From Thiomicrospira aerophila AL3 (lineage in GTDB: Bacteria; Pseudomonadota; Gammaproteobacteria; Thiomicrospirales; Thiomicrospiraceae): a stretch of DNA of 64,000 bases. The notes under the pieces are model-generated. The model searched no databases, was not told the origin of the DNA, and worked only from the letters and a program-made list of their open reading frames with translations. Shown here one piece after another: positions 1 through 64,000 of this stretch. The translations under genes were made by a program, and so were the position numbers. Where the stretch lies: assembly GCF_000227665.2 (NCBI RefSeq), contig NZ_CP007030.1, forward strand, positions 1,426,001 to 1,490,000, written 5' to 3'. Position 1 is the first letter of the stretch, and every line of letters starts with the position of its first letter.

Positions 1-391
1 AACCCTCTCCTTTTGACGGCCACTCAATTAACAACACATCCGCTTGCATTTCCAGATCACGAAAACCTAGATACTCAAGTTCTTCAGCCTCTACCAAGCG
101 ATACAAATCCGCATGCAATACTCTGCAATCGTCGGTGTCCGACTCATAACTTTCAATGAGTGTATAGGTTGGGCTTTTTACCCTTAAGGTCGCGTCTTGC
201 ATCAGCGTTTTGATAAATGCTTGAGAAAAGGTCGTTTTACCAGCACCCAAATCGCCAGCAAGATACCACACTCTAGGACGATCATTTGATGAAGTCTGCA
301 ACCAATGGTTTGCTAACCCTTGCCCCATCTTCTGAGTCGTTTCCGTATCAGCTAAATAGTATTGTTTGGTAGAATACTGATCATGAACCAT
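1..391 (-). CDS. tsaE: TsaE, tRNA threonylcarbamoyladenosine ATPase (3' end outside window)
   Basis: TsaE is the small P-loop ATPase that works with TsaB/TsaD to make t6A37 in ANN-decoding tRNAs. The visible product begins MVHDQYSTKQYYLADTETT and carries the Walker A motif GDLGAGKTT (about residues 44-52), then VKSPTYTLIE and DLYRLVEAEELEYLGFRD, all hallmarks of the family. The last residues seen are IEWPSKGEG; the C-terminus runs off the left edge. I chose the ATG at 391 because GGAGG lies 10 nt upstream and the family N-terminal region would be lost from the next ATG (330). With this start the gene overlaps the divergent queG start by 9 nt, so its ribosome binding site lies inside queG. Confidence 0.9.
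   Translation of the reverse strand, partial: MVHDQYSTKQYYLADTETTQKMGQGLANHWLQTSSNDRPRVWYLAGDLGAGKTTFSQAFIKTLMQDATLRVKSPTYTLIESYESDTDDCRVLHADLYRLVEAEELEYLGFRDLEMQADVLLIEWPSKGEG
367..375 (+). promoter_or_regulatory. Candidate extended -10 element for queG
   Basis: TGG-TAGAAT resembles an extended -10 box (TGn followed by TATAAT with one mismatch). The predicted start point would fall on or next to the queG ATG at 383, which would give a leaderless transcript. I see no convincing -35 hexamer at the normal spacing and no Shine-Dalgarno sequence before queG. The element lies inside the 5' coding region of tsaE. This is inference from sequence only. Confidence 0.3.
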
Positions 392-1591
392 ATATCAAAC
401 GCCTCCGAAAACGCTGACGATTTAAATCAATTAAGTAGGCTTATTTCACAACATGCCTACAGCTTAGGTTTTAGTCATTGTGGTATTAGCAATACCGACT
501 TGAGTGCACATGAAGCTGATTACTTTAATTGGATCGGCTTAGGCTATCACGGCACCATGGACTATATGGAAAAGCATGGAACCAAACGTACCCGGCCAAC
601 TGAACTGATTCCAGGCACCCAAAGTGTTATTAGTGTGTTAATGCCTTACTTTGAGTATGAACAACACCACCCTATTACACAGCTTCAATCTTCACAACAG
701 GCTTATATCTCACGTTATGCACTTGGACGAGATTATCATAAGGTTCTGAGAAAAAAGCTAGCCAAACTGGCGGAATATATCCTCACACTAGAACCTCAAG
801 CTGCACTCCGTGGCTTTGTTGATTCAGCGCCAGTACTGGAACGACAACTCGCTCATAAAGCGGGATTAGGTTTTTTAGGCAAAAATAGCCTATTAATTCA
901 CCCTAAAGCCGGCTCGTGGTTTTTTATTGGTGAAATTTATACGAATTTGATACTTCCAACACACACCAGATCAGTAAAAGATGGCTGTGGTAGCTGCCAG
1001 GCCTGCATCCAAGAATGCCCCACCCAAGCGATTGTCGCCGACGGTGTTGTTGACGCCCGCCGATGTATCTCATATTTGACCATTGAACATCCCGGCCCTA
1101 TTGATGAAGTATTACGGCCTTTAATGGGTAATCGCATTTATGGTTGTGATGATTGCCAATTAGTCTGTCCTTGGAATCATTTTACGCCACCCAACCAGCA
1201 GGTCGATTTTAAAGTGCGCCATCAGCTTGACCAAGCCAGTTTGATTGAGCTGTTTAGTTGGACAGAAGCAGAATTTGAGCAAAACACGGCCGGTTCACCC
1301 ATAAGACGAATTGGCTATGAAAAATGGCAAAGAAATATCGCCACAGCCCTAGGAAATGCGCAATTTGATGTCGATATTGTTACATTGCTTGAAAAAAACC
1401 TTGGCAAGGTCAGTGAAATGGTTGATCAACACATAAATTGGGCGCTACAACAGCAACTTAATAAGCAAAAACCTGAGGTGAAAGATCAAAATCTGCAAAA
1501 ACCAGGGCGCCCATTTCATGCCGCAAAATACTATTTACCCAAGGCTATTAAAACAACTACTCAAACAGGCTTTCTAGATCGACCTGAATGA
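383..1591 (+). CDS. queG: Epoxyqueuosine reductase QueG
   Basis: QueG catalyses the last step of queuosine synthesis in tRNA, reducing epoxyqueuosine to queuosine with a cobalamin and two [4Fe-4S] clusters. About 402 residues are encoded, normal for the longer gammaproteobacterial form. The family block FVDSAPVLERQLAHKAG is near residues 147-163, the first ferredoxin motif CGSCQACIQECP near 201-213, and the second CDDCQLVCP near 254-262. I prefer the ATG at 383 over an upstream in-frame TTG at 362, since homology starts shortly after 383. The 5' end overlaps the divergent tsaE and the 3' end overlaps the convergent cheW by 35 bp. Confidence 0.95.
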   Translation: MNHISNASENADDLNQLSRLISQHAYSLGFSHCGISNTDLSAHEADYFNWIGLGYHGTMDYMEKHGTKRTRPTELIPGTQSVISVLMPYFEYEQHHPITQLQSSQQAYISRYALGRDYHKVLRKKLAKLAEYILTLEPQAALRGFVDSAPVLERQLAHKAGLGFLGKNSLLIHPKAGSWFFIGEIYTNLILPTHTRSVKDGCGSCQACIQECPTQAIVADGVVDARRCISYLTIEHPGPIDEVLRPLMGNRIYGCDDCQLVCPWNHFTPPNQQVDFKVRHQLDQASLIELFSWTEAEFEQNTAGSPIRRIGYEKWQRNIATALGNAQFDVDIVTLLEKNLGKVSEMVDQHINWALQQQLNKQKPEVKDQNLQKPGRPFHAAKYYLPKAIKTTTQTGFLDRPE

Positions 1592-2036
1592 TGACTTGGT
1601 CACGATAATGCGCGATGCTCGAGATCCCTTTTGCACCACGACTATTATTATAGTTAGATAAGGATTCAAATAAATGCTCAGGTATATCTTGCACTTCTTG
1701 CACTTGATCAACTAACAAGCCTATTGCATGCTCATCATCTAGCTCAACCACAATAATCCGAGCTTGATCTGAAAGAGGCTTATCAGGCAATCGAAATAAA
1801 CGCCTGGCGCTTACCACAGTAATAATAATCCCACGAACATTAATGACACCCAATACTTCCGCAGACGAGCCAGGTACTTGCCGAATTTGCCCAACCCTCA
1901 AGACCTCACGAATACGATTAACACTTAATCCATATCGTTCATCTTCTAAACTGAACACAACAAAACGAATGGTCTTATGCAGACGCTCGTCATCATAGTC
2001 ATTATCTTTTTGGTCTGAAATATTCACGTCTTTCAC
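1557..2036 (-). CDS. cheW: Chemotaxis coupling protein CheW
   Basis: This 159-residue protein is a single CheW domain that bridges chemoreceptors and CheA. Residues 23-155 show the expected double beta-barrel pattern, for example FVVFSLEDERYGL, VPGSSAEVLGVINVRG and ISSIAHYRDQVIIQVDLESL. The N-terminal 20 residues are acidic and probably disordered. Translation probably starts at a GTG. It lies 7 nt after cheA and is the last gene of the motility series. The 3' end runs 35 bp into the opposite-strand queG, which leaves no room for a separate terminator. Confidence 0.95.
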   Translation of the reverse strand: MKDVNISDQKDNDYDDERLHKTIRFVVFSLEDERYGLSVNRIREVLRVGQIRQVPGSSAEVLGVINVRGIIITVVSARRLFRLPDKPLSDQARIIVVELDDEHAIGLLVDQVQEVQDIPEHLFESLSNYNNSRGAKGISSIAHYRDQVIIQVDLESLFE

Positions 2037-2043
2037 ACTTTAC

Positions 2044-4038
2044 CTATTGAAAACGTTCAACAACGCCAGGGACATCTAAAATAAGTGCAATATTACCATT
2101 GCCTGTAATCGTCGCGCCGGCATAACCTCGTAAATTTGACAACTTGACCCCCAAAGGTTTGATCACGACTTCTTCTTGACCGTTTACCTGTTCAACGACC
2201 ATACCAACCCGCTGACTGCCAAAAGAAACAATAACGACTTTATAGCCCTTAAAATCGCTGATAGCCTGATCTGGTTTCAGCCAATTAGACAGAAATAACA
2301 ATGGCACACTTTTGTCTCTCAAGCGTACCATCTTACGATTATCAATAAAATTGACGTTATCCGCATTGTAATCAAAAATCTCTTGCACACTCGTCAAAGG
2401 TACCGCATAGCTATCGCCATCAAAAGAGACCATCAAGGTAGGCAAAATAGCCAAGGTCAATGGCACACGAATTAAAATCCGCGTACCCTCACCATATTTT
2501 GAGTCGATTTCAATACTACCATTGAGTTTGGTGATCATATTTTTGACCACATCCATACCCACGCCACGACCCGATATGTCACTCACCTTTTCAGCAGTAG
2601 AGAAACCTGCAGCCATAATCAACATATAGGCCTGACGATCATCTAATTGCTGAGCCGCCAATTCATCCATCAAGCCTTTTTCAACCGCTTTACGACGCAA
2701 TAAATCAGGATCCATCCCCTTACCATCATCGAGAATTGATAGCAGAATATGATCGCCCTCCTGCTCTGCAGCAAGAATGATTTTTCCTGTTTTATCTTTA
2801 CCGTTTTTAATTCTTTCATCAGGTAACTCAATACCGTGATCTACAGAGTTGCGGACTAGGTGCACTAGCGGATCGGATAAGGCCTCAACTAGATTCTTAT
2901 CTAAGTCAGTTTCTTCACCACGCAACTCGAGATCAATATGCTTACCAAGCTTTCTAGCCAAATCACGTACAACACGAGGAAAGCGTCCAAATACTTTTTT
3001 AACCGGCTGCATCCGTGTTTTCATAACCGCATTTTGCAAATCAGTGGTGACATGATCCAAATTGGAAACTGCGTTTGCTAGCGCCTCAACACCACCGTCA
3101 TGGCTTCGAATGGTTAACAATCTATTGCGCACCAATACCAGCTCACCCACCAGGTTCATAATCTCATCTAAGCGTTTTGTATCTACTCGAACAGTTGACT
3201 CTGGCGCAGCAGCAGGTTGTGCGGCGGCTGGACTAGTTGTTGTGGCAGTCGGTTTTACAGCTACAGGTTTAGCGGCAGGCACCTCTACAGGCTTGGGCTT
3301 AACATCTGTAACTTTAGCCGCGGATGCGGTCGAAACAGCTGACTTTGGTTTGGTTGGCTCAGGAGCGGCTATTTTTTCATCGCGCTGAGCGAGCAACGCT
3401 TCAAATTCTTCGTCAGTTATCTCACCGTCAGGGTCAACCCCATCAGGGAGCTCAAGTTCGACAACGGGTTCGGCAAGTGGACTCTGAGTAAGCGCATCTC
3501 GTTGAGCAAGCAACGCCTCAAACTCCTCATCGGTCATATCACCATCAGGATCAACATCATCAGGCAAAGCAAGAGGAGGGCTAGCAACAGCAATTAAATC
3601 ATCCGTTTCAGCTTCTACATCTTCAAGGGCCTCATCAGTGGCGCTTTCAGCAACCAGCTCACCGCGATAGATTGACTCAAGTGCTTTCAAAACCTCACTG
3701 GGTGCATCTTGAAGTTCGCGCTCACCCTGCTGCAAAGCACTAATCATCGCCCGAATAACATCAAAGGCTTTTAAAATGGTATCAGCTACCTGCGCATCAT
3801 AGGCCAATTGTTGATTGCGAATACGATCAAAAACATTTTCAGCAAGATGGCACACGCTTACCAACGAATTAACACCTAAAAAGCCGGCGCCGCCTTTAAT
3901 CGTGTGAAAACCACGGAAGATGGCATTCAGCAACTCCCCATCATCTGGAGCCGCTTCAAGCGAAATCAACTGCTCATCCAACTGAACAAGTAACTCATCA
4001 GCTTCAACTAAAAAATCCTGTAAGATTTCCTCATCCAC
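2044..4038 (-). CDS. cheA: Chemotaxis histidine kinase CheA
   Basis: CheA autophosphorylates in response to receptor state and passes phosphate to CheY. From the GTG at 4038 (GGA 9 nt upstream) it has about 664 residues. An HPt domain comes first with FHTIKGGAGFLG (phospho-His near 44). A long acidic, Ala/Pro-rich linker follows (about 125-275). Then come the dimerisation helix (DTKRLDEIMNLVGELV, near 283), the HATPase domain (HLVRNSVDHGIE, DDGKGMD, GRGVGMD) and a C-terminal CheW-like domain. No recognisable P2 CheY-binding domain is seen. Instead the linker holds two copies of a DPDG-TDEEFEALLAQRD motif. An upstream TTG at 4068 is possible but less likely. Confidence 0.95.
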   Translation of the reverse strand: MDEEILQDFLVEADELLVQLDEQLISLEAAPDDGELLNAIFRGFHTIKGGAGFLGVNSLVSVCHLAENVFDRIRNQQLAYDAQVADTILKAFDVIRAMISALQQGERELQDAPSEVLKALESIYRGELVAESATDEALEDVEAETDDLIAVASPPLALPDDVDPDGDMTDEEFEALLAQRDALTQSPLAEPVVELELPDGVDPDGEITDEEFEALLAQRDEKIAAPEPTKPKSAVSTASAAKVTDVKPKPVEVPAAKPVAVKPTATTTSPAAAQPAAAPESTVRVDTKRLDEIMNLVGELVLVRNRLLTIRSHDGGVEALANAVSNLDHVTTDLQNAVMKTRMQPVKKVFGRFPRVVRDLARKLGKHIDLELRGEETDLDKNLVEALSDPLVHLVRNSVDHGIELPDERIKNGKDKTGKIILAAEQEGDHILLSILDDGKGMDPDLLRRKAVEKGLMDELAAQQLDDRQAYMLIMAAGFSTAEKVSDISGRGVGMDVVKNMITKLNGSIEIDSKYGEGTRILIRVPLTLAILPTLMVSFDGDSYAVPLTSVQEIFDYNADNVNFIDNRKMVRLRDKSVPLLFLSNWLKPDQAISDFKGYKVVIVSFGSQRVGMVVEQVNGQEEVVIKPLGVKLSNLRGYAGATITGNGNIALILDVPGVVERFQ

Positions 4039-4087
4039 TATTCGCAATCCTTTTTTGACTGTCCACAAGCGTTTTGTTTAAACAAAA

Positions 4088-4552
4088 CTAGAGACCCAGT
4101 TGAGCCAATAGGTCATCGGCTTCTTGCTGAGAAGACACGCTATCTTGTTTACTGCGTCTGGTAATATTTGGGCCCATACCCTGCTCGCGCTGTTCAGCAT
4201 CATCATCACTATTAGTGCGATACTCGCCTAATATTTCGCGCATCTTTTCATGCTGACTACGCAATTCAGACGTCAAACGATTTAAAATCTGTCCGTGCAA
4301 ATCCGCAAACTCTTGAGCTTGCATGATTTTTTGTAAGGCTACATGTGTAGCCTGATCGCCATCATCCACGTTGAACTGTAACTGCTCGCAAACTTCAAGA
4401 ACAGTATTTGCGGTCTGTTGACTCTGCTCGAATAAATACTCATAAGATTCAAGCCATTGTGCTTGTTGATCGCCAAACTCATTCTGCCAAAACTCAGTTA
4501 GTTGTTGTAATGCAGATGAGGTCTGCACTGTGCTAGCATCTTGCATATCCAA
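4088..4552 (-). CDS. cheZ: CheY-P phosphatase CheZ (short form)
   Basis: CheZ removes phosphate from CheY-P to end the motor signal. Two features identify it: the catalytic segment MQAQEFADLHGQI (near residue 85, with the Asp and Gln of the DxxxQ signature) and the C-terminal CheY-binding tail EADDLLAQLGL. At 154 residues it is clearly shorter than the roughly 210-residue enteric protein, mainly in the N-terminal helical part. It lies between cheY and cheA with short gaps. Confidence 0.9.
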   Translation of the reverse strand: MDMQDASTVQTSSALQQLTEFWQNEFGDQQAQWLESYEYLFEQSQQTANTVLEVCEQLQFNVDDGDQATHVALQKIMQAQEFADLHGQILNRLTSELRSQHEKMREILGEYRTNSDDDAEQREQGMGPNITRRSKQDSVSSQQEADDLLAQLGL

Positions 4553-4566
4553 CCTCGAATTCGTAA

Positions 4567-4965
4567 TTAGGATGAACGCTGTGCAACACGCTCAAAAATC
4601 TTTTCAATCTTTTCATTAAGCGTAGTTGCCGTAAAAGGCTTAACTATGTAGCCATCCACACCGGCTTGAGCCGCTTCCAAGATTTGACTGCGTTTAGCTT
4701 CAGCCGTGATCAATAAGAAAGGCGTATCCTTTAATTGCTGATCTGCTCTAACACGACGCAATAACTCAATGCCTGTCATCTTAGGCATATTCCAGTCACT
4801 GACAATAAAATCGTATTTACCCGTTTGTACCATCGGCCACGCAGTTGCACCGTCGTCTGCTTCATCAAAGTCGTTAAACCCTAATTCTTTTAACAGATTT
4901 TTAACAATTCTGCGCATGGTTGAAAAGTCATCAACTACAAGAATTTTTATGTCACGATTTATCAT
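4567..4965 (-). CDS. cheY: Chemotaxis response regulator CheY
   Basis: This is a single receiver domain of 132 residues that, when phosphorylated by CheA, binds the flagellar switch (FliM/FliN). Seen are the acidic pair D12/D13, the phosphoacceptor D57 in VSDWNMPKM, the LLITAEA switch threonine and the VKPF lysine near 109. Sequence around D57 and the [19 protein letters not shown] start are typical of the CheY that partners CheZ. It sits between fliA and cheZ. Confidence 0.97.
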
Positions 4966-5006
4966 TAAAAATACCTATCTTAGTCTTTATCTTATTAACT
5001 TTAAAT

Positions 5007-5747
5007 TTATGTCCAGTTTACTAGCTTTGAACGTAATCGCTTAATCGCCGAAGAGTGAATTTGACTAACCCTCGATTCGCTCACACCTAATACTTCACCA
5101 ATTTCCTTTAGATTAAGCTCTTCATCATAATACAGAGCCATAACAAGCTTTTCCTTTTCTGGTAGCTGGTCGATATGCCCTACCAAAGCCTGCTTGAAAT
5201 CATCCTGAGCAAGTAGACTTAATGGATTATCATCTTTGTCATCTGAAATGTGCGATTCAGCCAATTCAAAATGATCAGGTTCATCAATCGATAGTAGTGA
5301 TGCGCCTTGCGAGTCCTGTAGCATTTGATGATACTCAGCAATTGTTATGCCTAAACCATTGGAAATCTCATCATCTGTTGGCTGACGTCCGAGCTTACTT
5401 TCAAGCTCAGCAATCACCCTACTAATCTCGCGTGATTTACGGTGAACCGAACGTGGTGTCCAATCACCACGTCTAATTTCATCTATCATCGCCCCGCGAA
5501 TTCGAATCGAAGCATAGGTCTCGAAACTCGCACCCTGCTGTTGGGCATATTTTTGCAAAGCCTCTAATAAGCCAACCACACCAGCCTGAATCAAATCATC
5601 TACCAATACAGAACTAGGTAAACGCCCTCGCATATGATAAGCAATTTTCTTGACCAGTGGCATGTGCTGTTCAACTTCTTGCCAAGTTGGTTGCTGCTGA
5701 TTAGCGACGCTTTGATAGGCTCGCGTATGACTCATCTGATTACTCAC
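5007..5747 (-). CDS. fliA: Flagellar sigma factor FliA (sigma-28)
   Basis: FliA directs RNA polymerase to late flagellar and chemotaxis promoters. The protein shows the sigma-70 family regions: region 2 (HMPLVKKIAYHMRGRLPSSV, DDLIQAGVVGLLEA, YASIRIRGAMIDEIR), region 3 (REISRVIAELESKLGRQPTDDEI) and region 4 (LPEKEKLVMALYYDEELNLKEIGEVLGVSESRVSQIHS). Its length of about 246 residues is normal. Start choice is uncertain between a GTG at 5747 and an ATG 12 nt further in, which has the better spacing to a GAG. The candidate promoters before fliC and fliD here match its specificity. Confidence 0.96.
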   Translation of the reverse strand: MSNQMSHTRAYQSVANQQQPTWQEVEQHMPLVKKIAYHMRGRLPSSVLVDDLIQAGVVGLLEALQKYAQQQGASFETYASIRIRGAMIDEIRRGDWTPRSVHRKSREISRVIAELESKLGRQPTDDEISNGLGITIAEYHQMLQDSQGASLLSIDEPDHFELAESHISDDKDDNPLSLLAQDDFKQALVGHIDQLPEKEKLVMALYYDEELNLKEIGEVLGVSESRVSQIHSSAIKRLRSKLVNWT

Positions 5748-5762
5748 TCGGCTTGCTTAAAT

Positions 5763-6662
5763 TTACATTCTCAAAAAATTACGTACAAACTGCCCAAAAT
5801 AGCCTGCCGAATCACTATTTGCAGAAGCATGCAAATTTTGCGCCATCTTATCAAATGCTTTTGCAGCATGACTAGATGGATAACTTATCACTACCGGCAC
5901 TTGTTTTTGTACAGCTGACCGCAGGTCTTGGTCAAATGGGATCGAACCAAACAACGAAATGGATACTTTTAAATATTGCGTACAAACACTAGAGAACTTT
6001 TCATAGAGTCGATTACTATGTGCCGGTGAGCGACTCATATTAACGACTAGCTTGAAATTTTTAACGCTATAGTCTCGACTCAATACCTTCACTAACGCAT
6101 AAGCATCAGTAATAGAAGCGGGTTCATCACAGACCACAATCAATACATCATCAGCGGCTTGGCAGAAAGTGACTACGCTGTCAGCTATACCGGCCGCTGT
6201 ATCTACAATCAGTAAATCCATATCTGTCCCAAGGCGCTCAAACTCTTTCAGCAATCCTAGGTTTTCTTGCGGGGACAAATTAGCCAATCGCTTCACCCCT
6301 GACGAAGCAGGAATAATTTTTAAACCTGCCGGACCATCCTGAATAATCTCGCGCAAAGTTTTTTGACCATTTATAACATGCGACAAATTAAAAGGCGTAT
6401 TTAGACCTAGCATAATGTCGACATTAGCCAGACTAAAATCTGCGTCCATCACCATCACTTTCTGGCCCATTTTGGAGAGCGCCACGCCTAGGTTAACAGA
6501 TACATTTGTTTTACCCACACCACCTTTGCCACTGGCAACAGCTATTACTCTTACTCGATTATCATTTGACGATTCGTCAGACAATACAGGGGCGGATGCA
6601 GAAACCTTTTGTTTGATCTGCCCCTTCATCGCTCGCAGTCCGGCAGCTTGGTCATTATGCAC
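5763..6662 (-). CDS. flhG: FlhG/FleN, MinD-type ATPase controlling flagellar number
   Basis: FlhG (FleN) is a ParA/MinD ATPase that limits the number and position of polar flagella by acting on FlhF and, where present, on FleQ. The deviant Walker A VASGKGGVGKTNVSVNLG lies near residues 42-59, followed by VMDADFSLANVDIMLGL and VDTAAGIADSV. The N-terminus has DQAAGLR at residues 4-10, the motif known to stimulate the FlhF GTPase. The C-terminal segment is amphipathic and would bind membrane. It overlaps flhF by 8 nt and precedes fliA. Confidence 0.95.
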   Translation of the reverse strand: MHNDQAAGLRAMKGQIKQKVSASAPVLSDESSNDNRVRVIAVASGKGGVGKTNVSVNLGVALSKMGQKVMVMDADFSLANVDIMLGLNTPFNLSHVINGQKTLREIIQDGPAGLKIIPASSGVKRLANLSPQENLGLLKEFERLGTDMDLLIVDTAAGIADSVVTFCQAADDVLIVVCDEPASITDAYALVKVLSRDYSVKNFKLVVNMSRSPAHSNRLYEKFSSVCTQYLKVSISLFGSIPFDQDLRSAVQKQVPVVISYPSSHAAKAFDKMAQNLHASANSDSAGYFGQFVRNFLRM

Positions 6663-7797
6663 CGCTCACCTCCTTAGCCCAACCCATTTTAAGTAGCTGG
6701 TCATAATCTGTAGTATTTTGAGCTAAGTTTTGCTGCCCTAACAACATGGCGCGATCGACTAACTCATGAGCACTCAACCGCTGTAAATCTTCAGGAACAC
6801 GTTGACCAACTGAGGTGTAAGCCAAAGGTAAACCGGAATCTATCAAGACATTCATTGCATGCCCCAACTGAAGTGCCTCATCGAGTTTAGTTAAAATACA
6901 ACCGTGTAAAGTGACCTGCCCAAATGAATGAACGATATCCCGCATAACATTGAGCTGCGTAGCGGCAGAAAGAACTAACAAATTACGCAAAGGCCGCTGC
7001 GGGGACTGACCCGCAGTCAGCTGCCGTGACAAATGCAAATCACGCTGACTCATTCCAGCCGTATCAATCAAAATTAATCGCTTACTTGTCAGAGTATCAA
7101 GCAAAACGTTTAACTCTACTTGCGTATTAGCAATATAAACCGGTACACCAATCAAATCTGCAAAGGTCTTCAACTGCTCTTGTGCACCAATTTTATAACA
7201 ATCGGTAGTAATCAAAGCTAAATGACTAGCACCATAACGCAACACAAACCGACTCGCAATTTTTGCAATACTAGTCGTCTTGCCAACCCCAGTAGGCCCT
7301 ACTAGTGCGATAATACCGCCCTGCTCAATTACATCCTGCTGCATAATGGGTAGCATAGACTCAATATCTTGCATAAGAAACGACCAAGCCTGATCTTCAT
7401 CTTGATCACAGTCAGCCACTAACTTTTGACACAACTCAACGCTTAATCCAATTGCCATCAAGCGTTTTATTAAGCGCATTTTAGCGGGCTTTGCCTGAGC
7501 AACTTGCCCCCAAGCTAAACTAGATAATTGCTGCTCAACTAGACTTTTCAAGGCTTGAATATCTTGTGCCATACGATCTAAGTCTTGCTGATGACTCATA
7601 GACACTAATTCTGGACGCAAAAAAGCCGACGACTCGGCCGATAGTGAAGTTGTCGGCCTAGCATCTAAACTGACGACCACTTCAACACCTCGGTCCAACT
7701 GCCTAGATGAAATAATGACCGCATCATCACCAAGCTCTTGTCGAACCTGAGCCATCGCCTGTCGCATGGTATCTGCCGAAAAACGTTTAACTTTCAC
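6655..7797 (-). CDS. flhF: FlhF, SRP-type GTPase for polar flagellum placement
   Basis: FlhF recruits early flagellar components to the cell pole. The 380-residue product starts at a GTG with the conserved MKVKRFSADTMRQAMAQVR basic domain, a variable linker to about 120, and an N/G domain. The P-loop is GPTGVGKTTSIAK near 167-179, followed by LITTDCYKIGAQEQL, LIDTAGMSQRD and LTKLDEALQLG. It sits between flhA and flhG as in Vibrio and Pseudomonas. Confidence 0.96.
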   Translation of the reverse strand: MKVKRFSADTMRQAMAQVRQELGDDAVIISSRQLDRGVEVVVSLDARPTTSLSAESSAFLRPELVSMSHQQDLDRMAQDIQALKSLVEQQLSSLAWGQVAQAKPAKMRLIKRLMAIGLSVELCQKLVADCDQDEDQAWSFLMQDIESMLPIMQQDVIEQGGIIALVGPTGVGKTTSIAKIASRFVLRYGASHLALITTDCYKIGAQEQLKTFADLIGVPVYIANTQVELNVLLDTLTSKRLILIDTAGMSQRDLHLSRQLTAGQSPQRPLRNLLVLSAATQLNVMRDIVHSFGQVTLHGCILTKLDEALQLGHAMNVLIDSGLPLAYTSVGQRVPEDLQRLSAHELVDRAMLLGQQNLAQNTTDYDQLLKMGWAKEVSGA

Positions 7798-7820
7798 GCT
7801 CTAGTATCCTGTTGCTCTTT

Positions 7821-9914
7821 TCAACTATTACCTACCCGAGCTACTACGCCTATTTGAAGCCCTTCAGGCACTTCAGTGTAAGCCAATATATTTAAGCTTG
7901 GCAAACTGAAACGAAACAGCCTAGCCAATTGCACACGAATTTGAGGCGAAACTAATAAAATAGCAGGCTCACCCTGACCCTCCAGTTTTTCAACTTCACT
8001 TCTAAGCGTTTTGTGTAGCCGCTCAGCAAGACCTGGTTCAATCGCTAATTGTCCTTCAGGTGCACCTTGGCTAGCCTGCATCAATAACTGCTCAAGAGAT
8101 GGATCAAGCGTGATCACCTGCATACTTGTTTTCATACCAATAATAGCTTGTACAATCGCACGGCCAAGTGCAGCTCGAACATGCATTAATAGCTGGGCGG
8201 CATCTTTGGTCTGCACCGCTTTTTCAGCAAGCGCCGCAATAATATTTCGCAAATCTTTAATCGGAACTTTTTCCGCCAATAAGCCTTGTAATACTTTCAC
8301 CACCGTAGCCAGAGGTAAACTATCAGGCACGAGATGATCAACCAGTTTAGGTGAACTTTGCTTCAACTTATCCAACAATTGCTGGGTTTCATCAAAACCT
8401 AACAGCTGCGCAGCATTATCTTGAATTACCTGGCTGATATGTGTAGCAATAACGGTACTGGCATCGACCACAGTATAACCTAGAGCTTGTGCTTCCTCAC
8501 GATCTTCTAGTTTAATCCAAACGGCTTCTAGACCAAAAGTGGGATCTTTCGTTTTAGCACCCGCAATCTCACCAAATACCTGACCAGGGTTAATCGCTAA
8601 TTCTCGGTCTGGCATGACCTCACCCTCTCCAACCGCAACACCCATCAACATAATCCGGTATTGATTAGGTTTAAGCTCAAGATTATCTCGGATATGCACA
8701 GGAGAAACCAGAAAACCCAACTCTTGAGAAATTTTACGCCGAACCCCGCGCACACGATCTAATAGTTGGCCATTTTGAGACTGATCAACCAATGAAATAA
8801 TGCGGTATCCTACCTCTAGGCCCAACAAATCCACTTGATTCACATCATCCCAACCTAATTCAGCTGGTTTGGCTGGCGTATCATCTTTGGGATCCGATAA
8901 GGATGGCTGCACTAACTTAGCTTGTTGTTGGTTATGATAAATCCAATAAGCGGCCCCGCCAGCGATCGCTGCAAAGGATAAAAAAGCAAGATTGGGCATA
9001 CCGGGAATCACCCCCATTGCTCCCATAATACCCGCAGTCACCGCCAATGCCTTAGGATCGGAAAACAATTGATTTTCAACTTGCTCCCCCATATCCTTGG
9101 TATCACCTGAAACACGGGTCACAATTATAGCGGTTGCTGATGAAAGCAATAACGCAGGAATTTGTGCGACCAAACCATCACCAATTGTTAACAAGGTATA
9201 GATTTCAACCGCCTCGCCAAATGTCAAACCGTGCTGACCAACGCCAATGGCAAAACCACCGATTAGGTTAATAAGTAAAATAATAATACCGGCAATCGCA
9301 TCACCCCGAACAAACTTACTGGCACCATCCATTGAGCCGTAAAAATCCGCTTCTTGGGTAATTTCTTTACGACGCTCCTGTGCTTGCTCTTGCGTGATCA
9401 AGCCTGCACTCAAATCAGCATCAATAGCCATCTGTTTACCCGGCATAGAGTCTAGGGTAAAACGAGCGCTAACCTCAGCAACGCGTCCTGCGCCTTTAGT
9501 GACCACAACGAAGTTAATAATAACCAAAATGGCAAAGATGATAATTCCCACTGCATAGTTGCCACCGATAACAAAGGCACCAAAAGCCTCAATAACCTTT
9601 CCAGCAGCATCTCCACCGTTTTGACCTTCAAGCAGGATGACTCGAGTAGAGGCAATATTCAGCGACAAGCGAAATAAAGTGGCAACAAGAATAATAGTCG
9701 GAAAGACCGCGAAATCGAGTACCTTCTTTGCATAGACCGTGACCATCAAAATAACCAAGGACAACACAATATTGAAGGTAAAAAAAACGTCCAACAACCA
9801 AGGTGGCAATGGAATCGTAATCATGCCTAATAGGGCTAGGATAACAAGTGGTGCGCCCAAACCTTGCTTAAACCAGCGTTGCACTTGTTGTAAACGTGAT
9901 GTTTGGGCGATCAT
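7821..9914 (-). CDS. flhA: FlhA, flagellar export gate protein
   Basis: FlhA forms the nonameric ring of the flagellar type III export gate and couples the proton motive force to export. The 697 residues divide into a membrane half with about eight helices (to about 330) containing the conserved FHIPEP-region block FTLDSMPGKQMAIDADLSAG, and a cytoplasmic half that docks chaperone-substrate complexes. The gene now lies directly downstream of an IS256-family insertion. Before the insertion its ATG would have been 11 nt after the flhB stop. No strong Shine-Dalgarno is visible before the ATG. Confidence 0.97.
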   Translation of the reverse strand: MIAQTSRLQQVQRWFKQGLGAPLVILALLGMITIPLPPWLLDVFFTFNIVLSLVILMVTVYAKKVLDFAVFPTIILVATLFRLSLNIASTRVILLEGQNGGDAAGKVIEAFGAFVIGGNYAVGIIIFAILVIINFVVVTKGAGRVAEVSARFTLDSMPGKQMAIDADLSAGLITQEQAQERRKEITQEADFYGSMDGASKFVRGDAIAGIIILLINLIGGFAIGVGQHGLTFGEAVEIYTLLTIGDGLVAQIPALLLSSATAIIVTRVSGDTKDMGEQVENQLFSDPKALAVTAGIMGAMGVIPGMPNLAFLSFAAIAGGAAYWIYHNQQQAKLVQPSLSDPKDDTPAKPAELGWDDVNQVDLLGLEVGYRIISLVDQSQNGQLLDRVRGVRRKISQELGFLVSPVHIRDNLELKPNQYRIMLMGVAVGEGEVMPDRELAINPGQVFGEIAGAKTKDPTFGLEAVWIKLEDREEAQALGYTVVDASTVIATHISQVIQDNAAQLLGFDETQQLLDKLKQSSPKLVDHLVPDSLPLATVVKVLQGLLAEKVPIKDLRNIIAALAEKAVQTKDAAQLLMHVRAALGRAIVQAIIGMKTSMQVITLDPSLEQLLMQASQGAPEGQLAIEPGLAERLHKTLRSEVEKLEGQGEPAILLVSPQIRVQLARLFRFSLPSLNILAYTEVPEGLQIGVVARVGNS

Positions 9915-9929
9915 AATGACAAATTAGGG

Positions 9930-9937
9930 CTCTTGTT
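9930..9937. repeat. Left 8-bp target site duplication of the IS
   Basis: CTCTTGTT directly abuts the outer end of the left inverted repeat and is repeated perfectly after the right inverted repeat. Eight bp is the expected duplication size for IS256-family elements. Together with the IS end, this copy creates a small hairpin (GGCTC-ttgtt-GAGCC, 9928-9942) 14 nt before the flhA start codon. Confidence 0.95.
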
Positions 9938-9973
9938 GAGCCTGTAAATAATTCTGTGTAAACGCTCGTTGGG

Positions 9974-11191
9974 TTAAACATATGCTTGCAAGCGTTCTTC
10001 ATGCAGAATCATAAACTGGTTCATTGCTGCATTCCAGTCACGAATTGGCATCGTCCATTTCTTTGAGGCTGATTCAATCGCCAGAAAGATGATTTTAAAG
10101 GCCGAATTGTCATGACTGAATAGTTTGCGATTTTTAATCGCCTTGCGAATCACTGAGTTCAAGGATTCAATGGCATTGGTGGTGTAAATCACCTTACGAA
10201 TCGCCTGCGAGTATTGGAATACCGTGGCGATATTGTCCCAATGATTGCGCCAGGAACGGCTGATACTGGGGAATTTGGCATCCCATTTCGTCTCGAACTG
10301 CTCCAGCGCCAATAGAGCCTCTTCCTCTGTAACGGATTGGTAAATCTGCTTGAGGTCAGTGGCTACCGCCTTGCGCTCTTTGTAGCCGACGTATTTGAGT
10401 GAATTGCGCACCATGTGAACAATACACAGTTGCACATCGGTTTTAGGGTACACAGCACTAATCGCTTCGGGAAAACCGGTTAAACCGTCGACCGAGGCGA
10501 TAAGAATGTCTTTCACGCCACGGGCGTGAATGTCATTCAATACGCTTAACCAGAACTTGGAAGATTCGGTTTCTGACAGCCATAGCCCTAAGCATTCTTT
10601 TTGACCAGAGAGGTTGATGCCGAGTGCGACGTACATGGTTTTTCTGACGATCTGCTTGTCTTGACGGACTTTGATCACAATGCCGTCGAGATAGAGCACC
10701 GGATAAACCTCATCGAGCGGACGGGAACGCCAAAGGGTGACCTTTTCCATCACCGCTTCGGTGACTTTTGAGATGAGTGTGGGCGAAACCTCCGCGCCAT
10801 ACATCTCTTGAAAGGTCGCGACGATATCACGGGTGGTCATGCCTTTGGCATAGAGGGCGAGAATTTGGTCATCCATGCTGGTCAAGCGCGTCTGACCCTT
10901 TTTCACCATAACGGGCTCAAAGGTGCTTTCGCGGTCTCGCGGTACGCTAATATCAACCTCACCATGGTCGCCCTTGAGGGTTTTGGTGGAATAGCCATTA
11001 CGACTGTTAGCACCCTCGGATGGCTGATGTTTGGCATAGCCTAGGTGAGCTTCCATCTCAGCGCCGAGAGCCGCTTCTACGGTCATTTTGAGCAGTGCGG
11101 CGGAAAGTTGAGATAAGTCGGCTTGGGTTTTAACGTCTTTGGCCAGCTCAGCAGCCATGGCTTTAAGTTTTTCTTGATCGAATTGGCTCAT
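9974..11191 (-). CDS. IS256-family transposase (DDE type)
   Basis: This 405-residue product catalyses transposition of the surrounding IS. It has the IS256/mutator layout: N-terminal DNA-binding part with LGYAKHQ and NSRNGYSTKTL, then the catalytic core with Asp in YLDGIVIKV (near 168), Asp in SVDGLTGFPEAI (near 233) and Glu in TTNAIESLNSVIRK (near 340). C/D(2)H-like CIVHMVRNS lies between the second Asp and the Glu, as usual. The reading frame is intact and full length, so the element could be active. Confidence 0.97.
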   Translation of the reverse strand: MSQFDQEKLKAMAAELAKDVKTQADLSQLSAALLKMTVEAALGAEMEAHLGYAKHQPSEGANSRNGYSTKTLKGDHGEVDISVPRDRESTFEPVMVKKGQTRLTSMDDQILALYAKGMTTRDIVATFQEMYGAEVSPTLISKVTEAVMEKVTLWRSRPLDEVYPVLYLDGIVIKVRQDKQIVRKTMYVALGINLSGQKECLGLWLSETESSKFWLSVLNDIHARGVKDILIASVDGLTGFPEAISAVYPKTDVQLCIVHMVRNSLKYVGYKERKAVATDLKQIYQSVTEEEALLALEQFETKWDAKFPSISRSWRNHWDNIATVFQYSQAIRKVIYTTNAIESLNSVIRKAIKNRKLFSHDNSAFKIIFLAIESASKKWTMPIRDWNAAMNQFMILHEERLQAYV

Positions 11192-11224
11192 AGTATTTTT
11201 CCTTTTTGGGGGATTTTAAACTAT

Positions 11225-11254
11225 GAGCGTTTACACAATTTAATTTACAGGCTC
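11225..11254. repeat. Right terminal inverted repeat of the IS
   Basis: This 30-bp end is the inverse of 9938-9967, with identity in the outer 12 and inner 12 bases and mismatches between. Read on the minus strand, its first 15 bases supply codons EPVN and a TAA stop to the truncated flhB reading frame. Confidence 0.95.
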
Positions 11255-12373
11255 CTCTTGTTTTAAATCTGGCGGTATAAATAAAGTGTTAGGATCAAAA
11301 CTTGCCTCTCGACCATCTCGCAGACTGAACACATAGGCCAACACGGCGGCCACTGCACGAAACAAACCATCAGGTATGGGCCGATCAACCTCAGCGTTAT
11401 AGTATAACGCACGGGCCAAGGCCGGTGCTTCGATAATTGCAATATCATGCTCATTCGCCAAGGTTCGCATCTGCAGCGCTTGAAAATCAGCACCCATAGC
11501 CAATACAATCGGCGCCGACATTTCGGTTGGCTTATAAGAAAGTGCCACCGCAAAATGAGTCGGGTTGGTAATAACCACATCGGCTTGCGGTACTTTTTGC
11601 ATCATCCGCTTTTGCGACATTTCCATTTGAATGCGCCGAATTCTCGCTTTTACCTCAGGATTACCTTCTTGCTGCTTATACTCTTCCTTCACTTCTTGTT
11701 TAGTCATTTTGAGTTTATTTTGATGTTGATAAATCTGAAATGGCACATCAACAATAGCCACAACAATAAGTGCCAAACTCACCACAATAAAGGCTTCGAT
11801 AATAATTTTTGCTGAATGAGCAAGTGCTTGTTTTTCGGACTCCATACCTAAGGAAATAAGCTCACCAAACACCAAATAAATGAACACCACAGCCACCAAT
11901 AACACCAAACTAAACTTGGCCAGTGCCTTTAACAGTTCCATTAAGGCCTGCATCGACACCATTCGCTTTAAACCAGCTAGTGGGTTTAACTTTTCAAATT
12001 TAGGCGCCATCGCCTTAGTACTGAAATTAAAACCGCCTAGCAATGACGATCCAATAATCGCCACAGCGGCCATTAAAATCAAAAAAGGCACTATTAGCCA
12101 TATAGAAGCGACCGCCATAGCTATCAACAGGTCGAGTGTTTTTGTTAAATCAAAAACGTGATCACGATCAAGGCTCAAGCCCGCAATCATGACCTCCTCA
12201 AATGCCGCCATCATGCTTGGACCAAAAAAATACAAAAAGAGTGCCGCCGAAATAACCATTAAAAACGTGGTGAGCTCTCTCGAACGCGCGATATCCCCCT
12301 TCTCCCTTGCCTCACGAAGGCGTTTCTCGGAGGGGTCTTCGGTTTTTTCTTGACCTTCTGCATTTTCAGCCAT
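11240..12373 (-). CDS. flhB: FlhB, flagellar export switch protein (3' end rewritten by IS)
   Basis: FlhB is the export-gate component that autocleaves at an Asn-Pro bond and switches substrate specificity from hook to filament. Four membrane helices occupy about residues 30-215. The NPTH cleavage motif is in VVITNPTHFAVALSYKP near 267, and the cytoplasmic domain is complete. The IS inserted after codon Gln-Glu of the C-terminus. Removing the IS and one duplication restores ...DLKQEP then TAA, whereas the present gene ends DLKQEEPVN. Only the extreme tail changed, so function is probably retained. Confidence 0.96.
   Translation of the reverse strand: MAENAEGQEKTEDPSEKRLREAREKGDIARSRELTTFLMVISAALFLYFFGPSMMAAFEEVMIAGLSLDRDHVFDLTKTLDLLIAMAVASIWLIVPFLILMAAVAIIGSSLLGGFNFSTKAMAPKFEKLNPLAGLKRMVSMQALMELLKALAKFSLVLLVAVVFIYLVFGELISLGMESEKQALAHSAKIIIEAFIVVSLALIVVAIVDVPFQIYQHQNKLKMTKQEVKEEYKQQEGNPEVKARIRRIQMEMSQKRMMQKVPQADVVITNPTHFAVALSYKPTEMSAPIVLAMGADFQALQMRTLANEHDIAIIEAPALARALYYNAEVDRPIPDGLFRAVAAVLAYVFSLRDGREASFDPNTLFIPPDLKQEEPVN
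11255..11262. repeat. Right 8-bp target site duplication of the IS
   Basis: CTCTTGTT here matches 9930-9937 exactly. It forms part of flhB codons Lys-Gln-Glu near the end of the gene. Confidence 0.95.
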
Positions 12374-12401
12374 CTTGGTCGTTTATCCTATTGGGTCGTG
12401 T

Positions 12402-13181
12402 TTATAGTGGATTTAATCTAAGCAGTTCAATGGTATCAATCGCTCTATTCAACAATTCTTGTAAATGAGGCAATACCATTGGCGTAATAAACAACAGCAT
12501 CACCAGGCCTGCTAACAAGGTCACTGGAAAACCTACTGCAAAAATATTAAGTGCCGGTGCGGCACGAGTAATCACACCAAATGAAATATTGATCAATAAC
12601 AATGCCGTTACCGCAGGCAATGCTACCAACACACCACCACTAAACATAAAGCGTCCAAATTCATAGACCAACCTTAAACTTTCAACTGTAAGCAAATTGG
12701 CTCCCACAGGTAAAAGCTCAAAACTGCCCGCCAGGATATAAATCACCATCATATGGCCATCTAGCGCCAAAAATAACAGCGTGACTAAAATAGTAAAATA
12801 CTGTGATACCACCGGTGTTTGTACACCGGTAGCAGGGTCAACCATCATCGCAAACGCCAAACCCATCGCCATGGCAATCAACTGGCCAGCAATAACAAAT
12901 GCCTGAAAAACCACCATTAGAATCACGCCCATAGCTAAACCAATCAAGATCTGCTGAACCATAAAGCCTAATCCAGTCCATGAGAAAGGATCCACGGGAG
13001 GGGGTAATGGAATCATCGGTGCGATTACAATCGCAATCAATAATGATAAAAGAATCCGAACACGAGCCGGCACGCCTCGCATACCAAATAACGGAATAAT
13101 CGATAACATGGCACCGATTCTAACAAAAGGCCAAAAGTATAACCCCAGGCCTTGGATAAACTCGGTGTAGGTGAAGGTCAT
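12402..13181 (-). CDS. fliR: FliR, flagellar export gate protein
   Basis: FliR is an integral membrane subunit of the FliPQR export channel. About 259 residues with six hydrophobic segments and the typical blocks FVRIGAMLSIIPLFGMRGVPARVR and GLAFAMMVDPATGVQTPV identify it. I place the start at the ATG at 13181, which overlaps the fliQ stop in the sequence ATGA. A longer reading frame upstream runs inside fliQ and is unlikely. A CAGGCCTG palindrome lies in the segment encoding LAGLV. Confidence 0.95.
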   Translation of the reverse strand: MTFTYTEFIQGLGLYFWPFVRIGAMLSIIPLFGMRGVPARVRILLSLLIAIVIAPMIPLPPPVDPFSWTGLGFMVQQILIGLAMGVILMVVFQAFVIAGQLIAMAMGLAFAMMVDPATGVQTPVVSQYFTILVTLLFLALDGHMMVIYILAGSFELLPVGANLLTVESLRLVYEFGRFMFSGGVLVALPAVTALLLINISFGVITRAAPALNIFAVGFPVTLLAGLVMLLFITPMVLPHLQELLNRAIDTIELLRLNPL

Positions 13182-13453
13182 TGTGAACCTATAAGCTCTG
13201 GGATAAGCTGATAAAGCTCCAAGGTAAAGGAAAGCAGTGTCGTTAGCATCCATGGCCCTGCAATCATAAGAGCTAATACCACCACAGCGAGCTTGGGAAT
13301 AAAACTTAGCGTCATTTCATTGACCTGAGTTGCCGCTTGAAACATACCAATCACTAACCCCACCACCAAGGCAGGAATTAACAAGGGAGCCGCCAATAAA
13401 ACCGTGACCTCCAACATCCTTGTGCCTAGCGTTAAGACCATTTCAGGTGCCAT
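13178..13453 (-). CDS. fliQ: FliQ, flagellar export gate protein
   Basis: FliQ is a small two-helix membrane subunit of the FliPQR channel. The 91 residues contain two hydrophobic hairpins (AAPLLIPALVVGLVIGMFQAA and VVLALMIAGPWMLTTLLSF) and the conserved ATQVNEMTLSFIPK stretch between them. It overlaps fliP by 1 nt (TGATG) and fliR by 4 nt, which fits translational coupling. Confidence 0.96.
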   Translation of the reverse strand: MAPEMVLTLGTRMLEVTVLLAAPLLIPALVVGLVIGMFQAATQVNEMTLSFIPKLAVVVLALMIAGPWMLTTLLSFTLELYQLIPELIGSQ

Positions 13454-14211
13454 CAGACGCCTCCCGCAACAACAAAGCTATTCGCAAGCGTACCTACTAT
13501 AAGTGTCCAACCATCAATCAACACAAACAGCATAATCTTAAAAGGCAATGAAATAATCATCGGGGATAGCATCATCATACCCATTGACATCAATAGACTT
13601 GCAATAACTAAGTCGATAATCAAAAAGGGAATAAAAATCATAAAGCCAATCAAAAAAGCCGTTTTAAGCTCGCTAGTAATAAACGCTGGTACTAAAATTC
13701 GTAGCGGGACCTCTTCTGGCGCCACAAGGGTTTCACCCGCCATTTCCGCAAACAAGGCTAAATCACTTTCTCGGGTTTGCTCAATCATAAACTGATGCAT
13801 CGGAATCAAGGCTTGGTTAACCGCCTCCTCAAAACCTATCTCTTCACTCAAATAAGGCTGAATAGCCGTTTGATTAATTCGATCATAAACGGGCGCCATA
13901 ATGAAAAAGGTTAAAAATAGCGCTAAACCTATCAGCACTTGCGTAGAAGGTGTCTGCATCGTACCCAAAGCTTGACGTAACAAGGCTAACACTATAATAA
14001 TCCGCAAAAAAGCCGTTGTCGCAATCAACACTGCAGGTAACAGCGTTAGCGCTGTCATGATAAGCAAAATTTGCAGGCTAAGTGAAATATCCTGATTACC
14101 CTGATCATCCATTTCAATAGTGAACGCAGGAATACTCGGCATAGCCACTGAAACTAAAGGAAATAAGCTTACCACCAAGCTAGCAACCCCCAGGATAAGA
14201 CGCTTAACCAT
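13453..14211 (-). CDS. fliP: FliP, flagellar export gate protein
   Basis: FliP forms the pentameric core of the export channel. It has a cleavable signal-like N-terminus (residues 1-24), then [38 protein letters not shown] and C-terminal helices with [26 protein letters not shown], all strongly conserved. The length of 252 residues is normal. The order fliO-P-Q-R-flhB is conserved. Confidence 0.96.
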
Positions 14212-14579
14212 TAAGCCTTGCCTCGCTTCATCTCTTCAATCGCTTGCTGCAAACGCTTTGCAAAGGCCTGTGGTTTTGGTACCTGGTTCGTTTCAGAAGG
14301 CTCATCTTGACAATCAAGAGGCTCTGCAAGTCGGTGGATCAAATTAATTTGCGATGGTGTCACACCGATCAACAACTGTTCCTTGCCTACTGCAACAACG
14401 ATCAGCTTTTCGCGCTGACCAACCGCAACCTGCCCTACCAATCGTAATTGTTTATCAGACAAGCCACCAAACTGTCCGAAGCGTTTTATAAACCAAGCCA
14501 AAGCAAAAATGGCTAGCAACACAAAAACGAGTGCCAGCATAATTTTACCTAAATAGTCAGTCGGGTTAAAAACGTCCAT
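14211..14579 (-). CDS. fliO: FliO, flagellar export assembly protein
   Basis: FliO helps assemble FliP rings. The 122-residue product has one membrane helix near residues 13-30 ([22 protein letters not shown]) and a cytoplasmic domain with [34 protein letters not shown], the conserved core of the family. Position between fliN and fliP supports the call, since sequence conservation of FliO is low. Confidence 0.9.
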
Positions 14580-15040
14580 TAGCGCAACTTTTTAATTCGC
14601 TCTTGCGGACTAATAACATCAGTTAAGCGCACGCCAAATTTATCATTTACGACTACCACCTCACCATGGGCAATCAGCGTACCATTAACCAATAAGTCTA
14701 GCGGTTCGCCAGCCAAGCGATCCATCTCAACAATCGAGCCCTGGGTGTAAGAAAGTAAATTACGAATAGAAACCTTGGCACGACCAATTTCCAACTGCAA
14801 GGTCACTGGAATGTCGAGCAACACATCTAAATCCACTTTTTCACGGCCTGATGAGTCTTGCGCTCGCAAAGCCTCTAAACCGGCAATATCAACCTCTTTT
14901 GATACTGAATCCGCGGCATCAGCCTGCTCATTTAAAGCAGCTGCCCAAGGATCATCAGCGGCCTCGTCACTGCCACCTTCAGCTGCAGCCTGCTCAGCCA
15001 ACGCATCACCCCAATCTGCATCATCTTCTTTATCAGTCAT
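14579..15040 (-). CDS. fliN: FliN, flagellar switch C-ring protein
   Basis: FliN is the abundant lower C-ring protein that binds CheY-P and helps dock export substrates. The C-terminal SpoA domain (about 75-150) shows LDVLLDIPVTLQLEIGRAKVSIRNLL and VVVNDKFGVRLTDVISPQERIKKL. The N-terminal 70 residues are acidic and Ala-rich, with DDPWAAALNEQ, a common variable extension. It overlaps fliM by 8 nt and meets fliO by 1 nt. Confidence 0.95.
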   Translation of the reverse strand: MTDKEDDADWGDALAEQAAAEGGSDEAADDPWAAALNEQADAADSVSKEVDIAGLEALRAQDSSGREKVDLDVLLDIPVTLQLEIGRAKVSIRNLLSYTQGSIVEMDRLAGEPLDLLVNGTLIAHGEVVVVNDKFGVRLTDVISPQERIKKLR

Positions 15041-16052
15041 TAAACCAATCCTTTACATTTTCTACCGCTTTTTCTTTATACGCTGGATGACGTAGCACTT
15101 CATTAATTTGAATCGCTTTTTTATCCTCACGACGTCCAAGCTTGCCACGCGCAAAGGCAATATCTTCAGCCATCAAAGTCACTTTCTTAGGCATTTCAAA
15201 TGGAATAATATCACCCACTTCCATATTCATTATGTCGGCCATACTTAGGTTGATCTCTGCTAAGTTGGCAGATACATTGACCTTAACATCTTTAACCTCA
15301 TCTTTGAGCGTCTTCGACCATCGGTTATCCGCTTCACCTTTTAAGCTCTGCATCGCCTCTTCTAGCTTGTCGCGCACAGGCTCGAGCATGGCATAAGGCA
15401 TTACGATATCAATACGACCATCGATTTGCTCAAAACGTATATTAATCGGACTAACTACCACCATATCTGTTGCGTCAACAATCGAAGCAAACTTTGGATT
15501 CATTTCTGAATGCATGTATTCGACTTCAATGTTCATCAAAGGTGCCCAAGCACGTCTTAAATGCTCATTGATCATATCTAAAATACTGCGAATCATACTC
15601 ATCTCGACAGGGGTATATTCACGCCCCTCTATCTTAAAAGGTAGCGTACCATTGCCGCCAAAATAAATATCAACAGCGGTAAAGATAAGCTTTGAATCTA
15701 GGGTAAACAAAGCCACGCCATTGAGTGGATTTATACGATAAATATTAAGGCTGGTCGGAACATAGAGATTACGCAGATAGTCAATCATCTTAATGATCTT
15801 AACTTCAGATGCATTCACCTCTACACTAGCTAAGATCATTTCATTGAAGTGGCGTTGAAAACCACGAGAAAACCGCTCATTAATGATATCTAAAGCAGGC
15901 AGACGACCACGGATAATGCGCTCTTGGTTGGTAAAATCATAACTTTTAACTTCACCAGCTGGCGCAGCATCACCATCCTCAACGGTTACATCACCGTCGC
16001 CCATACCTCTTAACAAGGCATCAACTTCATCTTGGCTTAAGATATCATCCAT
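15033..16052 (-). CDS. fliM: FliM, flagellar switch protein
   Basis: FliM binds CheY-P and sets rotation direction. Its N-terminus MDDILSQDEVDALLRGM is the CheY-binding peptide. The middle CheC-like domain (about 50-230) includes LPALDIINERFSRGFQRHF and ALFTLDSKLIFTAVDIYFGGNG. A SpoA domain completes the 339 residues. It lies after fliL and before fliN. Confidence 0.97.
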   Translation of the reverse strand: MDDILSQDEVDALLRGMGDGDVTVEDGDAAPAGEVKSYDFTNQERIIRGRLPALDIINERFSRGFQRHFNEMILASVEVNASEVKIIKMIDYLRNLYVPTSLNIYRINPLNGVALFTLDSKLIFTAVDIYFGGNGTLPFKIEGREYTPVEMSMIRSILDMINEHLRRAWAPLMNIEVEYMHSEMNPKFASIVDATDMVVVSPINIRFEQIDGRIDIVMPYAMLEPVRDKLEEAMQSLKGEADNRWSKTLKDEVKDVKVNVSANLAEINLSMADIMNMEVGDIIPFEMPKKVTLMAEDIAFARGKLGRREDKKAIQINEVLRHPAYKEKAVENVKDWFND

Positions 16053-16058
16053 AATCGA

Positions 16059-16601
16059 CTACTGAGTTACGATACGCGTCAAAAACACATCTTCAATTAA
16101 GTCTGGAAAAATTCGATAGCGCGGTGAGATAGTACGCGCAATTTCGAGTATTTCCAATCTTAAAGACTCAACACCATCAGGATCATTGATTTGCGTGTAG
16201 GTTTTGCGTCGAAGAACATTTTGAATATCGTTCATCAAGTGAGGGCGCATCACCTCCATGTCGGCAACAACAGCAGGATTACTAGACATGAACTGCAAAT
16301 CTACCGCTAGAAAGCGCGCGCGCCCCTCACCTTGAAAATTAACTACAAACTTCATATCCATAAAAGCCGGTGGCGTACCAGCAGGCGGATTAGGATAGGT
16401 TTTAAACTGTGCCATAAATTCCTGGTGGGCTATTTCTTCTGCAGTTAAAGGTTCAGAAGGTGCTTTTAACACAAAGAACAATACAACTACAATTAAAGCG
16501 GTTACCAGTAAACCCACTACGGCCACTAATGCAATGATTAAGCCTTTTTTTGACTTGGGCTTTGCTAGATCTTCGTCTTCTGCTGGTTTTTTGTCTGCCA
16601 C
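16059..16601 (-). CDS. fliL: FliL, flagellar basal body-associated protein
   Basis: FliL surrounds the stator and stabilises its engagement with the rotor. The 180-residue protein has a charged N-terminus, one membrane helix near 22-46 (LIIALVAVVGLLVTALIVVVLFFVL) and a periplasmic stomatin-like domain ending MNDIQNVLRRKTY and IFPDLIEDVFLTRIVTQ. It starts at a GTG preceded by GGGAG. Stator genes motA-motB lie immediately upstream. Confidence 0.94.
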   Translation of the reverse strand: MADKKPAEDEDLAKPKSKKGLIIALVAVVGLLVTALIVVVLFFVLKAPSEPLTAEEIAHQEFMAQFKTYPNPPAGTPPAFMDMKFVVNFQGEGRARFLAVDLQFMSSNPAVVADMEVMRPHLMNDIQNVLRRKTYTQINDPDGVESLRLEILEIARTISPRYRIFPDLIEDVFLTRIVTQ

Positions 16602-16639
16602 CTTAGTTCTCCCATTTTGCTAAATCAATTATTTATACA

Positions 16640-17500
16640 TTATTGTAAACTAGTTAACGCAGGCGCATCGCTTATTGAACGAATACGCCTAATGGCCTCA
16701 TCATTTAGCACCACAATACTAATCCGTCTATTTCTAGGATTATAAGGATTCGACTTATCAAGGTGAACGGTATCAGCCAAGCCCACAACCTGAACAACCT
16801 GTTCATACTTAACCCCGCCCTCAATCATCAGACGTCGTGCTGCGTTTGCACGGTCAGCAGATAATTCCCAGTTGGTATAGACCGCTGCCGCACCAAAAGA
16901 TATCGAATCTGTGTGCCCCGCAATACTAATCTTACTGGATGAACTAGCCAAAACCGCGCCTAGTTCTCGGATAATTGTTTGTGCATAGGGTCTGGGTTGA
17001 TCAATGCCTGCAGCAAACATTGGACGTCCACGATCATCGACAATTTGGATTTGTAAACCGTTCGGAGTAATATCAAGGCGAATTTGTTCTTTAAACTCTT
17101 GCAGGACAGGGGATGCTTCAATACGACTTTCGATTTCCCGCTTAAGCCGATTCATTTCCTCCAAATCACGCGCGCTCTGCTGATCATTAAACTGATCACT
17201 TGTCGTACCCCGGCTTGGGTCAAGCATACCCCCCATATCAATAATGGATTCGGTCGCTCTACCTTGGCGTTGTGATTCTATAAGTGTATGAGGAGATGCA
17301 TTAATAATAGTTGGATCACGAAAAAATTCAGCCATGGCTTTTAATTCAGAATCACCGCTACCACTCAGTATCCACAGCATCAAGAAAAAAGCCATAGCAG
17401 CAGTCATAAAATCAGCTAGCGCAACCTTCCAAGCGCCACCATGACCATGATGAGGTGCTTTTTTAATACGCTTGATGATAATAGACTGTTCGTTACTCAC
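16640..17500 (-). CDS. motB: MotB, flagellar stator peptidoglycan-anchoring subunit
   Basis: MotB pairs with MotA to form the ion-conducting stator. The N-terminus HHGHGGAWKVALADFMTAAM contains the single membrane helix and the ion-carrying Asp at residue 30. The OmpA-like peptidoglycan-binding domain (about 150-270) shows ISIAGHTDSISF, NWELSADRANAARRLM and NRRISIVVL. Whether protons or sodium are used cannot be told from this alone. It follows motA by 21 nt. Confidence 0.95.
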   Translation of the reverse strand: MSNEQSIIIKRIKKAPHHGHGGAWKVALADFMTAAMAFFLMLWILSGSGDSELKAMAEFFRDPTIINASPHTLIESQRQGRATESIIDMGGMLDPSRGTTSDQFNDQQSARDLEEMNRLKREIESRIEASPVLQEFKEQIRLDITPNGLQIQIVDDRGRPMFAAGIDQPRPYAQTIIRELGAVLASSSSKISIAGHTDSISFGAAAVYTNWELSADRANAARRLMIEGGVKYEQVVQVVGLADTVHLDKSNPYNPRNRRISIVVLNDEAIRRIRSISDAPALTSLQ

Positions 17501-17521
17501 TGCAGGACTCCAGTTGGGTCA

Positions 17522-18373
17522 TTATTTTTGAGTTTGCAGGTAAGACTCAAGCTCTTGAAAACTAGGTCTATAGTGACCTGGAATGGATTTACGGCCAAAC
17601 TCAATTGCAATCGCAGGGGCATAGCCATTAACATTCGCCATTAAACAGGTTTTAATCGTCAGGAAGAACGCACTCACTTGTTCGGCACGATTTTTCATAT
17701 CTGTCGCTATAGGCCCAACAAAAGCGTAAGACGCCAAAATACCCAGAAAAGTGCCGACTAGGGCTACCGACATGTGGTGTGCAATTTCTAATGGACCCGC
17801 ATCAAGATATGACATCGTAATAATGATCCCCAGTACTGCAGCGATAATACCAAAACCTGGCAATGCCTCTGCCACCCGATTAACAGCTTCAGCTGGCATC
17901 ATCTCTTCATGATGATGAACCTCTAGCTCAAGGATCATTAAATCTTCTAATTGATAAGGATTGCTGGCACCGCTAATCATTAAGCGAAGATAATCGCAAA
18001 TAAAGTCAACAGCATGGTGATTATTCAATAAAGCGGGATAACGTTTGAAAATATCACTAGCATAAGGGTCTTCGATATGGGCTTCAATTGACATCAAGCC
18101 TTCACGACGTGCCTTATTAAATATACGAAACATCAGCCCTAAAAGATCAAGATACAACTCACGGGTGATGGTTGATTTCTTAACCAACCCCAAAGCTTGG
18201 GTTATACCTGACTTTATAACCCAGCCTGGATTGGCAATAACATAAGCACCAAAGGCACAACCAAAAATAATCACCATTTCCAAAGGTTGAAACAAAATGG
18301 CGGCACTGCCATGAGGAAGGTACCCCCCAAAAAAACAGACCAGCACAATTATAGTTCCAACGATGGCTTTCAC
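17522..18373 (-). CDS. motA: MotA, flagellar stator channel subunit
   Basis: MotA forms the pentamer around MotB and contacts FliG. The 283 residues show four membrane helices (first IVGTIIVLVCFFGGYLPHG, last pair from about 175-225 with VAEALPGFGIIAAVLGIIITM and ALVGTFLGILASYAFVGPIA) and a cytoplasmic loop rich in charged residues. This belongs to the larger MotA type found with the HGG-type MotB seen next door. Confidence 0.95.
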   Translation of the reverse strand: MKAIVGTIIVLVCFFGGYLPHGSAAILFQPLEMVIIFGCAFGAYVIANPGWVIKSGITQALGLVKKSTITRELYLDLLGLMFRIFNKARREGLMSIEAHIEDPYASDIFKRYPALLNNHHAVDFICDYLRLMISGASNPYQLEDLMILELEVHHHEEMMPAEAVNRVAEALPGFGIIAAVLGIIITMSYLDAGPLEIAHHMSVALVGTFLGILASYAFVGPIATDMKNRAEQVSAFFLTIKTCLMANVNGYAPAIAIEFGRKSIPGHYRPSFQELESYLQTQK

Positions 18374-18378
18374 GGCTC

Positions 18379-18405
18379 ATTCCAATTAAATTATTAAGTT
18401 GGAAT
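18379..18405. repeat. Inverted repeat between receptor gene and motA
   Basis: ATTCCAA and TTGGAAT form 7-bp arms around an AT-rich 13-nt centre, with partial pairing continuing inward. It lies just upstream of motA and downstream of the receptor gene start side, on the shared transcript. It has no T-run after it on the minus strand, so it does not look like a terminator. A role in mRNA stability or regulation is possible but unproven. Confidence 0.4.
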
Positions 18406-18419
18406 TATAACAAAGCTAT

Positions 18420-19457
18420 TTAGTTTGCGGGTATAAGCTTTGAAATATCTAATTGAGTCTGCTCAATAGTATTTAAAGTTTGTTCAATCATTTGCAAGTT
18501 ATCTAACACTTTCGTTGCCTGCATCCGACTTGAATCAACACGAGTCTGGCCATCTTCCATTACTTTCACTGCGCTACGAGCACGGTTTTGCAGGTCTTCA
18601 ATAATGCCTTGAATCTCACGCGTAGCCTGCTGAGTACGACCAGCCAGTACACGCACCTCATCCGCTACTACCGCAAAACCACGACCATGCTCACCCGCTC
18701 GCGCCGCTTCAATTGCGGCATTAAGTGCTAACAAGTTAGTTTGTTCAGCAATGTCACGAATAAGCACCAATACTGTACCAATGTTGTTACTATCAGACTC
18801 AAGTTGCTCAATAACTTCAGTCGCACGATGCACTTCTTGCCCGAGACCATCTACTTCAGAAACAACCTGATTAACGGAATCCAAACTCACTTGAGAACTG
18901 CGTGATGCCTGACCCACTTCCTTATTCATGCGTTCAATTAAACCCAATAAAGCAGGATTTACCGCCGGCAAATTAACAACCGGCTTAACTTCAGAAGCAA
19001 GTTGTAATTGACGAGCCTTGGCTGAGGCTAACTCCTCTTCCATATCGGCAAGCGATGACGAGTAATTTTGAATTTTAGACTCTAGGTCATAAACCTGTTG
19101 TTCTTTTTTATTTAACTGGGTTTTTAAGGCATCCGTTTGATCCTTAACCTTAAACAACACCTGATTTAACAGATCAATAACACGCTGATCATAGCGAGCC
19201 GAAATAGGCGGATCAATTTCTTGCGCACGATTTAAGTCATGTAACGTACCAATCAACTCATTCTGATCAAACTCTGCTTGGCGATTACACCAAAACAAAT
19301 AAACTATAGCCGCGACGATAACACTCGTTACCCCGACTAAAATTGCACCATAACCCAATAAGGCTGGGACCGTTATTGATGCTGCATCCGCAAACACCCA
19401 GGTTGGCCATGCTAGCAATCCAAAACTCAGTCCAACTGGACGAAATAAGCTTTTCAT
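18420..19457 (-). CDS. Methyl-accepting chemotaxis-type receptor with no sensory domain
   Basis: The C-terminal half (about 165-345) is an MCP signalling coiled coil, with the hairpin tip [38 protein letters not shown] near 236-272 that contacts CheA and CheW. The N-terminus has two hydrophobic segments (about 8-24 and 32-55) separated by only a few residues, then a cytoplasmic coiled coil. No periplasmic ligand domain, HAMP or PAS domain is visible, and there is no C-terminal CheR-docking pentapeptide. The gene lies between fliK and motA, suggesting a motility-linked role. Its signal is unknown. Confidence 0.88.
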
Positions 19458-19466
19458 CCTACTCTC

Positions 19467-21566
19467 CTAAACATAAAAATCGATGGTATTAGAATTAAAT
19501 TTATTTGTTGTGACAGCCAACGCTTCTAAAGGCTCTTCATCATTTAGGCCGGCTTGACCCGAATGTGTAGAATTTTGAGGCTGTCCACCTTTAAAAAATT
19601 GTGACGAATTATTATCAGCAGAACCCTGCGCAACTTGTAGCTGGTCAAATTTAATACCAGCCTCAGTCAACATATCTCTAAGCCTCGGTAAAGCTTGTTC
19701 CATTGCATCCTTGGTTTGAGCATGTTGCGCAAGCATTTGCACTTGCACCACCTGATCTCTATCAAGACTCACCATCAGTCTTATTGGCCCCAAATTGGCA
19801 GGGTTAAGCTGGATTTGCGCCTGCGACACCTGTTGATTAATCATATACATTAACCGCTGCCCCAGCGCGGTTTCCCATTGCGCCTGACGCAACGCATAAT
19901 TAATTGCCGGCAAGGTAACTGGCGCACGCTCACTTAATGACATAGTCGTTGGCATCTGCGCCACTTGCATTAAATTAACTACTGAGCTCGAATCATCTTC
20001 TGAACTTTCAGTCGTCACTGCAGACATCTGGGTTTGTATCGCCTGCTCAATAACTTGGTTATTGTGCGCCAGGGTAGCCTGGATTGGCAAGGCAGCACTT
20101 TGAATTGGAGCAGACTTAACCCCTCCAACTTCAAACAACCCTGTCAGCAGGCCTGCTGATCTTGAATTATCAGCCGCTTTAGATGCCAAGCTCAAGCCAT
20201 TATCTACCGAAGCCGAGCCTAAGCGCAAACCATTACTTATTGGAACAGTTAAAGGGACTGAGGCGAATGATCGAGGGTTTAGACTCTGAACCGTGGCGGC
20301 ATCTACAGAAGAATTTATTGCTAAACCCAATCCTGGCACAAACAGTTGTTGCGGCAAAGATGATTTTTGCGCAACGTCACTTAATGGCAACACAGCCACC
20401 GGTGGCGTAACAATTGGCACAGATTGAGATTGACCTGCAACTATTTGTGCAATGTTAAAGTTTACAGCCCCTAAATCTCTCGCAGCCAATTGCTCCACAG
20501 CTTCTACGCCCCAAGCCATAACTTGCTGCGGCAATAAAATCTCTATTTCACTCTTACCTTCGGACAAGGCTTGATCAACTAGGGTTTGCATCACTGGCGG
20601 CAGAGCCACTTCTTCTAATTGAGATACGGATAGCTCTAATGGAACCCATTTTACAGCGGAATCATCTTGAGCAATTAACCGGTCAAACAATTGCGGCAAG
20701 TCAAATGACTGCGCCTCACTAGCTAAAGACACCTCAAAAGGCAGTAACGAAGTAATCTGTTTGTCAGTCTGTGGCAAGCCAAAAAAATCTAGTTTAGGTG
20801 ACTTAGATGGCTCAGTTAATAGCACTTGCTCTAAGTCACTCGCCGTTGGATTTGAAACTAACCATGCTGACAGTTCTTCCACAACCGCGTTAGAACCTTC
20901 TTCATTTTTAACGGCAAACTCTACAAAAGGCGGCATCTTGAGCGCGGTAGGTTTAACTGCGACAGAATTTGGATCTAAAGCTGTAGGGGACTGCCCAGCC
21001 TGGTCAAGTTCAACATCAATATTTAACTCAGCATCAACACCCACTTGAGCCGTTGCAAATCTCAAAACTTCAGCAGGTACACTCAATACGACATCCCGCT
21101 CAAACTCAAAGCCAAGATCTACCAAGTTGCTTGCAGGCAAAGTTACATCAATTATCTGTAAACTTGTTTTCACAGGATCGGCTAATCTTTGTGATAAGTT
21201 TAAACCTGCTATCTCCCTAATAACCGCCTCCGCAACAGGCTGCAAATTATGTGCAACCGGTAATTCTTGCCTAGTTACGACCAAATCAGCTCCGATCATC
21301 GGTAAATCAGTATCTAAAACGGCTACTGCTGGCATGGTCGCCTGATTAAATTTGAAATCTATCGGTTGATCAGAACCAGGATTGACAGGATTTAGCTGAG
21401 AAGCCATTCGATTTTCGCGAGACTGAGTGTTTAGCAATTGCGCCAACATATTTGCGAACCCAGCTTGATCAGCAGACGGATTAGGCTCAGATGGCACAAA
21501 AGCCAAGCCGAATGGTACAGGCTTAGGCACATCCACTTGATTCAACCCTGGCATAAATGAAAGCAT
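19467..21566 (-). CDS. fliK: FliK, flagellar hook-length control protein
   Basis: FliK is a secreted ruler whose C-terminus triggers the FlhB specificity switch when the hook is complete. The conserved Flg_hook domain is seen near residues 565-650, with VSQAQIQLNPANLGPIRLMVSLDRDQVVQVQMLAQHAQTKDAMEQALPRLRDML shown in parts such as LNPANLGPIRLMV and ALPRLRDMLTEAG. The first 550 residues are low-complexity, acidic and Ala/Leu/Val/Pro-rich, as usual for the ruler part. At 699 residues it is much longer than the enteric 400. A perfect 16-bp palindrome around CAGGCCTG lies at 20144-20159. Confidence 0.93.
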   Translation of the reverse strand: MLSFMPGLNQVDVPKPVPFGLAFVPSEPNPSADQAGFANMLAQLLNTQSRENRMASQLNPVNPGSDQPIDFKFNQATMPAVAVLDTDLPMIGADLVVTRQELPVAHNLQPVAEAVIREIAGLNLSQRLADPVKTSLQIIDVTLPASNLVDLGFEFERDVVLSVPAEVLRFATAQVGVDAELNIDVELDQAGQSPTALDPNSVAVKPTALKMPPFVEFAVKNEEGSNAVVEELSAWLVSNPTASDLEQVLLTEPSKSPKLDFFGLPQTDKQITSLLPFEVSLASEAQSFDLPQLFDRLIAQDDSAVKWVPLELSVSQLEEVALPPVMQTLVDQALSEGKSEIEILLPQQVMAWGVEAVEQLAARDLGAVNFNIAQIVAGQSQSVPIVTPPVAVLPLSDVAQKSSLPQQLFVPGLGLAINSSVDAATVQSLNPRSFASVPLTVPISNGLRLGSASVDNGLSLASKAADNSRSAGLLTGLFEVGGVKSAPIQSAALPIQATLAHNNQVIEQAIQTQMSAVTTESSEDDSSSVVNLMQVAQMPTTMSLSERAPVTLPAINYALRQAQWETALGQRLMYMINQQVSQAQIQLNPANLGPIRLMVSLDRDQVVQVQMLAQHAQTKDAMEQALPRLRDMLTEAGIKFDQLQVAQGSADNNSSQFFKGGQPQNSTHSGQAGLNDEEPLEALAVTTNKFNSNTIDFYV
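20144..20159. repeat. 16-bp perfect palindrome containing CAGGCCTG
   Basis: TCAGCAGGCCTGCTGA is a perfect palindrome inside fliK and the longest extended example of the CAGGCCTG octamer in the window. Other exact octamers start at 998, 12504, 23901, 24082, 25871, 31940, 37851, 45541, 46761, 48035, 49450, 50553, 56898, 58177, 60722 and 61457. Confidence 0.85.
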
Positions 21567-21608
21567 ATTCGCTTTATCCTAATCTTAAATTTGGCTAACT
21601 ATGCACAA

Positions 21609-21623
21609 GCAAACTCTATGCCG
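21609..21623 (-). promoter_or_regulatory. Candidate sigma-54 promoter before fliK
   Basis: Read on the minus strand this is CGGCAT-N5-TTGC, which keeps the essential GG and GC dinucleotides and spacing of the -24/-12 consensus with two changes in the first element. It falls in the 59-bp gap between fliJ and fliK, so it could give an internal start for fliK, the receptor, motA and motB. Confidence 0.45.
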
Positions 21624-21625
21624 AA

Positions 21626-22069
21626 TTACGATTTCTGCGAATTTTTTTGCTGAACCCAATCATCTAGCATTTGCTGCTCTTGTTTAGAAAGATGCACTTC
21701 ACGGTTCTGACACCATCGCTCATGCAAAATTTCCAGTAATTTGACACGCTGTTGCTTTTCGGCCAACACACCCGTTAGGCCTTGAATTTTCTCATCAATA
21801 GGAGGTACTTTCGCTTGCGTTGCCTCAATCGCTTGATTAAGGCGCTCTACGAAAATATTTTGGGCAAGCAACTGAGAGACAAAACTAACCTCTTGATGAG
21901 CATTTCCTACATATTCAGATAAATAGTCTTGTAACTGCTGAACCTGAGTATAAAGCTCTTGCTTTTGCTGCTCCAACACCGTGACTTCAGCATACAGCTG
22001 ATCACGCTCTTGTTCAGCCCATTCACGCAAACGAGCCAAGCGCTCAATACGTCGAGTCCAACTCATCAA
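21626..22069 (-). CDS. fliJ: FliJ, flagellar export ATPase stalk protein
   Basis: FliJ is the coiled-coil stalk in the FliI hexamer that links the ATPase to FlhA. The 147 residues are almost entirely charged alpha helix with heptad character (RLARLREWAEQERDQLYAEV, QAIEATQAKVPPIDEKIQGL), the right length for FliJ. It overlaps fliI by 4 nt. Identity rests on length, coiled coil and position, since FliJ sequences diverge strongly. Confidence 0.9.
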   Translation of the reverse strand: MMSWTRRIERLARLREWAEQERDQLYAEVTVLEQQKQELYTQVQQLQDYLSEYVGNAHQEVSFVSQLLAQNIFVERLNQAIEATQAKVPPIDEKIQGLTGVLAEKQQRVKLLEILHERWCQNREVHLSKQEQQMLDDWVQQKNSQKS

Positions 22070-23424
22070 CTAGCCTTGGTACTAACCAACTGCGCTAAGC
22101 CGGCAATGCTTTGCTCCAGGGAAAAGGATTCACCTATAGATTGTGAAAGGAATTGCTGAATCTCTGGCAACTTCTGCAAAGCCAAATCAAGCTCTGGCTG
22201 CGAACCCTTACGATAGGCCCCCAAATTGATTAAATCTTTTTGCTGCTCGTACAAACTTAACCATTTTTTTACCACTAACGCTTGCTTGAACTGTTCTGGA
22301 CTCGCCACTTCAATCATTAAACGACTAATAGACGCTTCAACATCAATCGCTGGGTAACGTCCAGACTCGGCAATTGCCCTAGATAACACAATATGCCCAT
22401 CTAGAACACCACGCGCCGCATCGACAATAGGATCCGACTGATCATCGCCTTCAGCAAGCACTGTATAAATAGCCGTAATTGAACCACTATGCTCACGCCC
22501 ATTCCCGGCACGCTCGACCAATTGTGGTAAACGAGAAAAAACCGACGGTGGATAGCCCTTGCTTGCGGGCGGCTCACCAATGGCTAATGCTATTTCACGT
22601 TGCGCCTGCGCAAAGCGGGTTAGAGAATCCATTAATAATAAGACATGACGGCCTTTATCACGAAAATACTCCGCTACTGCCGTCGCAAGCATGGCAGCAT
22701 GTAAGCGCAATAAAGGCGGGTCGTCTGCAGGGGCGACAATCACCACCGCTCTTTTCAAGCCCTCTTCGCCAAGGTTATGGCGCACAAAATCATTCACCTC
22801 GCGCCCACGCTCTCCAACCAGGCCCACCACCACAACCTCAGCTTCAGTGTAGCGTGTCATCATTCCTAGCAACACACTTTTACCCACACCCGTGCCAGCC
22901 ATTAAACCCAAACGCTGGCCTCGTCCAAAGGTCAACAAAGCATTTATCGCCCGAATACCTACATCCAGTGGCTGCTCAACGGGCGCTCGATTAAGCGGAT
23001 TAATTGGCTCACCGACTAAACTAATACACGCGTCGGTCTTAATGACACCCTTGTCATCTAATGGCTGACCATGGCCATTAATAACCCGCCCTAGCATCGC
23101 CTCACCCACACCTATGGCGACACTCCCCTCCAATGGCGTCACACGCGCATTCGGGGCTAAGCCATGGGTGCGACTGACCGGCATCAGATATAAACGCTCA
23201 TCCTGAAAACCCACCACCTCAGCTATCACATCCTGACCATCAGGATGTGATACACGACAGCGACTCCCTAAGGGAGCAAAGGTTCCAACCACCTCAAGGG
23301 TCATTCCCACTACACGCACTAAACGACCAGAGGTTTTTAATTTAGGCTTAGCTGGAATCTGCTGCTTTAATTGACTCAAACGTTCCGCTAAAGCTGCGCT
23401 AACTTCTGCCTGAACCCCCGTCAT
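22066..23424 (-). CDS. fliI: FliI, flagellum-specific export ATPase
   Basis: FliI is an F1-beta-like ATPase that unfolds and delivers substrates to the export gate. The Walker A GLMAGTGVGKSVLLG is near residue 176, Walker B VLLLMDSLTRFAQAQREIAL near 255, and the family signature PPSVFSRLPQLVERAG follows. It overlaps fliH and fliJ by 4 nt each (ATGA), as in most flagellar operons. Confidence 0.97.
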   Translation of the reverse strand: MTGVQAEVSAALAERLSQLKQQIPAKPKLKTSGRLVRVVGMTLEVVGTFAPLGSRCRVSHPDGQDVIAEVVGFQDERLYLMPVSRTHGLAPNARVTPLEGSVAIGVGEAMLGRVINGHGQPLDDKGVIKTDACISLVGEPINPLNRAPVEQPLDVGIRAINALLTFGRGQRLGLMAGTGVGKSVLLGMMTRYTEAEVVVVGLVGERGREVNDFVRHNLGEEGLKRAVVIVAPADDPPLLRLHAAMLATAVAEYFRDKGRHVLLLMDSLTRFAQAQREIALAIGEPPASKGYPPSVFSRLPQLVERAGNGREHSGSITAIYTVLAEGDDQSDPIVDAARGVLDGHIVLSRAIAESGRYPAIDVEASISRLMIEVASPEQFKQALVVKKWLSLYEQQKDLINLGAYRKGSQPELDLALQKLPEIQQFLSQSIGESFSLEQSIAGLAQLVSTKAS

Positions 23425-24161
23425 AGCGCATCCGTGGTCGCATCAGCAGCCAACCACTGCTCTCGAGCCTTGGTCAAATAATCAGCCATCTCTTTACGCC
23501 AGTCATAACTAACCTCAGAAAACTTGTGATGTAATTTAAAATTACCTACAGCCAACTGTCCATCAGCCACTAATTTCAAATCATCTCGAAAGGCTTTTAA
23601 CACAGGGGCAACCGCAGCTAGGTCGTCAGGGTGCAACCAAAGTGTCATAGACGGTTCTTCTGGTTCAGGATCGGGATTTAAACGCTGCATGGCTTGCTTA
23701 ATCAAGCTTACCAAGTGATCGGTGTCTTTCGGCGCGCTATCAGTTATAAACCCCTCTGCAAGCTGTACCGCCAACTCCACCGTTTGCTGAAAAACCTGAT
23801 CAGCAAGCTGCGCATTAGGTGAACTTAAAAATGCAATGAGTGGCTCTAGACGCTGCTCTAAATCCAACAGTTTTTGATGGTTCTCTGCCGTAGCGGCCTG
23901 CAGGCCTGCTGCTTGACCTTGCTCAAACCCTTCTTGATAACCTTGCTCAAAACCATCACGCTTTGCTTGCTCAAAAGCTTCTTGCTTAATAAGTTTGGCC
24001 GGTTGCGCCTTCGCCTCGGCAGCCAAACGAGCCTGCTTGGCTAACATTTCTTTGCGCTGCTGATCTAAATCAACGAACTGCCAGGCCTGCACATCATGTT
24101 GGGCAAGATGATTACTCTTTAGAATGGTTGGAGCTATCGCCTCATCAGACGGTTTATCCAT
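23421..24161 (-). CDS. fliH: FliH, flagellar export ATPase regulator
   Basis: FliH binds and restrains FliI and tethers it to the C-ring. The 246 residues include the glycine-repeat helix FEQGYQEGFEQGQAAGLQAA (about 80-100), a coiled coil, and the C-terminal V-ATPase-E-like domain from about 120. Position between fliG and fliI supports the call. Two CAGGCCTG octamers lie in this gene. Confidence 0.92.
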   Translation of the reverse strand: MDKPSDEAIAPTILKSNHLAQHDVQAWQFVDLDQQRKEMLAKQARLAAEAKAQPAKLIKQEAFEQAKRDGFEQGYQEGFEQGQAAGLQAATAENHQKLLDLEQRLEPLIAFLSSPNAQLADQVFQQTVELAVQLAEGFITDSAPKDTDHLVSLIKQAMQRLNPDPEPEEPSMTLWLHPDDLAAVAPVLKAFRDDLKLVADGQLAVGNFKLHHKFSEVSYDWRKEMADYLTKAREQWLAADATTDAL

Positions 24162-25186
24162 TAGACAAACTCTTCACCCGAACCAGGCAACATTAATTTG
24201 CCCTCATCAGCCAAACGGCGAACGATTTGTACCACTTTACGCTGCGATTCTTCGACTTCGCTGAGCTTGACTGGACCACCTGCTTCAAGATCATCGCGCA
24301 TAATATCGGCCTGACGTTTTGACATGTTATTAAGAATTTTTTCTTTAAGGTCTTTTTCAGCACCTTTCAAAGCAAGCAACAAGACATCTTGTGGAATATC
24401 GGCCACCAAGGTTTGCATACCCCGATCTTCCAAACCAATAATATCGTCAAACACAAACATCTTGTCTTGGATAGAGGTTGCCATATCACTATTATCTTCA
24501 GAAATTTTCTCTAAGATCTTCGTATCTAGGCCGCCACCAACCAGGTTAAGCATTTCTGCGGCTCGTTTCACACCACCAATCGATGCTAGCTTGCCCCCCT
24601 CCCCATCACGAGAAGCATTTTCTAACACTTCATTTAAATCAAACAAAGCACGTGGCTGAATGGTTGATAAACTCGCCACACGATAAATCACCTCTGCTTG
24701 GAAACGCTCAGGAATACCCCTCAAAACTTCAGCAGCGGTTTCAGCATCAAAATAAGACAGAATTATCGCAACAACTTGCGGATGCTCATTTCGCAGCATA
24801 TTTGCTATTGCAGAAGGGTGCATCCACTTCAAAGCCTCTAAACCGCGCACCTGGTCCGCCAGCATTGAGGCATCCATGCTATAACCGCCACCGCCACCGC
24901 CCAATGCATCAGACATTAAGGACTGGGCATACTCACCAGGATCGACACCCAAGGCATCCTGGCTCAGCGTTTCAATAAAATCAGTCATCACAAACTGCAC
25001 TTTATCGTGACCAATCTTATCCAAATCAGACATAGCATTACCTAAGCGCTGAACTTCCCTTGGGTTAAGATGCTTTAAAATACCTTCAGCACTCTCTTTT
25101 CCAAGCGACAGCAATAAAATCGCTGCTTTTTCAGTTCCAGAAAGATCAAACTCGACATCTTTGGCACCTGCTTTATCGTCAGCCAT
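24161..25186 (-). CDS. fliG: FliG, flagellar rotor/switch protein
   Basis: FliG sits on the MS ring and transmits torque from MotA. The 341-residue product has the N-terminal FliF-binding domain (GTEKAAILLLSLGKESAEGILKHL), the middle domain with EHPQVVAIILSYFDAETAAEVL and the charged torque helix at the C-terminus (LEDRGMQTLVADIPQDVLLLALKGA, shown here in part). It has a Gly-rich insertion GGGGGYSMDAS near 97-107. It abuts fliF by 3 nt and overlaps fliH by 1 nt. Confidence 0.97.
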   Translation of the reverse strand: MADDKAGAKDVEFDLSGTEKAAILLLSLGKESAEGILKHLNPREVQRLGNAMSDLDKIGHDKVQFVMTDFIETLSQDALGVDPGEYAQSLMSDALGGGGGGYSMDASMLADQVRGLEALKWMHPSAIANMLRNEHPQVVAIILSYFDAETAAEVLRGIPERFQAEVIYRVASLSTIQPRALFDLNEVLENASRDGEGGKLASIGGVKRAAEMLNLVGGGLDTKILEKISEDNSDMATSIQDKMFVFDDIIGLEDRGMQTLVADIPQDVLLLALKGAEKDLKEKILNNMSKRQADIMRDDLEAGGPVKLSEVEESQRKVVQIVRRLADEGKLMLPGSGEEFV

Positions 25187-25189
25187 TTG

Positions 25190-26869
25190 TTACTTTTTCT
25201 CCTGCATCCAGTCTTTGAGCACCATGGCTACAAGCTTTGGATCACTTGCCGCTAAACTACGCACCTTCTCATAAGCATCAGATGTCTTGGGCGCATCAGC
25301 AGACGCCTCACCCTCGCCAACAATATCTTTATTCATCTGATCTAATGCCTGACTGATATCCGAGGTAGCCATGACTAGATCTTCATCAAGGACATCCTCA
25401 GGATAATCGCCATGACTCCAACGCTTTTGCGTCAGGTCACGCAACATAGGGCGCACCACCCCAAACACTATGACCAAAATAGCAATAGCTGCCACCAAAT
25501 GTTTAATAGCGTCCCAGAACCATGGCTCCTCCCAAAAGGATCCAGAATCAAAAAATGACTCTTCCGGTGCTACAAAGGCGGTGTTTATTATTGACAAGGT
25601 ATCACCTCGCGCTGGGTCAAGACCCAAGCTATCACTAATAATTTGGCGGAAACTAGCTAACTCATCCTCAGTAAGCGCTTGACGCTGCAATTGACCATCT
25701 ACATTCACCAAACGATCATCTAACACAACTGCTACTGACAAGCGCTTTAGCGAGCCCACCGGATTTTTAATATGACTAATCGTTCGATCGATTTCAAAAT
25801 TTCGCGTACGACGCTCAGATAAACTTCTTACACTAGGATCATTAGCCGGATCAAGCATTTGCTCAGGTGCCAGGCCTGCTGGTGGCGGTTGATTAGTTAA
25901 AGCGCCCGGAATGCCTTGCGGTCCATCAGCACCACGATTAATTTCACGGATTTCTTGCTCGGAACGAATCGCATTAGGGTCAGGGTCGAAATTTTCTCGG
26001 GTTTGCTCAATTTGAGTAAAGTCCAGCTCGGCACTTACCTGCGCCCTGACCCGATTAGCTCCACCCAAAATAGGCGCCATCAGATTCACCACTCTATGCG
26101 ACAGAGACTCTTCAACATTACGCGTGTAATCTAATTGCCGCATGCTAAGCTGCAAGTCAGTGGTTCGCATCGCATTTGACAATAAATTACCAAATTGATC
26201 CACTACGGTCACGTTTGCAGAATCCAAATTAGGCACACTGGCGGCAACAAGGTGCACAATAGCGGCAATATTCTGCTCATCCAAACTACTACCAGAGCGC
26301 AAACGCAATACCACCGATGCACTAGCGGCTTGCTGCTCACGCACAAACACAGATCGTTTAGGTAAGCCCAACATCACCCGGGCTGATTCGACTTGATTTA
26401 GTGACGCAACAGACTTGGCTAACTCACCCTCCAAGGCACGATGGTACTGGGTTGTTTCACGAAACTGAGAAATACCGAACCCCTGATCACGGTCCAGTAA
26501 TTGATAACCTGACTCAGCCGGCTTAGGAAAGCCATCTGCTGCTAGCTGTAGCCTTAAGCTATGCACTTGGTTAGCAGGCACCAAAACACTTGAACCACTT
26601 GAGTCGAGCTTATATTTAACCCGCTGGGAATCCAATATCTGCACCACTTCATTCAGCTCACGTGGCTCCATATTGCCAAATAATAGCGAATAATTGGTGG
26701 ACTGAGACCAGAGTAAAATTGCAATGATAAGCGCGACAGAGGCTGATAAACCGACAATTAGACTAACTTGTCGGGCGACCGGCAAGGCGGTCATGTTATT
26801 GATGAGATTGTTGAGGCCAAGAGCTTGACTGGCATTGTCATTTTTATTTATTGAAGCCGATTCCGCCAT
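25190..26869 (-). CDS. fliF: FliF, flagellar MS-ring protein
   Basis: FliF polymerises into the MS ring, the base of the flagellum. The 559 residues contain membrane helices near 35-55 (VSLIVGLSASVALIIAILLW) and 458-477 (LVAAIAILVIVFGVVRPML). Between them lie the ring-building motifs, with SGYQLLDRDQGFGISQFRE and YTRNVEESLSHRVVNLMAPILG. The C-terminal tail for FliG binding is acidic. It is the second gene behind the sigma-54 promoter at 27284-27298. Confidence 0.97.
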   Translation of the reverse strand: MAESASINKNDNASQALGLNNLINNMTALPVARQVSLIVGLSASVALIIAILLWSQSTNYSLLFGNMEPRELNEVVQILDSQRVKYKLDSSGSSVLVPANQVHSLRLQLAADGFPKPAESGYQLLDRDQGFGISQFRETTQYHRALEGELAKSVASLNQVESARVMLGLPKRSVFVREQQAASASVVLRLRSGSSLDEQNIAAIVHLVAASVPNLDSANVTVVDQFGNLLSNAMRTTDLQLSMRQLDYTRNVEESLSHRVVNLMAPILGGANRVRAQVSAELDFTQIEQTRENFDPDPNAIRSEQEIREINRGADGPQGIPGALTNQPPPAGLAPEQMLDPANDPSVRSLSERRTRNFEIDRTISHIKNPVGSLKRLSVAVVLDDRLVNVDGQLQRQALTEDELASFRQIISDSLGLDPARGDTLSIINTAFVAPEESFFDSGSFWEEPWFWDAIKHLVAAIAILVIVFGVVRPMLRDLTQKRWSHGDYPEDVLDEDLVMATSDISQALDQMNKDIVGEGEASADAPKTSDAYEKVRSLAASDPKLVAMVLKDWMQEKK

Positions 26870-26898
26870 ACAAGTCTCTTAATTGACATTCTTAAAGC

Positions 26899-27225
26899 CT
26901 AAATAGGCATATTCATTACATCTTTATAAGCTTCTACCAATTTATTACGCACTTGCGTCATAGCCTCAAATGACAAACTTGCTTTTTGTGCTTGCAGCAT
27001 CACTTCAGTTAAATCGGCTGAAGGGTCCTCTGAAACCAAGGCCTCACGCATCGCATCCGTTTTCTGAGATTGCGCATTCACCGCAGCCAAAGACTGCTGT
27101 AACATTTGCCCAAATCCAGCGGTATCACCACTAGAGGCGGCTGCAATTTCTTGAGGCTTATTTTGCGCCTGCGCACTCAGTGCCTGCATTTGCAACAATA
27201 AACTTTGGGTATCCACTTTGTTCAT
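26899..27225 (-). CDS. fliE: FliE, MS-ring/rod junction protein
   Basis: FliE links the MS ring to the proximal rod. The 108-residue product ends with the conserved helix SLSFEAMTQVRNKLVEAYKDVMNMPI and has FGQMLQQSLAAVNAQSQKTDAM in the middle, both typical. It is the first gene of the basal-body series, 58 nt downstream of a perfect -24/-12 promoter element. Confidence 0.96.
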   Translation of the reverse strand: MNKVDTQSLLLQMQALSAQAQNKPQEIAAASSGDTAGFGQMLQQSLAAVNAQSQKTDAMREALVSEDPSADLTEVMLQAQKASLSFEAMTQVRNKLVEAYKDVMNMPI

Positions 27226-27283
27226 AACGGTTCACTACCAACTTATTGATAAAAATAGTAACATAAATTAACATGTTCTTACA

Positions 27284-27298
27284 GCAATCCATGTGCCA
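27284..27298 (-). promoter_or_regulatory. Sigma-54 promoter of the fliE operon
   Basis: The minus strand reads TGGCAC-N5-TTGC, an exact match to the -24/-12 consensus with correct spacing. The predicted start point is near 27272, about 47 nt before the fliE ATG. It sits just after the stop codon of flrC, so flrBC and the fliE operon can be separately controlled. FlrC (FleR) encoded directly upstream is the likely activator. Confidence 0.88.
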
Positions 27299-27299
27299 A

Positions 27300-28613
27300 T
27301 TAATCAATATCCAAACCCATTTCTTTATACTTTGCCAGCTTGTAGCGCAGTGTTCGTGTACTTAAATTCAGCTCACCTGCGGTTTTTTGCCGATGCCCTT
27401 GATGTTTTTTCAACACCGACAAAATGGCATTCATTTCCTGTGTCTTAAGATCAACGCCCTCATTGAAGGATTGACTTGCTGGCTGAGCAGTCATCTGGTC
27501 AAATAACAAATCATCGGCTGTGATCTGACTACCAGAGCGCATGACCATGGCGCGCTGGATCACATTATCCAACTCACGAATATTACCCGGCCATGCGTAG
27601 CTTGCCAGCCTTTCTAGCGCGTCACTTGCCACACCCTCACAGGGCTGACCCAGGGTTTGATAGCGAGCAATCAACCGCATAGCAATAGGCGCAATATCCG
27701 CTGGCCGCTCGGCTAAACTAGGTAAGGTTAACGGAAACACATTTAAGCGATAAAACAAATCTTCCCGAAAACGTCCCTCAGCAATCGCGTCTGGCATATC
27801 AATATTGGTCGCGCTAATAATGCGCACATCAAGCTGAATCGTCTTGGTAGCGCCTATACGTTCAACTTCGCGCTCTTGCAGTACCCGCAATAATTTAGCC
27901 TGCAAATCCGCTTTCAATTCACCAATCTCATCCAAAAACAAGGTACCACCCTGAGCCTGTTCAAATTTACCCGGCATGGATTTCAATGCGCCCGTAAAAG
28001 CACCCTTTTCATAACCAAACAACACCGCTTCGATCATATTGTCGGGAATCGCAGCACAGTTAATCGCCACAAAAGGTTGAGCCGCACGATTAGATTGCTG
28101 ATGAACATAACGCGCTAACACTTCTTTACCCGAACCACTGGCACCTTGAATCAACACACTCGCTTCAGTCTTCGCCACTTTGTCAGCCAATTTTTTAATC
28201 TGCTGGGTTTTTGGGTCAACAGCAATAAACCCGTCCTCTTGACTGGCGTCGCGCTGAAAGTACAAGCGTGCCTTTTCAACCAACACCGTTGCTTCAAAAG
28301 GCTTAACCAAATAATCCACTGCACCAAACTTCATCGCTGACACAGCTTGCTCAATTGTGCCATAAGCCGTCATTAACACAATTGGCAAATGAGGTTTTAG
28401 CGCGCGAATCCGTTGCATTAATTGATAGCCATCCAACAAACCATCCATACGAATGTCGCTAAAAACCATACCAATTTCATCATTTAGCGCAACGAGAGCA
28501 TCTTCAGCATTACTGACCGCTACAACCTCAAAGTCATGCAAACTTAAGATATCTACTAACGCCTCTTGCAAGGCCGGATCATCTTCAACGACTAAAATCT
28601 TAGTTTCAAACAC
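27300..28613 (-). CDS. flrC: Sigma-54-dependent response regulator FlrC/FleR
   Basis: This regulator activates mid-class flagellar operons. It has a receiver domain (phosphoacceptor D53 in [10 protein letters not shown]), a central AAA+ domain with Walker A GASGSGKE near 157 and the sigma-54 contact loop GAFTGA near 202, and a C-terminal Fis-type helix-turn-helix ([20 protein letters not shown]). The 437-residue length is usual. It is 23 nt after flrB, its likely kinase. The nearby -24/-12 promoters before fliE and flgF are plausible targets. Confidence 0.94.
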
Positions 28614-28636
28614 CCGTCATCCTCATACTATTTATT

Positions 28637-29800
28637 CTATTGTGATTGCTGCGGATAACATCTAGGCAAACGCACCCCAAAACAGCTGCCCTCGCCTAAA
28701 GTTGATTGCAACCAAACCTGGCCACCATGTGCCTCAGCCACAGCTCTTACAACGGCCAGTCCTAATCCAGTACCCTTGGCGCGACTAGTATAAAAAGGCT
28801 CAAAAATTTTTTCGTGTAGCTCTGGCGGCACGCCTGGCCCATTATCACAGACTACAATATCCACCCAATCGGCCTTCAAATAGATTGCAACCCGAATCAG
28901 CGCCTGCTCTTTGATCACATCAACAGCATTAACAATCAAGTTTTGCAATGCCGTTAACAAAGCCTCAGCATCACCCAACACCCAGGCCCGCTCTGGGTTG
29001 GGTTGAAACATCACTTCACTACTAGACTTAATCAGCACAGGTTCAAGTTGCAAAACAAGCCGCTGCACAAGCTCGGTCATTTCCACTGGACTTTGTCCGA
29101 CATCGCCGCCTTTTGCATATTGCAACATATCGGTAATCAAAGACTCTAAATGCATCAAGTTGGCGAGGGCTTTTTGTGAAAAACGCGCGGCTTTTTCGTT
29201 ATTCTCATCACTCAGCACAGCACCTAGCTGTGAAATATAAAGTAATGCGGCCGATAAAGGGGTACGAATTTGATGCGCAAGTGATGCAGCCATCTCACCC
29301 ATAGACTTTAAACGCTGATGACGGCTAACATGATTTTGCAATTGACGGGCTGCCGTCACATCTTGAATAAGCAAAATTTTACCCAAAGTTTCATCTAAGG
29401 CGACTTGTGAAAGCTGGTAAACCTGGCCACTTGCAGACATCAGCTCCTGAGCATCATTACGCGAAGTAAAACGCTGCTCGACTAGCCTATCCCAGCTCAT
29501 CCCCAAGGCGTCCGCACCCAAAATTTCATGAGCACTGGCGTTCATCTCAATAATTTGGTCATCGTCATTTAGCACCATGACACCGGCTGGTAATAATGCG
29601 AGTAATCGCTCTAAACGATCCGCAACACGACGTTTTTCAGTATGTGTTTGAGCCAACTGCGATTGCAAATGAACGACTTGCTGTTGAAGGGAAGAATAGG
29701 CTATAGTGAGCTGTTCTGAGGTTTGATTAAAAAGGCTAAATGCCTCTTCAAGCTCCGCTAAACGATTACGATCAGTTAAGGCTAGCTTGCTATTTTCCAC
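28637..29800 (-). CDS. flrB: Flagellar sensor histidine kinase FlrB/FleS
   Basis: FlrB phosphorylates FlrC. The protein has an N-terminal coiled coil (about 15-65), a PAS domain (about 70-165; LLPAGVMVLNDDDQIIEMNASA), an H box MAASLAHQIRTPLSAALLY with the phospho-His near 172, and a HATPase domain (NLIVNAVDVI, DNGPGVP, GTGLGLAVVRAV). No membrane segment is visible, as for cytoplasmic FleS. I chose the GTG at 29800 with AGG 8 nt upstream; another GTG at 29809 is possible. Confidence 0.93.
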   Translation of the reverse strand: MENSKLALTDRNRLAELEEAFSLFNQTSEQLTIAYSSLQQQVVHLQSQLAQTHTEKRRVADRLERLLALLPAGVMVLNDDDQIIEMNASAHEILGADALGMSWDRLVEQRFTSRNDAQELMSASGQVYQLSQVALDETLGKILLIQDVTAARQLQNHVSRHQRLKSMGEMAASLAHQIRTPLSAALLYISQLGAVLSDENNEKAARFSQKALANLMHLESLITDMLQYAKGGDVGQSPVEMTELVQRLVLQLEPVLIKSSSEVMFQPNPERAWVLGDAEALLTALQNLIVNAVDVIKEQALIRVAIYLKADWVDIVVCDNGPGVPPELHEKIFEPFYTSRAKGTGLGLAVVRAVAEAHGGQVWLQSTLGEGSCFGVRLPRCYPQQSQ

Positions 29801-29886
29801 AACACACACCTATTCATTGAAATATACGCACATCATTCCATGAAAAGACGGTGACTGCAAGAGCCAGCTATTTCTAGCAACAGGTT

Positions 29887-30213
29887 TTATCCTGCATTAT
29901 TAAGATAGTGCTGAGTAGCACGCAAGCTTGCTGAAGACTTTTGGTGCGCTTGGGTCAGTTGAATTTGGGCCGCCTCAATAGCCTGAACCACATTCGCATG
30001 ATTGGTTTCTAAGGCTTCCTGCAGAGCCAAATCGTTTCTTACCTTGCCGGCTCCAACGGACTCAATGTAATTTAACAGTGCTTGATCAAGAAGCAAACCT
30101 ACATCAGCCAAGGCTTGCCAATCACCCCTAGCCGCCAAGTCAGCTGCTTGCTGGGATAATGCCAACAGCCTTAGGCGTGAGTCAGAGGTAATAGCTGGCG
30201 ATTTTTGCAACAT
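29887..30213 (-). CDS. fliT: FliT-like flagellar chaperone
   Basis: The 108-residue helical protein lies 3 nt after fliS, where FliT (the FliD chaperone) is usually encoded. It has the expected all-alpha composition, with RLRLLALSQQAADLAARGDWQALADVG matching the general FliT pattern of a W in a WxxL context (shown here only in part, GDWQALADVG). Sequence conservation in this family is weak, so the call rests largely on size and position. Confidence 0.7.
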   Translation of the reverse strand: MLQKSPAITSDSRLRLLALSQQAADLAARGDWQALADVGLLLDQALLNYIESVGAGKVRNDLALQEALETNHANVVQAIEAAQIQLTQAHQKSSASLRATQHYLNNAG

Positions 30214-30216
30214 GGC

Positions 30217-30654
30217 TTACTTAACTTGCTGCCTAGCTTTAATCTCAGCTGCAGTTAAACGCTGATAAGACTCTGGCATTAATGACCAAGCCTCCTGTAA
30301 ATCTTGCAATAAACCAAGCGCCTCATCAAGCACCACTAGATCATTATTGAGCGAAGCCGTTAAAACTTGCTTTATGATGTAATTATACAAAGCATCGAGA
30401 TTAGCGGCCACATCACCACCCAACTCCATATCTAAGCCCGCTTTAAGACCATACAGAATAGATGTAACTCTATTCGCTTGCTCGGTTTTGGCGGCAATTT
30501 GCTTGCGTTCAATCATTAAGCGCATTAGCTTCATGTGCTTAATGCCATTTTCATAGAGTAAGGCGACTAGCTTATAGGGTGTGGCCTCACTAACCGAGGT
30601 CTCTAAAAAATGGTTTTGGTACTGCTGTGCTTGTTTTTGCATTGCATAGCCCAT
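30217..30654 (-). CDS. fliS: FliS, flagellin export chaperone
   Basis: FliS binds the C-terminus of flagellin before export. The 145-residue product shows YQNHFLETSVSEATPYKLVALLYENGIKHM and ILYGLKAGLDMELGGDVAANLDALYNYI in part, the family signature (ATPYKLVALLYEN, LDALYNYI). I prefer the ATG at 30654, 6 nt after GAGGA, over a GTG one codon upstream. It follows fliD by 13 nt or so. Confidence 0.95.
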   Translation of the reverse strand: MGYAMQKQAQQYQNHFLETSVSEATPYKLVALLYENGIKHMKLMRLMIERKQIAAKTEQANRVTSILYGLKAGLDMELGGDVAANLDALYNYIIKQVLTASLNNDLVVLDEALGLLQDLQEAWSLMPESYQRLTAAEIKARQQVK

Positions 30655-30670
30655 CACAAATCCTCACTAA

Positions 30671-32695
30671 TTAATTTCTATTATTACGATTAAAGGTTGC
30701 AGTTAAAAAATCACCCGTTTGCTGAAACTGCGACAGAATAGACTGCAAATTAGCAAATTGTAATCTGTAGCGCGCTTCGGCAGCTTCAAACCTTGCATCT
30801 AATCGCGCGCGCTGCTCATCAAACTGTGCCGTTCTATTCTGTAATGTTTCAAGACGTGCGCCAATAGCCCCATTGTCAGCAATTTGGCTTCTAACCTGCT
30901 CAAATATTCTGCTTGCAAAACCTTCACTAACGGTTAACCCGCCTAATGGCGTGCTTGGATCTGGCACACCTCCAAGGACTCTAAATTCTAAACCCCGAGC
31001 CGCAGCAGGCTGACCGTCTAAGGTGACAGCGAAATTTGAAATTCTAATGAGTCGCCCATCATTTGCATTAGCAAAAGCACCTAAATCTAAGGTGCGACCA
31101 TCAATCTCGAGGCGACCTTGCACGTCAGCGCCACGCGCTGTGCTATCTGTTAAACCGGCATTATCAAAGCCAATTACATTGGATAGAGTAACTTCTGAAT
31201 TTCGTCCAAATTGACTCGATGACAGCTGAAATGAAGAGCTTGCGCCATCAAATGCCACTTCAATTCGTCCTGGTAAACTCTGCAGGGTCGGCTCGTTATT
31301 AATGGCACTTTGCAACATTGAGGCAAAGGCCTGTGGCGTATAAGATCCCGCCGCAAACTCCAAAGTCACACTCTCGTTACCATTAAACACCAAATCAAAT
31401 TGCGCACCCGCACCTAGCACTATCTCGCCATTAACATCAAGGTTGACTGCACCACCATTCAAAACAGCACGTTCGGCCACACTCGTTAAAAATACCTCAT
31501 AGTCACCAGCTTGGGTTCTGTCGGTAGTATTAACAACTTGAATTAAACTATTGTCACTCTGACCACCTTTAGAAAACACTCCTGCCAACTGTTCAATGTT
31601 ATTGTTTAGAACGTTATTAAGCTGACTTTCATTTAACTCCAACGTACCGTCAATTTTTAAACTCACACCAATACTAGACAAGGTATTAAAAGGCGGCTGC
31701 TGCCCCGGGAGTGGCGTTGTAATCGAATCTCGTAATTGGAACTGTAACGAACGCAACACAGGGTTACCCGCCAATGCACCGGTAAACTCAAAAGTTGGAT
31801 CATCCTTTTCTGCAGCGGTTAGTTCACGATTAGAACCTAAATCCTTTAAAATCTCCTGTAACTGGTTGTACACCAACACAAAATCTTTAACCGCTTCTTC
31901 AACGGCTGAAGTATCACGCTGAATAGAAACTTGTTGTACCAGGCCTGGTTGTGCCTGCTTAGCGGTAAAACTCACCCCATCTAAAACATCATCAAAGCGA
32001 TTGGTAGCACTGTTCACGGTGACGCCATTAACTTTAATCTGCGCGTCTTGGGCAGTGGAGGTGATGGTTGCATCCGCATTATCAAAACCGGTTAAACCAT
32101 TACTGCCGGTTAAACTAAAGGCGCCATCCGCTCCCGAGTTTTGCGAACTAAACATCAATTTAAACTCATTACCGTCTTTGATAATCGCGGCCGTCACCCC
32201 TAAATTGGCCGCATTAAAACTGGCCTGAAAACTCTCTAGCGTATTGTTAGTGGCATTAATTTCAAAGGTTTTTGTTTGCCCAGCTTGCTCAATAGTGAGT
32301 GTACCGGTTGGAATCGTAGCTGAACGTGAAGAGAAACTGGTATTCAGCACTTGGGTTTGTGCTTGCGCCAACTGCTCAACAGATACAGAAAAATTGCCTA
32401 CAGCCGCCCCGTCACCTAGCGTGACATCTAAAGACTGCGGTGATGACGCTGTAGCAGATAAGCTATTAAAGAAATTAGGACGGGCAAGGTCTTGAGTAAA
32501 AGTATTAAAGGCATTCAAGTTAGTTCGTAAAAAACTTAATGCTGTCTGTTCTTTCTCGACCCGCGAAGCATTACGATCCAAAATTCCACGCTGACTAGCT
32601 ACTTCAGCCTCTGCCAAGACTTTTGAAAGGTTAGCAGAATCTAAACGGCCACCCGTAATGGAATTAACAAAATTGGCTCCAATGGTATTAGGCAT
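30671..32695 (-). CDS. fliD: FliD, flagellar filament cap (large form)
   Basis: FliD caps the filament and folds incoming flagellin. The N-terminal domain (LARPNFFNSLSATASSPQSL, SFSVSVEQLAQAQTQV) and the C-terminal coiled coil (RLETLQNRTAQFDEQRARLDARFEAAEARYRLQF, in part) are typical. At 674 residues it is about 200 longer than many FliD proteins; the extra part is a beta-rich segment near 400-600 (for example AGAQFDLVFNGNESVTLEF). A sigma-28-like promoter precedes it. Confidence 0.95.
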   Translation of the reverse strand: MPNTIGANFVNSITGGRLDSANLSKVLAEAEVASQRGILDRNASRVEKEQTALSFLRTNLNAFNTFTQDLARPNFFNSLSATASSPQSLDVTLGDGAAVGNFSVSVEQLAQAQTQVLNTSFSSRSATIPTGTLTIEQAGQTKTFEINATNNTLESFQASFNAANLGVTAAIIKDGNEFKLMFSSQNSGADGAFSLTGSNGLTGFDNADATITSTAQDAQIKVNGVTVNSATNRFDDVLDGVSFTAKQAQPGLVQQVSIQRDTSAVEEAVKDFVLVYNQLQEILKDLGSNRELTAAEKDDPTFEFTGALAGNPVLRSLQFQLRDSITTPLPGQQPPFNTLSSIGVSLKIDGTLELNESQLNNVLNNNIEQLAGVFSKGGQSDNSLIQVVNTTDRTQAGDYEVFLTSVAERAVLNGGAVNLDVNGEIVLGAGAQFDLVFNGNESVTLEFAAGSYTPQAFASMLQSAINNEPTLQSLPGRIEVAFDGASSSFQLSSSQFGRNSEVTLSNVIGFDNAGLTDSTARGADVQGRLEIDGRTLDLGAFANANDGRLIRISNFAVTLDGQPAAARGLEFRVLGGVPDPSTPLGGLTVSEGFASRIFEQVRSQIADNGAIGARLETLQNRTAQFDEQRARLDARFEAAEARYRLQFANLQSILSQFQQTGDFLTATFNRNNRN

Positions 32696-32718
32696 AACAA
32701 CTCCTTATCTTATTAGGA

Positions 32719-32744
32719 TTAACGGCTGCTAAACCAAAACTTGA
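32719..32744 (-). promoter_or_regulatory. Candidate sigma-28 promoter of fliD
   Basis: The minus strand reads TCAAGTTT-N10-GCCGTTAA, matching seven of eight bases in each half of TAAAGTTT-N11-GCCGATAA. The spacer is one base shorter than the optimum. It lies in the flaG-fliD gap, 24 nt before the fliD ATG, so transcription would begin close to the ribosome binding site. Confidence 0.55.
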
Positions 32745-32763
32745 GAAAATTACAGTTACTGGA

Positions 32764-33210
32764 TTAAACCTGCTGATCGGTAAGCAGCCCTGGGGCAAAA
32801 TTTTCTTCTGACTGGCCGACACGGGCATATAGATTAGATTCCAAAAACTGTTGCAAATTTCTAGATATTGAAAGCATTTCTTCAGACGGAATCTGCCTAA
32901 CCAAGTCACCCGATACACTATCTTCAATAGCAATGTAATTCCGATTAGAAGCTTCATCAATTCCAAAGCGAACTGTCATACCTAATGAAGAAAATTGACT
33001 ATCAAGCTGAGAAATAAGGCTATTTAAAGATTCATTACTGGCAAAAGCATCAGCTTGTGTTTCGATAGAAGCCGAAGACACGAGTGATTCATTTGTTGAT
33101 GGTGAAATGACCCTTTCGGGAGATGAGGATGAATTCGAGGGTGCTGGCTGGGATGATAACGAATTACCAGTGCCACCGAAAGCATTGGGTTGTAATGTAA
33201 CGGCATCCAT
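32764..33210 (-). CDS. flaG: FlaG family protein, first copy
   Basis: FlaG proteins influence filament length in polar flagellates and are often encoded between fliC and fliD. The conserved domain (about 75-140) reads SLGMTVRFGIDEASNRNYIA and DSVSGDLVRQIPSEEMLSISRNLQQFLE in part. The first 60 residues are Ser/Asn/Pro-rich and variable. GGAGGTGA lies just before the ATG. A second paralogue is immediately upstream. Confidence 0.9.
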   Translation of the reverse strand: MDAVTLQPNAFGGTGNSLSSQPAPSNSSSSPERVISPSTNESLVSSASIETQADAFASNESLNSLISQLDSQFSSLGMTVRFGIDEASNRNYIAIEDSVSGDLVRQIPSEEMLSISRNLQQFLESNLYARVGQSEENFAPGLLTDQQV

Positions 33211-33251
33211 AGTTCACCTCCAAGATTATCTCTTAGAAATTATACTACATT

Positions 33252-33677
33252 TTAGATCATTTCATTCAACAGCGTACCTGTTAATCCTTGGCTATCATTA
33301 AGTTGACTATTATTTACCGACTCCAAAAAAGATTTGATGTTTTGCATCACTTTTAAGGCCTCATCATTTGGATACTGTCTAATTACCTCAGATGTTGAAC
33401 GATCAATCACTTTTACAATAGACGCATTGGTTGTATCATCAATCGCAAAGGCCACACCGACATTTAGTGAAGCTAGCTGGCTATTCATTGCCGCCACCAT
33501 ATCAATGCTATCTTCTAGATCTACCTTCAATGACAGCTGTGCATCGGTCAAATTGACAGATTGTTCAACAATCTTTGCATCACTTGTAACTTGATTAATA
33601 GATGAACCCAAGCTCTCTTTATTGACAGAACTTGGGATCTTTTGCTCAACATTAGAGGGTGGCATTAAGCTATCCAT
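33252..33677 (-). CDS. flaG: FlaG family protein, second copy
   Basis: This 141-residue protein resembles the neighbouring FlaG in its C-terminal domain (SLNVGVAFAIDDTTNASIVK, STSEVIRQYPNDEALKVMQNI) but has an unrelated variable N-terminus. GGGGG lies upstream of the ATG. It sits between fliC and the other flaG, consistent with an old tandem duplication. Confidence 0.87.
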   Translation of the reverse strand: MDSLMPPSNVEQKIPSSVNKESLGSSINQVTSDAKIVEQSVNLTDAQLSLKVDLEDSIDMVAAMNSQLASLNVGVAFAIDDTTNASIVKVIDRSTSEVIRQYPNDEALKVMQNIKSFLESVNNSQLNDSQGLTGTLLNEMI

Positions 33678-33707
33678 GACCTACCCCCTTTAATAAATTA
33701 AGTTAAA

Positions 33708-34562
33708 TTAACGCAATAATGACAATACGTTTAGCGACTGTTGGTTAGCCTGTGCCAACATACTCATACCGGCCTGCTGCAACACCTGAGTACGTGCTAG
33801 GTTAGCTGATTCTTGAGCAAAGTTTGCATCTTGAATAACCGAACGCGCACCCTGTAGGTTTTCAGACACGTTACTTAAGTTAGATACAGTATAGGTTAAA
33901 CGGTTCTGTGCAGCACCCAAGTCAGAACGGAAGGTGTTGATGGTTTCCAATGCGCCATCGATTGCCCCTATAGCAGCAGATGCAGAAGCTACAGTGGTAA
34001 TACCTGTTGACCCAATAGACAAAGCCAAAGCCGAACCCGAAAGTCTTCCAATTGCACTGGTACCTAAATTCGTCATCTGAATTTCGAGCTGGTTCCCGGA
34101 AGCCGTTTCCCAACCCACTTGAATTGTAAATGTTGCATTAGTGCCATCCATCAATGAATTGTTGTTGAATTTAGTAGTTGACGCAATACGATCAATTTCT
34201 TCAGTTAACTGCTGATACTCTTTATCCATTTGAGTTCGGTTGTCAGCACTAAAAGTTCCAGTCATTGACTGAAGGCCTAACTCACGCATACGCTGCAACA
34301 TGTCCGTTATTTCGTTTGCGGCACCATCAGCCGTTTGTACCAAACCAATCGCATCGTTTGAATTACGGACAGCTTGATCTAAACCACGAATCTGGGTAGT
34401 CATACCTGTTACTACGGCAAGACCAGCAGCGTCGTCAGCTGCACGGTTAATTCTTAGACCCGATGTTAGACGCTCCATCGAAGTCATTTGATCGCGTGAA
34501 GTATTGTCAAGCAAGCGAGTTGCGTTAATTGCGCCAGTGTTTGTGTTAATTGTCATTGACAT
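33708..34562 (-). CDS. fliC: Flagellin
   Basis: Flagellin is the filament subunit. The 284 residues comprise conserved N-terminal (NATRLLDNTSRDQMTSMERL, SGLRINRAADDAAGLAVV) and C-terminal (SARSVIQDANFAQESANLARTQVLQQAG in part) D0/D1 helices with a short central part (about 135-195), so D2/D3 are almost absent. It has AGGAG before the ATG and a sigma-28-type promoter. The Ser/Thr-rich central region is the likely target of the Maf glycosyltransferase encoded next door. Only one flagellin gene is in the window. Confidence 0.97.
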   Translation of the reverse strand: MSMTINTNTGAINATRLLDNTSRDQMTSMERLTSGLRINRAADDAAGLAVVTGMTTQIRGLDQAVRNSNDAIGLVQTADGAANEITDMLQRMRELGLQSMTGTFSADNRTQMDKEYQQLTEEIDRIASTTKFNNNSLMDGTNATFTIQVGWETASGNQLEIQMTNLGTSAIGRLSGSALALSIGSTGITTVASASAAIGAIDGALETINTFRSDLGAAQNRLTYTVSNLSNVSENLQGARSVIQDANFAQESANLARTQVLQQAGMSMLAQANQQSLNVLSLLR

Positions 34563-34606
34563 GATAATTCTCCTTTGTCAGTGATGGAATCATTTACTCA
34601 AAGACT

Positions 34607-34633
34607 ATAACGACAGCACCTAAAATAACTTTA
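34607..34633 (-). promoter_or_regulatory. Sigma-28 (FliA) promoter of fliC
   Basis: The minus strand reads TAAAGTTA-N11-GTCGTTAT, matching seven of eight -35 bases and five of eight -10 bases of the FliA consensus with the optimal 11-nt spacing. The -35 part overlaps the last codons of the maf gene upstream. The predicted leader is about 40 nt. Confidence 0.75.
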
Positions 34634-37105
34634 ATGCGAAAACCAAACTTTTTTGTAATGCAATGCAGCTTTATGATTAGCCTCTACTGCAAGCACCTGA
34701 TCCACGCAAGCTTCTGCCTCAGCCACCATCCCGAGATCATGATATTGCTCAGCTAAAGTAATACGTGCTCCCAGGTCATCTTTATAAACAGAAACATACA
34801 TGGCCAGAACTTCAGAACTGGCAGCAAGATTACCTAATAGCTTCAAAAGCTTCGCGTAGGTTTTCATATACTCAAGGGAAAATTGACAAAGTTGTTCAAC
34901 ATAACTTAATGCACTATTTAGATCATCGCGTGCAATAGAAATTTTTAAAAGTTCGTCTAGACAGAACCTAATATGACCATCTGCGTCAATGGAAAGGGCT
35001 TCTTTCAGTAGATCGACAGACTGCTCTAAATTACCATTAATTTTAGCTACAAGTGCTTTTGCGATAAGGCATATACCTAGTTGCGCAGTGTTAGCAGATG
35101 ATAAATCAATTACCTTGTTAAGTGCAGCAACATCACTAATCTTGTACGCAGTAAGAAGAGATTGCCACAAGGCCTCATCACTGTTACCAAGCACTCTAAG
35201 TTCATTAACCCGATTAGATACACCAAGTGAAACCAAAAAATTATTTTTAAGTTTATCAATTTTTTCCTGGACATCTTTTTCGACAGACTTTGTCGCAAAA
35301 TTTGACACGAACATTACTCGTCCAGTTTGGTCAATTTCTTCCCAAACCGCCTTAACCGCATCAAAAGAAGGCTTTCCTTCGACCATAAAACTTAACTCTG
35401 AAATGCGCAAAGCTAAACGATCTAAGCTTAATTCCAACAAACGCACAACAAAATTAGCTAACAAGTAAATAGAGTTAAACCAGGTTTGAAATGCAGCCAT
35501 TCTACTTTCAAGGGAATGTCTATTTTCTGAAGACAAGAAGACACCCTGGAATAAGCTAATATCAAGAGATACTAGATAATCTAAATCACCACCCATCTTA
35601 TTTTTTAAAACTTGATGAGCTGAATTTAAAGCTTTAAAATCCTGCTCAGAAAAAAAATAATTTTTCGATAGGCTTTTAGATTCATAATTTTTTAATGTTT
35701 TTTGAGCCAAATCTTCATATAGTTTAAACCTTTTGATAAGATTTGAAATAATAGGTATCTTTTTCTCAACAATATTTATAATGACAGACAAGTCAACATG
35801 GCTAAAAAAAACATTAACATCAAACCAAATCTCTTCTTTCAAAATAACCTTGTCTAACTCAACATAATTAACCTTATTTATTGCAGCAGACTTTGCACCT
35901 AATGAAAAAAACTTTAAGCCGGGTTGCTTGATTAAATAAAAATTAACCATCTGAGTTAGAGATTGATGCCCCTTGTAAAACTCTCTATGTGTTGTAGATT
36001 TTTCGCCTAAATTGTTAATCAATGTAAACTCTTCGCCATAGGAAGCAATACCGTCACTCTGTACCTCTTCACTCATAGACTCATGAGTTTTACCATCCGT
36101 AAAACACAAATCAATACCGGCAAAATAAATATATTTGAAGCCAAACTCAATCGCTGCACCAACCAAAGCATGTGCGACCGTTGGTCCAAACAACGAAATA
36201 TTGTCATCGTTTAGTAATGCACTACTAGCACCCAAATAAACAGAATTCCCGCCCCACTGACTTAATAAATCATTATTAACATGATAAGCATTAATTAGAA
36301 CAGGGGTTCTTATAAAACTATCCTTATCTGCAAATTTTAGAAAAGTTTTTGCATTATCAAAACTTACTTGGTAAGGATCAATAGATCCAATAAAGTCAGG
36401 GGTAATACCTTCTTTGATCAATCTGTTTGCAATACGCCCAGCCGCAAAAATAAATAGTTTATTACGATTTAACTTAACCCACTCCACCGTATCATCAAGA
36501 CTAGGCCCCCCACCCAATATCAGTGCAACTTTATTTTTAAACTTTGATTTCAAAAATTTAGCAGGTAAAATATTATGTGATAAATTTCTTATAGCTTGGT
36601 TTTCGAAATCTTTCTTTTTAGTAGCTAATATTAATGAACTTGCGTAAACATTATAAGCGGCTAGAATTTTTTTTCTAAATTCATCATACTCTACGTCAAT
36701 TATATTGGAGTATTTTTTTAATGTAGAAGAAATAGATACTAAGTTTTGGACAATTAAAGCTTCAGGTAAATAATCGGAAAATGAAAATTCACCCTCTATC
36801 AAAAAAAGACCAATCTGATTTTTTTTATCGAACCCCAGATTATTTTTCAAATTTAATTTATCTACAACCCTGGTGAATTCAAAAAAAATAAAAACCTTAT
36901 CCTTTTTTCTGTTTGATTTTTTAAAATAATCATACAAAAATCCTGAATCTGTCCCAACTATTATAAAAAAACCTTGACTAGCATCTATGAGATGTGAATA
37001 GTTACCTCTTATAACATCTTCAGATGAATATATTTGATAATCTACAGACAAGTAATCAACTAGAAATCTTTCTCCATACTTATTCTCTTCAATTGAGGCT
37101 ATCAA
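34631..37105 (-). CDS. Maf-family (DUF115) flagellin glycosyltransferase with C-terminal TPRs
   Basis: Maf proteins attach nonulosonic acids such as pseudaminic or legionaminic acid to flagellin. The DUF115 domain is seen near residues 185-400, with ALILGGGPSLDDTVEWV, EGITPDFIGSIDP, ASSALLNDD and GFKYIYFAGIDLCFTDGKTH. The last 150 residues look like TPR repeats (LGMVAEAEACVDQVLAVEANHKAALHY in part). Translation starts at a TTG preceded by GGAG. At 824 residues it is longer than many Maf proteins. The N-terminal half is strikingly AT-rich compared with the flagellar genes, suggesting a different origin. Confidence 0.85.
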   Translation of the reverse strand: MIASIEENKYGERFLVDYLSVDYQIYSSEDVIRGNYSHLIDASQGFFIIVGTDSGFLYDYFKKSNRKKDKVFIFFEFTRVVDKLNLKNNLGFDKKNQIGLFLIEGEFSFSDYLPEALIVQNLVSISSTLKKYSNIIDVEYDEFRKKILAAYNVYASSLILATKKKDFENQAIRNLSHNILPAKFLKSKFKNKVALILGGGPSLDDTVEWVKLNRNKLFIFAAGRIANRLIKEGITPDFIGSIDPYQVSFDNAKTFLKFADKDSFIRTPVLINAYHVNNDLLSQWGGNSVYLGASSALLNDDNISLFGPTVAHALVGAAIEFGFKYIYFAGIDLCFTDGKTHESMSEEVQSDGIASYGEEFTLINNLGEKSTTHREFYKGHQSLTQMVNFYLIKQPGLKFFSLGAKSAAINKVNYVELDKVILKEEIWFDVNVFFSHVDLSVIINIVEKKIPIISNLIKRFKLYEDLAQKTLKNYESKSLSKNYFFSEQDFKALNSAHQVLKNKMGGDLDYLVSLDISLFQGVFLSSENRHSLESRMAAFQTWFNSIYLLANFVVRLLELSLDRLALRISELSFMVEGKPSFDAVKAVWEEIDQTGRVMFVSNFATKSVEKDVQEKIDKLKNNFLVSLGVSNRVNELRVLGNSDEALWQSLLTAYKISDVAALNKVIDLSSANTAQLGICLIAKALVAKINGNLEQSVDLLKEALSIDADGHIRFCLDELLKISIARDDLNSALSYVEQLCQFSLEYMKTYAKLLKLLGNLAASSEVLAMYVSVYKDDLGARITLAEQYHDLGMVAEAEACVDQVLAVEANHKAALHYKKVWFSH

Positions 37106-37127
37106 ATCTTACTCCGTTTATTTAAAT

Positions 37128-37895
37128 TCAAATACTAAAACCATCATCTACAATAATATTTTGTCCATTGACGTATTTACTTTGTTCTGACAGCAAATAC
37201 ACCATTGAACCCACAATATCCTCGGGATTTAACATGCCTTTGTTTAGGCATTCTTCCCGATAGTTTTTAAGAAACGATTCCGGCTGACCATCTAATATCC
37301 CACCGAGTGTTAACGTATTCACACGGATGTTTTTATCTTTTAAATACGCCGCCATATACTCGGTTAGATGGTTTAATCCCGACTTAATAACCGCATATTC
37401 TACAGGCACTGTCATCTTTGTGCCTTCGTAGATATGAAAGCGTGGTGCGACTAAGCCATAAATCGATGAGATATTAATGATATTGCCATGCCCCTGCTCA
37501 ACAAAAAATTTCGTAAAGTGTTTTGAGACATTGAAATACCCACCTAAATGGAGCGCTACATTTTCGTTAAAGTCTTCATACTCGACATCAAAAAAATGGC
37601 GACCATAGTTTTTATTCCTTGGGTAGGCGTTATTCACCAACGCATCGATTCGTCCATATTTTTCGTGCAAGAATTGTATTTGCTGGACGATGGACTCTTT
37701 GTTCGTAATATCCAGTTCGATTACATCAATATTATCCTGTAAGCTTTCAGGCAAACTCGCTTTAGCTTGTTGGCCTTTTTCTAAACTAATATCCGCAATA
37801 ATAGCAACACCGCTATTCTGGGCAATTGCTTCGATAAAGGCTTTTCCCACCAGGCCTGCTCCGCCGGTTAGTACTACAACTTGATTATTTAACAT
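37128..37895 (-). CDS. ptmA: PtmA-like short-chain dehydrogenase (flagellin modification)
   Basis: This SDR-family oxidoreductase has the Rossmann motif TGGAGLVGKA near residues 10-19, NNAYPRN near 87, catalytic Ser in NISSIYG, and YAVIKSG with the Tyr-Lys pair near 167-171. PtmA of Campylobacter, required for legionaminic acid on flagellin, has this form and is thought to supply an amino-sugar precursor. It overlaps legF by 11 nt. The exact substrate is inferred from context. A CAGGCCTG octamer encodes part of GGAGLVG. Confidence 0.8.
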   Translation of the reverse strand: MLNNQVVVLTGGAGLVGKAFIEAIAQNSGVAIIADISLEKGQQAKASLPESLQDNIDVIELDITNKESIVQQIQFLHEKYGRIDALVNNAYPRNKNYGRHFFDVEYEDFNENVALHLGGYFNVSKHFTKFFVEQGHGNIINISSIYGLVAPRFHIYEGTKMTVPVEYAVIKSGLNHLTEYMAAYLKDKNIRVNTLTLGGILDGQPESFLKNYREECLNKGMLNPEDIVGSMVYLLSEQSKYVNGQNIIVDDGFSI

Positions 37896-38589
37896 CTTTC
37901 TTTCTCATTAAAAATTCGACAAACTCGAAATCCACTTCAGAATCTATATCGATAGATCGCTCTTCTGGCATTACAAATAGCCCGGTTTTTTCGGCAAATA
38001 AACTTGGCTGATTTAACAACGCATCTCTTGTCCATATGTAAATCGATGCATTCATATCATAACTTTTTGGGGCATCTTGTCTGCGTACGACGGTACCTTC
38101 TAGTTTCTTAGACAAAGCCACCTGCCCGTTTGCATCCACCTCAACTAAATTGAAATATGGGCTTCTACGGCTAGGCATTGCTGTGATTAAATTGCTGTTG
38201 TTGTTTGCTTTAAATTGGTTAAACGACTCGACAATATCCGCCACATCCCGCAACGGCGAAGTGGCATCTAAATCCACATGATAAGCGTAGGTTTTGCCAT
38301 AGTGCAGTTCGCTTTTTAATAAAGCATCTCGTATCACATCCAATTTCCCTGCGGTATCCGAAGACAATTCCGAAGCACGGCGAAAAAACACCTCGGCACC
38401 ATATTGTACTGCCACATTCGCAATATCATCCGAATCGGTGCTCACCACTACATGATCAAACAACTGACTTTGCAATGCCTGCTCAATGGTATAAGCAATC
38501 AAGGGCTTCCCATTGATCAGTTTAATATTTTTGTTTTTTACACCTTTAGATCCACCGCGTGCACAAATGGTACATAACACATCAGACAT
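37885..38589 (-). CDS. legF: CMP-legionaminic acid synthetase (LegF/PtmB)
   Basis: This cytidylyltransferase activates the nonulosonic acid as the CMP-sugar used by Maf. The N-terminus CTICARGGSKGVKNKNIK is the nucleotide-binding signature of the NeuA/LegF/PseF family, followed by VVVSTDSDDIA, DATSPLRDVADI and SIDIDSEVDFEF. The 234-residue length fits PtmB/LegF better than NeuA with its extra domain. It overlaps the oxidoreductase gene by 8 nt. Confidence 0.85.
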   Translation of the reverse strand: MSDVLCTICARGGSKGVKNKNIKLINGKPLIAYTIEQALQSQLFDHVVVSTDSDDIANVAVQYGAEVFFRRASELSSDTAGKLDVIRDALLKSELHYGKTYAYHVDLDATSPLRDVADIVESFNQFKANNNSNLITAMPSRRSPYFNLVEVDANGQVALSKKLEGTVVRRQDAPKSYDMNASIYIWTRDALLNQPSLFAEKTGLFVMPEERSIDIDSEVDFEFVEFLMRKKDVK

Positions 38590-39499
38590 TATTTTGTTCC
38601 TGTATCGTATTAATGGTTTGCATAATGCGCAATCCCTGCTCTAGGGTACAGACATAATGCTTTTGCTCGTTGAACAGAATTTCGTGGTGCATGGCTTGAA
38701 ACATATCGTTTCGTTGCAGCGTTTCAAATGCAAACACCTCTTTTTCACCGGTCACATGAGTTTGAATTAATTTGTTTTTAATCAAGTCGGCTTCGAGCGT
38801 AAACCCATTGGTATTGATGCGAATTAAACGGTGCGCAGACTGACTAAAATAATCCACCACTAAATTGATGATGGCTTTTTGATTCGTTTTACCAACTAAA
38901 GTCACAAGATCATCGCTGTCAATTTCTAAGTCTGACAACTTGGTTTGATAACTTTTAATTTCAAGCAAATCCCCTGCCAACCAAGCGGCATAGTCTAATT
39001 CATGACTTAAGTCGAGTAATACCCCACCACCTTCGGCTTTTTTGGCGCTATAAGAATCTCGGTAATCAATATTCGTTCGCCAGTTTGGCAGGTATGATCC
39101 ACACGCAATATTGACCGTTAAAATTTTTTGACCTTCAAGCAGGCTTTTAATTTTTTGCAATACGAGGTGAAAACGCAAGACATAACCCACATAGACTTGA
39201 TTATTTATTACTGGCAAATCGTAATGCTTTTCAAACAATGGCTTTTCACAAAATATTTTTTTGCCGCTTACCTGTTTGTTCAACCAACAAAGTTGTTCGT
39301 AGTGTTTTTTGGTTTCAGATGCGATTAAGAAGTAATCATACGTTTGAATATTCTCAACATTTTCTAAGGCCTTAAACGTTACACGCTCACTCAGGGTTTG
39401 TTTTGTAACAATGTGCGTTTCTTCAATATCAGAAAAGGTCGATAATACTTCATCGTGACGGCGTCCAATCGATCCATAACCAATTAAAAGGGCTTTCAT
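38582..39499 (-). CDS. Gfo/Idh/MocA-family sugar oxidoreductase
   Basis: The N-terminal Rossmann fold begins MKALLIGYGSIGRRH, and GKKIFCEKPLFE (near residue 80-92) is the conserved EKP motif of the Gfo/Idh/MocA family. The C-terminal part has GGGVLLDLSHELDYAAWL. It is embedded between ptmE and legF and overlaps both by 4-8 nt. It may act on the sugar nucleotide or on a glycan precursor; a PtmF-like role is possible but not demonstrable from sequence alone. Confidence 0.82.
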   Translation of the reverse strand: MKALLIGYGSIGRRHDEVLSTFSDIEETHIVTKQTLSERVTFKALENVENIQTYDYFLIASETKKHYEQLCWLNKQVSGKKIFCEKPLFEKHYDLPVINNQVYVGYVLRFHLVLQKIKSLLEGQKILTVNIACGSYLPNWRTNIDYRDSYSAKKAEGGGVLLDLSHELDYAAWLAGDLLEIKSYQTKLSDLEIDSDDLVTLVGKTNQKAIINLVVDYFSQSAHRLIRINTNGFTLEADLIKNKLIQTHVTGEKEVFAFETLQRNDMFQAMHHEILFNEQKHYVCTLEQGLRIMQTINTIQEQNNV

Positions 39500-40551
39500 C
39501 CAAACACCTCGCTATATTCTCGATTGGCTTGTTCGTATTCGTTCATGCGGCCTATGTCTAGCCAATATTCATGGATTGGGAAGGATACGGTGTTTTGATT
39601 TTGTGCGATAAGCTTTTCAAACAAGGTTGGCATATCATAGTATTCACCTTTTGGAATTTGATCGAGCGTTTGTGGGCTGAGCATATAAATGCCCGCGCTG
39701 ACAAAAAACTTATGCACGGGTTTTTCGACAATAGCCGTTACCTTGTGCCCGTCAATATTCACCACGCCGTATGGCACTTGAAAATCATATTCGCGCACGC
39801 ACATGGTCGCCGCCGCTTGATGGGTTTGGTGGTAATTCAGCAGGCTTTCAAAATTAACGTTGGTTAGCAAATCACCATTCATGACAAAAAACGCTTCACT
39901 AGGCCTGGTGGTTAATAGGCTTAACGCGCCTGCGGTTCCCATGCGCTCTTGTTCGAGCACATATTCAATCTGCACGCCAAACTTCTCGCCATTGCCAAAG
40001 TAATTTTGAATGGCATCGGCTTTGTAGTTCACACACATCACGATATTGACAAAGCCATAGCTGGCAAAACGCTCAACAATGTTAAGCAATATAGGTCTAT
40101 TACCTACCTTTAGCATTGGTTTAGGCGTATCAAGAGTAAGAGGTTGTAGACGTGTGCCAAGACCACCCACCATCAATATGACCTTATTAGTTTTTACACT
40201 TGGAGTTAAAAGTTCATCAATTATCTTTAATCCAACTACATGACTTAAATCATCAACAATTGGAATTCTATTCAGTTTTTTCTTTTTTGCTTTGGCAATT
40301 ATTTGCTGATTAGTGTCATTAATATTACAAGTAGTGGGAGCGGTATTAGTAATTCGATCAATTGTGTCACTAAAAGTTAAATCGCTTAACAAACCACGGC
40401 GAATGTCGCCATCGGTAATGGTGCCGAGCAGTTTATTATCTTCATCGACCACCAGCAAAATCTGCAACGCAGTTTGGTCAAGCAAAACCAGTGCTTCACG
40501 TATCGAGATATTTGGTCTTACCAATGTTTTTGTGTAGTCTTTCATAGGCAT
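39496..40551 (-). CDS. ptmE: PtmE-like GlcN-1-P guanylyltransferase with N-terminal CBS pair
   Basis: Two CBS domains occupy about residues 1-115 (LVVDEDNKLLGTITDGDIRRGL, in part, and NRIPIVDDLSHVVGL). The rest is a sugar-phosphate nucleotidyltransferase with MVGGLGTRLQPLTLDTPKPM near 128-147 and FFVMNGDLL. Campylobacter PtmE has the same architecture and makes GDP-glucosamine, so this pathway probably uses GDP-linked rather than UDP-linked intermediates. It overlaps the deacetylase gene by 1 nt (TAATG). Confidence 0.83.
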   Translation of the reverse strand: MPMKDYTKTLVRPNISIREALVLLDQTALQILLVVDEDNKLLGTITDGDIRRGLLSDLTFSDTIDRITNTAPTTCNINDTNQQIIAKAKKKKLNRIPIVDDLSHVVGLKIIDELLTPSVKTNKVILMVGGLGTRLQPLTLDTPKPMLKVGNRPILLNIVERFASYGFVNIVMCVNYKADAIQNYFGNGEKFGVQIEYVLEQERMGTAGALSLLTTRPSEAFFVMNGDLLTNVNFESLLNYHQTHQAAATMCVREYDFQVPYGVVNIDGHKVTAIVEKPVHKFFVSAGIYMLSPQTLDQIPKGEYYDMPTLFEKLIAQNQNTVSFPIHEYWLDIGRMNEYEQANREYSEVFG

Positions 40552-41225
40552 TACTTTTGAATTTCTTTAAGTAACATAAAACTTTCCGCATACTCACAAC
40601 CGGCTGTTGCACCGCGTAAAGTGGCTAAAGCTTCAAGGTTGCGCAAACTGCGCGGAAAAGGATGCGCGCCAATCTCACTTTTATACACCTGCATGATTTC
40701 AAGTTTTTTAGCAAAAAAATCCGTTATATCCACAAAAACATTCGGTACAAAGCTATCTTCCTTGGTGGATAAAGCAAAATCGGTTTCACTCAATGTTTCC
40801 ATCATGTAGATTTTTTTAATAAACGGATAGCGAAACGACTTGGTGCAACTATACACCGCCTCGAACATCACGCGATGATCAGAATGCACATCGCTTTTAA
40901 AAGGCAAATAAAGCACCATTGGCTGAACTTGGTTGATCACCGCAGAAACTTTATTAACTAACTCGCTGACAGAATATTGATCCACCTTCATCGTTGAAAA
41001 CCCTAAACGATGCACGCCATCAAATGGATACAGATTGGCTACGGCTTCAATCTCCGCATTGCGACTTTGAACACGCTCAAAAGAAAAACCGTCTTCCTCT
41101 TTCACTTCCGTACAAATCATCCAATGAATTTCATCACCCTTTGCTTTGTGCTTAAGCAGCGTACCTCCACAACCTAAGGTTTCATCATCGGGGTGCAATG
41201 CTACAACCAATGCCTTTTGGTTCAT
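40551..41225 (-). CDS. PIG-L/LmbE-family N-deacetylase
   Basis: PIG-L family enzymes remove N-acetyl groups from sugars using a metal held by HPDD and a later HxxH. Here these are VALHPDDETLGCGGTL near residues 9-24 and DVHSDHRVM near 113-121. The preferred ATG at 41225 overlaps the legG stop as ATGA. In this context it may free an amino group on a legionaminic acid precursor so that another acyl group can be attached; that role is inference. Confidence 0.82.
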   Translation of the reverse strand: MNQKALVVALHPDDETLGCGGTLLKHKAKGDEIHWMICTEVKEEDGFSFERVQSRNAEIEAVANLYPFDGVHRLGFSTMKVDQYSVSELVNKVSAVINQVQPMVLYLPFKSDVHSDHRVMFEAVYSCTKSFRYPFIKKIYMMETLSETDFALSTKEDSFVPNVFVDITDFFAKKLEIMQVYKSEIGAHPFPRSLRNLEALATLRGATAGCEYAESFMLLKEIQK

Positions 41226-42385
41226 ATCAAACGCCTTTTGATCAGCCACTTATCATCATCCAAATCTAGTGAATCCAAAAACTCGACAATTTTTTTATGC
41301 GCACTACCATCACCATATGGACTTTCAATTGAACTGATAAGAGAACGATAAGACTCATCCATACATGCCTGTTTAATTGCCTCAAAAATTTGCTTATCAT
41401 CATAAGGAACAAACTTAACATTCCCAGCATTAAGACGACCTTGTTGTCGGTTTCCTACATTAACTACTGGCAATTTATAGGTTGGTGCTTCCAATATTCC
41501 CATACTCGAGTTACCGACCAAACAAGAGGCGTTGCGCATTAGGTTAACAAATACTTCTCGTGGCAAAGTTTTATAAAATTTAATGGTTTCACCACAGTAT
41601 TCGTCAATAGCCTGAATAATATCGTAGGAACCTGGATCAGTATTTGGATAAATTCCAACAACCTTAAAGTTCTCTTGTTTTGCAAAACGCGCTACTGCTT
41701 GCATAGTAGTCTTCATTTGAAAATAGGCATCGCCAACCTCCGATGATAGCGGATGTTTAAGCACCACTAAATAATGGTCATCCACAATATCCATAGATAA
41801 AAATTGACTCAACTCTTCGAGCGACAAAGGTTTTGTTTCAATGATATTGTTTAATGCAGGGTTACCGGTATTAACAACCCTGAAATCCTCCTCACCCATT
41901 TTTAAAATATTATTCGCATAGTCCTGAGCTGTTGCAAAATGAATATGTGCCAACTTACTACAAGCCATCCGTATAGGATCATCCGCATTTCCATAAACTG
42001 GATCTCCTCCACCTATATGTGCCACTATAACATCCATATAGTTCCCAACCACACAGGTAGCAATACTTTCCTCTCGGTCGCCAACAAACAAAAGAAAATC
42101 GGGATTCTCACGTTCCACTGTTTGAGTAAGTGCTGTTATCAACAAACCAGCACCTTTAGCCCGCTGTGTCTTTCGATTAGTCATTAATAAAGTGTCTAAC
42201 TTATCAGCGATTTCAAAACCGTCTTTTTCAATTTTATTAAATGTACATCCATGCCAATCAGACAAATGTGCACCAGTAACCACGACTTTTAATTCGAAAT
42301 CAGGATGGCGCTCAAATTCTTTTAAAACAGGATATAAAATATCGTATTCGGAACGAATTCCTGTTATGGCAAGTACTTTTTTCAA
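41222..42385 (-). CDS. legG: Hydrolysing NDP-sugar 2-epimerase (LegG/NeuC family)
   Basis: LegG releases the nucleotide and epimerises the 2-acetamido-4-acetamido sugar to give the ManNAc-like precursor for legionaminic acid. The N-terminus KKVLAITGIRSEYDILYPVL, FLLFVGDREESIA, AHIGGGDPVYGN and CLVGNSSMGILEAP are family signatures. I place the start at a TTG (42385), 6 nt after AAAGGAG and overlapping the HAD stop as TTGA. The longer frame to 42493 runs inside the HAD gene and is unlikely. Confidence 0.86.
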   Translation of the reverse strand: MKKVLAITGIRSEYDILYPVLKEFERHPDFELKVVVTGAHLSDWHGCTFNKIEKDGFEIADKLDTLLMTNRKTQRAKGAGLLITALTQTVERENPDFLLFVGDREESIATCVVGNYMDVIVAHIGGGDPVYGNADDPIRMACSKLAHIHFATAQDYANNILKMGEEDFRVVNTGNPALNNIIETKPLSLEELSQFLSMDIVDDHYLVVLKHPLSSEVGDAYFQMKTTMQAVARFAKQENFKVVGIYPNTDPGSYDIIQAIDEYCGETIKFYKTLPREVFVNLMRNASCLVGNSSMGILEAPTYKLPVVNVGNRQQGRLNAGNVKFVPYDDKQIFEAIKQACMDESYRSLISSIESPYGDGSAHKKIVEFLDSLDLDDDKWLIKRRLI

Positions 42386-43044
42386 ATTCGCTCCTTTATA
42401 ATCTGTTTTACTTGATTTAACGACGTAATGACAATCTCTGGTAACATTAGCTCTGTGGAGTCGGCAACAAGTCGCCTGTTTGTTTTTAGCCAAATTGACT
42501 CAATATCACAAGCCATTGCGCCTTTAATATCTGTAAACAAGTCATCGCCAATAAACAAAACATCTTCCTTGTTCAAATCTAGTGAAGCTAACGCATTTAG
42601 AAATGGACGTGAATGAGGCTTTTCAAAATCACTTCCCCACTTCCGCGCATAAACAACTTCGTCAACATATTTTTCCAGACCTAACGACTTCACTTTATTA
42701 TGTTGTACTTTTAATACACCATTGGTAACAACCCCAATCTTCAAGCTTTTCAATCTAATAAAGGATAAAAGATCCAATACACAAGGCTCCATTGACAGAC
42801 TACATGAAATGGTTTGGTATAATTCAAAAAGTTCTTTTTGATAGCCTGCTGAGTAGATGCCCAAGTTTTTTAATATATCACCAAAAAAATCTGATGAAGC
42901 GTGCCTTAAACCTGAATTGTAAACATTGATAAAATCATTTAAGTCGAAATTATGGCGGTTTGAAAACTCACGAAAGACCTCTATAAAATAAAGCTTTTCA
43001 TCATAAAGCGTGTTATCCAAATCAAAAAGAATACCTTTCAACAC
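42382..43044 (-). CDS. HAD-family phosphatase
   Basis: The protein has the four HAD motifs: FDLDNTLYDE (nucleophile Asp near 8), VVTNG near 106, KPHSRPF with the conserved Lys, and FIGDDLFTDIKGA. A C1 cap of helices is present, so this is a HAD-IA type hydrolase. It sits between the ATP-grasp gene and legG and shares a 4-nt overlap with legG, indicating a role in the glycan pathway. The phosphorylated substrate is unknown; a small phosphorylated acid or sugar is possible. Confidence 0.8.
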   Translation of the reverse strand: MLKGILFDLDNTLYDEKLYFIEVFREFSNRHNFDLNDFINVYNSGLRHASSDFFGDILKNLGIYSAGYQKELFELYQTISCSLSMEPCVLDLLSFIRLKSLKIGVVTNGVLKVQHNKVKSLGLEKYVDEVVYARKWGSDFEKPHSRPFLNALASLDLNKEDVLFIGDDLFTDIKGAMACDIESIWLKTNRRLVADSTELMLPEIVITSLNQVKQIIKERI

Positions 43045-43047
43045 GCT

Positions 43048-43935
43048 CTATCTCACATATAGTTCTTGATAAGATCGGAACATTTTCATGCCCCATTTTA
43101 CTGGCTGAATATCAATAGGGTAATCTTTTACTATATGATTAATAATTTGCTCAACCCAATTATTGGTTGCCGCAAAAGATAACGCCATACCGCTTGCAAG
43201 ACGCGGGTTTATTTCAATAAAAAACACACCGAGTTCATTCTCTATGCACTGAAAATTGACTGGACCTACAAAATGTATTAAACGGCAAATTCTTTCCACT
43301 TCGTTAATAATTTGGCGGTTATTTACCAGTTCACCCTGAGTAGACTTTCCTGCTATAACCCCTAACCGCTTTCTTGGTAAGATGTATAGAGGTTGTCCAC
43401 TCTTATCACACAGTACGTCAATTGTATATTCAACGCCGTGAATTTTCTGCTGACTAATATAATCATGCATCTCAAAAGGATCCGTGGTTTCGATAATTCC
43501 CTTACCTCCGCGACCTCGACGCGGTTTTAAAAGCCTGTAGACCTGCTGTAAACTTGTTCTTGGTGTTCTGACATCGTTCTGCTCAAAAAACTGATAAGCC
43601 TTCCACTTATCTAAGAATATAGATAGGGTTGAAGCGGGAGAAGCGATTAAAGCGATATTACACTCTTTTAACCACACTTGCTGAGTCCAATCAAGTAACA
43701 TGTCATCCAGACAAGGCAGTACGACCTCCACCTGATGCTTAATTAGTTTATATTTGACATCTAACCATAAATTATCATCTGAGGTTGGCAAAAACTGAAT
43801 GTAATCATCACAAACAATAGACCCAGCATTGATTTCTGTAATATCAGAACCAACCGCTTGAAATCCAGCTTGTTTGATAGAATTGATAATAAATCCAGAT
43901 GACAAACTACCAGAAGCTTCAGTTAAGACTTTCAT
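43048..43935 (-). CDS. ATP-grasp ligase
   Basis: The fold is ATP-grasp (carbamoyl-phosphate synthase-like): an N-terminal domain beginning MKVLTEASGSLSSGFIINSIK, the nucleotide loop LKPRRGRGGKGI near 145, VEYTIDVLCDKSG near 175 and the metal-binding FFIEINPRLASGMA near 250. Such enzymes join a carboxylate to an amine through an acyl phosphate. The ATG at 43935 overlaps the methyltransferase stop as ATGA. Close to a deacetylase gene, it could re-acylate a sugar amine; this is inference. Confidence 0.8.
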   Translation of the reverse strand: MKVLTEASGSLSSGFIINSIKQAGFQAVGSDITEINAGSIVCDDYIQFLPTSDDNLWLDVKYKLIKHQVEVVLPCLDDMLLDWTQQVWLKECNIALIASPASTLSIFLDKWKAYQFFEQNDVRTPRTSLQQVYRLLKPRRGRGGKGIIETTDPFEMHDYISQQKIHGVEYTIDVLCDKSGQPLYILPRKRLGVIAGKSTQGELVNNRQIINEVERICRLIHFVGPVNFQCIENELGVFFIEINPRLASGMALSFAATNNWVEQIINHIVKDYPIDIQPVKWGMKMFRSYQELYVR

Positions 43936-44630
43936 AAATTTTTTAACACCAAGTGCCACCTAGAAATAAAGTCACCTGAATGAACATTGATTTTCTTAAT
44001 TAAAAAAATTTCTTTAATTTCAAAGTAATGACTAATTAATGTGTTTATTTTGGAGTAATTGTAGTAGGATTGAACCGTTCCGTACTCATGTGCAGTAGTA
44101 ACTACTTCATCGTCGCTATATTCTTTCGAATGCATGGAGTCATCTCCAGAAACCAAGTCGATATAAAACAATCCGCCTTTTTTTATCACTCTTGATGCTT
44201 CTGCCATACCTTGCTTTGCAATATCAAAGTACATGCTGTCAAAAACACCATGGCTAATCGCGAAATCAAAGTAATCATTTGCCCAAGGCATATCTGTCAC
44301 GCTACTCGTAACAACTTTTGAGTCATCGACTTGTATATTTTTAGTTTCAAGCCATTTTTTTGTTAGCTTGATGGCCTCTTCTGAAAGATCTATAGCATGA
44401 ATATCAAGACCCAGTTCACTTGAAAACACAACATGCCGACCACGTCCACATCCTATATCCAAAACACGGGGAATAGGTTCAAAATGACACTTATCTACAA
44501 ATTTAGCCAAATCCACTCTTTTTCTTATGTACGTTGAAAAGAAACGAATTATTTCTTCATGTGGGTACATAACATGACCATCATCTTGTGAATAAAATTT
44601 TTCCCAAAACTCTTTTTTCAACTCTACCAT
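43932..44630 (-). CDS. Class I SAM-dependent methyltransferase
   Basis: Motif I is VLDIGCGRGRHVVFSSELG (about residue 56-74), followed by an acidic loop HAIDLSEEAI and MPWANDYFDFAISHGVFD, typical of the UbiE/Methyltransf_11 group. It lies between the TylF-like gene and the ATP-grasp gene. The ATG at 44630 has GAG 8 nt upstream; a GTG at 44639 overlapping the preceding stop is an alternative. The substrate is not evident; an O- or N-methyl on the nonulosonic acid decoration is plausible. Confidence 0.78.
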   Translation of the reverse strand: MVELKKEFWEKFYSQDDGHVMYPHEEIIRFFSTYIRKRVDLAKFVDKCHFEPIPRVLDIGCGRGRHVVFSSELGLDIHAIDLSEEAIKLTKKWLETKNIQVDDSKVVTSSVTDMPWANDYFDFAISHGVFDSMYFDIAKQGMAEASRVIKKGGLFYIDLVSGDDSMHSKEYSDDEVVTTAHEYGTVQSYYNYSKINTLISHYFEIKEIFLIKKINVHSGDFISRWHLVLKNL

Positions 44631-44635
44631 AGTAA

Positions 44636-45346
44636 TCACTCTATTATTGTATAGGAAATATTGGGGTCAAAATTGAACCGCTTTAACCTTAGAGTATTTA
44701 GTTTAAAGGCTTCAAGTAAAGCCTGTGTCTCACCCGGCCAATTGGGATTATTTATCTCATCAAATACTATAATCGCACCTTTTGGCATTCTAGGCAGCAT
44801 GTGTTCAAGCAAGATTTTTGTAGGTTCATATAGATCAAAATCACACACTAAAAGACTACATAAAAAATGAGGATTTTCTTTTAAAAAACGAGGCACCGAT
44901 TCAGCGACGTCGCCTTTTACTAACTTCAACTTATCAAACTGATTAAGAAATCGGTTTTCATCATAAATATATTTAAGCTGATTTAACTCTTCAAAAACAT
45001 TAAATCCAGTATTAAACCCGCCAACCTTTCTTTGTTCATTTGAAGTTATAGTTTGCTCATCATTCTGATGCACACTTGGAAAACCTTCAAACGTATCAAA
45101 ACCCACAATCCAGCGATCTAAAGCATAAGGCTCCAAGGCTGACGATAACTTTGCCCAACCTAATAGGCCCGCTCCATGATGAACACCGCCCTCCACAATT
45201 GAACCCTTTACATCCATCTGTAGCTTAAAAACTTCGTATCTAGCTAAAAATCTAGACAAACTCTGTCTTCGCGCGTACTTTTCAAATTGATCCAATTTAA
45301 GCTGCGTATCCGTTGGATTCGCATTCCATATATCATGTACTGCCAT
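44636..45346 (-). CDS. TylF/MycF-family O-methyltransferase
   Basis: The sequence GSIVEGGVHHGAGLLGWAKL near 49-68, WIVGFDTFEGFPSVHQND and IVFDEINNPNWPGETQALLEA match the macrocin O-methyltransferase (TylF) family, metal-dependent sugar O-methyltransferases. It is the first gene of the tailoring sub-cluster; GGGAG lies before the ATG. It follows a 242-bp non-coding stretch that separates it from the DUF1016 gene. Confidence 0.8.
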   Translation of the reverse strand: MAVHDIWNANPTDTQLKLDQFEKYARRQSLSRFLARYEVFKLQMDVKGSIVEGGVHHGAGLLGWAKLSSALEPYALDRWIVGFDTFEGFPSVHQNDEQTITSNEQRKVGGFNTGFNVFEELNQLKYIYDENRFLNQFDKLKLVKGDVAESVPRFLKENPHFLCSLLVCDFDLYEPTKILLEHMLPRMPKGAIIVFDEINNPNWPGETQALLEAFKLNTLRLKRFNFDPNISYTIIE

Positions 45347-45588
45347 TACTACTCCCTCGGCTAGCTAATTAAATGTCAGTTGTTTAACTCTTTTCAAACT
45401 ATATTAAATTCTTAATAAGATTCATCACTGACCGCGTCTGCATTGATGCCTGCTCTAAATGTATCGTACGACCAGCTAATTTCTGCAGACAGTGTCTGCA
45501 GTTTTGTATTTTACTTTCGACTCGATAAACGTTTTACCACCAGGCCTGGTTGTTTTTTGCCACGGATGAACACGGATTTGCGCGGATG
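45347..45588. other. 242-bp intergenic region with dyad and repeats
   Basis: This is the largest protein-free gap inside the glycan cluster, lying between the DUF1016 gene and the TylF-like gene. It holds a perfect 19-bp dyad at 45483-45501, a CAGGCCTG palindrome extended to ACCAGGCCTGGT at 45539-45550, and three CACGGAT-type repeats at 45561-45590. I see no convincing promoter or gene in it. Confidence 0.7.
45483..45501. repeat. Perfect 19-bp dyad
   Basis: CTGCAGACA and TGTCTGCAG form perfect 9-bp arms around one central base. The single-base centre makes an RNA hairpin unlikely and a protein-binding operator or recombination site more likely. It is about 140 bp upstream of the TylF-like start codon. 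No known site was recognised. Confidence 0.8.
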
Positions 45589-45590
45589 TT
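45561..45590. repeat. Three 10-bp direct repeats of CACGGAT type
   Basis: The segments CACGGATGAA, CACGGATTTG and CGCGGATGTT follow one another with exact 10-bp phasing and end at the stop codon of the DUF1016 gene. Similar CCACGGAT/ACACGGAT runs are, to my knowledge, found near nuclease-like cargo genes in many bacteria, so this may be an end or scar of a mobile unit. That comparison was not checked here. Confidence 0.7.
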
Positions 45591-46686
45591 ATTTTTCACT
45601 AATATTCTCCGCTGCTAGCTCTTTTAAATCGTCTTTTACCAAAGCTTCTAGCTCTTTGGTACTGGGCAGCATGATTTGGTATTTGGATACAAATAGGTTT
45701 TTATCCAAGCCAGCGGTAGCATACTCTACTTTGATATTGTTTTTTTCGGTGCACAGTATGATGCCGATGGGCGGGTTGTCGCCCTGCATGGAAATTTCGT
45801 TTTTGTAATAGTTTAGGTAAAAGTTCATTTGTCCGACATCGGCATGGCTAAAAGCTCTGACTTTTAGATCGACTAATACATGGCATTTGAGTATGCGATG
45901 ATAAAACACGAGATCAATCCGGTCGTGTTCGTTTTCAATCGATATTCTTTTTTGTCTGGCTTCAAAACAAAACCCTGTGCCGAGTTCGAGTAAAAAGGCT
46001 TCGATGTGATTCAGCAAGGCCGTTTCTAAGTCGGTTTCGCTGTAGGTTTGCTTTGGTTCTAAGCCGGTAAATTCAAGAATGTAGGGTTCTTTAATTATCG
46101 CTGTTGGATTAAAAACTTCAGTTTTGTTTTCTAACGATTGCAGTAGCGCTTTTTTATCAATGGATAAGCCGACACGTTCATAAAGCAAGGATGCAATTTG
46201 CCGTTTAAGTTCCCTAACACTCCAGTTGCCTTTTATGGTTTCGACTTCATAGAAAGTGCGCTTGAGTTCGTCGTCGATTTTGACCAATTCAATAAAATGG
46301 GTAAAGCTACAGCTTCTTAGCAGTTTTTCTGCAGGCACTTTTAAAGCCGATGACGATTGGTCAATCACTGATTGACTTATTTCTATATCGATTTTGAATT
46401 GGTCAGTCAGTGATTGACCAATTTGTGGATAGGTTAGATAAAACTGGCGCATGAGCTTTAATGCAGTAACTGACATCCCTTTGATATGGGCGAGTTTTTG
46501 CGCTAGATTCTCTATAAGCCTGATACCATAGGCGGCTTTATCGCCACCGTTTTGCTCATATTCGACTATGTAATAACCTATCACGAAGTTGCGCAGGGTT
46601 AGGTTCACGCTCACGCTTTGCAAAGCTTTGGCTTGAAAGGTTTGGTGGACCGTGTTAATTGTGGTTATGAGGTTATCGAGGTTCAT
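45589..46686 (-). CDS. DUF1016/PDDEXK nuclease-family protein (YhcG-like)
   Basis: The 365 residues show the DUF1016 layout: N-terminal helical part (to about 175) and C-terminal PDDEXK nuclease domain with DRIDLVFYHRILKCHVLVDLK near 257-277, carrying the active-site Asp and Glu/Asp-x-Lys. Between them is a linker with QSLTDQF-QSVIDQSS repeats. The start ATG overlaps the legI stop as ATGA, so it is translationally coupled to a sugar gene it has no obvious link with. The family is often associated with mobile elements and recombination-promoting activity. Its role here is unknown. Confidence 0.85.
   Translation of the reverse strand: MNLDNLITTINTVHQTFQAKALQSVSVNLTLRNFVIGYYIVEYEQNGGDKAAYGIRLIENLAQKLAHIKGMSVTALKLMRQFYLTYPQIGQSLTDQFKIDIEISQSVIDQSSSALKVPAEKLLRSCSFTHFIELVKIDDELKRTFYEVETIKGNWSVRELKRQIASLLYERVGLSIDKKALLQSLENKTEVFNPTAIIKEPYILEFTGLEPKQTYSETDLETALLNHIEAFLLELGTGFCFEARQKRISIENEHDRIDLVFYHRILKCHVLVDLKVRAFSHADVGQMNFYLNYYKNEISMQGDNPPIGIILCTEKNNIKVEYATAGLDKNLFVSKYQIMLPSTKELEALVKDDLKELAAENISEK
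46356..46376. repeat. Dyad repeat copy A inside DUF1016 gene
   Basis: This 21-bp unit contains GTCAATCA-C-TGATTGAC, a perfect 17-bp dyad, and repeats with two changes at 46398-46418, 42 bp on. It encodes part of the linker between the two protein domains. Confidence 0.75.
46398..46418. repeat. Dyad repeat copy B inside DUF1016 gene
   Basis: This copy matches 19 of 21 bases of the unit at 46356-46376 and is itself a near-perfect dyad (GGTCAGTCA-G-TGATTGACC, one mismatched pair). Confidence 0.75.
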
Positions 46687-47684
46687 ATCAAATCATCTGC
46701 CTGATAATCTTTTTGCGCGACTTGGCCGATGATTTCGTTCCACCGCATCGGTGAAATACCCAGGCCTGGTCGTTTGACGGTGAGGTTGTGTTCGCTAAAG
46801 AGGTCGCCTTTTTTAATGTCGGTAAGGGCTACGAGGCTTTTACGGGCAACCTGCCTATTTTTTTGTTCGTTGGCGCTTGGGCGTTTGATAGCATCTCCAA
46901 GCGCGATTTCAATATTGCGAATGGCTTTGACCATCGCTTGGAGTTCTTGCGGCTCTAAGCTGGCTTTGTGATCGGGGCCGGGCAGGTTTTTATCGAGCGT
47001 AAAGTGTTTTTCAATAATCGATGCGCCTAAAGCAACCGCTGCGGTCGGCACTTCGATGCCCGGCGTGTGATCAGAGTAGCCCACCTTGACTTTGAATGCC
47101 TGTGCAATCGTTTGCATGGCGGTTAGGTTGACGTCTTGCATTTGGGTTGGGTAGTCGGTGGTGGCGTGTAAAAGGGTTATTTTATCTTTATCTGTGCCCG
47201 ATTCGATTAACAGGCTTAAAGCCGCTTCAATGTCTGCGAGCGTTGCCATACCCGTTGAGAGCACGATTTGTTTGTTGTACGCGCCAACCATTTTTAAATA
47301 CGGATAGTTAGTAATCTCACCCGATGGAATTTTAAACCGCTTCACACCTAGGCTGTTTAAAAACTGAATGCTCGGTAAATCAAACGGCGTGGACATAAAT
47401 TCAATCTGTTTTTGCTGGCAATAACCAACCAATTCATGATGATCCGCCTCGCTGAGTTCGAGGCGTTTTAGCATAGCAAACTGGCTTTCTTGTTTACCTG
47501 TATTTGCAATTTGATAGTCGGCTTGTTGGGCTGATTTGGTGACGAGATTTTCCGCTTTAAAGGTTTGAAATTTTACCGCGTCTGCACCGCACTTTGCCGC
47601 CACATCAACCAGTTGTTTAGCCAGTTCTAGTGAACCGTTATGGTTAACACCGGCTTCGGCAATAATAAAAACTGAATGTCTCAT
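46683..47684 (-). CDS. legI: Legionaminic acid synthase (LegI, NeuB family)
   Basis: LegI condenses the 2,4-diamino-hexose with phosphoenolpyruvate to make the nine-carbon acid. The family start MRHSVFIIAEAGVNHNGSLE, DAVKFQTFKAENLVTKSA and the later TDYPTQMQDVNLTAM, GYSDHTPGIEVP and IIEKHFTLDKNLPGPDHKASL are clear, with a C-terminal SAF (antifreeze-like) domain from about 280. I use the ATG at 47684, which overlaps the legH stop as ATGA and has GGAG upstream. A CAGGCCTG octamer lies near the 3' end. Confidence 0.9.
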   Translation of the reverse strand: MRHSVFIIAEAGVNHNGSLELAKQLVDVAAKCGADAVKFQTFKAENLVTKSAQQADYQIANTGKQESQFAMLKRLELSEADHHELVGYCQQKQIEFMSTPFDLPSIQFLNSLGVKRFKIPSGEITNYPYLKMVGAYNKQIVLSTGMATLADIEAALSLLIESGTDKDKITLLHATTDYPTQMQDVNLTAMQTIAQAFKVKVGYSDHTPGIEVPTAAVALGASIIEKHFTLDKNLPGPDHKASLEPQELQAMVKAIRNIEIALGDAIKRPSANEQKNRQVARKSLVALTDIKKGDLFSEHNLTVKRPGLGISPMRWNEIIGQVAQKDYQADDLI

Positions 47685-48322
47685 TTCGTCTCCAATAAAC
47701 GCCCTTGATTTACGTAACAACCCGACCTGGTGATGTTATTTAAAATTAACGCGCCCGCGCCAACCATTACGTTATCGGCAAGTTCTACGCCTTGTTTAAT
47801 CACCACGCCGCTGCCGATAAAACAACCGCGCCCGATTTTGACGTCCCCGTTAATTTTGGCACCGGTAGCAATATGGCAATCATCGCCAATCACTACATCA
47901 TGCTCAATTAACGCTTGGCTATTGATAATGCCGTTTTGACCTATTTGTGCGCCAGCATTCACCAACGCCTGATGCATCACAACTGTACCCGCCCCAATGA
48001 TGGCATGCTGTGAAACATAGGCTAAGGGAGATACCAGGCCTGGTTGTTTATAGCCTAGCGTTTTGAGTTGTTCAAATAATCTCACCCTTGGTTCGGAAAG
48101 CCGAATTTGCCCGATGGTTACCAAGGCATAATCGTATTGTTTTCGCAGTTCAGGCAAATCCTCATCACAGCCAATCACCGGATAACCCAACACCGTTTTC
48201 ACCCCGGAGTCTTGGCGGTCGATAATCCCCGCAATCTGCCATTCACCTATCTGCTCAATGACATCAATAGAGGCCTTGCAATGCCCGCCTGCACCCACCA
48301 ATAAAATCGATTTTTTAGCCAT
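47681..48322 (-). CDS. legH: Sugar N-acetyltransferase (LegH/PglD family)
   Basis: This left-handed beta-helix acyltransferase acetylates the 4-amino group of the NDP-sugar made by LegC. The N-terminal domain starts KSILLVGAGGHCKASIDVIEQ and the hexapeptide repeats run from about 90 to 205 (IIGAGTVVMHQALVNAGAQIG, in part, and IGRGCFIGSGVVIKQGV). The His of the catalytic site is likely in QALIEHDVVIGDDCHI. The ATG at 48322 overlaps legC by 8 nt. Confidence 0.85.
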   Translation of the reverse strand: MAKKSILLVGAGGHCKASIDVIEQIGEWQIAGIIDRQDSGVKTVLGYPVIGCDEDLPELRKQYDYALVTIGQIRLSEPRVRLFEQLKTLGYKQPGLVSPLAYVSQHAIIGAGTVVMHQALVNAGAQIGQNGIINSQALIEHDVVIGDDCHIATGAKINGDVKIGRGCFIGSGVVIKQGVELADNVMVGAGALILNNITRSGCYVNQGRLLETK

Positions 48323-49469
48323 CACAACGCACCCCGCTTGGCACATTCACTACCCGCGCTGCCAACCAGTCGGTATTCGTCATGTCGGTGCGCAAACAAT
48401 CGACATAGATTGCCAGTTGATGCATCGGTGTCCATAAAGGCCTAGTTTGAATATGTTGGCGGTTACTGAATTCTAAAAACGCGTTACGTTCGGCTTCAGA
48501 CTCGCATAACAGGGCGTTCAGCCAGTAATTCGACTGAGTGTTTGTTGGTTCGTTCAGTACCACTAGGCCTGATTGTTGTTGATATGCCTGTGCCAAAGCG
48601 CGCTTTTCTGTCAAAAAAGCCGGCAGCTTTTGCATTTGTGCTACACCCAGCGCGGCATTAATATTCGGCATACGCAAATTATAAGCCGGCTCATCGTGTT
48701 CAAATAACCAAGCATGCGGCACTTTGGCGGTGGTGCTTAAGTGTTTGGCGTGACGAGCGAGTTCGGCATTATTGGTAATCAGCATGCCGCCTCCACCGGT
48801 GGTGATGACTTTATTGCCGTTAAAACTAAACACCCCAACTTGGCCGAAACGTCCAGTATGCTGACCTTGATAAAAACTGCCTAAACTTTCAGCCGCATCT
48901 TCTACCAGCGCAATATTGTGTCGGTTACAAATTTCTAAAATCGCGTCAATACGCGCAGGAAAACCCAAGGTGTGCATCGGCACACAAGCGCGAATCACCC
49001 GATCGGTTTGGCGATGCACGCATTCACCGTTTTGTTGTATCGTCTGTTCGGTTAAAAAATGGTTAAGTGATTCAGGACACAAGCCCAAGGTTTCGCGCTC
49101 GACATCAACAAACACCGGATCGGCTTGATGCATTTTGATCGCGTTCGGCGTGGCAACAAAGGTTAAAGATTGCGTGATGACCAAATCATTTGCCTGCAAT
49201 CCAATCACCTTTAACGCCAAATGCAACCCCATTGTGCCATTCACCACCGCCACCGCATGTTTAGCGCCAGTAAAATCGGTAATTTGTTGTTCAAACTCAG
49301 TCACGTATTGCCCGACCGATGAAACAAAAGTCGAATCAATGCAATCCACCACTAAACGTTTTTCGGCCTCGTCAAAACAGGGCGCATGTAATGGAATTAA
49401 GCCTTCCGCTTGCTGATAATGTTGGCGAATAAACGCCATCATAGACAACCAGGCCTGCTGGTTAGACAT
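48315..49469 (-). CDS. legC: NDP-4-keto-sugar aminotransferase (LegC, DegT family)
   Basis: LegC transfers an amino group to C4 of the keto-sugar from LegB. The PLP-dependent DegT/DnrJ/EryC1 signatures are VAVVNGTMGLHLALKVIGL, VEDAAESLGSFYQG and GVFSFNGNKVITTGGGG, where the Lys binds PLP. The N-terminus IPLHAPCFDEAEKRLVVDCID fits the LegC type. It overlaps legB by 8 nt and legH by 8 nt. Confidence 0.88.
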   Translation of the reverse strand: MSNQQAWLSMMAFIRQHYQQAEGLIPLHAPCFDEAEKRLVVDCIDSTFVSSVGQYVTEFEQQITDFTGAKHAVAVVNGTMGLHLALKVIGLQANDLVITQSLTFVATPNAIKMHQADPVFVDVERETLGLCPESLNHFLTEQTIQQNGECVHRQTDRVIRACVPMHTLGFPARIDAILEICNRHNIALVEDAAESLGSFYQGQHTGRFGQVGVFSFNGNKVITTGGGGMLITNNAELARHAKHLSTTAKVPHAWLFEHDEPAYNLRMPNINAALGVAQMQKLPAFLTEKRALAQAYQQQSGLVVLNEPTNTQSNYWLNALLCESEAERNAFLEFSNRQHIQTRPLWTPMHQLAIYVDCLRTDMTNTDWLAARVVNVPSGVRCDG

Positions 49470-50460
49470 TGTAGCGCCCAGTTTTATAGGCTTTTAAATT
49501 TTGCGGCTGAACAAACCAGTTGATGGTTTGTTGCAGTCCGCTTTCCAGTGAGGTAGTTGGGCTATAGCCGGTCAAGGTTTTTAACTTGGTATTATCCCCC
49601 CACAAACGAAACACCTCAGAATCTTTCGGTCTTAGACGTTGCGCATCCTGCACAAACTCGACGTTTGAACCCATTAAACGTTTAATCAACTCCAAGGTAT
49701 CTTGAACTGAAATTTCGTAATTTGAGCTGATATTAACGGTTTTGCCAATAGTGTTGTCGCTGGCCATTAACGCCATCATGCCTTGACAGGTATCGCTAAC
49801 ATAATTAAAGTCGCGCGTCGGGCTGGTATCGCCTAACTGAATTTGGGTTTGACCAGCGGCAATCTGACCGATAATAGTCGGAATCACCGCCCGTGCCGAT
49901 TGCCTTGGGCCATAAGTATTAAACGGTCGCGCAATCGTCACAGGGGTTTCAAACGCCAAAAAATACGACATCGCCATCGCATCCGCGCCGATTTTACTCG
50001 CGCTGTAAGGTGATTGCGGCTGCATCGGATGATTTTCATCAATCGGAACATATTGCGCTGTGCCGTAGGTTTCCGAAGTGGAGGTATGCATAAATCGACG
50101 CACGTGTTGATCACGCGCTGCCTGCACCATATTCAAGGTGCCGGTCACATTGGTATCGACATACGAACCTGGCGCAATGTAAGAATAAGGAATGGCAATT
50201 AACGCCGCCAGATGAAACACGGTATCGATGTTTTTGCAGATTGTTTGACACAAAAACGGATCACGAATGTCACCGCTGATAATCTCCATCTCATTCGCTA
50301 ACGGGCTTTGATCCAGCCAGCCCCAAGTATTAAACGAATTATATTGCACAAGCGCACGAACATCCGCGCCCGCCAATACAAGGGCTTCAACTAAATGCGA
50401 TCCAATAAAGCCATCAGCCCCTGTCACTAAAACCTTTTTGCCCTTCCAGAATTTTGCCAT
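49462..50460 (-). CDS. legB: NDP-GlcNAc 4,6-dehydratase (LegB)
   Basis: LegB starts the pathway by converting GDP- or UDP-GlcNAc to the 4-keto-6-deoxy sugar. It is an extended SDR with VLVTGADGFIGSHLVEAL near 10-27, TSTSETYGTAQYVPIDE with the Thr of the active site, and YSASKIGADAMA with the Tyr-Lys pair. The C-terminus QQTINWF and YKTGRYNV is typical of LegB. Presence of ptmE favours the GDP-sugar substrate. It is the first glycan gene after the mltC-like gene, 52 nt downstream. Confidence 0.88.
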   Translation of the reverse strand: MAKFWKGKKVLVTGADGFIGSHLVEALVLAGADVRALVQYNSFNTWGWLDQSPLANEMEIISGDIRDPFLCQTICKNIDTVFHLAALIAIPYSYIAPGSYVDTNVTGTLNMVQAARDQHVRRFMHTSTSETYGTAQYVPIDENHPMQPQSPYSASKIGADAMAMSYFLAFETPVTIARPFNTYGPRQSARAVIPTIIGQIAAGQTQIQLGDTSPTRDFNYVSDTCQGMMALMASDNTIGKTVNISSNYEISVQDTLELIKRLMGSNVEFVQDAQRLRPKDSEVFRLWGDNTKLKTLTGYSPTTSLESGLQQTINWFVQPQNLKAYKTGRYNV

Positions 50461-50512
50461 TTAAATGTCCAATCAAATAGATTTTAAGTGTTTCAGCTAA
50501 AAACAAACTCCC

Positions 50513-51826
50513 TCACCGCGCGGCTAACAATGGCTGGGCATCGCGCCCCAACCAGGCCTGGTAATGCGCCTGAGTATTAAGCACTTTAGCAAGGTAATTA
50601 CGCGTTTCGGCAGAGGGATGATGCTGACCTATACGCTGTTTAACCTGTGCCGTGCTCAACCGATTTACCTGCCGCATTGCTGACTCCATATCGTTGCCAA
50701 ACAAAGGCCATACCCGATTTAACCCACCATTGTAAGCGGCAATCACCAAAGCCGAGCGTGTGCTAGGATCATTCACAGCGGCAAAATACTCATGGTAAAG
50801 CAAACCCAGATAAGCGGTACCAATGCGAATATTTTGCTCTGGATTAAATAGCACACTGCGGGTGGGCATTTGATTAATCCCATCAATTTTTTTATACACA
50901 TCTAGCCCGGCAGCATAGTCTTTAATTTGCATTAACCCGAGCGCATTGGAACGGCTGACGGCCCGAGGATTAAAATTACTTTCTACCTCCATCACCGCAA
51001 ACACCAACGCGGGTGAAACCTTAAACTCATTTGCATATCGCAATACATAAGGTTCATAGGGTTGAGCGACCAAGGGCAAATTCGACTGGATCAACGGAAT
51101 GCGGATTTGCGCAACCCGCTGCCCCTGACGCTCGACCCACTCCATGCGTCGCTGAATTAAAAACTGCGCATAAGCATGGGCTTGGATTGGTGTGGTAACC
51201 GCCTCTTGACGGTGATCTAACACACGTCGGTATAGGGTTGGGCGGGCCTGTAAATTAAGTGGCTGGGTCGATAACCACTGCTCTTCCTGAAACAGCTGGT
51301 CAGTCAACATGGCACGGGCTAAAGCACGCATCATCGCGGTCTGTTGTTGCGCCGTTTGGGCACTAAACTCAAACGTAATTACATCATTATTAATCGCCAC
51401 AAATACCGGTGGGCGAGTTACAAAGTTAACCGTTTGCTGCAAAGTTTCACTGGGGCTTACTGCTAGCGATGTTTCAAGGGTTACGGGAGCCGGTGCCGCG
51501 ACCAGCTCTGTACTGGTGGTTATAACGGCTGTTTCAGGAACAACCGGCTCTTGGATGATTTCAGCGGAAGGTGCGGGTTTGGGCGCGTGCGGCCTTTGCA
51601 CACTCGTTATAATCGCAAGTGTCGGTTGAATAGTGTTTGATGCAACCTGTGCTTGCGATAAGGGTTGCTCAACCAATAATGAGACATCACTATCATGACG
51701 TTGTTGCAACTGCGCAAGTGCATAACCCGATACCCAAAAAAGGCCCAACACCACCGAGCTGATCTTTAACCAGAATCGGGTGGATGGTTGATTTAAGTGG
51801 GATAAAAAAGTTGTTCTAGCAAGCAT
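50513..51826 (-). CDS. mltC: MltC-like lytic transglycosylase
   Basis: Lytic transglycosylases cleave the glycan strand of peptidoglycan. The C-terminal SLT domain (about 260-425) has the catalytic Glu in VFAVMEVESNFNPRAVS, SNALGLMQIKDYAAG and VIAAYNGGLNRVWPLF, closest in pattern to MltC. The N-terminus has a hydrophobic segment (LKISSVVLGLFWVSGYALA) with no lipobox Cys, so it is a secreted or anchored form rather than a lipoprotein. A Pro/Ala-rich linker follows. I use the ATG at 51826 after CGAGG. Its position after flgL suggests a flagellar role. Confidence 0.88.
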   Translation of the reverse strand: MLARTTFLSHLNQPSTRFWLKISSVVLGLFWVSGYALAQLQQRHDSDVSLLVEQPLSQAQVASNTIQPTLAIITSVQRPHAPKPAPSAEIIQEPVVPETAVITTSTELVAAPAPVTLETSLAVSPSETLQQTVNFVTRPPVFVAINNDVITFEFSAQTAQQQTAMMRALARAMLTDQLFQEEQWLSTQPLNLQARPTLYRRVLDHRQEAVTTPIQAHAYAQFLIQRRMEWVERQGQRVAQIRIPLIQSNLPLVAQPYEPYVLRYANEFKVSPALVFAVMEVESNFNPRAVSRSNALGLMQIKDYAAGLDVYKKIDGINQMPTRSVLFNPEQNIRIGTAYLGLLYHEYFAAVNDPSTRSALVIAAYNGGLNRVWPLFGNDMESAMRQVNRLSTAQVKQRIGQHHPSAETRNYLAKVLNTQAHYQAWLGRDAQPLLAAR

Positions 51827-51853
51827 GGTTAAAACCTCGCCCGCTAGATTCAT

Positions 51854-52894
51854 TTAGCGGGGATTAATAAAGTTAAATAAATTCAGTTGTTGCACCCTAA
51901 CAAAGGTTTGTTGAGCCACTTCTAAAGCAGCTTGGGTTAGGGTTAACTGTGTAATTCCTTTAGCCAAATCCTGATCTTCTAGCGCACCACGTCGAATCGT
52001 AAGGGCAATTTTATATTCCTCACCAGCATCAGCGGCCATCTCAATTCTATTTGTTCGCACACCAATCGCAGTTAAGCTAGAGGAAAATTGATCAATACCC
52101 GATTTTAAATCATCAATTACCTCTGAACTCGGTGGTGTACCCGCCAATAACTGCTCACGCATCACAGCCATGACATTGTAGATATTCGAATCAACCGGTG
52201 GCACTCTATTGGCCGTACTTTGAAAATTGTTAGCAAAACCCGCGCCAAACACCTCTGAACCTACCTCACCAAGTCGAATTCGTGCTGGATTTTGAGCAGG
52301 ATCAGGGCTGACTTGATCTTGCCCTTCAAAACTTATTTGTACGGTACGGTTTGCCACTGAAGCTTCAGGCCGTGCAAAACCGGCCATCGGATTGGCGAGA
52401 TCAGGGTCAATATTGCCGATGTATATTAAAAAACCGGGATTAGCTGAATCCTCAACAAAAGGACGATCGGCAACGTTATTGCCAGAAAATAAATATTGAC
52501 CTTGGCTGTTACGAGTTTGCATTTCAACTTGCATGGCCTGCATCAACTGCTCAATCTCAACCGCTGCCTGCTGTCTTTGTGTAGGATTAAACGTACCACT
52601 GGCCATTTGTAAGGCAATTTCACGGGTTCTTTGCAAAATATCAGTACCGGAATTCAATACCGTTTCTTGCAATTGCAGTTCCGCTTTGGCAGTGTCGCCA
52701 TTGTTTTTAAACTGATCGATTTGTCTTATATTTTGATTTAAGATTTGAACCTGAAAAGAGCCTGCTGCATCATCACTTGGACGGTTAATACGTTTGCCAG
52801 TAATAATTTTTTCTTGAATTTGAGTTAAATCACTTTGTTGACGCTGCATAGTTGCCAAGCCGTTCATAAAACTATAACTGGTCGATGTTCTCAT
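51854..52894 (-). CDS. flgL: FlgL, hook-filament junction protein 3
   Basis: FlgL joins FlgK to the filament. The N-terminus SYSFMNGLATMQRQQSDLTQ and ITGKRINRPSDDAAGSFQVQILNQ, and a C-terminal helix ALEVAQQTFVRVQQLNLFNFI, are flagellin-like and typical of FlgL. The 346-residue length is normal. It follows flgK by 19 nt. Confidence 0.95.
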   Translation of the reverse strand: MRTSTSYSFMNGLATMQRQQSDLTQIQEKIITGKRINRPSDDAAGSFQVQILNQNIRQIDQFKNNGDTAKAELQLQETVLNSGTDILQRTREIALQMASGTFNPTQRQQAAVEIEQLMQAMQVEMQTRNSQGQYLFSGNNVADRPFVEDSANPGFLIYIGNIDPDLANPMAGFARPEASVANRTVQISFEGQDQVSPDPAQNPARIRLGEVGSEVFGAGFANNFQSTANRVPPVDSNIYNVMAVMREQLLAGTPPSSEVIDDLKSGIDQFSSSLTAIGVRTNRIEMAADAGEEYKIALTIRRGALEDQDLAKGITQLTLTQAALEVAQQTFVRVQQLNLFNFINPR

Positions 52895-52913
52895 GGCTTT
52901 TCCTTAGCTAAAA

Positions 52914-54686
52914 TTAACTTCTTACTGCACCAAGCAGGGTTTGAAATAATGATTGCGAAGTCTGAATCACCTGAGCAGCCGCCTGATAAGCCTGTTGAAA
53001 ACGCAATAAATTTGCCGCCTCTTCGTCCAAGTTAACACCTGAAACACTTTCACGCTTTTGCAGCAAAAAATCAAATGCAGTGGATGTCGATTGAAACAGA
53101 GATTCACTTCTATTTACATAACGGCCAATATCGGTGGTTACTTGAGCATAACCTTGCAAAATGCTCATTGTGGGCTGACCACCAACGCTATTGAGTAGCT
53201 TTTTATTTTGTAGTGCTGCCAAATTAGCCACATTCAAGTTGTCGCCAACTGCAGCAGGTGTAGCAAGATCGCTTGGATCAAGTTGTAATGGATTTTGACC
53301 GCGAGTGGCTAACTGATCCGGCGTACTCAAATTAATACCAAATTGTTCAATCATACCACGATGGGGAGAAACCTGAAATCTGTCCCCTGGCGCAACATTG
53401 TCAACATTGAACCTTAGTCCCTGAAAATCCACAAAATCATCGGTTGCAGGGTTAAATGCCGTTAACTGCACTTCACGTGTGGTCAAATTAGTAATGCGCA
53501 AATCAGTGCCATCAAAATCGATCTGGTAACTGGCAGGTTTTAGCTGACCTATGGCAGTAAAGCTGTCGGCCAAAACCTGTTGCTTATCACCGTATGTGAG
53601 TGTTGGATCTGTTGGATCAAAACTTGGTAACGCAAGCTCAACGGTTACGCTGGAAGTGGCACTATTACCCTGCTGCGCAAAAGCATTAAAGCTTAAGGGT
53701 GTAAAAATCGCTTCGCCTGGGTTTCCAGCCGCATCCCAGCCTTGTTGGTTTTGTACGTTTTGAGCCGCCACAAAACCATTGAGCACCATACCTAAGCGCT
53801 CATAGGTTTTATCGAGCAAGTTATCTCTTACTTCCAATAGGCCACCCAACTCACCACCACCCCGTAAAAGATCACTCACTTGCGTGGTTTGGCCGTTTAA
53901 AGTAACAAAGACTTCATTGCGTTCGCGCCCAGGATAGTTATCTGATTGCACCTGTAATGGAATAACTTTGTTATCAGCAAGTAGCGGAATGCGATTATTA
54001 GCGGAAAAAACTTCTACCGTGCCATCGGTATTTATTTTGGTACGAATCCCTACTAACTCACTTAACTCATAGGTTAACTGGTCTCGTTTATCGAATAGAT
54101 CATTGGGCTCTTGCATACCACTTGTTGAAGCGGTTTTGATACCAAAGTTTACTTCCCGCAACTGAACTAAGCGCTCATTAATATCGGTCGCAAGCTGGCT
54201 CATTTGGTTATTTATTTGCGCTTCAGTTTGCGCTAAAACTTGCTGGGCTGAGTTCACTGTAGCCACAAGGGTATTCGCTTGATCAAGTGCTTGCCCTTTG
54301 AATATTGTAGATTCTGGGTTAGTAGCCAGACCTTGTAAGGCGTCAAAATAACCAAGCAAAGCCGACTGCATGCCAAGGTCTACACTACCCAATGCCCCTT
54401 CGATTTGATTAGCCAAACCTAAACGCGTTTCAAAACCCTTAACTTCTGAGTTTGAGCTGGTTAATTGCTGAAATAAAAACTCGTCATACATCCGCTCAAC
54501 TTGCTTACTAAAGGTACCGGTTCCGTTAAAACGGCTCACCAGTGAGCCTGCGCTGGTTGCTTCAAATTCAACGCGCTGACGGTTATAGCCCTCGGTATTC
54601 ACGTTGGCAATATTATGACTTGTCACCTGTAACGCACGGTTAAATGCAGTAGTGGCAGAGGTGGCAATCGTGAGCATGTCAGCCAT
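52914..54686 (-). CDS. flgK: FlgK, hook-filament junction protein 1
   Basis: FlgK is the first hook-associated protein. The N-terminus ALQVTSHNIANVNTEGYNRQRVEFEATSAG (in part: SHNIANVNTEGYNRQRV) is the rod/hook signature, and the C-terminus ESVSGVNLDEEAANLLRFQQ ends with LLGAVRS. The length of 590 residues is normal. It lies 2 nt after flgJ. Confidence 0.96.
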   Translation of the reverse strand: MADMLTIATSATTAFNRALQVTSHNIANVNTEGYNRQRVEFEATSAGSLVSRFNGTGTFSKQVERMYDEFLFQQLTSSNSEVKGFETRLGLANQIEGALGSVDLGMQSALLGYFDALQGLATNPESTIFKGQALDQANTLVATVNSAQQVLAQTEAQINNQMSQLATDINERLVQLREVNFGIKTASTSGMQEPNDLFDKRDQLTYELSELVGIRTKINTDGTVEVFSANNRIPLLADNKVIPLQVQSDNYPGRERNEVFVTLNGQTTQVSDLLRGGGELGGLLEVRDNLLDKTYERLGMVLNGFVAAQNVQNQQGWDAAGNPGEAIFTPLSFNAFAQQGNSATSSVTVELALPSFDPTDPTLTYGDKQQVLADSFTAIGQLKPASYQIDFDGTDLRITNLTTREVQLTAFNPATDDFVDFQGLRFNVDNVAPGDRFQVSPHRGMIEQFGINLSTPDQLATRGQNPLQLDPSDLATPAAVGDNLNVANLAALQNKKLLNSVGGQPTMSILQGYAQVTTDIGRYVNRSESLFQSTSTAFDFLLQKRESVSGVNLDEEAANLLRFQQAYQAAAQVIQTSQSLFQTLLGAVRS

Positions 54687-54688
54687 AA

Positions 54689-55042
54689 TTAAATCCTATT
54701 CAAGCGCTGGTTTAGATAAGCATCGGTGGTTGCCATTGGCAAAGTCGGTGCTAATTGTTCTACTATAAGATCGGCCAAACCGACAGAACCTTGAGCCGCT
54801 AAGTGCTGAGAAAGTTGGCTGTGATATAAATCTTTGTAGGTATCGTAGTCAGAGCCTTCTAACCAGCCATCGTCAAAACGCGTTTGGTGCGCCGATTTTA
54901 AAATCTGCTGGAGCATCATGGCCTCGAATTGCTCTGCAACCGGACGCAACGCGCTTTGCTGATCCTCACGAGCTTGGCGCTTTAAATCGCCAAACCCTTG
55001 CAGGTTCATTACGTTTTGGTGGTCCATACTTACTAAGCCCAT
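54689..55042 (-). CDS. flgJ: FlgJ, rod-cap protein without the muramidase domain
   Basis: FlgJ caps the growing rod. Only the N-terminal rod-binding domain is present (117 residues): VAEQFEAMMLQQILKSAHQT, YKDLYHSQLSQHLAAQGSVGLADLIVEQL in part. Enteric FlgJ has about 310 residues with a C-terminal peptidoglycan hydrolase domain, which is missing here by design rather than truncation, since flgK follows at once. GGAG lies 7 nt before the ATG. Confidence 0.93.
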   Translation of the reverse strand: MGLVSMDHQNVMNLQGFGDLKRQAREDQQSALRPVAEQFEAMMLQQILKSAHQTRFDDGWLEGSDYDTYKDLYHSQLSQHLAAQGSVGLADLIVEQLAPTLPMATTDAYLNQRLNRI

Positions 55043-55066
55043 CTAATCTCTCCGCTATGGCTTACT

Positions 55067-56188
55067 TTAAATAATCATTAGTTCAGCACGAAGTGCGCCA
55101 GCTTGTTTTAACGCCTCTAAAATGGCAACCAAATCACTCGGTGCTGCACCCACTTTATTAACCGCATCGACCAGTTCATCAAGCGTGACCCCGGAATCAA
55201 ACTTAAACATGCGTGAACCACGCTCTTCTACATCAATCTCGGTTCCAGGCACCAACATAGCTTGACCTTGTGCAAATGGATTAGGCTGACTGGGGTCCAA
55301 GGTTTCTTCAATTCTAACCACTAGACCACCATGACTAACCGCAGCCGGACTGACCCGAACCGTTTGACCAATTACGACCGTTCCGGTTCTGGAGTTAACT
55401 ATCACCCGTGCGGCACTTTCACCCAATGCCACTTCAATATTTTCTAAAATAGACATAAAGGCTACTCGTTGATCCGGAATACGAGGTGCCATGACTTCAA
55501 TTGATTCCGCATCCAGTGCACGTGCTGTGCCTGATCCCAACATATCATTGATAGCATTAGTCACGTTGGTTGCCGTCGTAAAATCAGCCCGATGCAAGTT
55601 AAGGGTAATGGTGGTGCCGGTACTAAAACCGCTTTGTACTTCACGTTCAACCAAAGCACCGTTAGGAATGCGTCCAACGCTCGGTACGTTAATCGTGACA
55701 CTTGAACCATCACGACCAGACGCATCTAGCCCCCCAACCACTAAATTGCCCTGGGCTAGCGCATAGATTTGATTATCCACCCCTTTAAGAGGCGTCATCA
55801 GCAATGTACCGCCCTGTAAACTTTTAGCATTACCCAGTGATGATACGGTCACATCAATGGTTTGACCCGGTTTTGCAAAGGCTGGCAGACTGGCATGAAC
55901 GGCCACTGCCGCGACATTCTTAGCATTGGTTCTCACGCCTGGCGGTACATTGATACCAAATTTATTCAGCATACTAATTAAACTTTGTTCAGCAAAGGGC
56001 GTGTTATCACCCGAACCATTTAGCCCCACGACCAAACCATATCCAATCAATTGGTTTTCTCGGACACCGGCAACATTTGCCACATCTTTGATACGGGATT
56101 GGGCTTCTGCCCAACTACTCCATAACAAGACAACCACCATTAAGATGAAACCAAATGTTGCTTGCTGTTTGTTAATTAAATTTTGCAT
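55067..56188 (-). CDS. flgI: FlgI, flagellar P-ring protein
   Basis: FlgI forms the periplasmic P ring. A signal peptide ([19 protein letters not shown], cleavage after about residue 30) is followed by [20 protein letters not shown] and [13 protein letters not shown], and the protein ends [20 protein letters not shown]. The 373-residue length is normal. Confidence 0.97.
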
Positions 56189-56224
56189 AGTGACTTACCC
56201 AATAGGTTATTTAAAGCGGGCTAT

Positions 56225-56932
56225 TTAAAGCGGCCAGAATTTGGTTAAAAAGCGGGTAACGGCACCGGGTCGAGTTGTATTGCCTGACACACCGGTATCG
56301 CGATAAATTAAGCGCACATCGGCCACCTTAGTTGACTCAATAGTATTATCTGGACGAATATCTTGTGGTCTAACAATACCGCCAAAACGAATGACTTCTT
56401 CACCATTACCTACCGTAATCCACTTTTCGCCTCGAACGACTAGGTTGCCGTTAGGAATCACTTCGACCACAGTAACGGCCACTGAACCCGAAACAGTCGA
56501 ATCTTGCTTGGAGTTGGCATTGCCGGCAAAGTTACTGTTTGAACCATAACCAATACCACCACTACCCAAACCATCAAATACTTGACTCGGAGAACGACCC
56601 AACAGGTTTAGCGGAGTAGATACCCCAAAATCTGCATTGGTGTTACGGTTATAGTTGGTTTGATCACGACGATTGGCATTGAACTTTTCTACCAGATTAA
56701 TGGTGATAATGTCGCCCACGCGGTGCGCTCGCGCATCATTAAAAAACGTCATCGCATTCGCTGAGTGAAACAAGGAACCATTAACCGGTGCAGGTACTTG
56801 ACCCATATTGGCTGGAAACGCCGGCTCATAATTAAAGTCTTCCAATCGTTCGGGGGTGGTTGAGCAGCCCGTTAGTAGCACCAGGCTTCCAATTAGCAGG
56901 CCTGCTAGACTTTGTTTAAATTTATCAGTCAT
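56225..56932 (-). CDS. flgH: FlgH, flagellar L-ring lipoprotein
   Basis: FlgH builds the outer-membrane L ring. The N-terminus has a lipoprotein signal with lipobox LLTGC (Cys near 23). The core shows GSLFHSANAMTFFNDARAHRVGDIITINLVE and GEKWITVGNGEEVIRFGGIVRPQDI in part. A 14-bp palindrome around CAGGCCTG lies in the signal peptide coding region. Confidence 0.96.
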   Translation of the reverse strand: MTDKFKQSLAGLLIGSLVLLTGCSTTPERLEDFNYEPAFPANMGQVPAPVNGSLFHSANAMTFFNDARAHRVGDIITINLVEKFNANRRDQTNYNRNTNADFGVSTPLNLLGRSPSQVFDGLGSGGIGYGSNSNFAGNANSKQDSTVSGSVAVTVVEVIPNGNLVVRGEKWITVGNGEEVIRFGGIVRPQDIRPDNTIESTKVADVRLIYRDTGVSGNTTRPGAVTRFLTKFWPL

Positions 56933-56943
56933 CTTTCACTCAC

Positions 56944-57732
56944 CTAAATATTGTTATTAAGGTATTGCATCATGCCGTCTGCAGCAGAAATGGCTTTTGA
57001 GTTCATTTCATAGGTACGTTGTGCTTCAATCATGCCAATCAGCTCTTCAACCGTATTGACGTTAGACGCTTCTAATGCACCCTGAATTACCGCTGCAGCA
57101 TCATCAACATTTGGGTTATTAACCAGTGGCGCACCGCTGGCAATCGTTTCGTAGTACATGTTCTGACCAATGGATTCCAGGCCAGCCGGATTGATAAACG
57201 TGGCTATTTCCAACTGACCTAGGTTTAAAGGTTCTGGGTTACCCGGTTCTGTAGCAAACACGGTACCATCACGGGCCACAATGATATTGAGCGCATTAGC
57301 AGGAATCTGAATGTTTGGCTCTAGCGGATAACCGGATGTTGTCACAATGTCACCATTTTGGTTTATTTGAAATGAACCATCACGGGTGTACATAATGTTG
57401 CCATCTGGATCTAATACGCGAAAAAAACCCTTACCATCGAGCGCCAGGTCTAATTGGTTATCGGTGACCATTAGATTGCCTTGAGTATGAATCTTTTGCA
57501 CCCCAACCGCCTTGACCCCTACACCGAGTTGCAAGCCCGATGGCAAGGTATTAATTTCATCCTGAGTACCTTGCGCACCTGGCGCACGGATGTTTTGATA
57601 GAGTAAATCATCAAACTCAGCGCGACCTGCTTTATAGCCCGTCGTATTGGCATTGGCGAGGTTATTGGAAATAGCCGCCAAACGAAACTGTTGGGCCTCT
57701 AAACCGGTTTTTGCAACATACAGTGCTCTCAT
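56944..57732 (-). CDS. flgG: FlgG, distal rod protein
   Basis: FlgG forms the distal rod. The conserved N-terminus MRALYVAKTGLEAQQFRLAA and ISNNLANANTTGYKAGRAEF and C-terminal SNVNTVEELIGMIEAQRTYE are characteristic. The 262-residue length is exact for the family. It precedes flgH. Confidence 0.97.
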   Translation of the reverse strand: MRALYVAKTGLEAQQFRLAAISNNLANANTTGYKAGRAEFDDLLYQNIRAPGAQGTQDEINTLPSGLQLGVGVKAVGVQKIHTQGNLMVTDNQLDLALDGKGFFRVLDPDGNIMYTRDGSFQINQNGDIVTTSGYPLEPNIQIPANALNIIVARDGTVFATEPGNPEPLNLGQLEIATFINPAGLESIGQNMYYETIASGAPLVNNPNVDDAAAVIQGALEASNVNTVEELIGMIEAQRTYEMNSKAISAADGMMQYLNNNI

Positions 57733-57765
57733 ATCAGACTCCTACTAAACGAACCATGGTTTGAA

Positions 57766-58512
57766 TTAACCACGAATCGATAAAATTTGATTAGTTGAAG
57801 ACGCCAAATCACTGGCCGTTTTCATCATCTTAACTTGCATTTCATACTTTCGGCTCAGCTCAATCATCGTAGTCAGCGCTTGCACCGTATTCACATTACT
57901 GGTTTGAAGTGCGCCACTGACCATTGGTACATTGGCCTGCTCTGGTAATTCAGCACCTGCAACCAGGCGAACTGAGCCATCTAAATCTTTCATTAATTGA
58001 TTTAAAGGCGGACTAACAAGGCGCAACTGATCAATTACCACCCATTCATTAGCACCCGCACCCGCTGGAATCAAAGAAATCGTACCGTCACTGCCAATCG
58101 CCACATCATCGTATGGCGGCAAGGCAATTTGACCCCCAGCGGCATTTAAAACCGGCTGCCCTTTAACATCAACAAGCAGGCCTGCTTCGGTCACCTGCAA
58201 ACTGGCTGAACGCACATAGGCTTCATCTTGATTACGATTGAGCACGGCAAAGAAGCCATCACCATTAGTGGTGACATCAAGTGGACGACCGGTCACCTTA
58301 ATGGCACCTGGCGTGAAATCTGTGGCAGGACGCTCATCCATTGAATAGGTACGACTTTCCCAGCCCGGCCCTTGCAATAATTGCGCCCGAAACTGATTAA
58401 AGTCCTGCATAAAACCATCGGTATTAGCATTGGCTAGATTATTGGCATTGTTTGCCTGAGAAAAGGCTACTTCTTTGGCGCCGCTCATGGCAATAAATAA
58501 CATTCGATCCAC
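57766..58512 (-). CDS. flgF: FlgF, proximal rod protein
   Basis: FlgF is a proximal rod component. The N-terminus VDRMLFIAMSGAKEVAFSQANNANNLANANTDGF (in part) and the C-terminus SNVNTVQALTTMIELSRKYEMQVKMMKTA identify it. I prefer the GTG at 58512, 8 nt after GGGGA and giving the usual MDRMLxIAMSGAK start, over a longer frame to 58533. It is the first gene behind the sigma-54 promoter at 58559-58573. flgE is not adjacent. Confidence 0.95.
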   Translation of the reverse strand: MDRMLFIAMSGAKEVAFSQANNANNLANANTDGFMQDFNQFRAQLLQGPGWESRTYSMDERPATDFTPGAIKVTGRPLDVTTNGDGFFAVLNRNQDEAYVRSASLQVTEAGLLVDVKGQPVLNAAGGQIALPPYDDVAIGSDGTISLIPAGAGANEWVVIDQLRLVSPPLNQLMKDLDGSVRLVAGAELPEQANVPMVSGALQTSNVNTVQALTTMIELSRKYEMQVKMMKTASDLASSTNQILSIRG

Positions 58513-58521
58513 AGCACATAT

Positions 58522-58553
58522 CCCCAGTAACAATCAGACGATTAATACTGGGG
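58522..58553. repeat. Inverted repeat at the flgF transcription start
   Basis: CCCCAGTA and TACTGGGG form perfect 8-bp arms separated by 16 nt. The outer arm overlaps the predicted start point near 58547 and the inner arm contains the GGGGA ribosome binding site of flgF. It may be an operator rather than an RNA stem, since only a few bases of the outer arm would be transcribed. Confidence 0.55.
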
Positions 58554-58558
58554 TTTAA

Positions 58559-58573
58559 GCAAGGCTTGTGCCA
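58559..58573 (-). promoter_or_regulatory. Sigma-54 promoter of the flgF operon
   Basis: The minus strand reads TGGCAC-N5-TTGC, an exact -24/-12 match identical in form to the one before fliE. The predicted start is near 58547, giving a leader of about 35 nt before the flgF GTG. It could drive flgF to flgL, mltC and possibly the glycan genes beyond. Confidence 0.9.
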
Positions 58574-58671
58574 AAACAAAAAGTAATGGGATATGGATTG
58601 ATTAAGATTAGTTCAAATGAATATGGAATCCATACTAGGGTATCCAGCAGTCATTTCAAGAAGGGGGAAAC

Positions 58672-58705
58672 AAAAAACCCCAGGTTAATCAATAACCTAG
58701 GGTTT
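58672..58705 (-). terminator. Rho-independent terminator after tRNA-Arg
   Basis: On the minus strand AAACCC-t-AGGTTA pairs with TAACCT-g-GGGTTT around a 5-nt loop, followed at once by a run of T residues. It lies 6 nt past the tRNA-Arg 3' end and isolates the tRNA genes from the flgF promoter. Confidence 0.88.
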
Positions 58706-58710
58706 GAATA

Positions 58711-58787
58711 TGGCGCGCCTGAAGAGATTCGAACTCCTGACCGCTCGGTTCGTAGCCGAGTACTCTATCCAGCTGAGCTACAGGCGC
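58711..58787 (-). tRNA. tRNA-Arg (anticodon ACG)
   Basis: The 77-nt gene folds as a standard tRNA: acceptor GCGCCTG/CAGGCGC, D-loop AGCTGGATAGAG, anticodon stem CTCGG/CCGAG with loop CTACGAA (anticodon ACG, normally modified to ICG), T-loop TTCGAATC and encoded CCA. It reads CGN arginine codons. Confidence 0.97.
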
Positions 58788-58800
58788 GTTGTGGTTGCGT

Positions 58801-58828
58801 ATTATAGAGAACTTGTAACAAGTGTCAA
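58801..58828 (-). promoter_or_regulatory. Consensus sigma-70 promoter of tRNA-Arg
   Basis: TTGACA-N16-TATAAT on the minus strand matches both hexamers exactly. The spacer includes ACTTGT-A-ACAAGT (58811-58823), a 13-bp perfect dyad. The start point is expected near 58794, a few bases before the tRNA. Confidence 0.88.
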
Positions 58829-58861
58829 TCTAATTTTGCATTTTTTTAAACTTAAAATGAA

Positions 58862-58954
58862 TGGCGGAGACGGAGGGATTCGAACCCTCGATAGAGCTAC
58901 AAACCCTATACTCCCTTAGCAGGGGAGCGCCTTCAGCCTCTCGGCCACGTCTCC
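58862..58954 (-). tRNA. tRNA-Ser (anticodon GCU)
   Basis: The 93-nt class II tRNA has acceptor GGAGACG/CGTCTCC, anticodon stem CTCCC/GGGAG with loop CTGCTAA (anticodon GCU), a long variable arm, T-loop TTCGAATC and encoded CCA. It reads AGC/AGU serine codons. Confidence 0.97.
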
Positions 58955-58969
58955 ACATTCAAGTCGCGT

Positions 58970-58998
58970 ATACTACAGATAAAACGCAACGAAGTAAA
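58970..58998 (-). promoter_or_regulatory. Probable sigma-70 promoter of tRNA-Ser
   Basis: TTTACT-N17-TAGTAT on the minus strand matches four of six bases in each hexamer with ideal spacing, followed by a GC-rich discriminator (ACGCG) as often seen at stringently controlled tRNA promoters. Its -35 end touches the lysC terminator. Confidence 0.45.
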
Positions 58999-59020
58999 GC
59001 CCAAAATCTGATTTTGGGCT
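58998..59020 (-). terminator. Probable lysC terminator
   Basis: AGCCCAAAAT and ATTTTGGGCT form perfect 10-bp arms around CTG, 7 nt past the lysC stop. The T-run that follows on the minus strand is interrupted (TTACTTCGTT), so termination may be partial. Confidence 0.65.
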
Positions 59021-59026
59021 AGGTTT

Positions 59027-60244
59027 TTATGCCTTGTCTAACTCAAATTTCTGATGCAAGCTTTTGACCGCTTTTTCAAGCTGATCTTCCTGCACGACGA
59101 CCGAAATTTTAATCTCTGTCGTCGCAATCATATGGATGTTAATATTTTCTTCCGCCAAAACCTGGAACATACGGCTCGCAATACCGACATGTGAACGCAT
59201 TCCTACACCCACCATTGACACTTTCGCAATGGCGTCGTCATAGACAACTTCGCGCGCGCCTAGGATTTTAGCAACCGCAGTCAAAATATCCTGCGCTTGA
59301 GCACGGTCACCACGTGGCACTGTAAAGGTAAAATCGGTCGTGCCATCTTGGCCTTGGTTTTGGATGATCATATCAATTTCGATATTGGCATCGGCAATCG
59401 GGCCTAAAATTTGATACGCCACACCCGGCTTATCCGGCACACCCAACACTTGTAACTTAGACTCATCACGATTAAACGCAATCCCTGAAATAAGGGGTTT
59501 TTCCATAGTATTTTCCTCAGAAGTAATCAGGGTACCGCCGCCATCCTGCAGCGATGACAGCACACGCAACGGTACTTGGTATTTACTGGCAAACTCCACC
59601 GAACGAATTTGCAGAACTTTGGCGCCTAGACTCGCCATCTCTAACATTTCATCGAAGGTAATCGTATCTAAACGGCGCGCTTCTGGCACGACACGTGGAT
59701 CAGTGGTATAGACGCCATCCACATCGGTATAAATTTGGCATTCATCCGCTTTTAACGCCGCAGCTAAGGCGACCGCGGTGGTGTCTGAACCACCACGACC
59801 TAGGGTTGAAATATCACCATTAGCGGTGACACCTTGGAAACCGGCCACCACTACCACTTTGTTTTGGTCTAGTTGCTGACGTATTTTTTCAGCATTGATA
59901 CTATCAATTCGTGCCTTAGTATGGACTTCATCGGTTTGAATCGGCACTTGCCAACCGGTGTAAGAAATGGCGTCATAACCCCGCTCTTGCAACGCCATAC
60001 TTAGCAATGCAATCGTGACCTGTTCACCTGTGGTCAGCAACATATCCATTTCACGCTTGGAAGGACGTGCCTGCATGGTTTTGGCCATATCGACTAAGCG
60101 ATTGGTTTCACCCGACATGGCCGATAAAACCACGACCAGTTGATGACCTTCATCAACAAACTTTGCCACCTTCTTCGCCACATTTTGAATGCGCTCCAGT
60201 GAACCCACTGACGTTCCGCCGTATTTTTGGACAATAAGTGCCAT
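59027..60244 (-). CDS. lysC: Aspartate kinase LysC
   Basis: Aspartokinase phosphorylates aspartate, the first step to lysine, threonine, methionine and diaminopimelate. The 405 residues start ALIVQKYGGTSVGSLERI (kinase KYGGTS) and include TLGRGGSDTTAVALAAAL. Two ACT domains from about 265 (VLGVPDKPGVAYQILGPI; MVGVGMRSHVGIASRMF) give feedback control. The location between alaS and the tRNA genes matches Pseudomonas-type gene order. Confidence 0.97.
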   Translation of the reverse strand: MALIVQKYGGTSVGSLERIQNVAKKVAKFVDEGHQLVVVLSAMSGETNRLVDMAKTMQARPSKREMDMLLTTGEQVTIALLSMALQERGYDAISYTGWQVPIQTDEVHTKARIDSINAEKIRQQLDQNKVVVVAGFQGVTANGDISTLGRGGSDTTAVALAAALKADECQIYTDVDGVYTTDPRVVPEARRLDTITFDEMLEMASLGAKVLQIRSVEFASKYQVPLRVLSSLQDGGGTLITSEENTMEKPLISGIAFNRDESKLQVLGVPDKPGVAYQILGPIADANIEIDMIIQNQGQDGTTDFTFTVPRGDRAQAQDILTAVAKILGAREVVYDDAIAKVSMVGVGMRSHVGIASRMFQVLAEENINIHMIATTEIKISVVVQEDQLEKAVKSLHQKFELDKA

Positions 60245-60298
60245 CTAATCTTTTGCCTTTATTTTTTGGTTATGTTTTATAAATATCTCGCTTACAAA

Positions 60299-62896
60299 CT
60301 ACAAGCGCTCTTGCAGCCAACCACTGACCGACAATAATGCGGCGGGTAAACCCGCTGGGTCTTTACCCCCAGCTTGGGCCATATCGGGACGACCGCCGCC
60401 CTTACCCCCCACCTGTTGAGCGACAAAGTTCACCAATTCGCCCGCTTTAAACCGGTTGGTTTCCGCCTTACTCACACCAGCCACCAAATTCACCTTATCA
60501 CCCTGTACCGAGGCCAATAGAATCACTGCAGGCGCTAGTTTATCTTTTAGGCGATCTAGGTTCTCACGCAATAGGTTCATATCCGCACCGGGCAATTCGG
60601 CCGCCAATAAGTTTACGCCACCCAGCTGCTGAACCTGCCCAGCGAGTTGGTCGCCTTGTGAAGCCGCCATCTCGGCTTGCATCTGCTGACACTGCTTTTC
60701 AAGCTCTTTGGTTTGGGTCACCAGGCCTGCTACCTTATCAAGCAAATGGGCTTTATCCGCTTTCACCAACTCTGCTGCTTGGAGTAACGTCGCTTCTTGT
60801 TGATAAAGCACCTCCCAAGCACCATGACCGGTAATCGCTTCAATACGGCGCACACCAGAGGCCACCCCGCCCTCAGACAAAATCTTAAACGGCCCTATTT
60901 GTCCCGTGGAATGCACATGCGTACCGCCACATAGCTCAATGGAGAACTCGCCCATATCAACCACGCGCACGACATCGCCATACTTTTCACCGAATAAGGC
61001 CATGGCGCCCATTTGTTTCGCCGCATCGATATCCATATGCTGAATACCCACCGGGTGATTGAGCATGATATTCTCATTGACTAAACGTTCAATTTTTTGC
61101 AACTGCTCGGCGGGAATCGGTTCAAAATGACTAAAGTCAAAACGTAAACGATTTGGCGCGACCAATGAGCCTTTTTGCCCGACATGATCACCCAAGATTT
61201 GACGCAGTGCCGCATGCAATAAATGCGTCGCAGAATGGTTGCGCTCAGAATCACGACGCGCGACCACATCAATATGGGCCTCAACGTGTTGATCTAGTGC
61301 AATATGACCCGCTGTCATCTTGCCGAAGTGCAAGAAGGTATTGCCTTGTTTTTTGACATCATCGACATGGAAGCTGGCCATATGCGTGCCAATAAAGCCC
61401 ACGTCGCCAACTTGGCCACCCGACTCGGCATAAAAGGGCGTCTTATCTAACACCACCAGGCCTGCTTGACCTTCATCAAGCTGATTCACCGCTTGGCCAT
61501 CAACAAACAAGCCCACGACCTTGGCATGCGCCTGATCATTGGAATAACCAACAAATTCAGTCACCGCTTGGCAATCAATTCGCACAGTTTGGTTGCCGCC
61601 AAAACTATTGGCAGCGCGAGCGCGCTCGCGCTGTGCTTGCATAGCTTGCTCAAACCCTGCTTCATCAAGGGTTAAACCGCGCTCACGGGCAATATCAGCG
61701 GTCAAATCAACGGGGAACCCATAGGTATCATAGAGTTTAAAAATCGTTTCACCATCAATTTGCGTGGCCCCAGCTAGGCCAGCAATAGCTTGCTCTAAAT
61801 GCGCCATCCCATTTTCAAGCGTTTCCGCAAAACGTTCTTCTTCTAACTTCAGTGCACGCGTCACCTCTGCGGCCTTGGCCGCAAGCTCTGGATAAGCCTC
61901 ACCCATTTCGGCTACTAGCGGCGCAACGAGCTGATGGAAAAACGGTTGTGTTTGACCAAGCTTATAGCCGTGACGGATTGCTCGGCGGATAATGCGTCGC
62001 AACACATAGCCACGTCCTTCATTTGAAGGCAAAACACCATCGGCAATAATGAACGCACAAGATCGAATATGGTCGGCGATGACACGCAACGAGCTCAATG
62101 AAGTATCGGATTGACCGGTTAATTGGGCGGCAGCGTTAACTAGGGTTTTGAACAGATCAATATCATAATTGTTATGAACACCCTGCAAGACCGCTGCTAA
62201 ACGCTCCAAGCCCATACCGGTATCGACTGAAGGCTTAGGCAGTGGTGTTAGCGTACCATCGGCTGAACGATCAAACTGCATGAACACTAGGTTCCAAATT
62301 TCAATATAGCGATCGCCATCTTCATCTGGCGTACCAGGTGGGCCACCCGGAATACTCGGGCCATGATCGTAGAATATTTCACTACAAGGACCACAAGGAC
62401 CGGTATCACCCATTGACCAGAAATTGTCTTTTGCGCCACAACGAGAAAAACGCGCTGAACTGACCCCTAATTCCTTAAGCCAAATATCTGCCGCTTCGTC
62501 GTCTTCCTCAAACACCGTTACCCAAAGTTTTTCGGCGGGCAGACCCAAACGCTCAGTTAAAAATGTCCAAGCAAATTGAATGGCTTCAGGTTTAAAGTAA
62601 TCACCAAAACTAAAGTTACCCAGCATTTCAAAAAAGGTATGGTGACGCGCCGTGTAGCCCACATTTTCTAGATCGTTATGCTTACCACCAGCACGAATAC
62701 AACGCTGAACACTGACTGCCCTGGCATAATCTCGCACCTCTTGCCCCAAGAAAGTTTCTTTAAACTGCACCATGCCCGCATTCGTAAACAACAAGGTTGG
62801 ATCATTACCCGGAATAACTGGGCTTGAGTGCACCGGATGATGGCCTTGTTCGGCAAAGTAATCAATAAACGCTTGTCTAATTTCTGCACTGGTCAT
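60299..62896 (-). CDS. alaS: Alanyl-tRNA synthetase AlaS
   Basis: AlaS charges tRNA-Ala. The 865 residues show the class II core ([23 protein letters not shown] in part; KHNDLENVG), the editing domain with [10 protein letters not shown] and the ELCGGTHV metal site, and a C-Ala domain ending [14 protein letters not shown]. Two CAGGCCTG octamers, both encoding AGLV or AGL, lie in this gene. It follows recX by 39 nt. Confidence 0.98.
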
Positions 62897-62935
62897 GTTT
62901 AAAAAAACCTAATTGTTTCAAAATAAAAATACAGG

Positions 62936-63439
62936 TTATTCGGCATCAAACGCCTGATAACACTGGGACACCGAGAAGCCTCGGCTTTGTAAAAATCGTA
63001 ACCGCCGCGCAAACTCTTTGCGCTCGGCAGGTCGGCGCGTATCACCGAACTTTTTTGCTAAGGCTTGTTTTGCCAACGACTGCGATTGCACCGCATAATC
63101 GCGCAATGCCTCATCAATCAAATCGATCCGACCACAAGATTGCAAAAGGGCCTGACGACATTTTAATTCGCCCTGCCCTTTTGCTTGCGCCATGCGTAAA
63201 TAACTTTCTACATAACGCTGATCAGATAACCAGTTTTGGGATTCGCAATAGTCTAATGCTTGTGACAGCAAAGTTTCAAGCTGTGCACAGTGAGAAAATT
63301 TTTGTTGCAACTTTTGCGCTAGCTCTTTGCGAGCGTGCTCGCGTCTGGCCAGCAAGCCCTGAGCACGCGCCACAATCTGCTGCAGCCGACAATCGGTTCC
63401 CTGCGCCGGTTGACTAGGTTGCTTAATCGGCCACCTCAT
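62936..63439 (-). CDS. recX: RecX, regulator of RecA
   Basis: RecX binds RecA filaments and modulates recombination. The 167-residue helical protein has [41 protein letters not shown] and [16 protein letters not shown], all typical of RecX three-helix repeats. Its start overlaps the recA 3' end by 17 nt; a later start cannot be excluded. Confidence 0.9.
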
Positions 63440-64000
63440 CTAAAGAAAACTCGGCTACGGGACGCGCTGAGGCCGGTTTAGCCAACAAGCGCGCCTTCAG
63501 CTCAGTTTGCAAGCCTTCTGACACGGCCGGATTATCTTTTAAATACTGACGAACATTGTCTTTGCCTTGGCCAATTTTTTCGCCATTATAGCTATACCAT
63601 GAACCGGCTTTATCAATAAGACCCTCTTTAACGCCAAGGTCAATAATTTCGCCTTCACGTGAAATACCTTCACCGTACAAAATATCAAATTCAACTTGCT
63701 TGAATGGCGGGGCGACTTTGTTTTTAACAACCTTAACACGGGTTTCGTTACCGAGAATTTCCTCCCCCTTTTTGATCGCGCCAATACGGCGAATATCCAA
63801 ACGAACCGAGGCATAAAACTTAAGTGCGTTACCACCCGTTGTGGTTTCAGGACTGCCAAACATCACGCCGATTTTCATCCGAATCTGGTTGATAAAAATC
63901 ACCAGCGTATTGGTGCGTTTTATGTTCGCGGTCAATTTACGCAAAGCCTGTGACATTAAACGCGCTTGCAGACCCATATGGGAATCACCCATATCGCCTT
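63423..64000 (-). CDS. recA: RecA recombinase (5' end outside window)
   Basis: RecA forms filaments on single-stranded DNA for recombination and the SOS response. The visible C-terminal part begins near [20 protein letters not shown] and includes [39 protein letters not shown] and [20 protein letters not shown], all near-identical to the family. The N-terminal part with the P-loop lies beyond the right edge. The acidic tail is short. Confidence 0.98.

Follow-up and report, generated by a model that had tools for sequence, protein, structure and literature searches.

Flagellin nonulosonates vary between strains in their N-acyl groups, and many of their substituents have no assigned enzymes. 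The window analyzed here (64,000 bp, positions 1426001–1490000 of the single 2.16 Mb contig that makes up the whole host genome) contains a legionaminic acid (Leg) cluster beside flagellar genes, and an earlier note proposed that four genes within it, at 42382–45346, form an exchangeable tailoring cassette outside the standard Leg pathway. Do these four genes constitute a unit, where does that unit end, and what might it do to the sugar?

The gene cluster and its four additional enzymes

The genes of the cluster lie on the minus strand in the order legB-legC-legH-legI, DUF1016/YhcG, TylF-MTase-ATPgrasp-HAD, legG-PIG-L-ptmE-ptmF-legF-ptmA-maf. It qualifies as a Leg cluster, with LegB, LegC, a NeuD-type acetyltransferase, a NeuB-type synthase and a NeuC-type LegG all above curated cut-offs; the scores of the conserved backbone legI-legH-legC-legB (46683–50460) are 505 against 475 for TIGR04180, 526 against 420 for TIGR04181, 197 against 161 for TIGR03570 and 529 against 400 for TIGR03569, and that of LegG (41222–42385) is 370.8 against 235.9 bits for TIGR03568. 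Beyond legG are genes for a predicted PIG-L/LmbE-type N-deacetylase (40551–41225; Pfam PIG-L, 79 bits), for PtmE, PtmF, LegF and PtmA (37128–40551), and for a predicted Maf-type flagellin nonulosonate transferase (34631–37105) that matches Maf proteins beside related clusters at 24–29% over its full length. The four genes are present where the earlier note put them, Pfam confirms the families that it named, and their place outside the standard pathway is borne out. They were also called consecutive and overlapping, which holds for TylF/MTase and MTase/ATP-grasp, whereas the ATP-grasp and HAD genes are 3 bases apart. The TTG start of legG overlaps the HAD stop and the PIG-L ATG (41225) overlaps the legG stop, so translation appears to run on from the four genes into legG and PIG-L.

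The first gene (44636–45346) is the sole TylF copy in the host genome. Its product belongs to the TylF family (PF05711; 30.9 bits against a cut-off of 23), has D169, D171, D196 and E197 invariant across five relatives, and has as its best solved relative the TDP-rhamnose 3'-O-methyltransferase CalS11 (E 1e-35); it appears to be a metal-dependent methyltransferase of the sugar O-methyltransferase type. The second gene (43932–44639) encodes a class I SAM methyltransferase (MTase; Methyltransf_11, 59.7 against 21.2 bits) with an ortholog at 46% in the equivalent place of a related genome, G026. The third (43048–43935) encodes a predicted amide-type ligase with an ATP-grasp domain (Pfam ATP-grasp_3, 58 against 23.2 bits, and ATPgrasp_Ter) that keeps the E-x-N metal motif (E241 and N243 invariant). 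Its reading frame is open as far as 43959, and the ATG at 43935, which overlaps the MTase stop, seems the likelier start. Profile searches with this protein extend to 2pn1, carbamoyl-phosphate synthase and PylC, it is faintly similar to the tyramine-glutamate ligase MfnD, and an AlphaFold model made from two sequences had a pLDDT of 36; it is the gene context from which we infer that it forms an amide bond on a nonulosonate precursor. The fourth gene (42382–43044) encodes a HAD-IA hydrolase that is probably a small-molecule phosphatase (HAD_2, 82.8 against 23.8 bits; TIGR02253/YjjG-like, with scores below the equivalog cut-offs).

Could this HAD protein be a phosphatase of nonulosonate 9-phosphates, and could the four genes belong to a second nonulosonate that differs from Leg? 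A similarity to N-acylneuraminate-9-phosphatase (E 3e-7) speaks for it, but that similarity is weak, YfnB and PH1655 match equally well or better, and the HAD gene follows ATP-grasp in pseudaminic acid (Pse) clusters too. Moreover, LegB, which is over its TIGR04180 cut-off, makes a 6-deoxy sugar, and the product of that route is 9-deoxy and cannot bear a 9-phosphate. On this pathway chemistry we reject the 9-phosphatase assignment, and a second nonulosonate has in our view hardly any chance of being the explanation.

Extent of the exchanged block

The four genes were described as AT-rich, and their GC content (0.348–0.382) is indeed well below that of the 31 other genes in the window (0.454 ± 0.024; z −3.0 to −4.4), as is their GC3 (0.30–0.33 against 0.41 ± 0.05). 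However, legG (GC3 0.29) matches them in composition and GC stays low as far as maf, so low GC alone is no marker of the four genes. GC3 is 0.39–0.41 from PIG-L to ptmA and 0.48–0.49 from legB to legI.

Comparison with relatives locates the breakpoints more closely. The congener G002 is 90.6% identical in nucleotide sequence over 4.76 kb, and this match breaks off where legI ends, at 46682. G022 is similar on either side of the block (82% in legI, and 74% in ptmE-ptmF-legF-ptmA over 3.4 kb, 37136–40546), and between these two flanks it holds one ordinary legG only. In G007 the order is legI-legG-formyltransferase-PIG-L, and its PIG-L protein is 82% identical to that of the window. The simplest reading is that TylF-MTase-ATPgrasp-HAD-legG replaced either legG-formyltransferase or a plain legG, presumably in that direction. 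With presence in 3 of 62 genomes and flanks conserved in G022 and G002, the block behaves as an exchangeable cassette. It does not qualify as a mobile genetic element in its own right: in 34631–50460 there is no integrase or transposase among the genes with family hits, and the repeats there are weak, short ones rather than terminal repeats.

The earlier note set one boundary at a repeat-bearing intergenic region. This did not hold up; the region has short weak repeats with one 9+1+9 palindrome (45483–45501), its TCCGTGTTCATCCGTGG motif is single-copy in the genome, and these features do not explain the boundary. They were rejected as a mobility signal on the same grounds. The DUF1016/YhcG PDDEXK nuclease gene (45589–46686; YhcG_C, 191 bits) inserted at the junction between legI and the module is probably a passenger; this junction also gathers ORF6N and DUF4062 genes, and G002 and G046 likewise have DUF1016 there.

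Judged from sequence, legG is part of the exchanged block by its low GC3, its translational coupling and its phylogeny. A tree built from 25 LegG proteins places those of the five Leg clusters with an ATP-grasp in a single clade (100/100; 1 label change). These loci were picked via ATP-grasp and not via LegG, and L010, whose ATP-grasp is more distantly related and whose LegG sits on a long branch, was omitted; in another tree L010 falls outside the clade. The LegG proteins of formyl clusters are dispersed in the tree (4 changes for 5 rows), as are the LegI proteins of ATP-grasp clusters (3 changes for 3 rows). The LegG of the window is 61% identical to that of Vibrio jasicida and ~30% identical to LegG of its own family, and its LegI has 94% identity with the G002 protein. 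Grouping of LegG by nucleotide type does not fit the data, as L005 has a UDP-type dehydratase where the window and L129 have LegB. The clade may reflect co-transfer of neighbours, or it may reflect specificity for a substrate that is altered before the LegG step. Hydrolysing 2-epimerases such as LegG act at C2, adjacent to the future N5, and a changed acyl group on that nitrogen would therefore come up against the LegG active site.

PIG-L accompanies ATP-grasp in four Leg clusters (the window, L005, L009 and L129), and the same PIG-L type is paired with a formyltransferase in five others. Its phylogeny does not track ATP-grasp, and we therefore treat it as a predicted functional partner outside the exchanged block. 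The idea of an exchangeable module thus stands in that its genes are linked, occur together again in other genomes and are missing in most relatives, but the unit is not the four genes alone; since it also has a special legG and probably works with PIG-L, its corrected extent is five co-inherited genes plus a PIG-L partner.

Occurrence of the module and alternatives in its slot

The ATP-grasp gene is present in 3 of 94 relatives (host counted), and the TylF profile finds the same three genomes (G000, G024 and G026) among 62 of the family. Were TylF distributed randomly over three genomes, an exact match would have a chance of ~2.6e-5, a figure that treats genomes as independent and is not corrected for relatedness. 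For comparison, NeuC/LegG occurs in 33 of 63 family genomes and PseI is over its cut-off in 25 of 62. The joint presence and absence suspected by the earlier note is therefore what is found, the genes being neither conserved with the pathway in all relatives nor scattered without linkage. G026 has the order TylF-MTase-ATPgrasp-LegG-Maf-PIG-L without HAD, in a genome that is 81% complete. G024 has the window's four-gene order, TylF-MTase-ATPgrasp-HAD, adjoining PseI and near PseG, PseF and PseC in a Pse cluster with a Maf gene; its module genes are 22–35% identical to those of the window (ATP-grasp 23%).

Similar sets occur in distant bacteria. Vibrio jasicida has LegC-ATPgrasp-HAD-LegG-PIG-L-LegI-LegH-PtmE-LegF without methyltransferases, an Ensifer adhaerens megaplasmid has LegB-LegC-PtmE-LegG-PIG-L-LegI-ATPgrasp-HAD, and G485, from another class, has TylF-ATPgrasp-HAD-LegG. 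In Acetoanaerobium noterae (Bacillota; a record filed under plasmids although 2.6 Mb long) the same families appear with the pairs rearranged, as ATPgrasp-HAD-MTase-TylF-PseI-PseG-PseC, following flagellar hook and flagellin genes. G358 has PseC-PseF-PseG-MTase-ATPgrasp-HAD-PseI, and G783 has an ATPgrasp-HAD pair within a Pse cluster, beside a flagellin-like gene. No relatives turned up in a scan of viral contigs. All five Leg-type ATP-grasps fall into a single clade (100/100), separate from the Pse-type proteins, which do not resolve as one group, and the second methyltransferase is of a different family in Leg and Pse settings. Gene content across the nine nonulosonate loci with this ATP-grasp/HAD type that were compared, in eight of which HAD adjoins ATP-grasp, makes ATP-grasp the constant component, HAD nearly so and the methyltransferases add-ons. 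Of the proposed four genes only ATP-grasp is thus a fixed member, and relatives can do without TylF, the second MTase and even HAD.

Might the four genes nonetheless be a chance pile-up of unrelated surface-glycan genes at a recombination hot spot, with no joint function? The low GC of the whole region, the collection of DUF1016, ORF6N and DUF4062 genes at the legI junction and the appearance of the ATP-grasp family in other polysaccharide loci would all be expected of one. Nevertheless, we consider it very unlikely, given the recurrence of the same families beside nonulosonate synthases in distant phyla, the 3/3 agreement of TylF and ATP-grasp in 62 genomes, the translational coupling of the genes and the matching LegG subclade. 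That the module defines the flagellar glycan of the strain is plausible; maf and flagellar genes are its neighbours in the window, in G024 and in Acetoanaerobium, whereas the surroundings of the Vibrio jasicida core resemble an LPS/surface-polysaccharide locus.

The same slot holds other genes in the same family: by sequence, the acetamidino genes WbpG-HisF-HisH (G002, G013 and G019), formyltransferase-PIG-L (G007, G016 and G020), or nothing. In Pse clusters the place of PseH is held by a formyltransferase in G039, G031 and G045 and by another ATP-grasp with a ComA-type sulfolactate synthase in G040, and the G008 and G017 clusters carry an AMP-ligase; with G004, which has none of these, they are the seven PseH-less loci inspected besides G024. 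No PseH over cut-off was found in the module-bearing Pse clusters G024, G783 and G358; in the Acetoanaerobium record, GNATs that lie elsewhere score up to 55 bits against a PseH cut-off of 93. As a control, PseH was recognizable in 13 of the 25 PseI-positive family genomes. The other 12 of 25 weaken the argument that ATP-grasp replaces PseH wherever PseH is absent; its absence is consistent with such replacement and is not significant alone.

Proposed function and comparison with known systems

We think it fairly probable that TylF, MTase, ATP-grasp, HAD and the special LegG are a mobile N-acylation and methylation module, placed between legI and PIG-L of a flagellar Leg cluster, which would act as follows. 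The pairing of PIG-L with formyltransferases points to deacetylation followed by re-acylation. PIG-L would take the N-acetyl group off a nucleotide-sugar precursor, probably at the nitrogen that becomes N5, and ATP-grasp would spend ATP to couple the amine left free to a small carboxylic acid, either a hydroxy acid or an amino acid; the presence of the amide ligase PylC among its solved relatives counts for amide ligation. HAD could produce the acid from a phosphorylated metabolite or dephosphorylate the product. TylF and MTase would methylate the added group, although methylation could equally come later. The specialized LegG would handle the altered precursor, native LegI and LegF would complete CMP-Leg, and Maf would transfer it to flagellin. 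Native LegI would need to tolerate the altered sugar, which we count against this mechanism. Our best single guess for the added group, held with low confidence, is di-O-methylglyceroyl.

Alternatively, ATP-grasp might add an amino acid such as glutamate, one MTase N-methylate it and TylF methylate the sugar, with HAD as an accessory, to give a Leg like that of Clostridium botulinum, on whose flagellin an N-methyl-glutamate Leg is known (PMC2674064). The weak likeness of ATP-grasp to MfnD and PylC and that of TylF to a nucleotide-sugar O-methyltransferase agree with this. However, TylF goes with ATP-grasp in both Leg and Pse settings despite their differing stereochemistry, and in the family it is never found without ATP-grasp, so the added group rather than the sugar is favoured as methyl acceptor; HAD, too, would be left without a clear role. 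We regard the glutamate reading as rather unlikely.

More broadly, N-acyl exchange of the kind we favour may be the work of an undescribed nonulosonate tailoring system: an ATP-grasp/HAD ligase module that is portable, to which methyltransferases can be added and with which a subclade of LegG has co-evolved. Such a module would swap the N-acetyl group of Leg or Pse for a methylated acid, could be exchanged for formyl and amidino modules of the same slot, and would have spread between phyla; we hold the chances of all this to be evenly balanced. In the open-licence literature we found no report that joined legionaminic acid with TylF, or with a formyltransferase and a deacetylase. With a LegG subclade as its marker, a portable module offers a testable genetic rule for which cluster makes which substituent, and its genes are candidates for enzymes that produce modified legionaminic acids. 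That one slot accommodates several alternative chemistries suggests that the exposed part of the sugar is under selection to change, for which phages that bind flagella, or grazers, may be responsible.

Among known systems, Campylobacter jejuni flagellin carries a Cj1295-dependent di-O-methylglyceroyl Pse, in which the N5 acetamido group is thought to be cleaved and a twice-O-methylated small acid put in its place (PMC3068675). The deacetylase, ligase and two methyltransferases here could carry out an equivalent exchange; in C. jejuni, however, the sugar is Pse and not Leg, Cj1295 is aminopeptidase-like, and neither PIG-L nor an ATP-grasp is described. By family models, no Cj1295-like aminopeptidase-domain protein is among the family hits of the genes at 34631–50460. 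The C. botulinum system, compared by description, is alike in that its flagellin bears a Leg to which a methylated acid is ligated, and in that a variable flagellar glycosylation island is involved; the paper assigns no genes to the substituent (PMC2674064). In Shewanella oneidensis, MTase and ATP-grasp genes of sfmABCDE are needed for flagellin modification with an O-methylated extra moiety (PMC3765264), so that a SAM methyltransferase and an ATP-grasp again share a flagellin nonulosonate operon; there, however, sfmE encodes a 412-aa ATP-grasp_4 protein, the operon has a TPP enzyme, and HAD, TylF and PIG-L are not described. CalS11, MycF and TylF belong to the family of the first gene and act on antibiotic sugars. 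Closest in position are the PIG-L plus N-formyltransferase and WbpG-HisF-HisH modules of the same slot in the same family, the former with a PIG-L 82% identical to that of the window; they differ in chemistry, formyl or amidino there and, as predicted, ATP-dependent acid ligation here.

The maf gene

Within the window's legionaminic acid cluster the highest AT content is that of maf, the flagellin nonulosonate transferase gene (34631-37105; GC 0.33, z -5.0), and it is only about 25-29% identical to the maf genes of relatives, so that it looks exchanged, like the module of TylF, MTase, ATP-grasp, HAD and special legG genes.

The junction after legI

A DUF1016/YhcG nuclease gene lies directly after legI in the window (45589-46686), and DUF1016 genes occupy the same junction in compared genomes G002 (locus L043, 9310-11186) and G046 (locus L059, 5875-8471); the three are 32-39% identical, and ORF6N or DUF4062/HATPase_c_4 genes lie alongside in the latter two. 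The junction is possibly a defence-gene hot spot within the flagellar sugar operon. Immediately downstream of the window's DUF1016 gene, the motif TCCGTGTTCATCCGTGG (45560-45576), which has one copy in the whole genome and no chance occurrence in shuffled sequence, is a putative relic. The DUF1016-TylF intergenic region also holds a perfect 9+1+9 palindrome, CTGCAGACA-C-TGTCTGCAG (45483-45501), a possible regulatory site or terminator remnant.

ATP-grasp genes in other nonulosonate clusters

In the pseudaminic acid cluster of G040 (locus L166, 5232-7926), a fused ComA/2-phosphosulfolactate phosphatase gene and then an ATP-grasp ligase gene adjoin PseI; the two are candidate genes for making a flagellin nonulosonate that carries a sulfolactyl group. 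In G117 (locus L010, 4797-7923), a more distantly related ATP-grasp gene is grouped ahead of legI with genes for an aminotransferase and for a protein resembling D-2-hydroxyacid dehydrogenases, as if for hydroxy acid synthesis and ligation.
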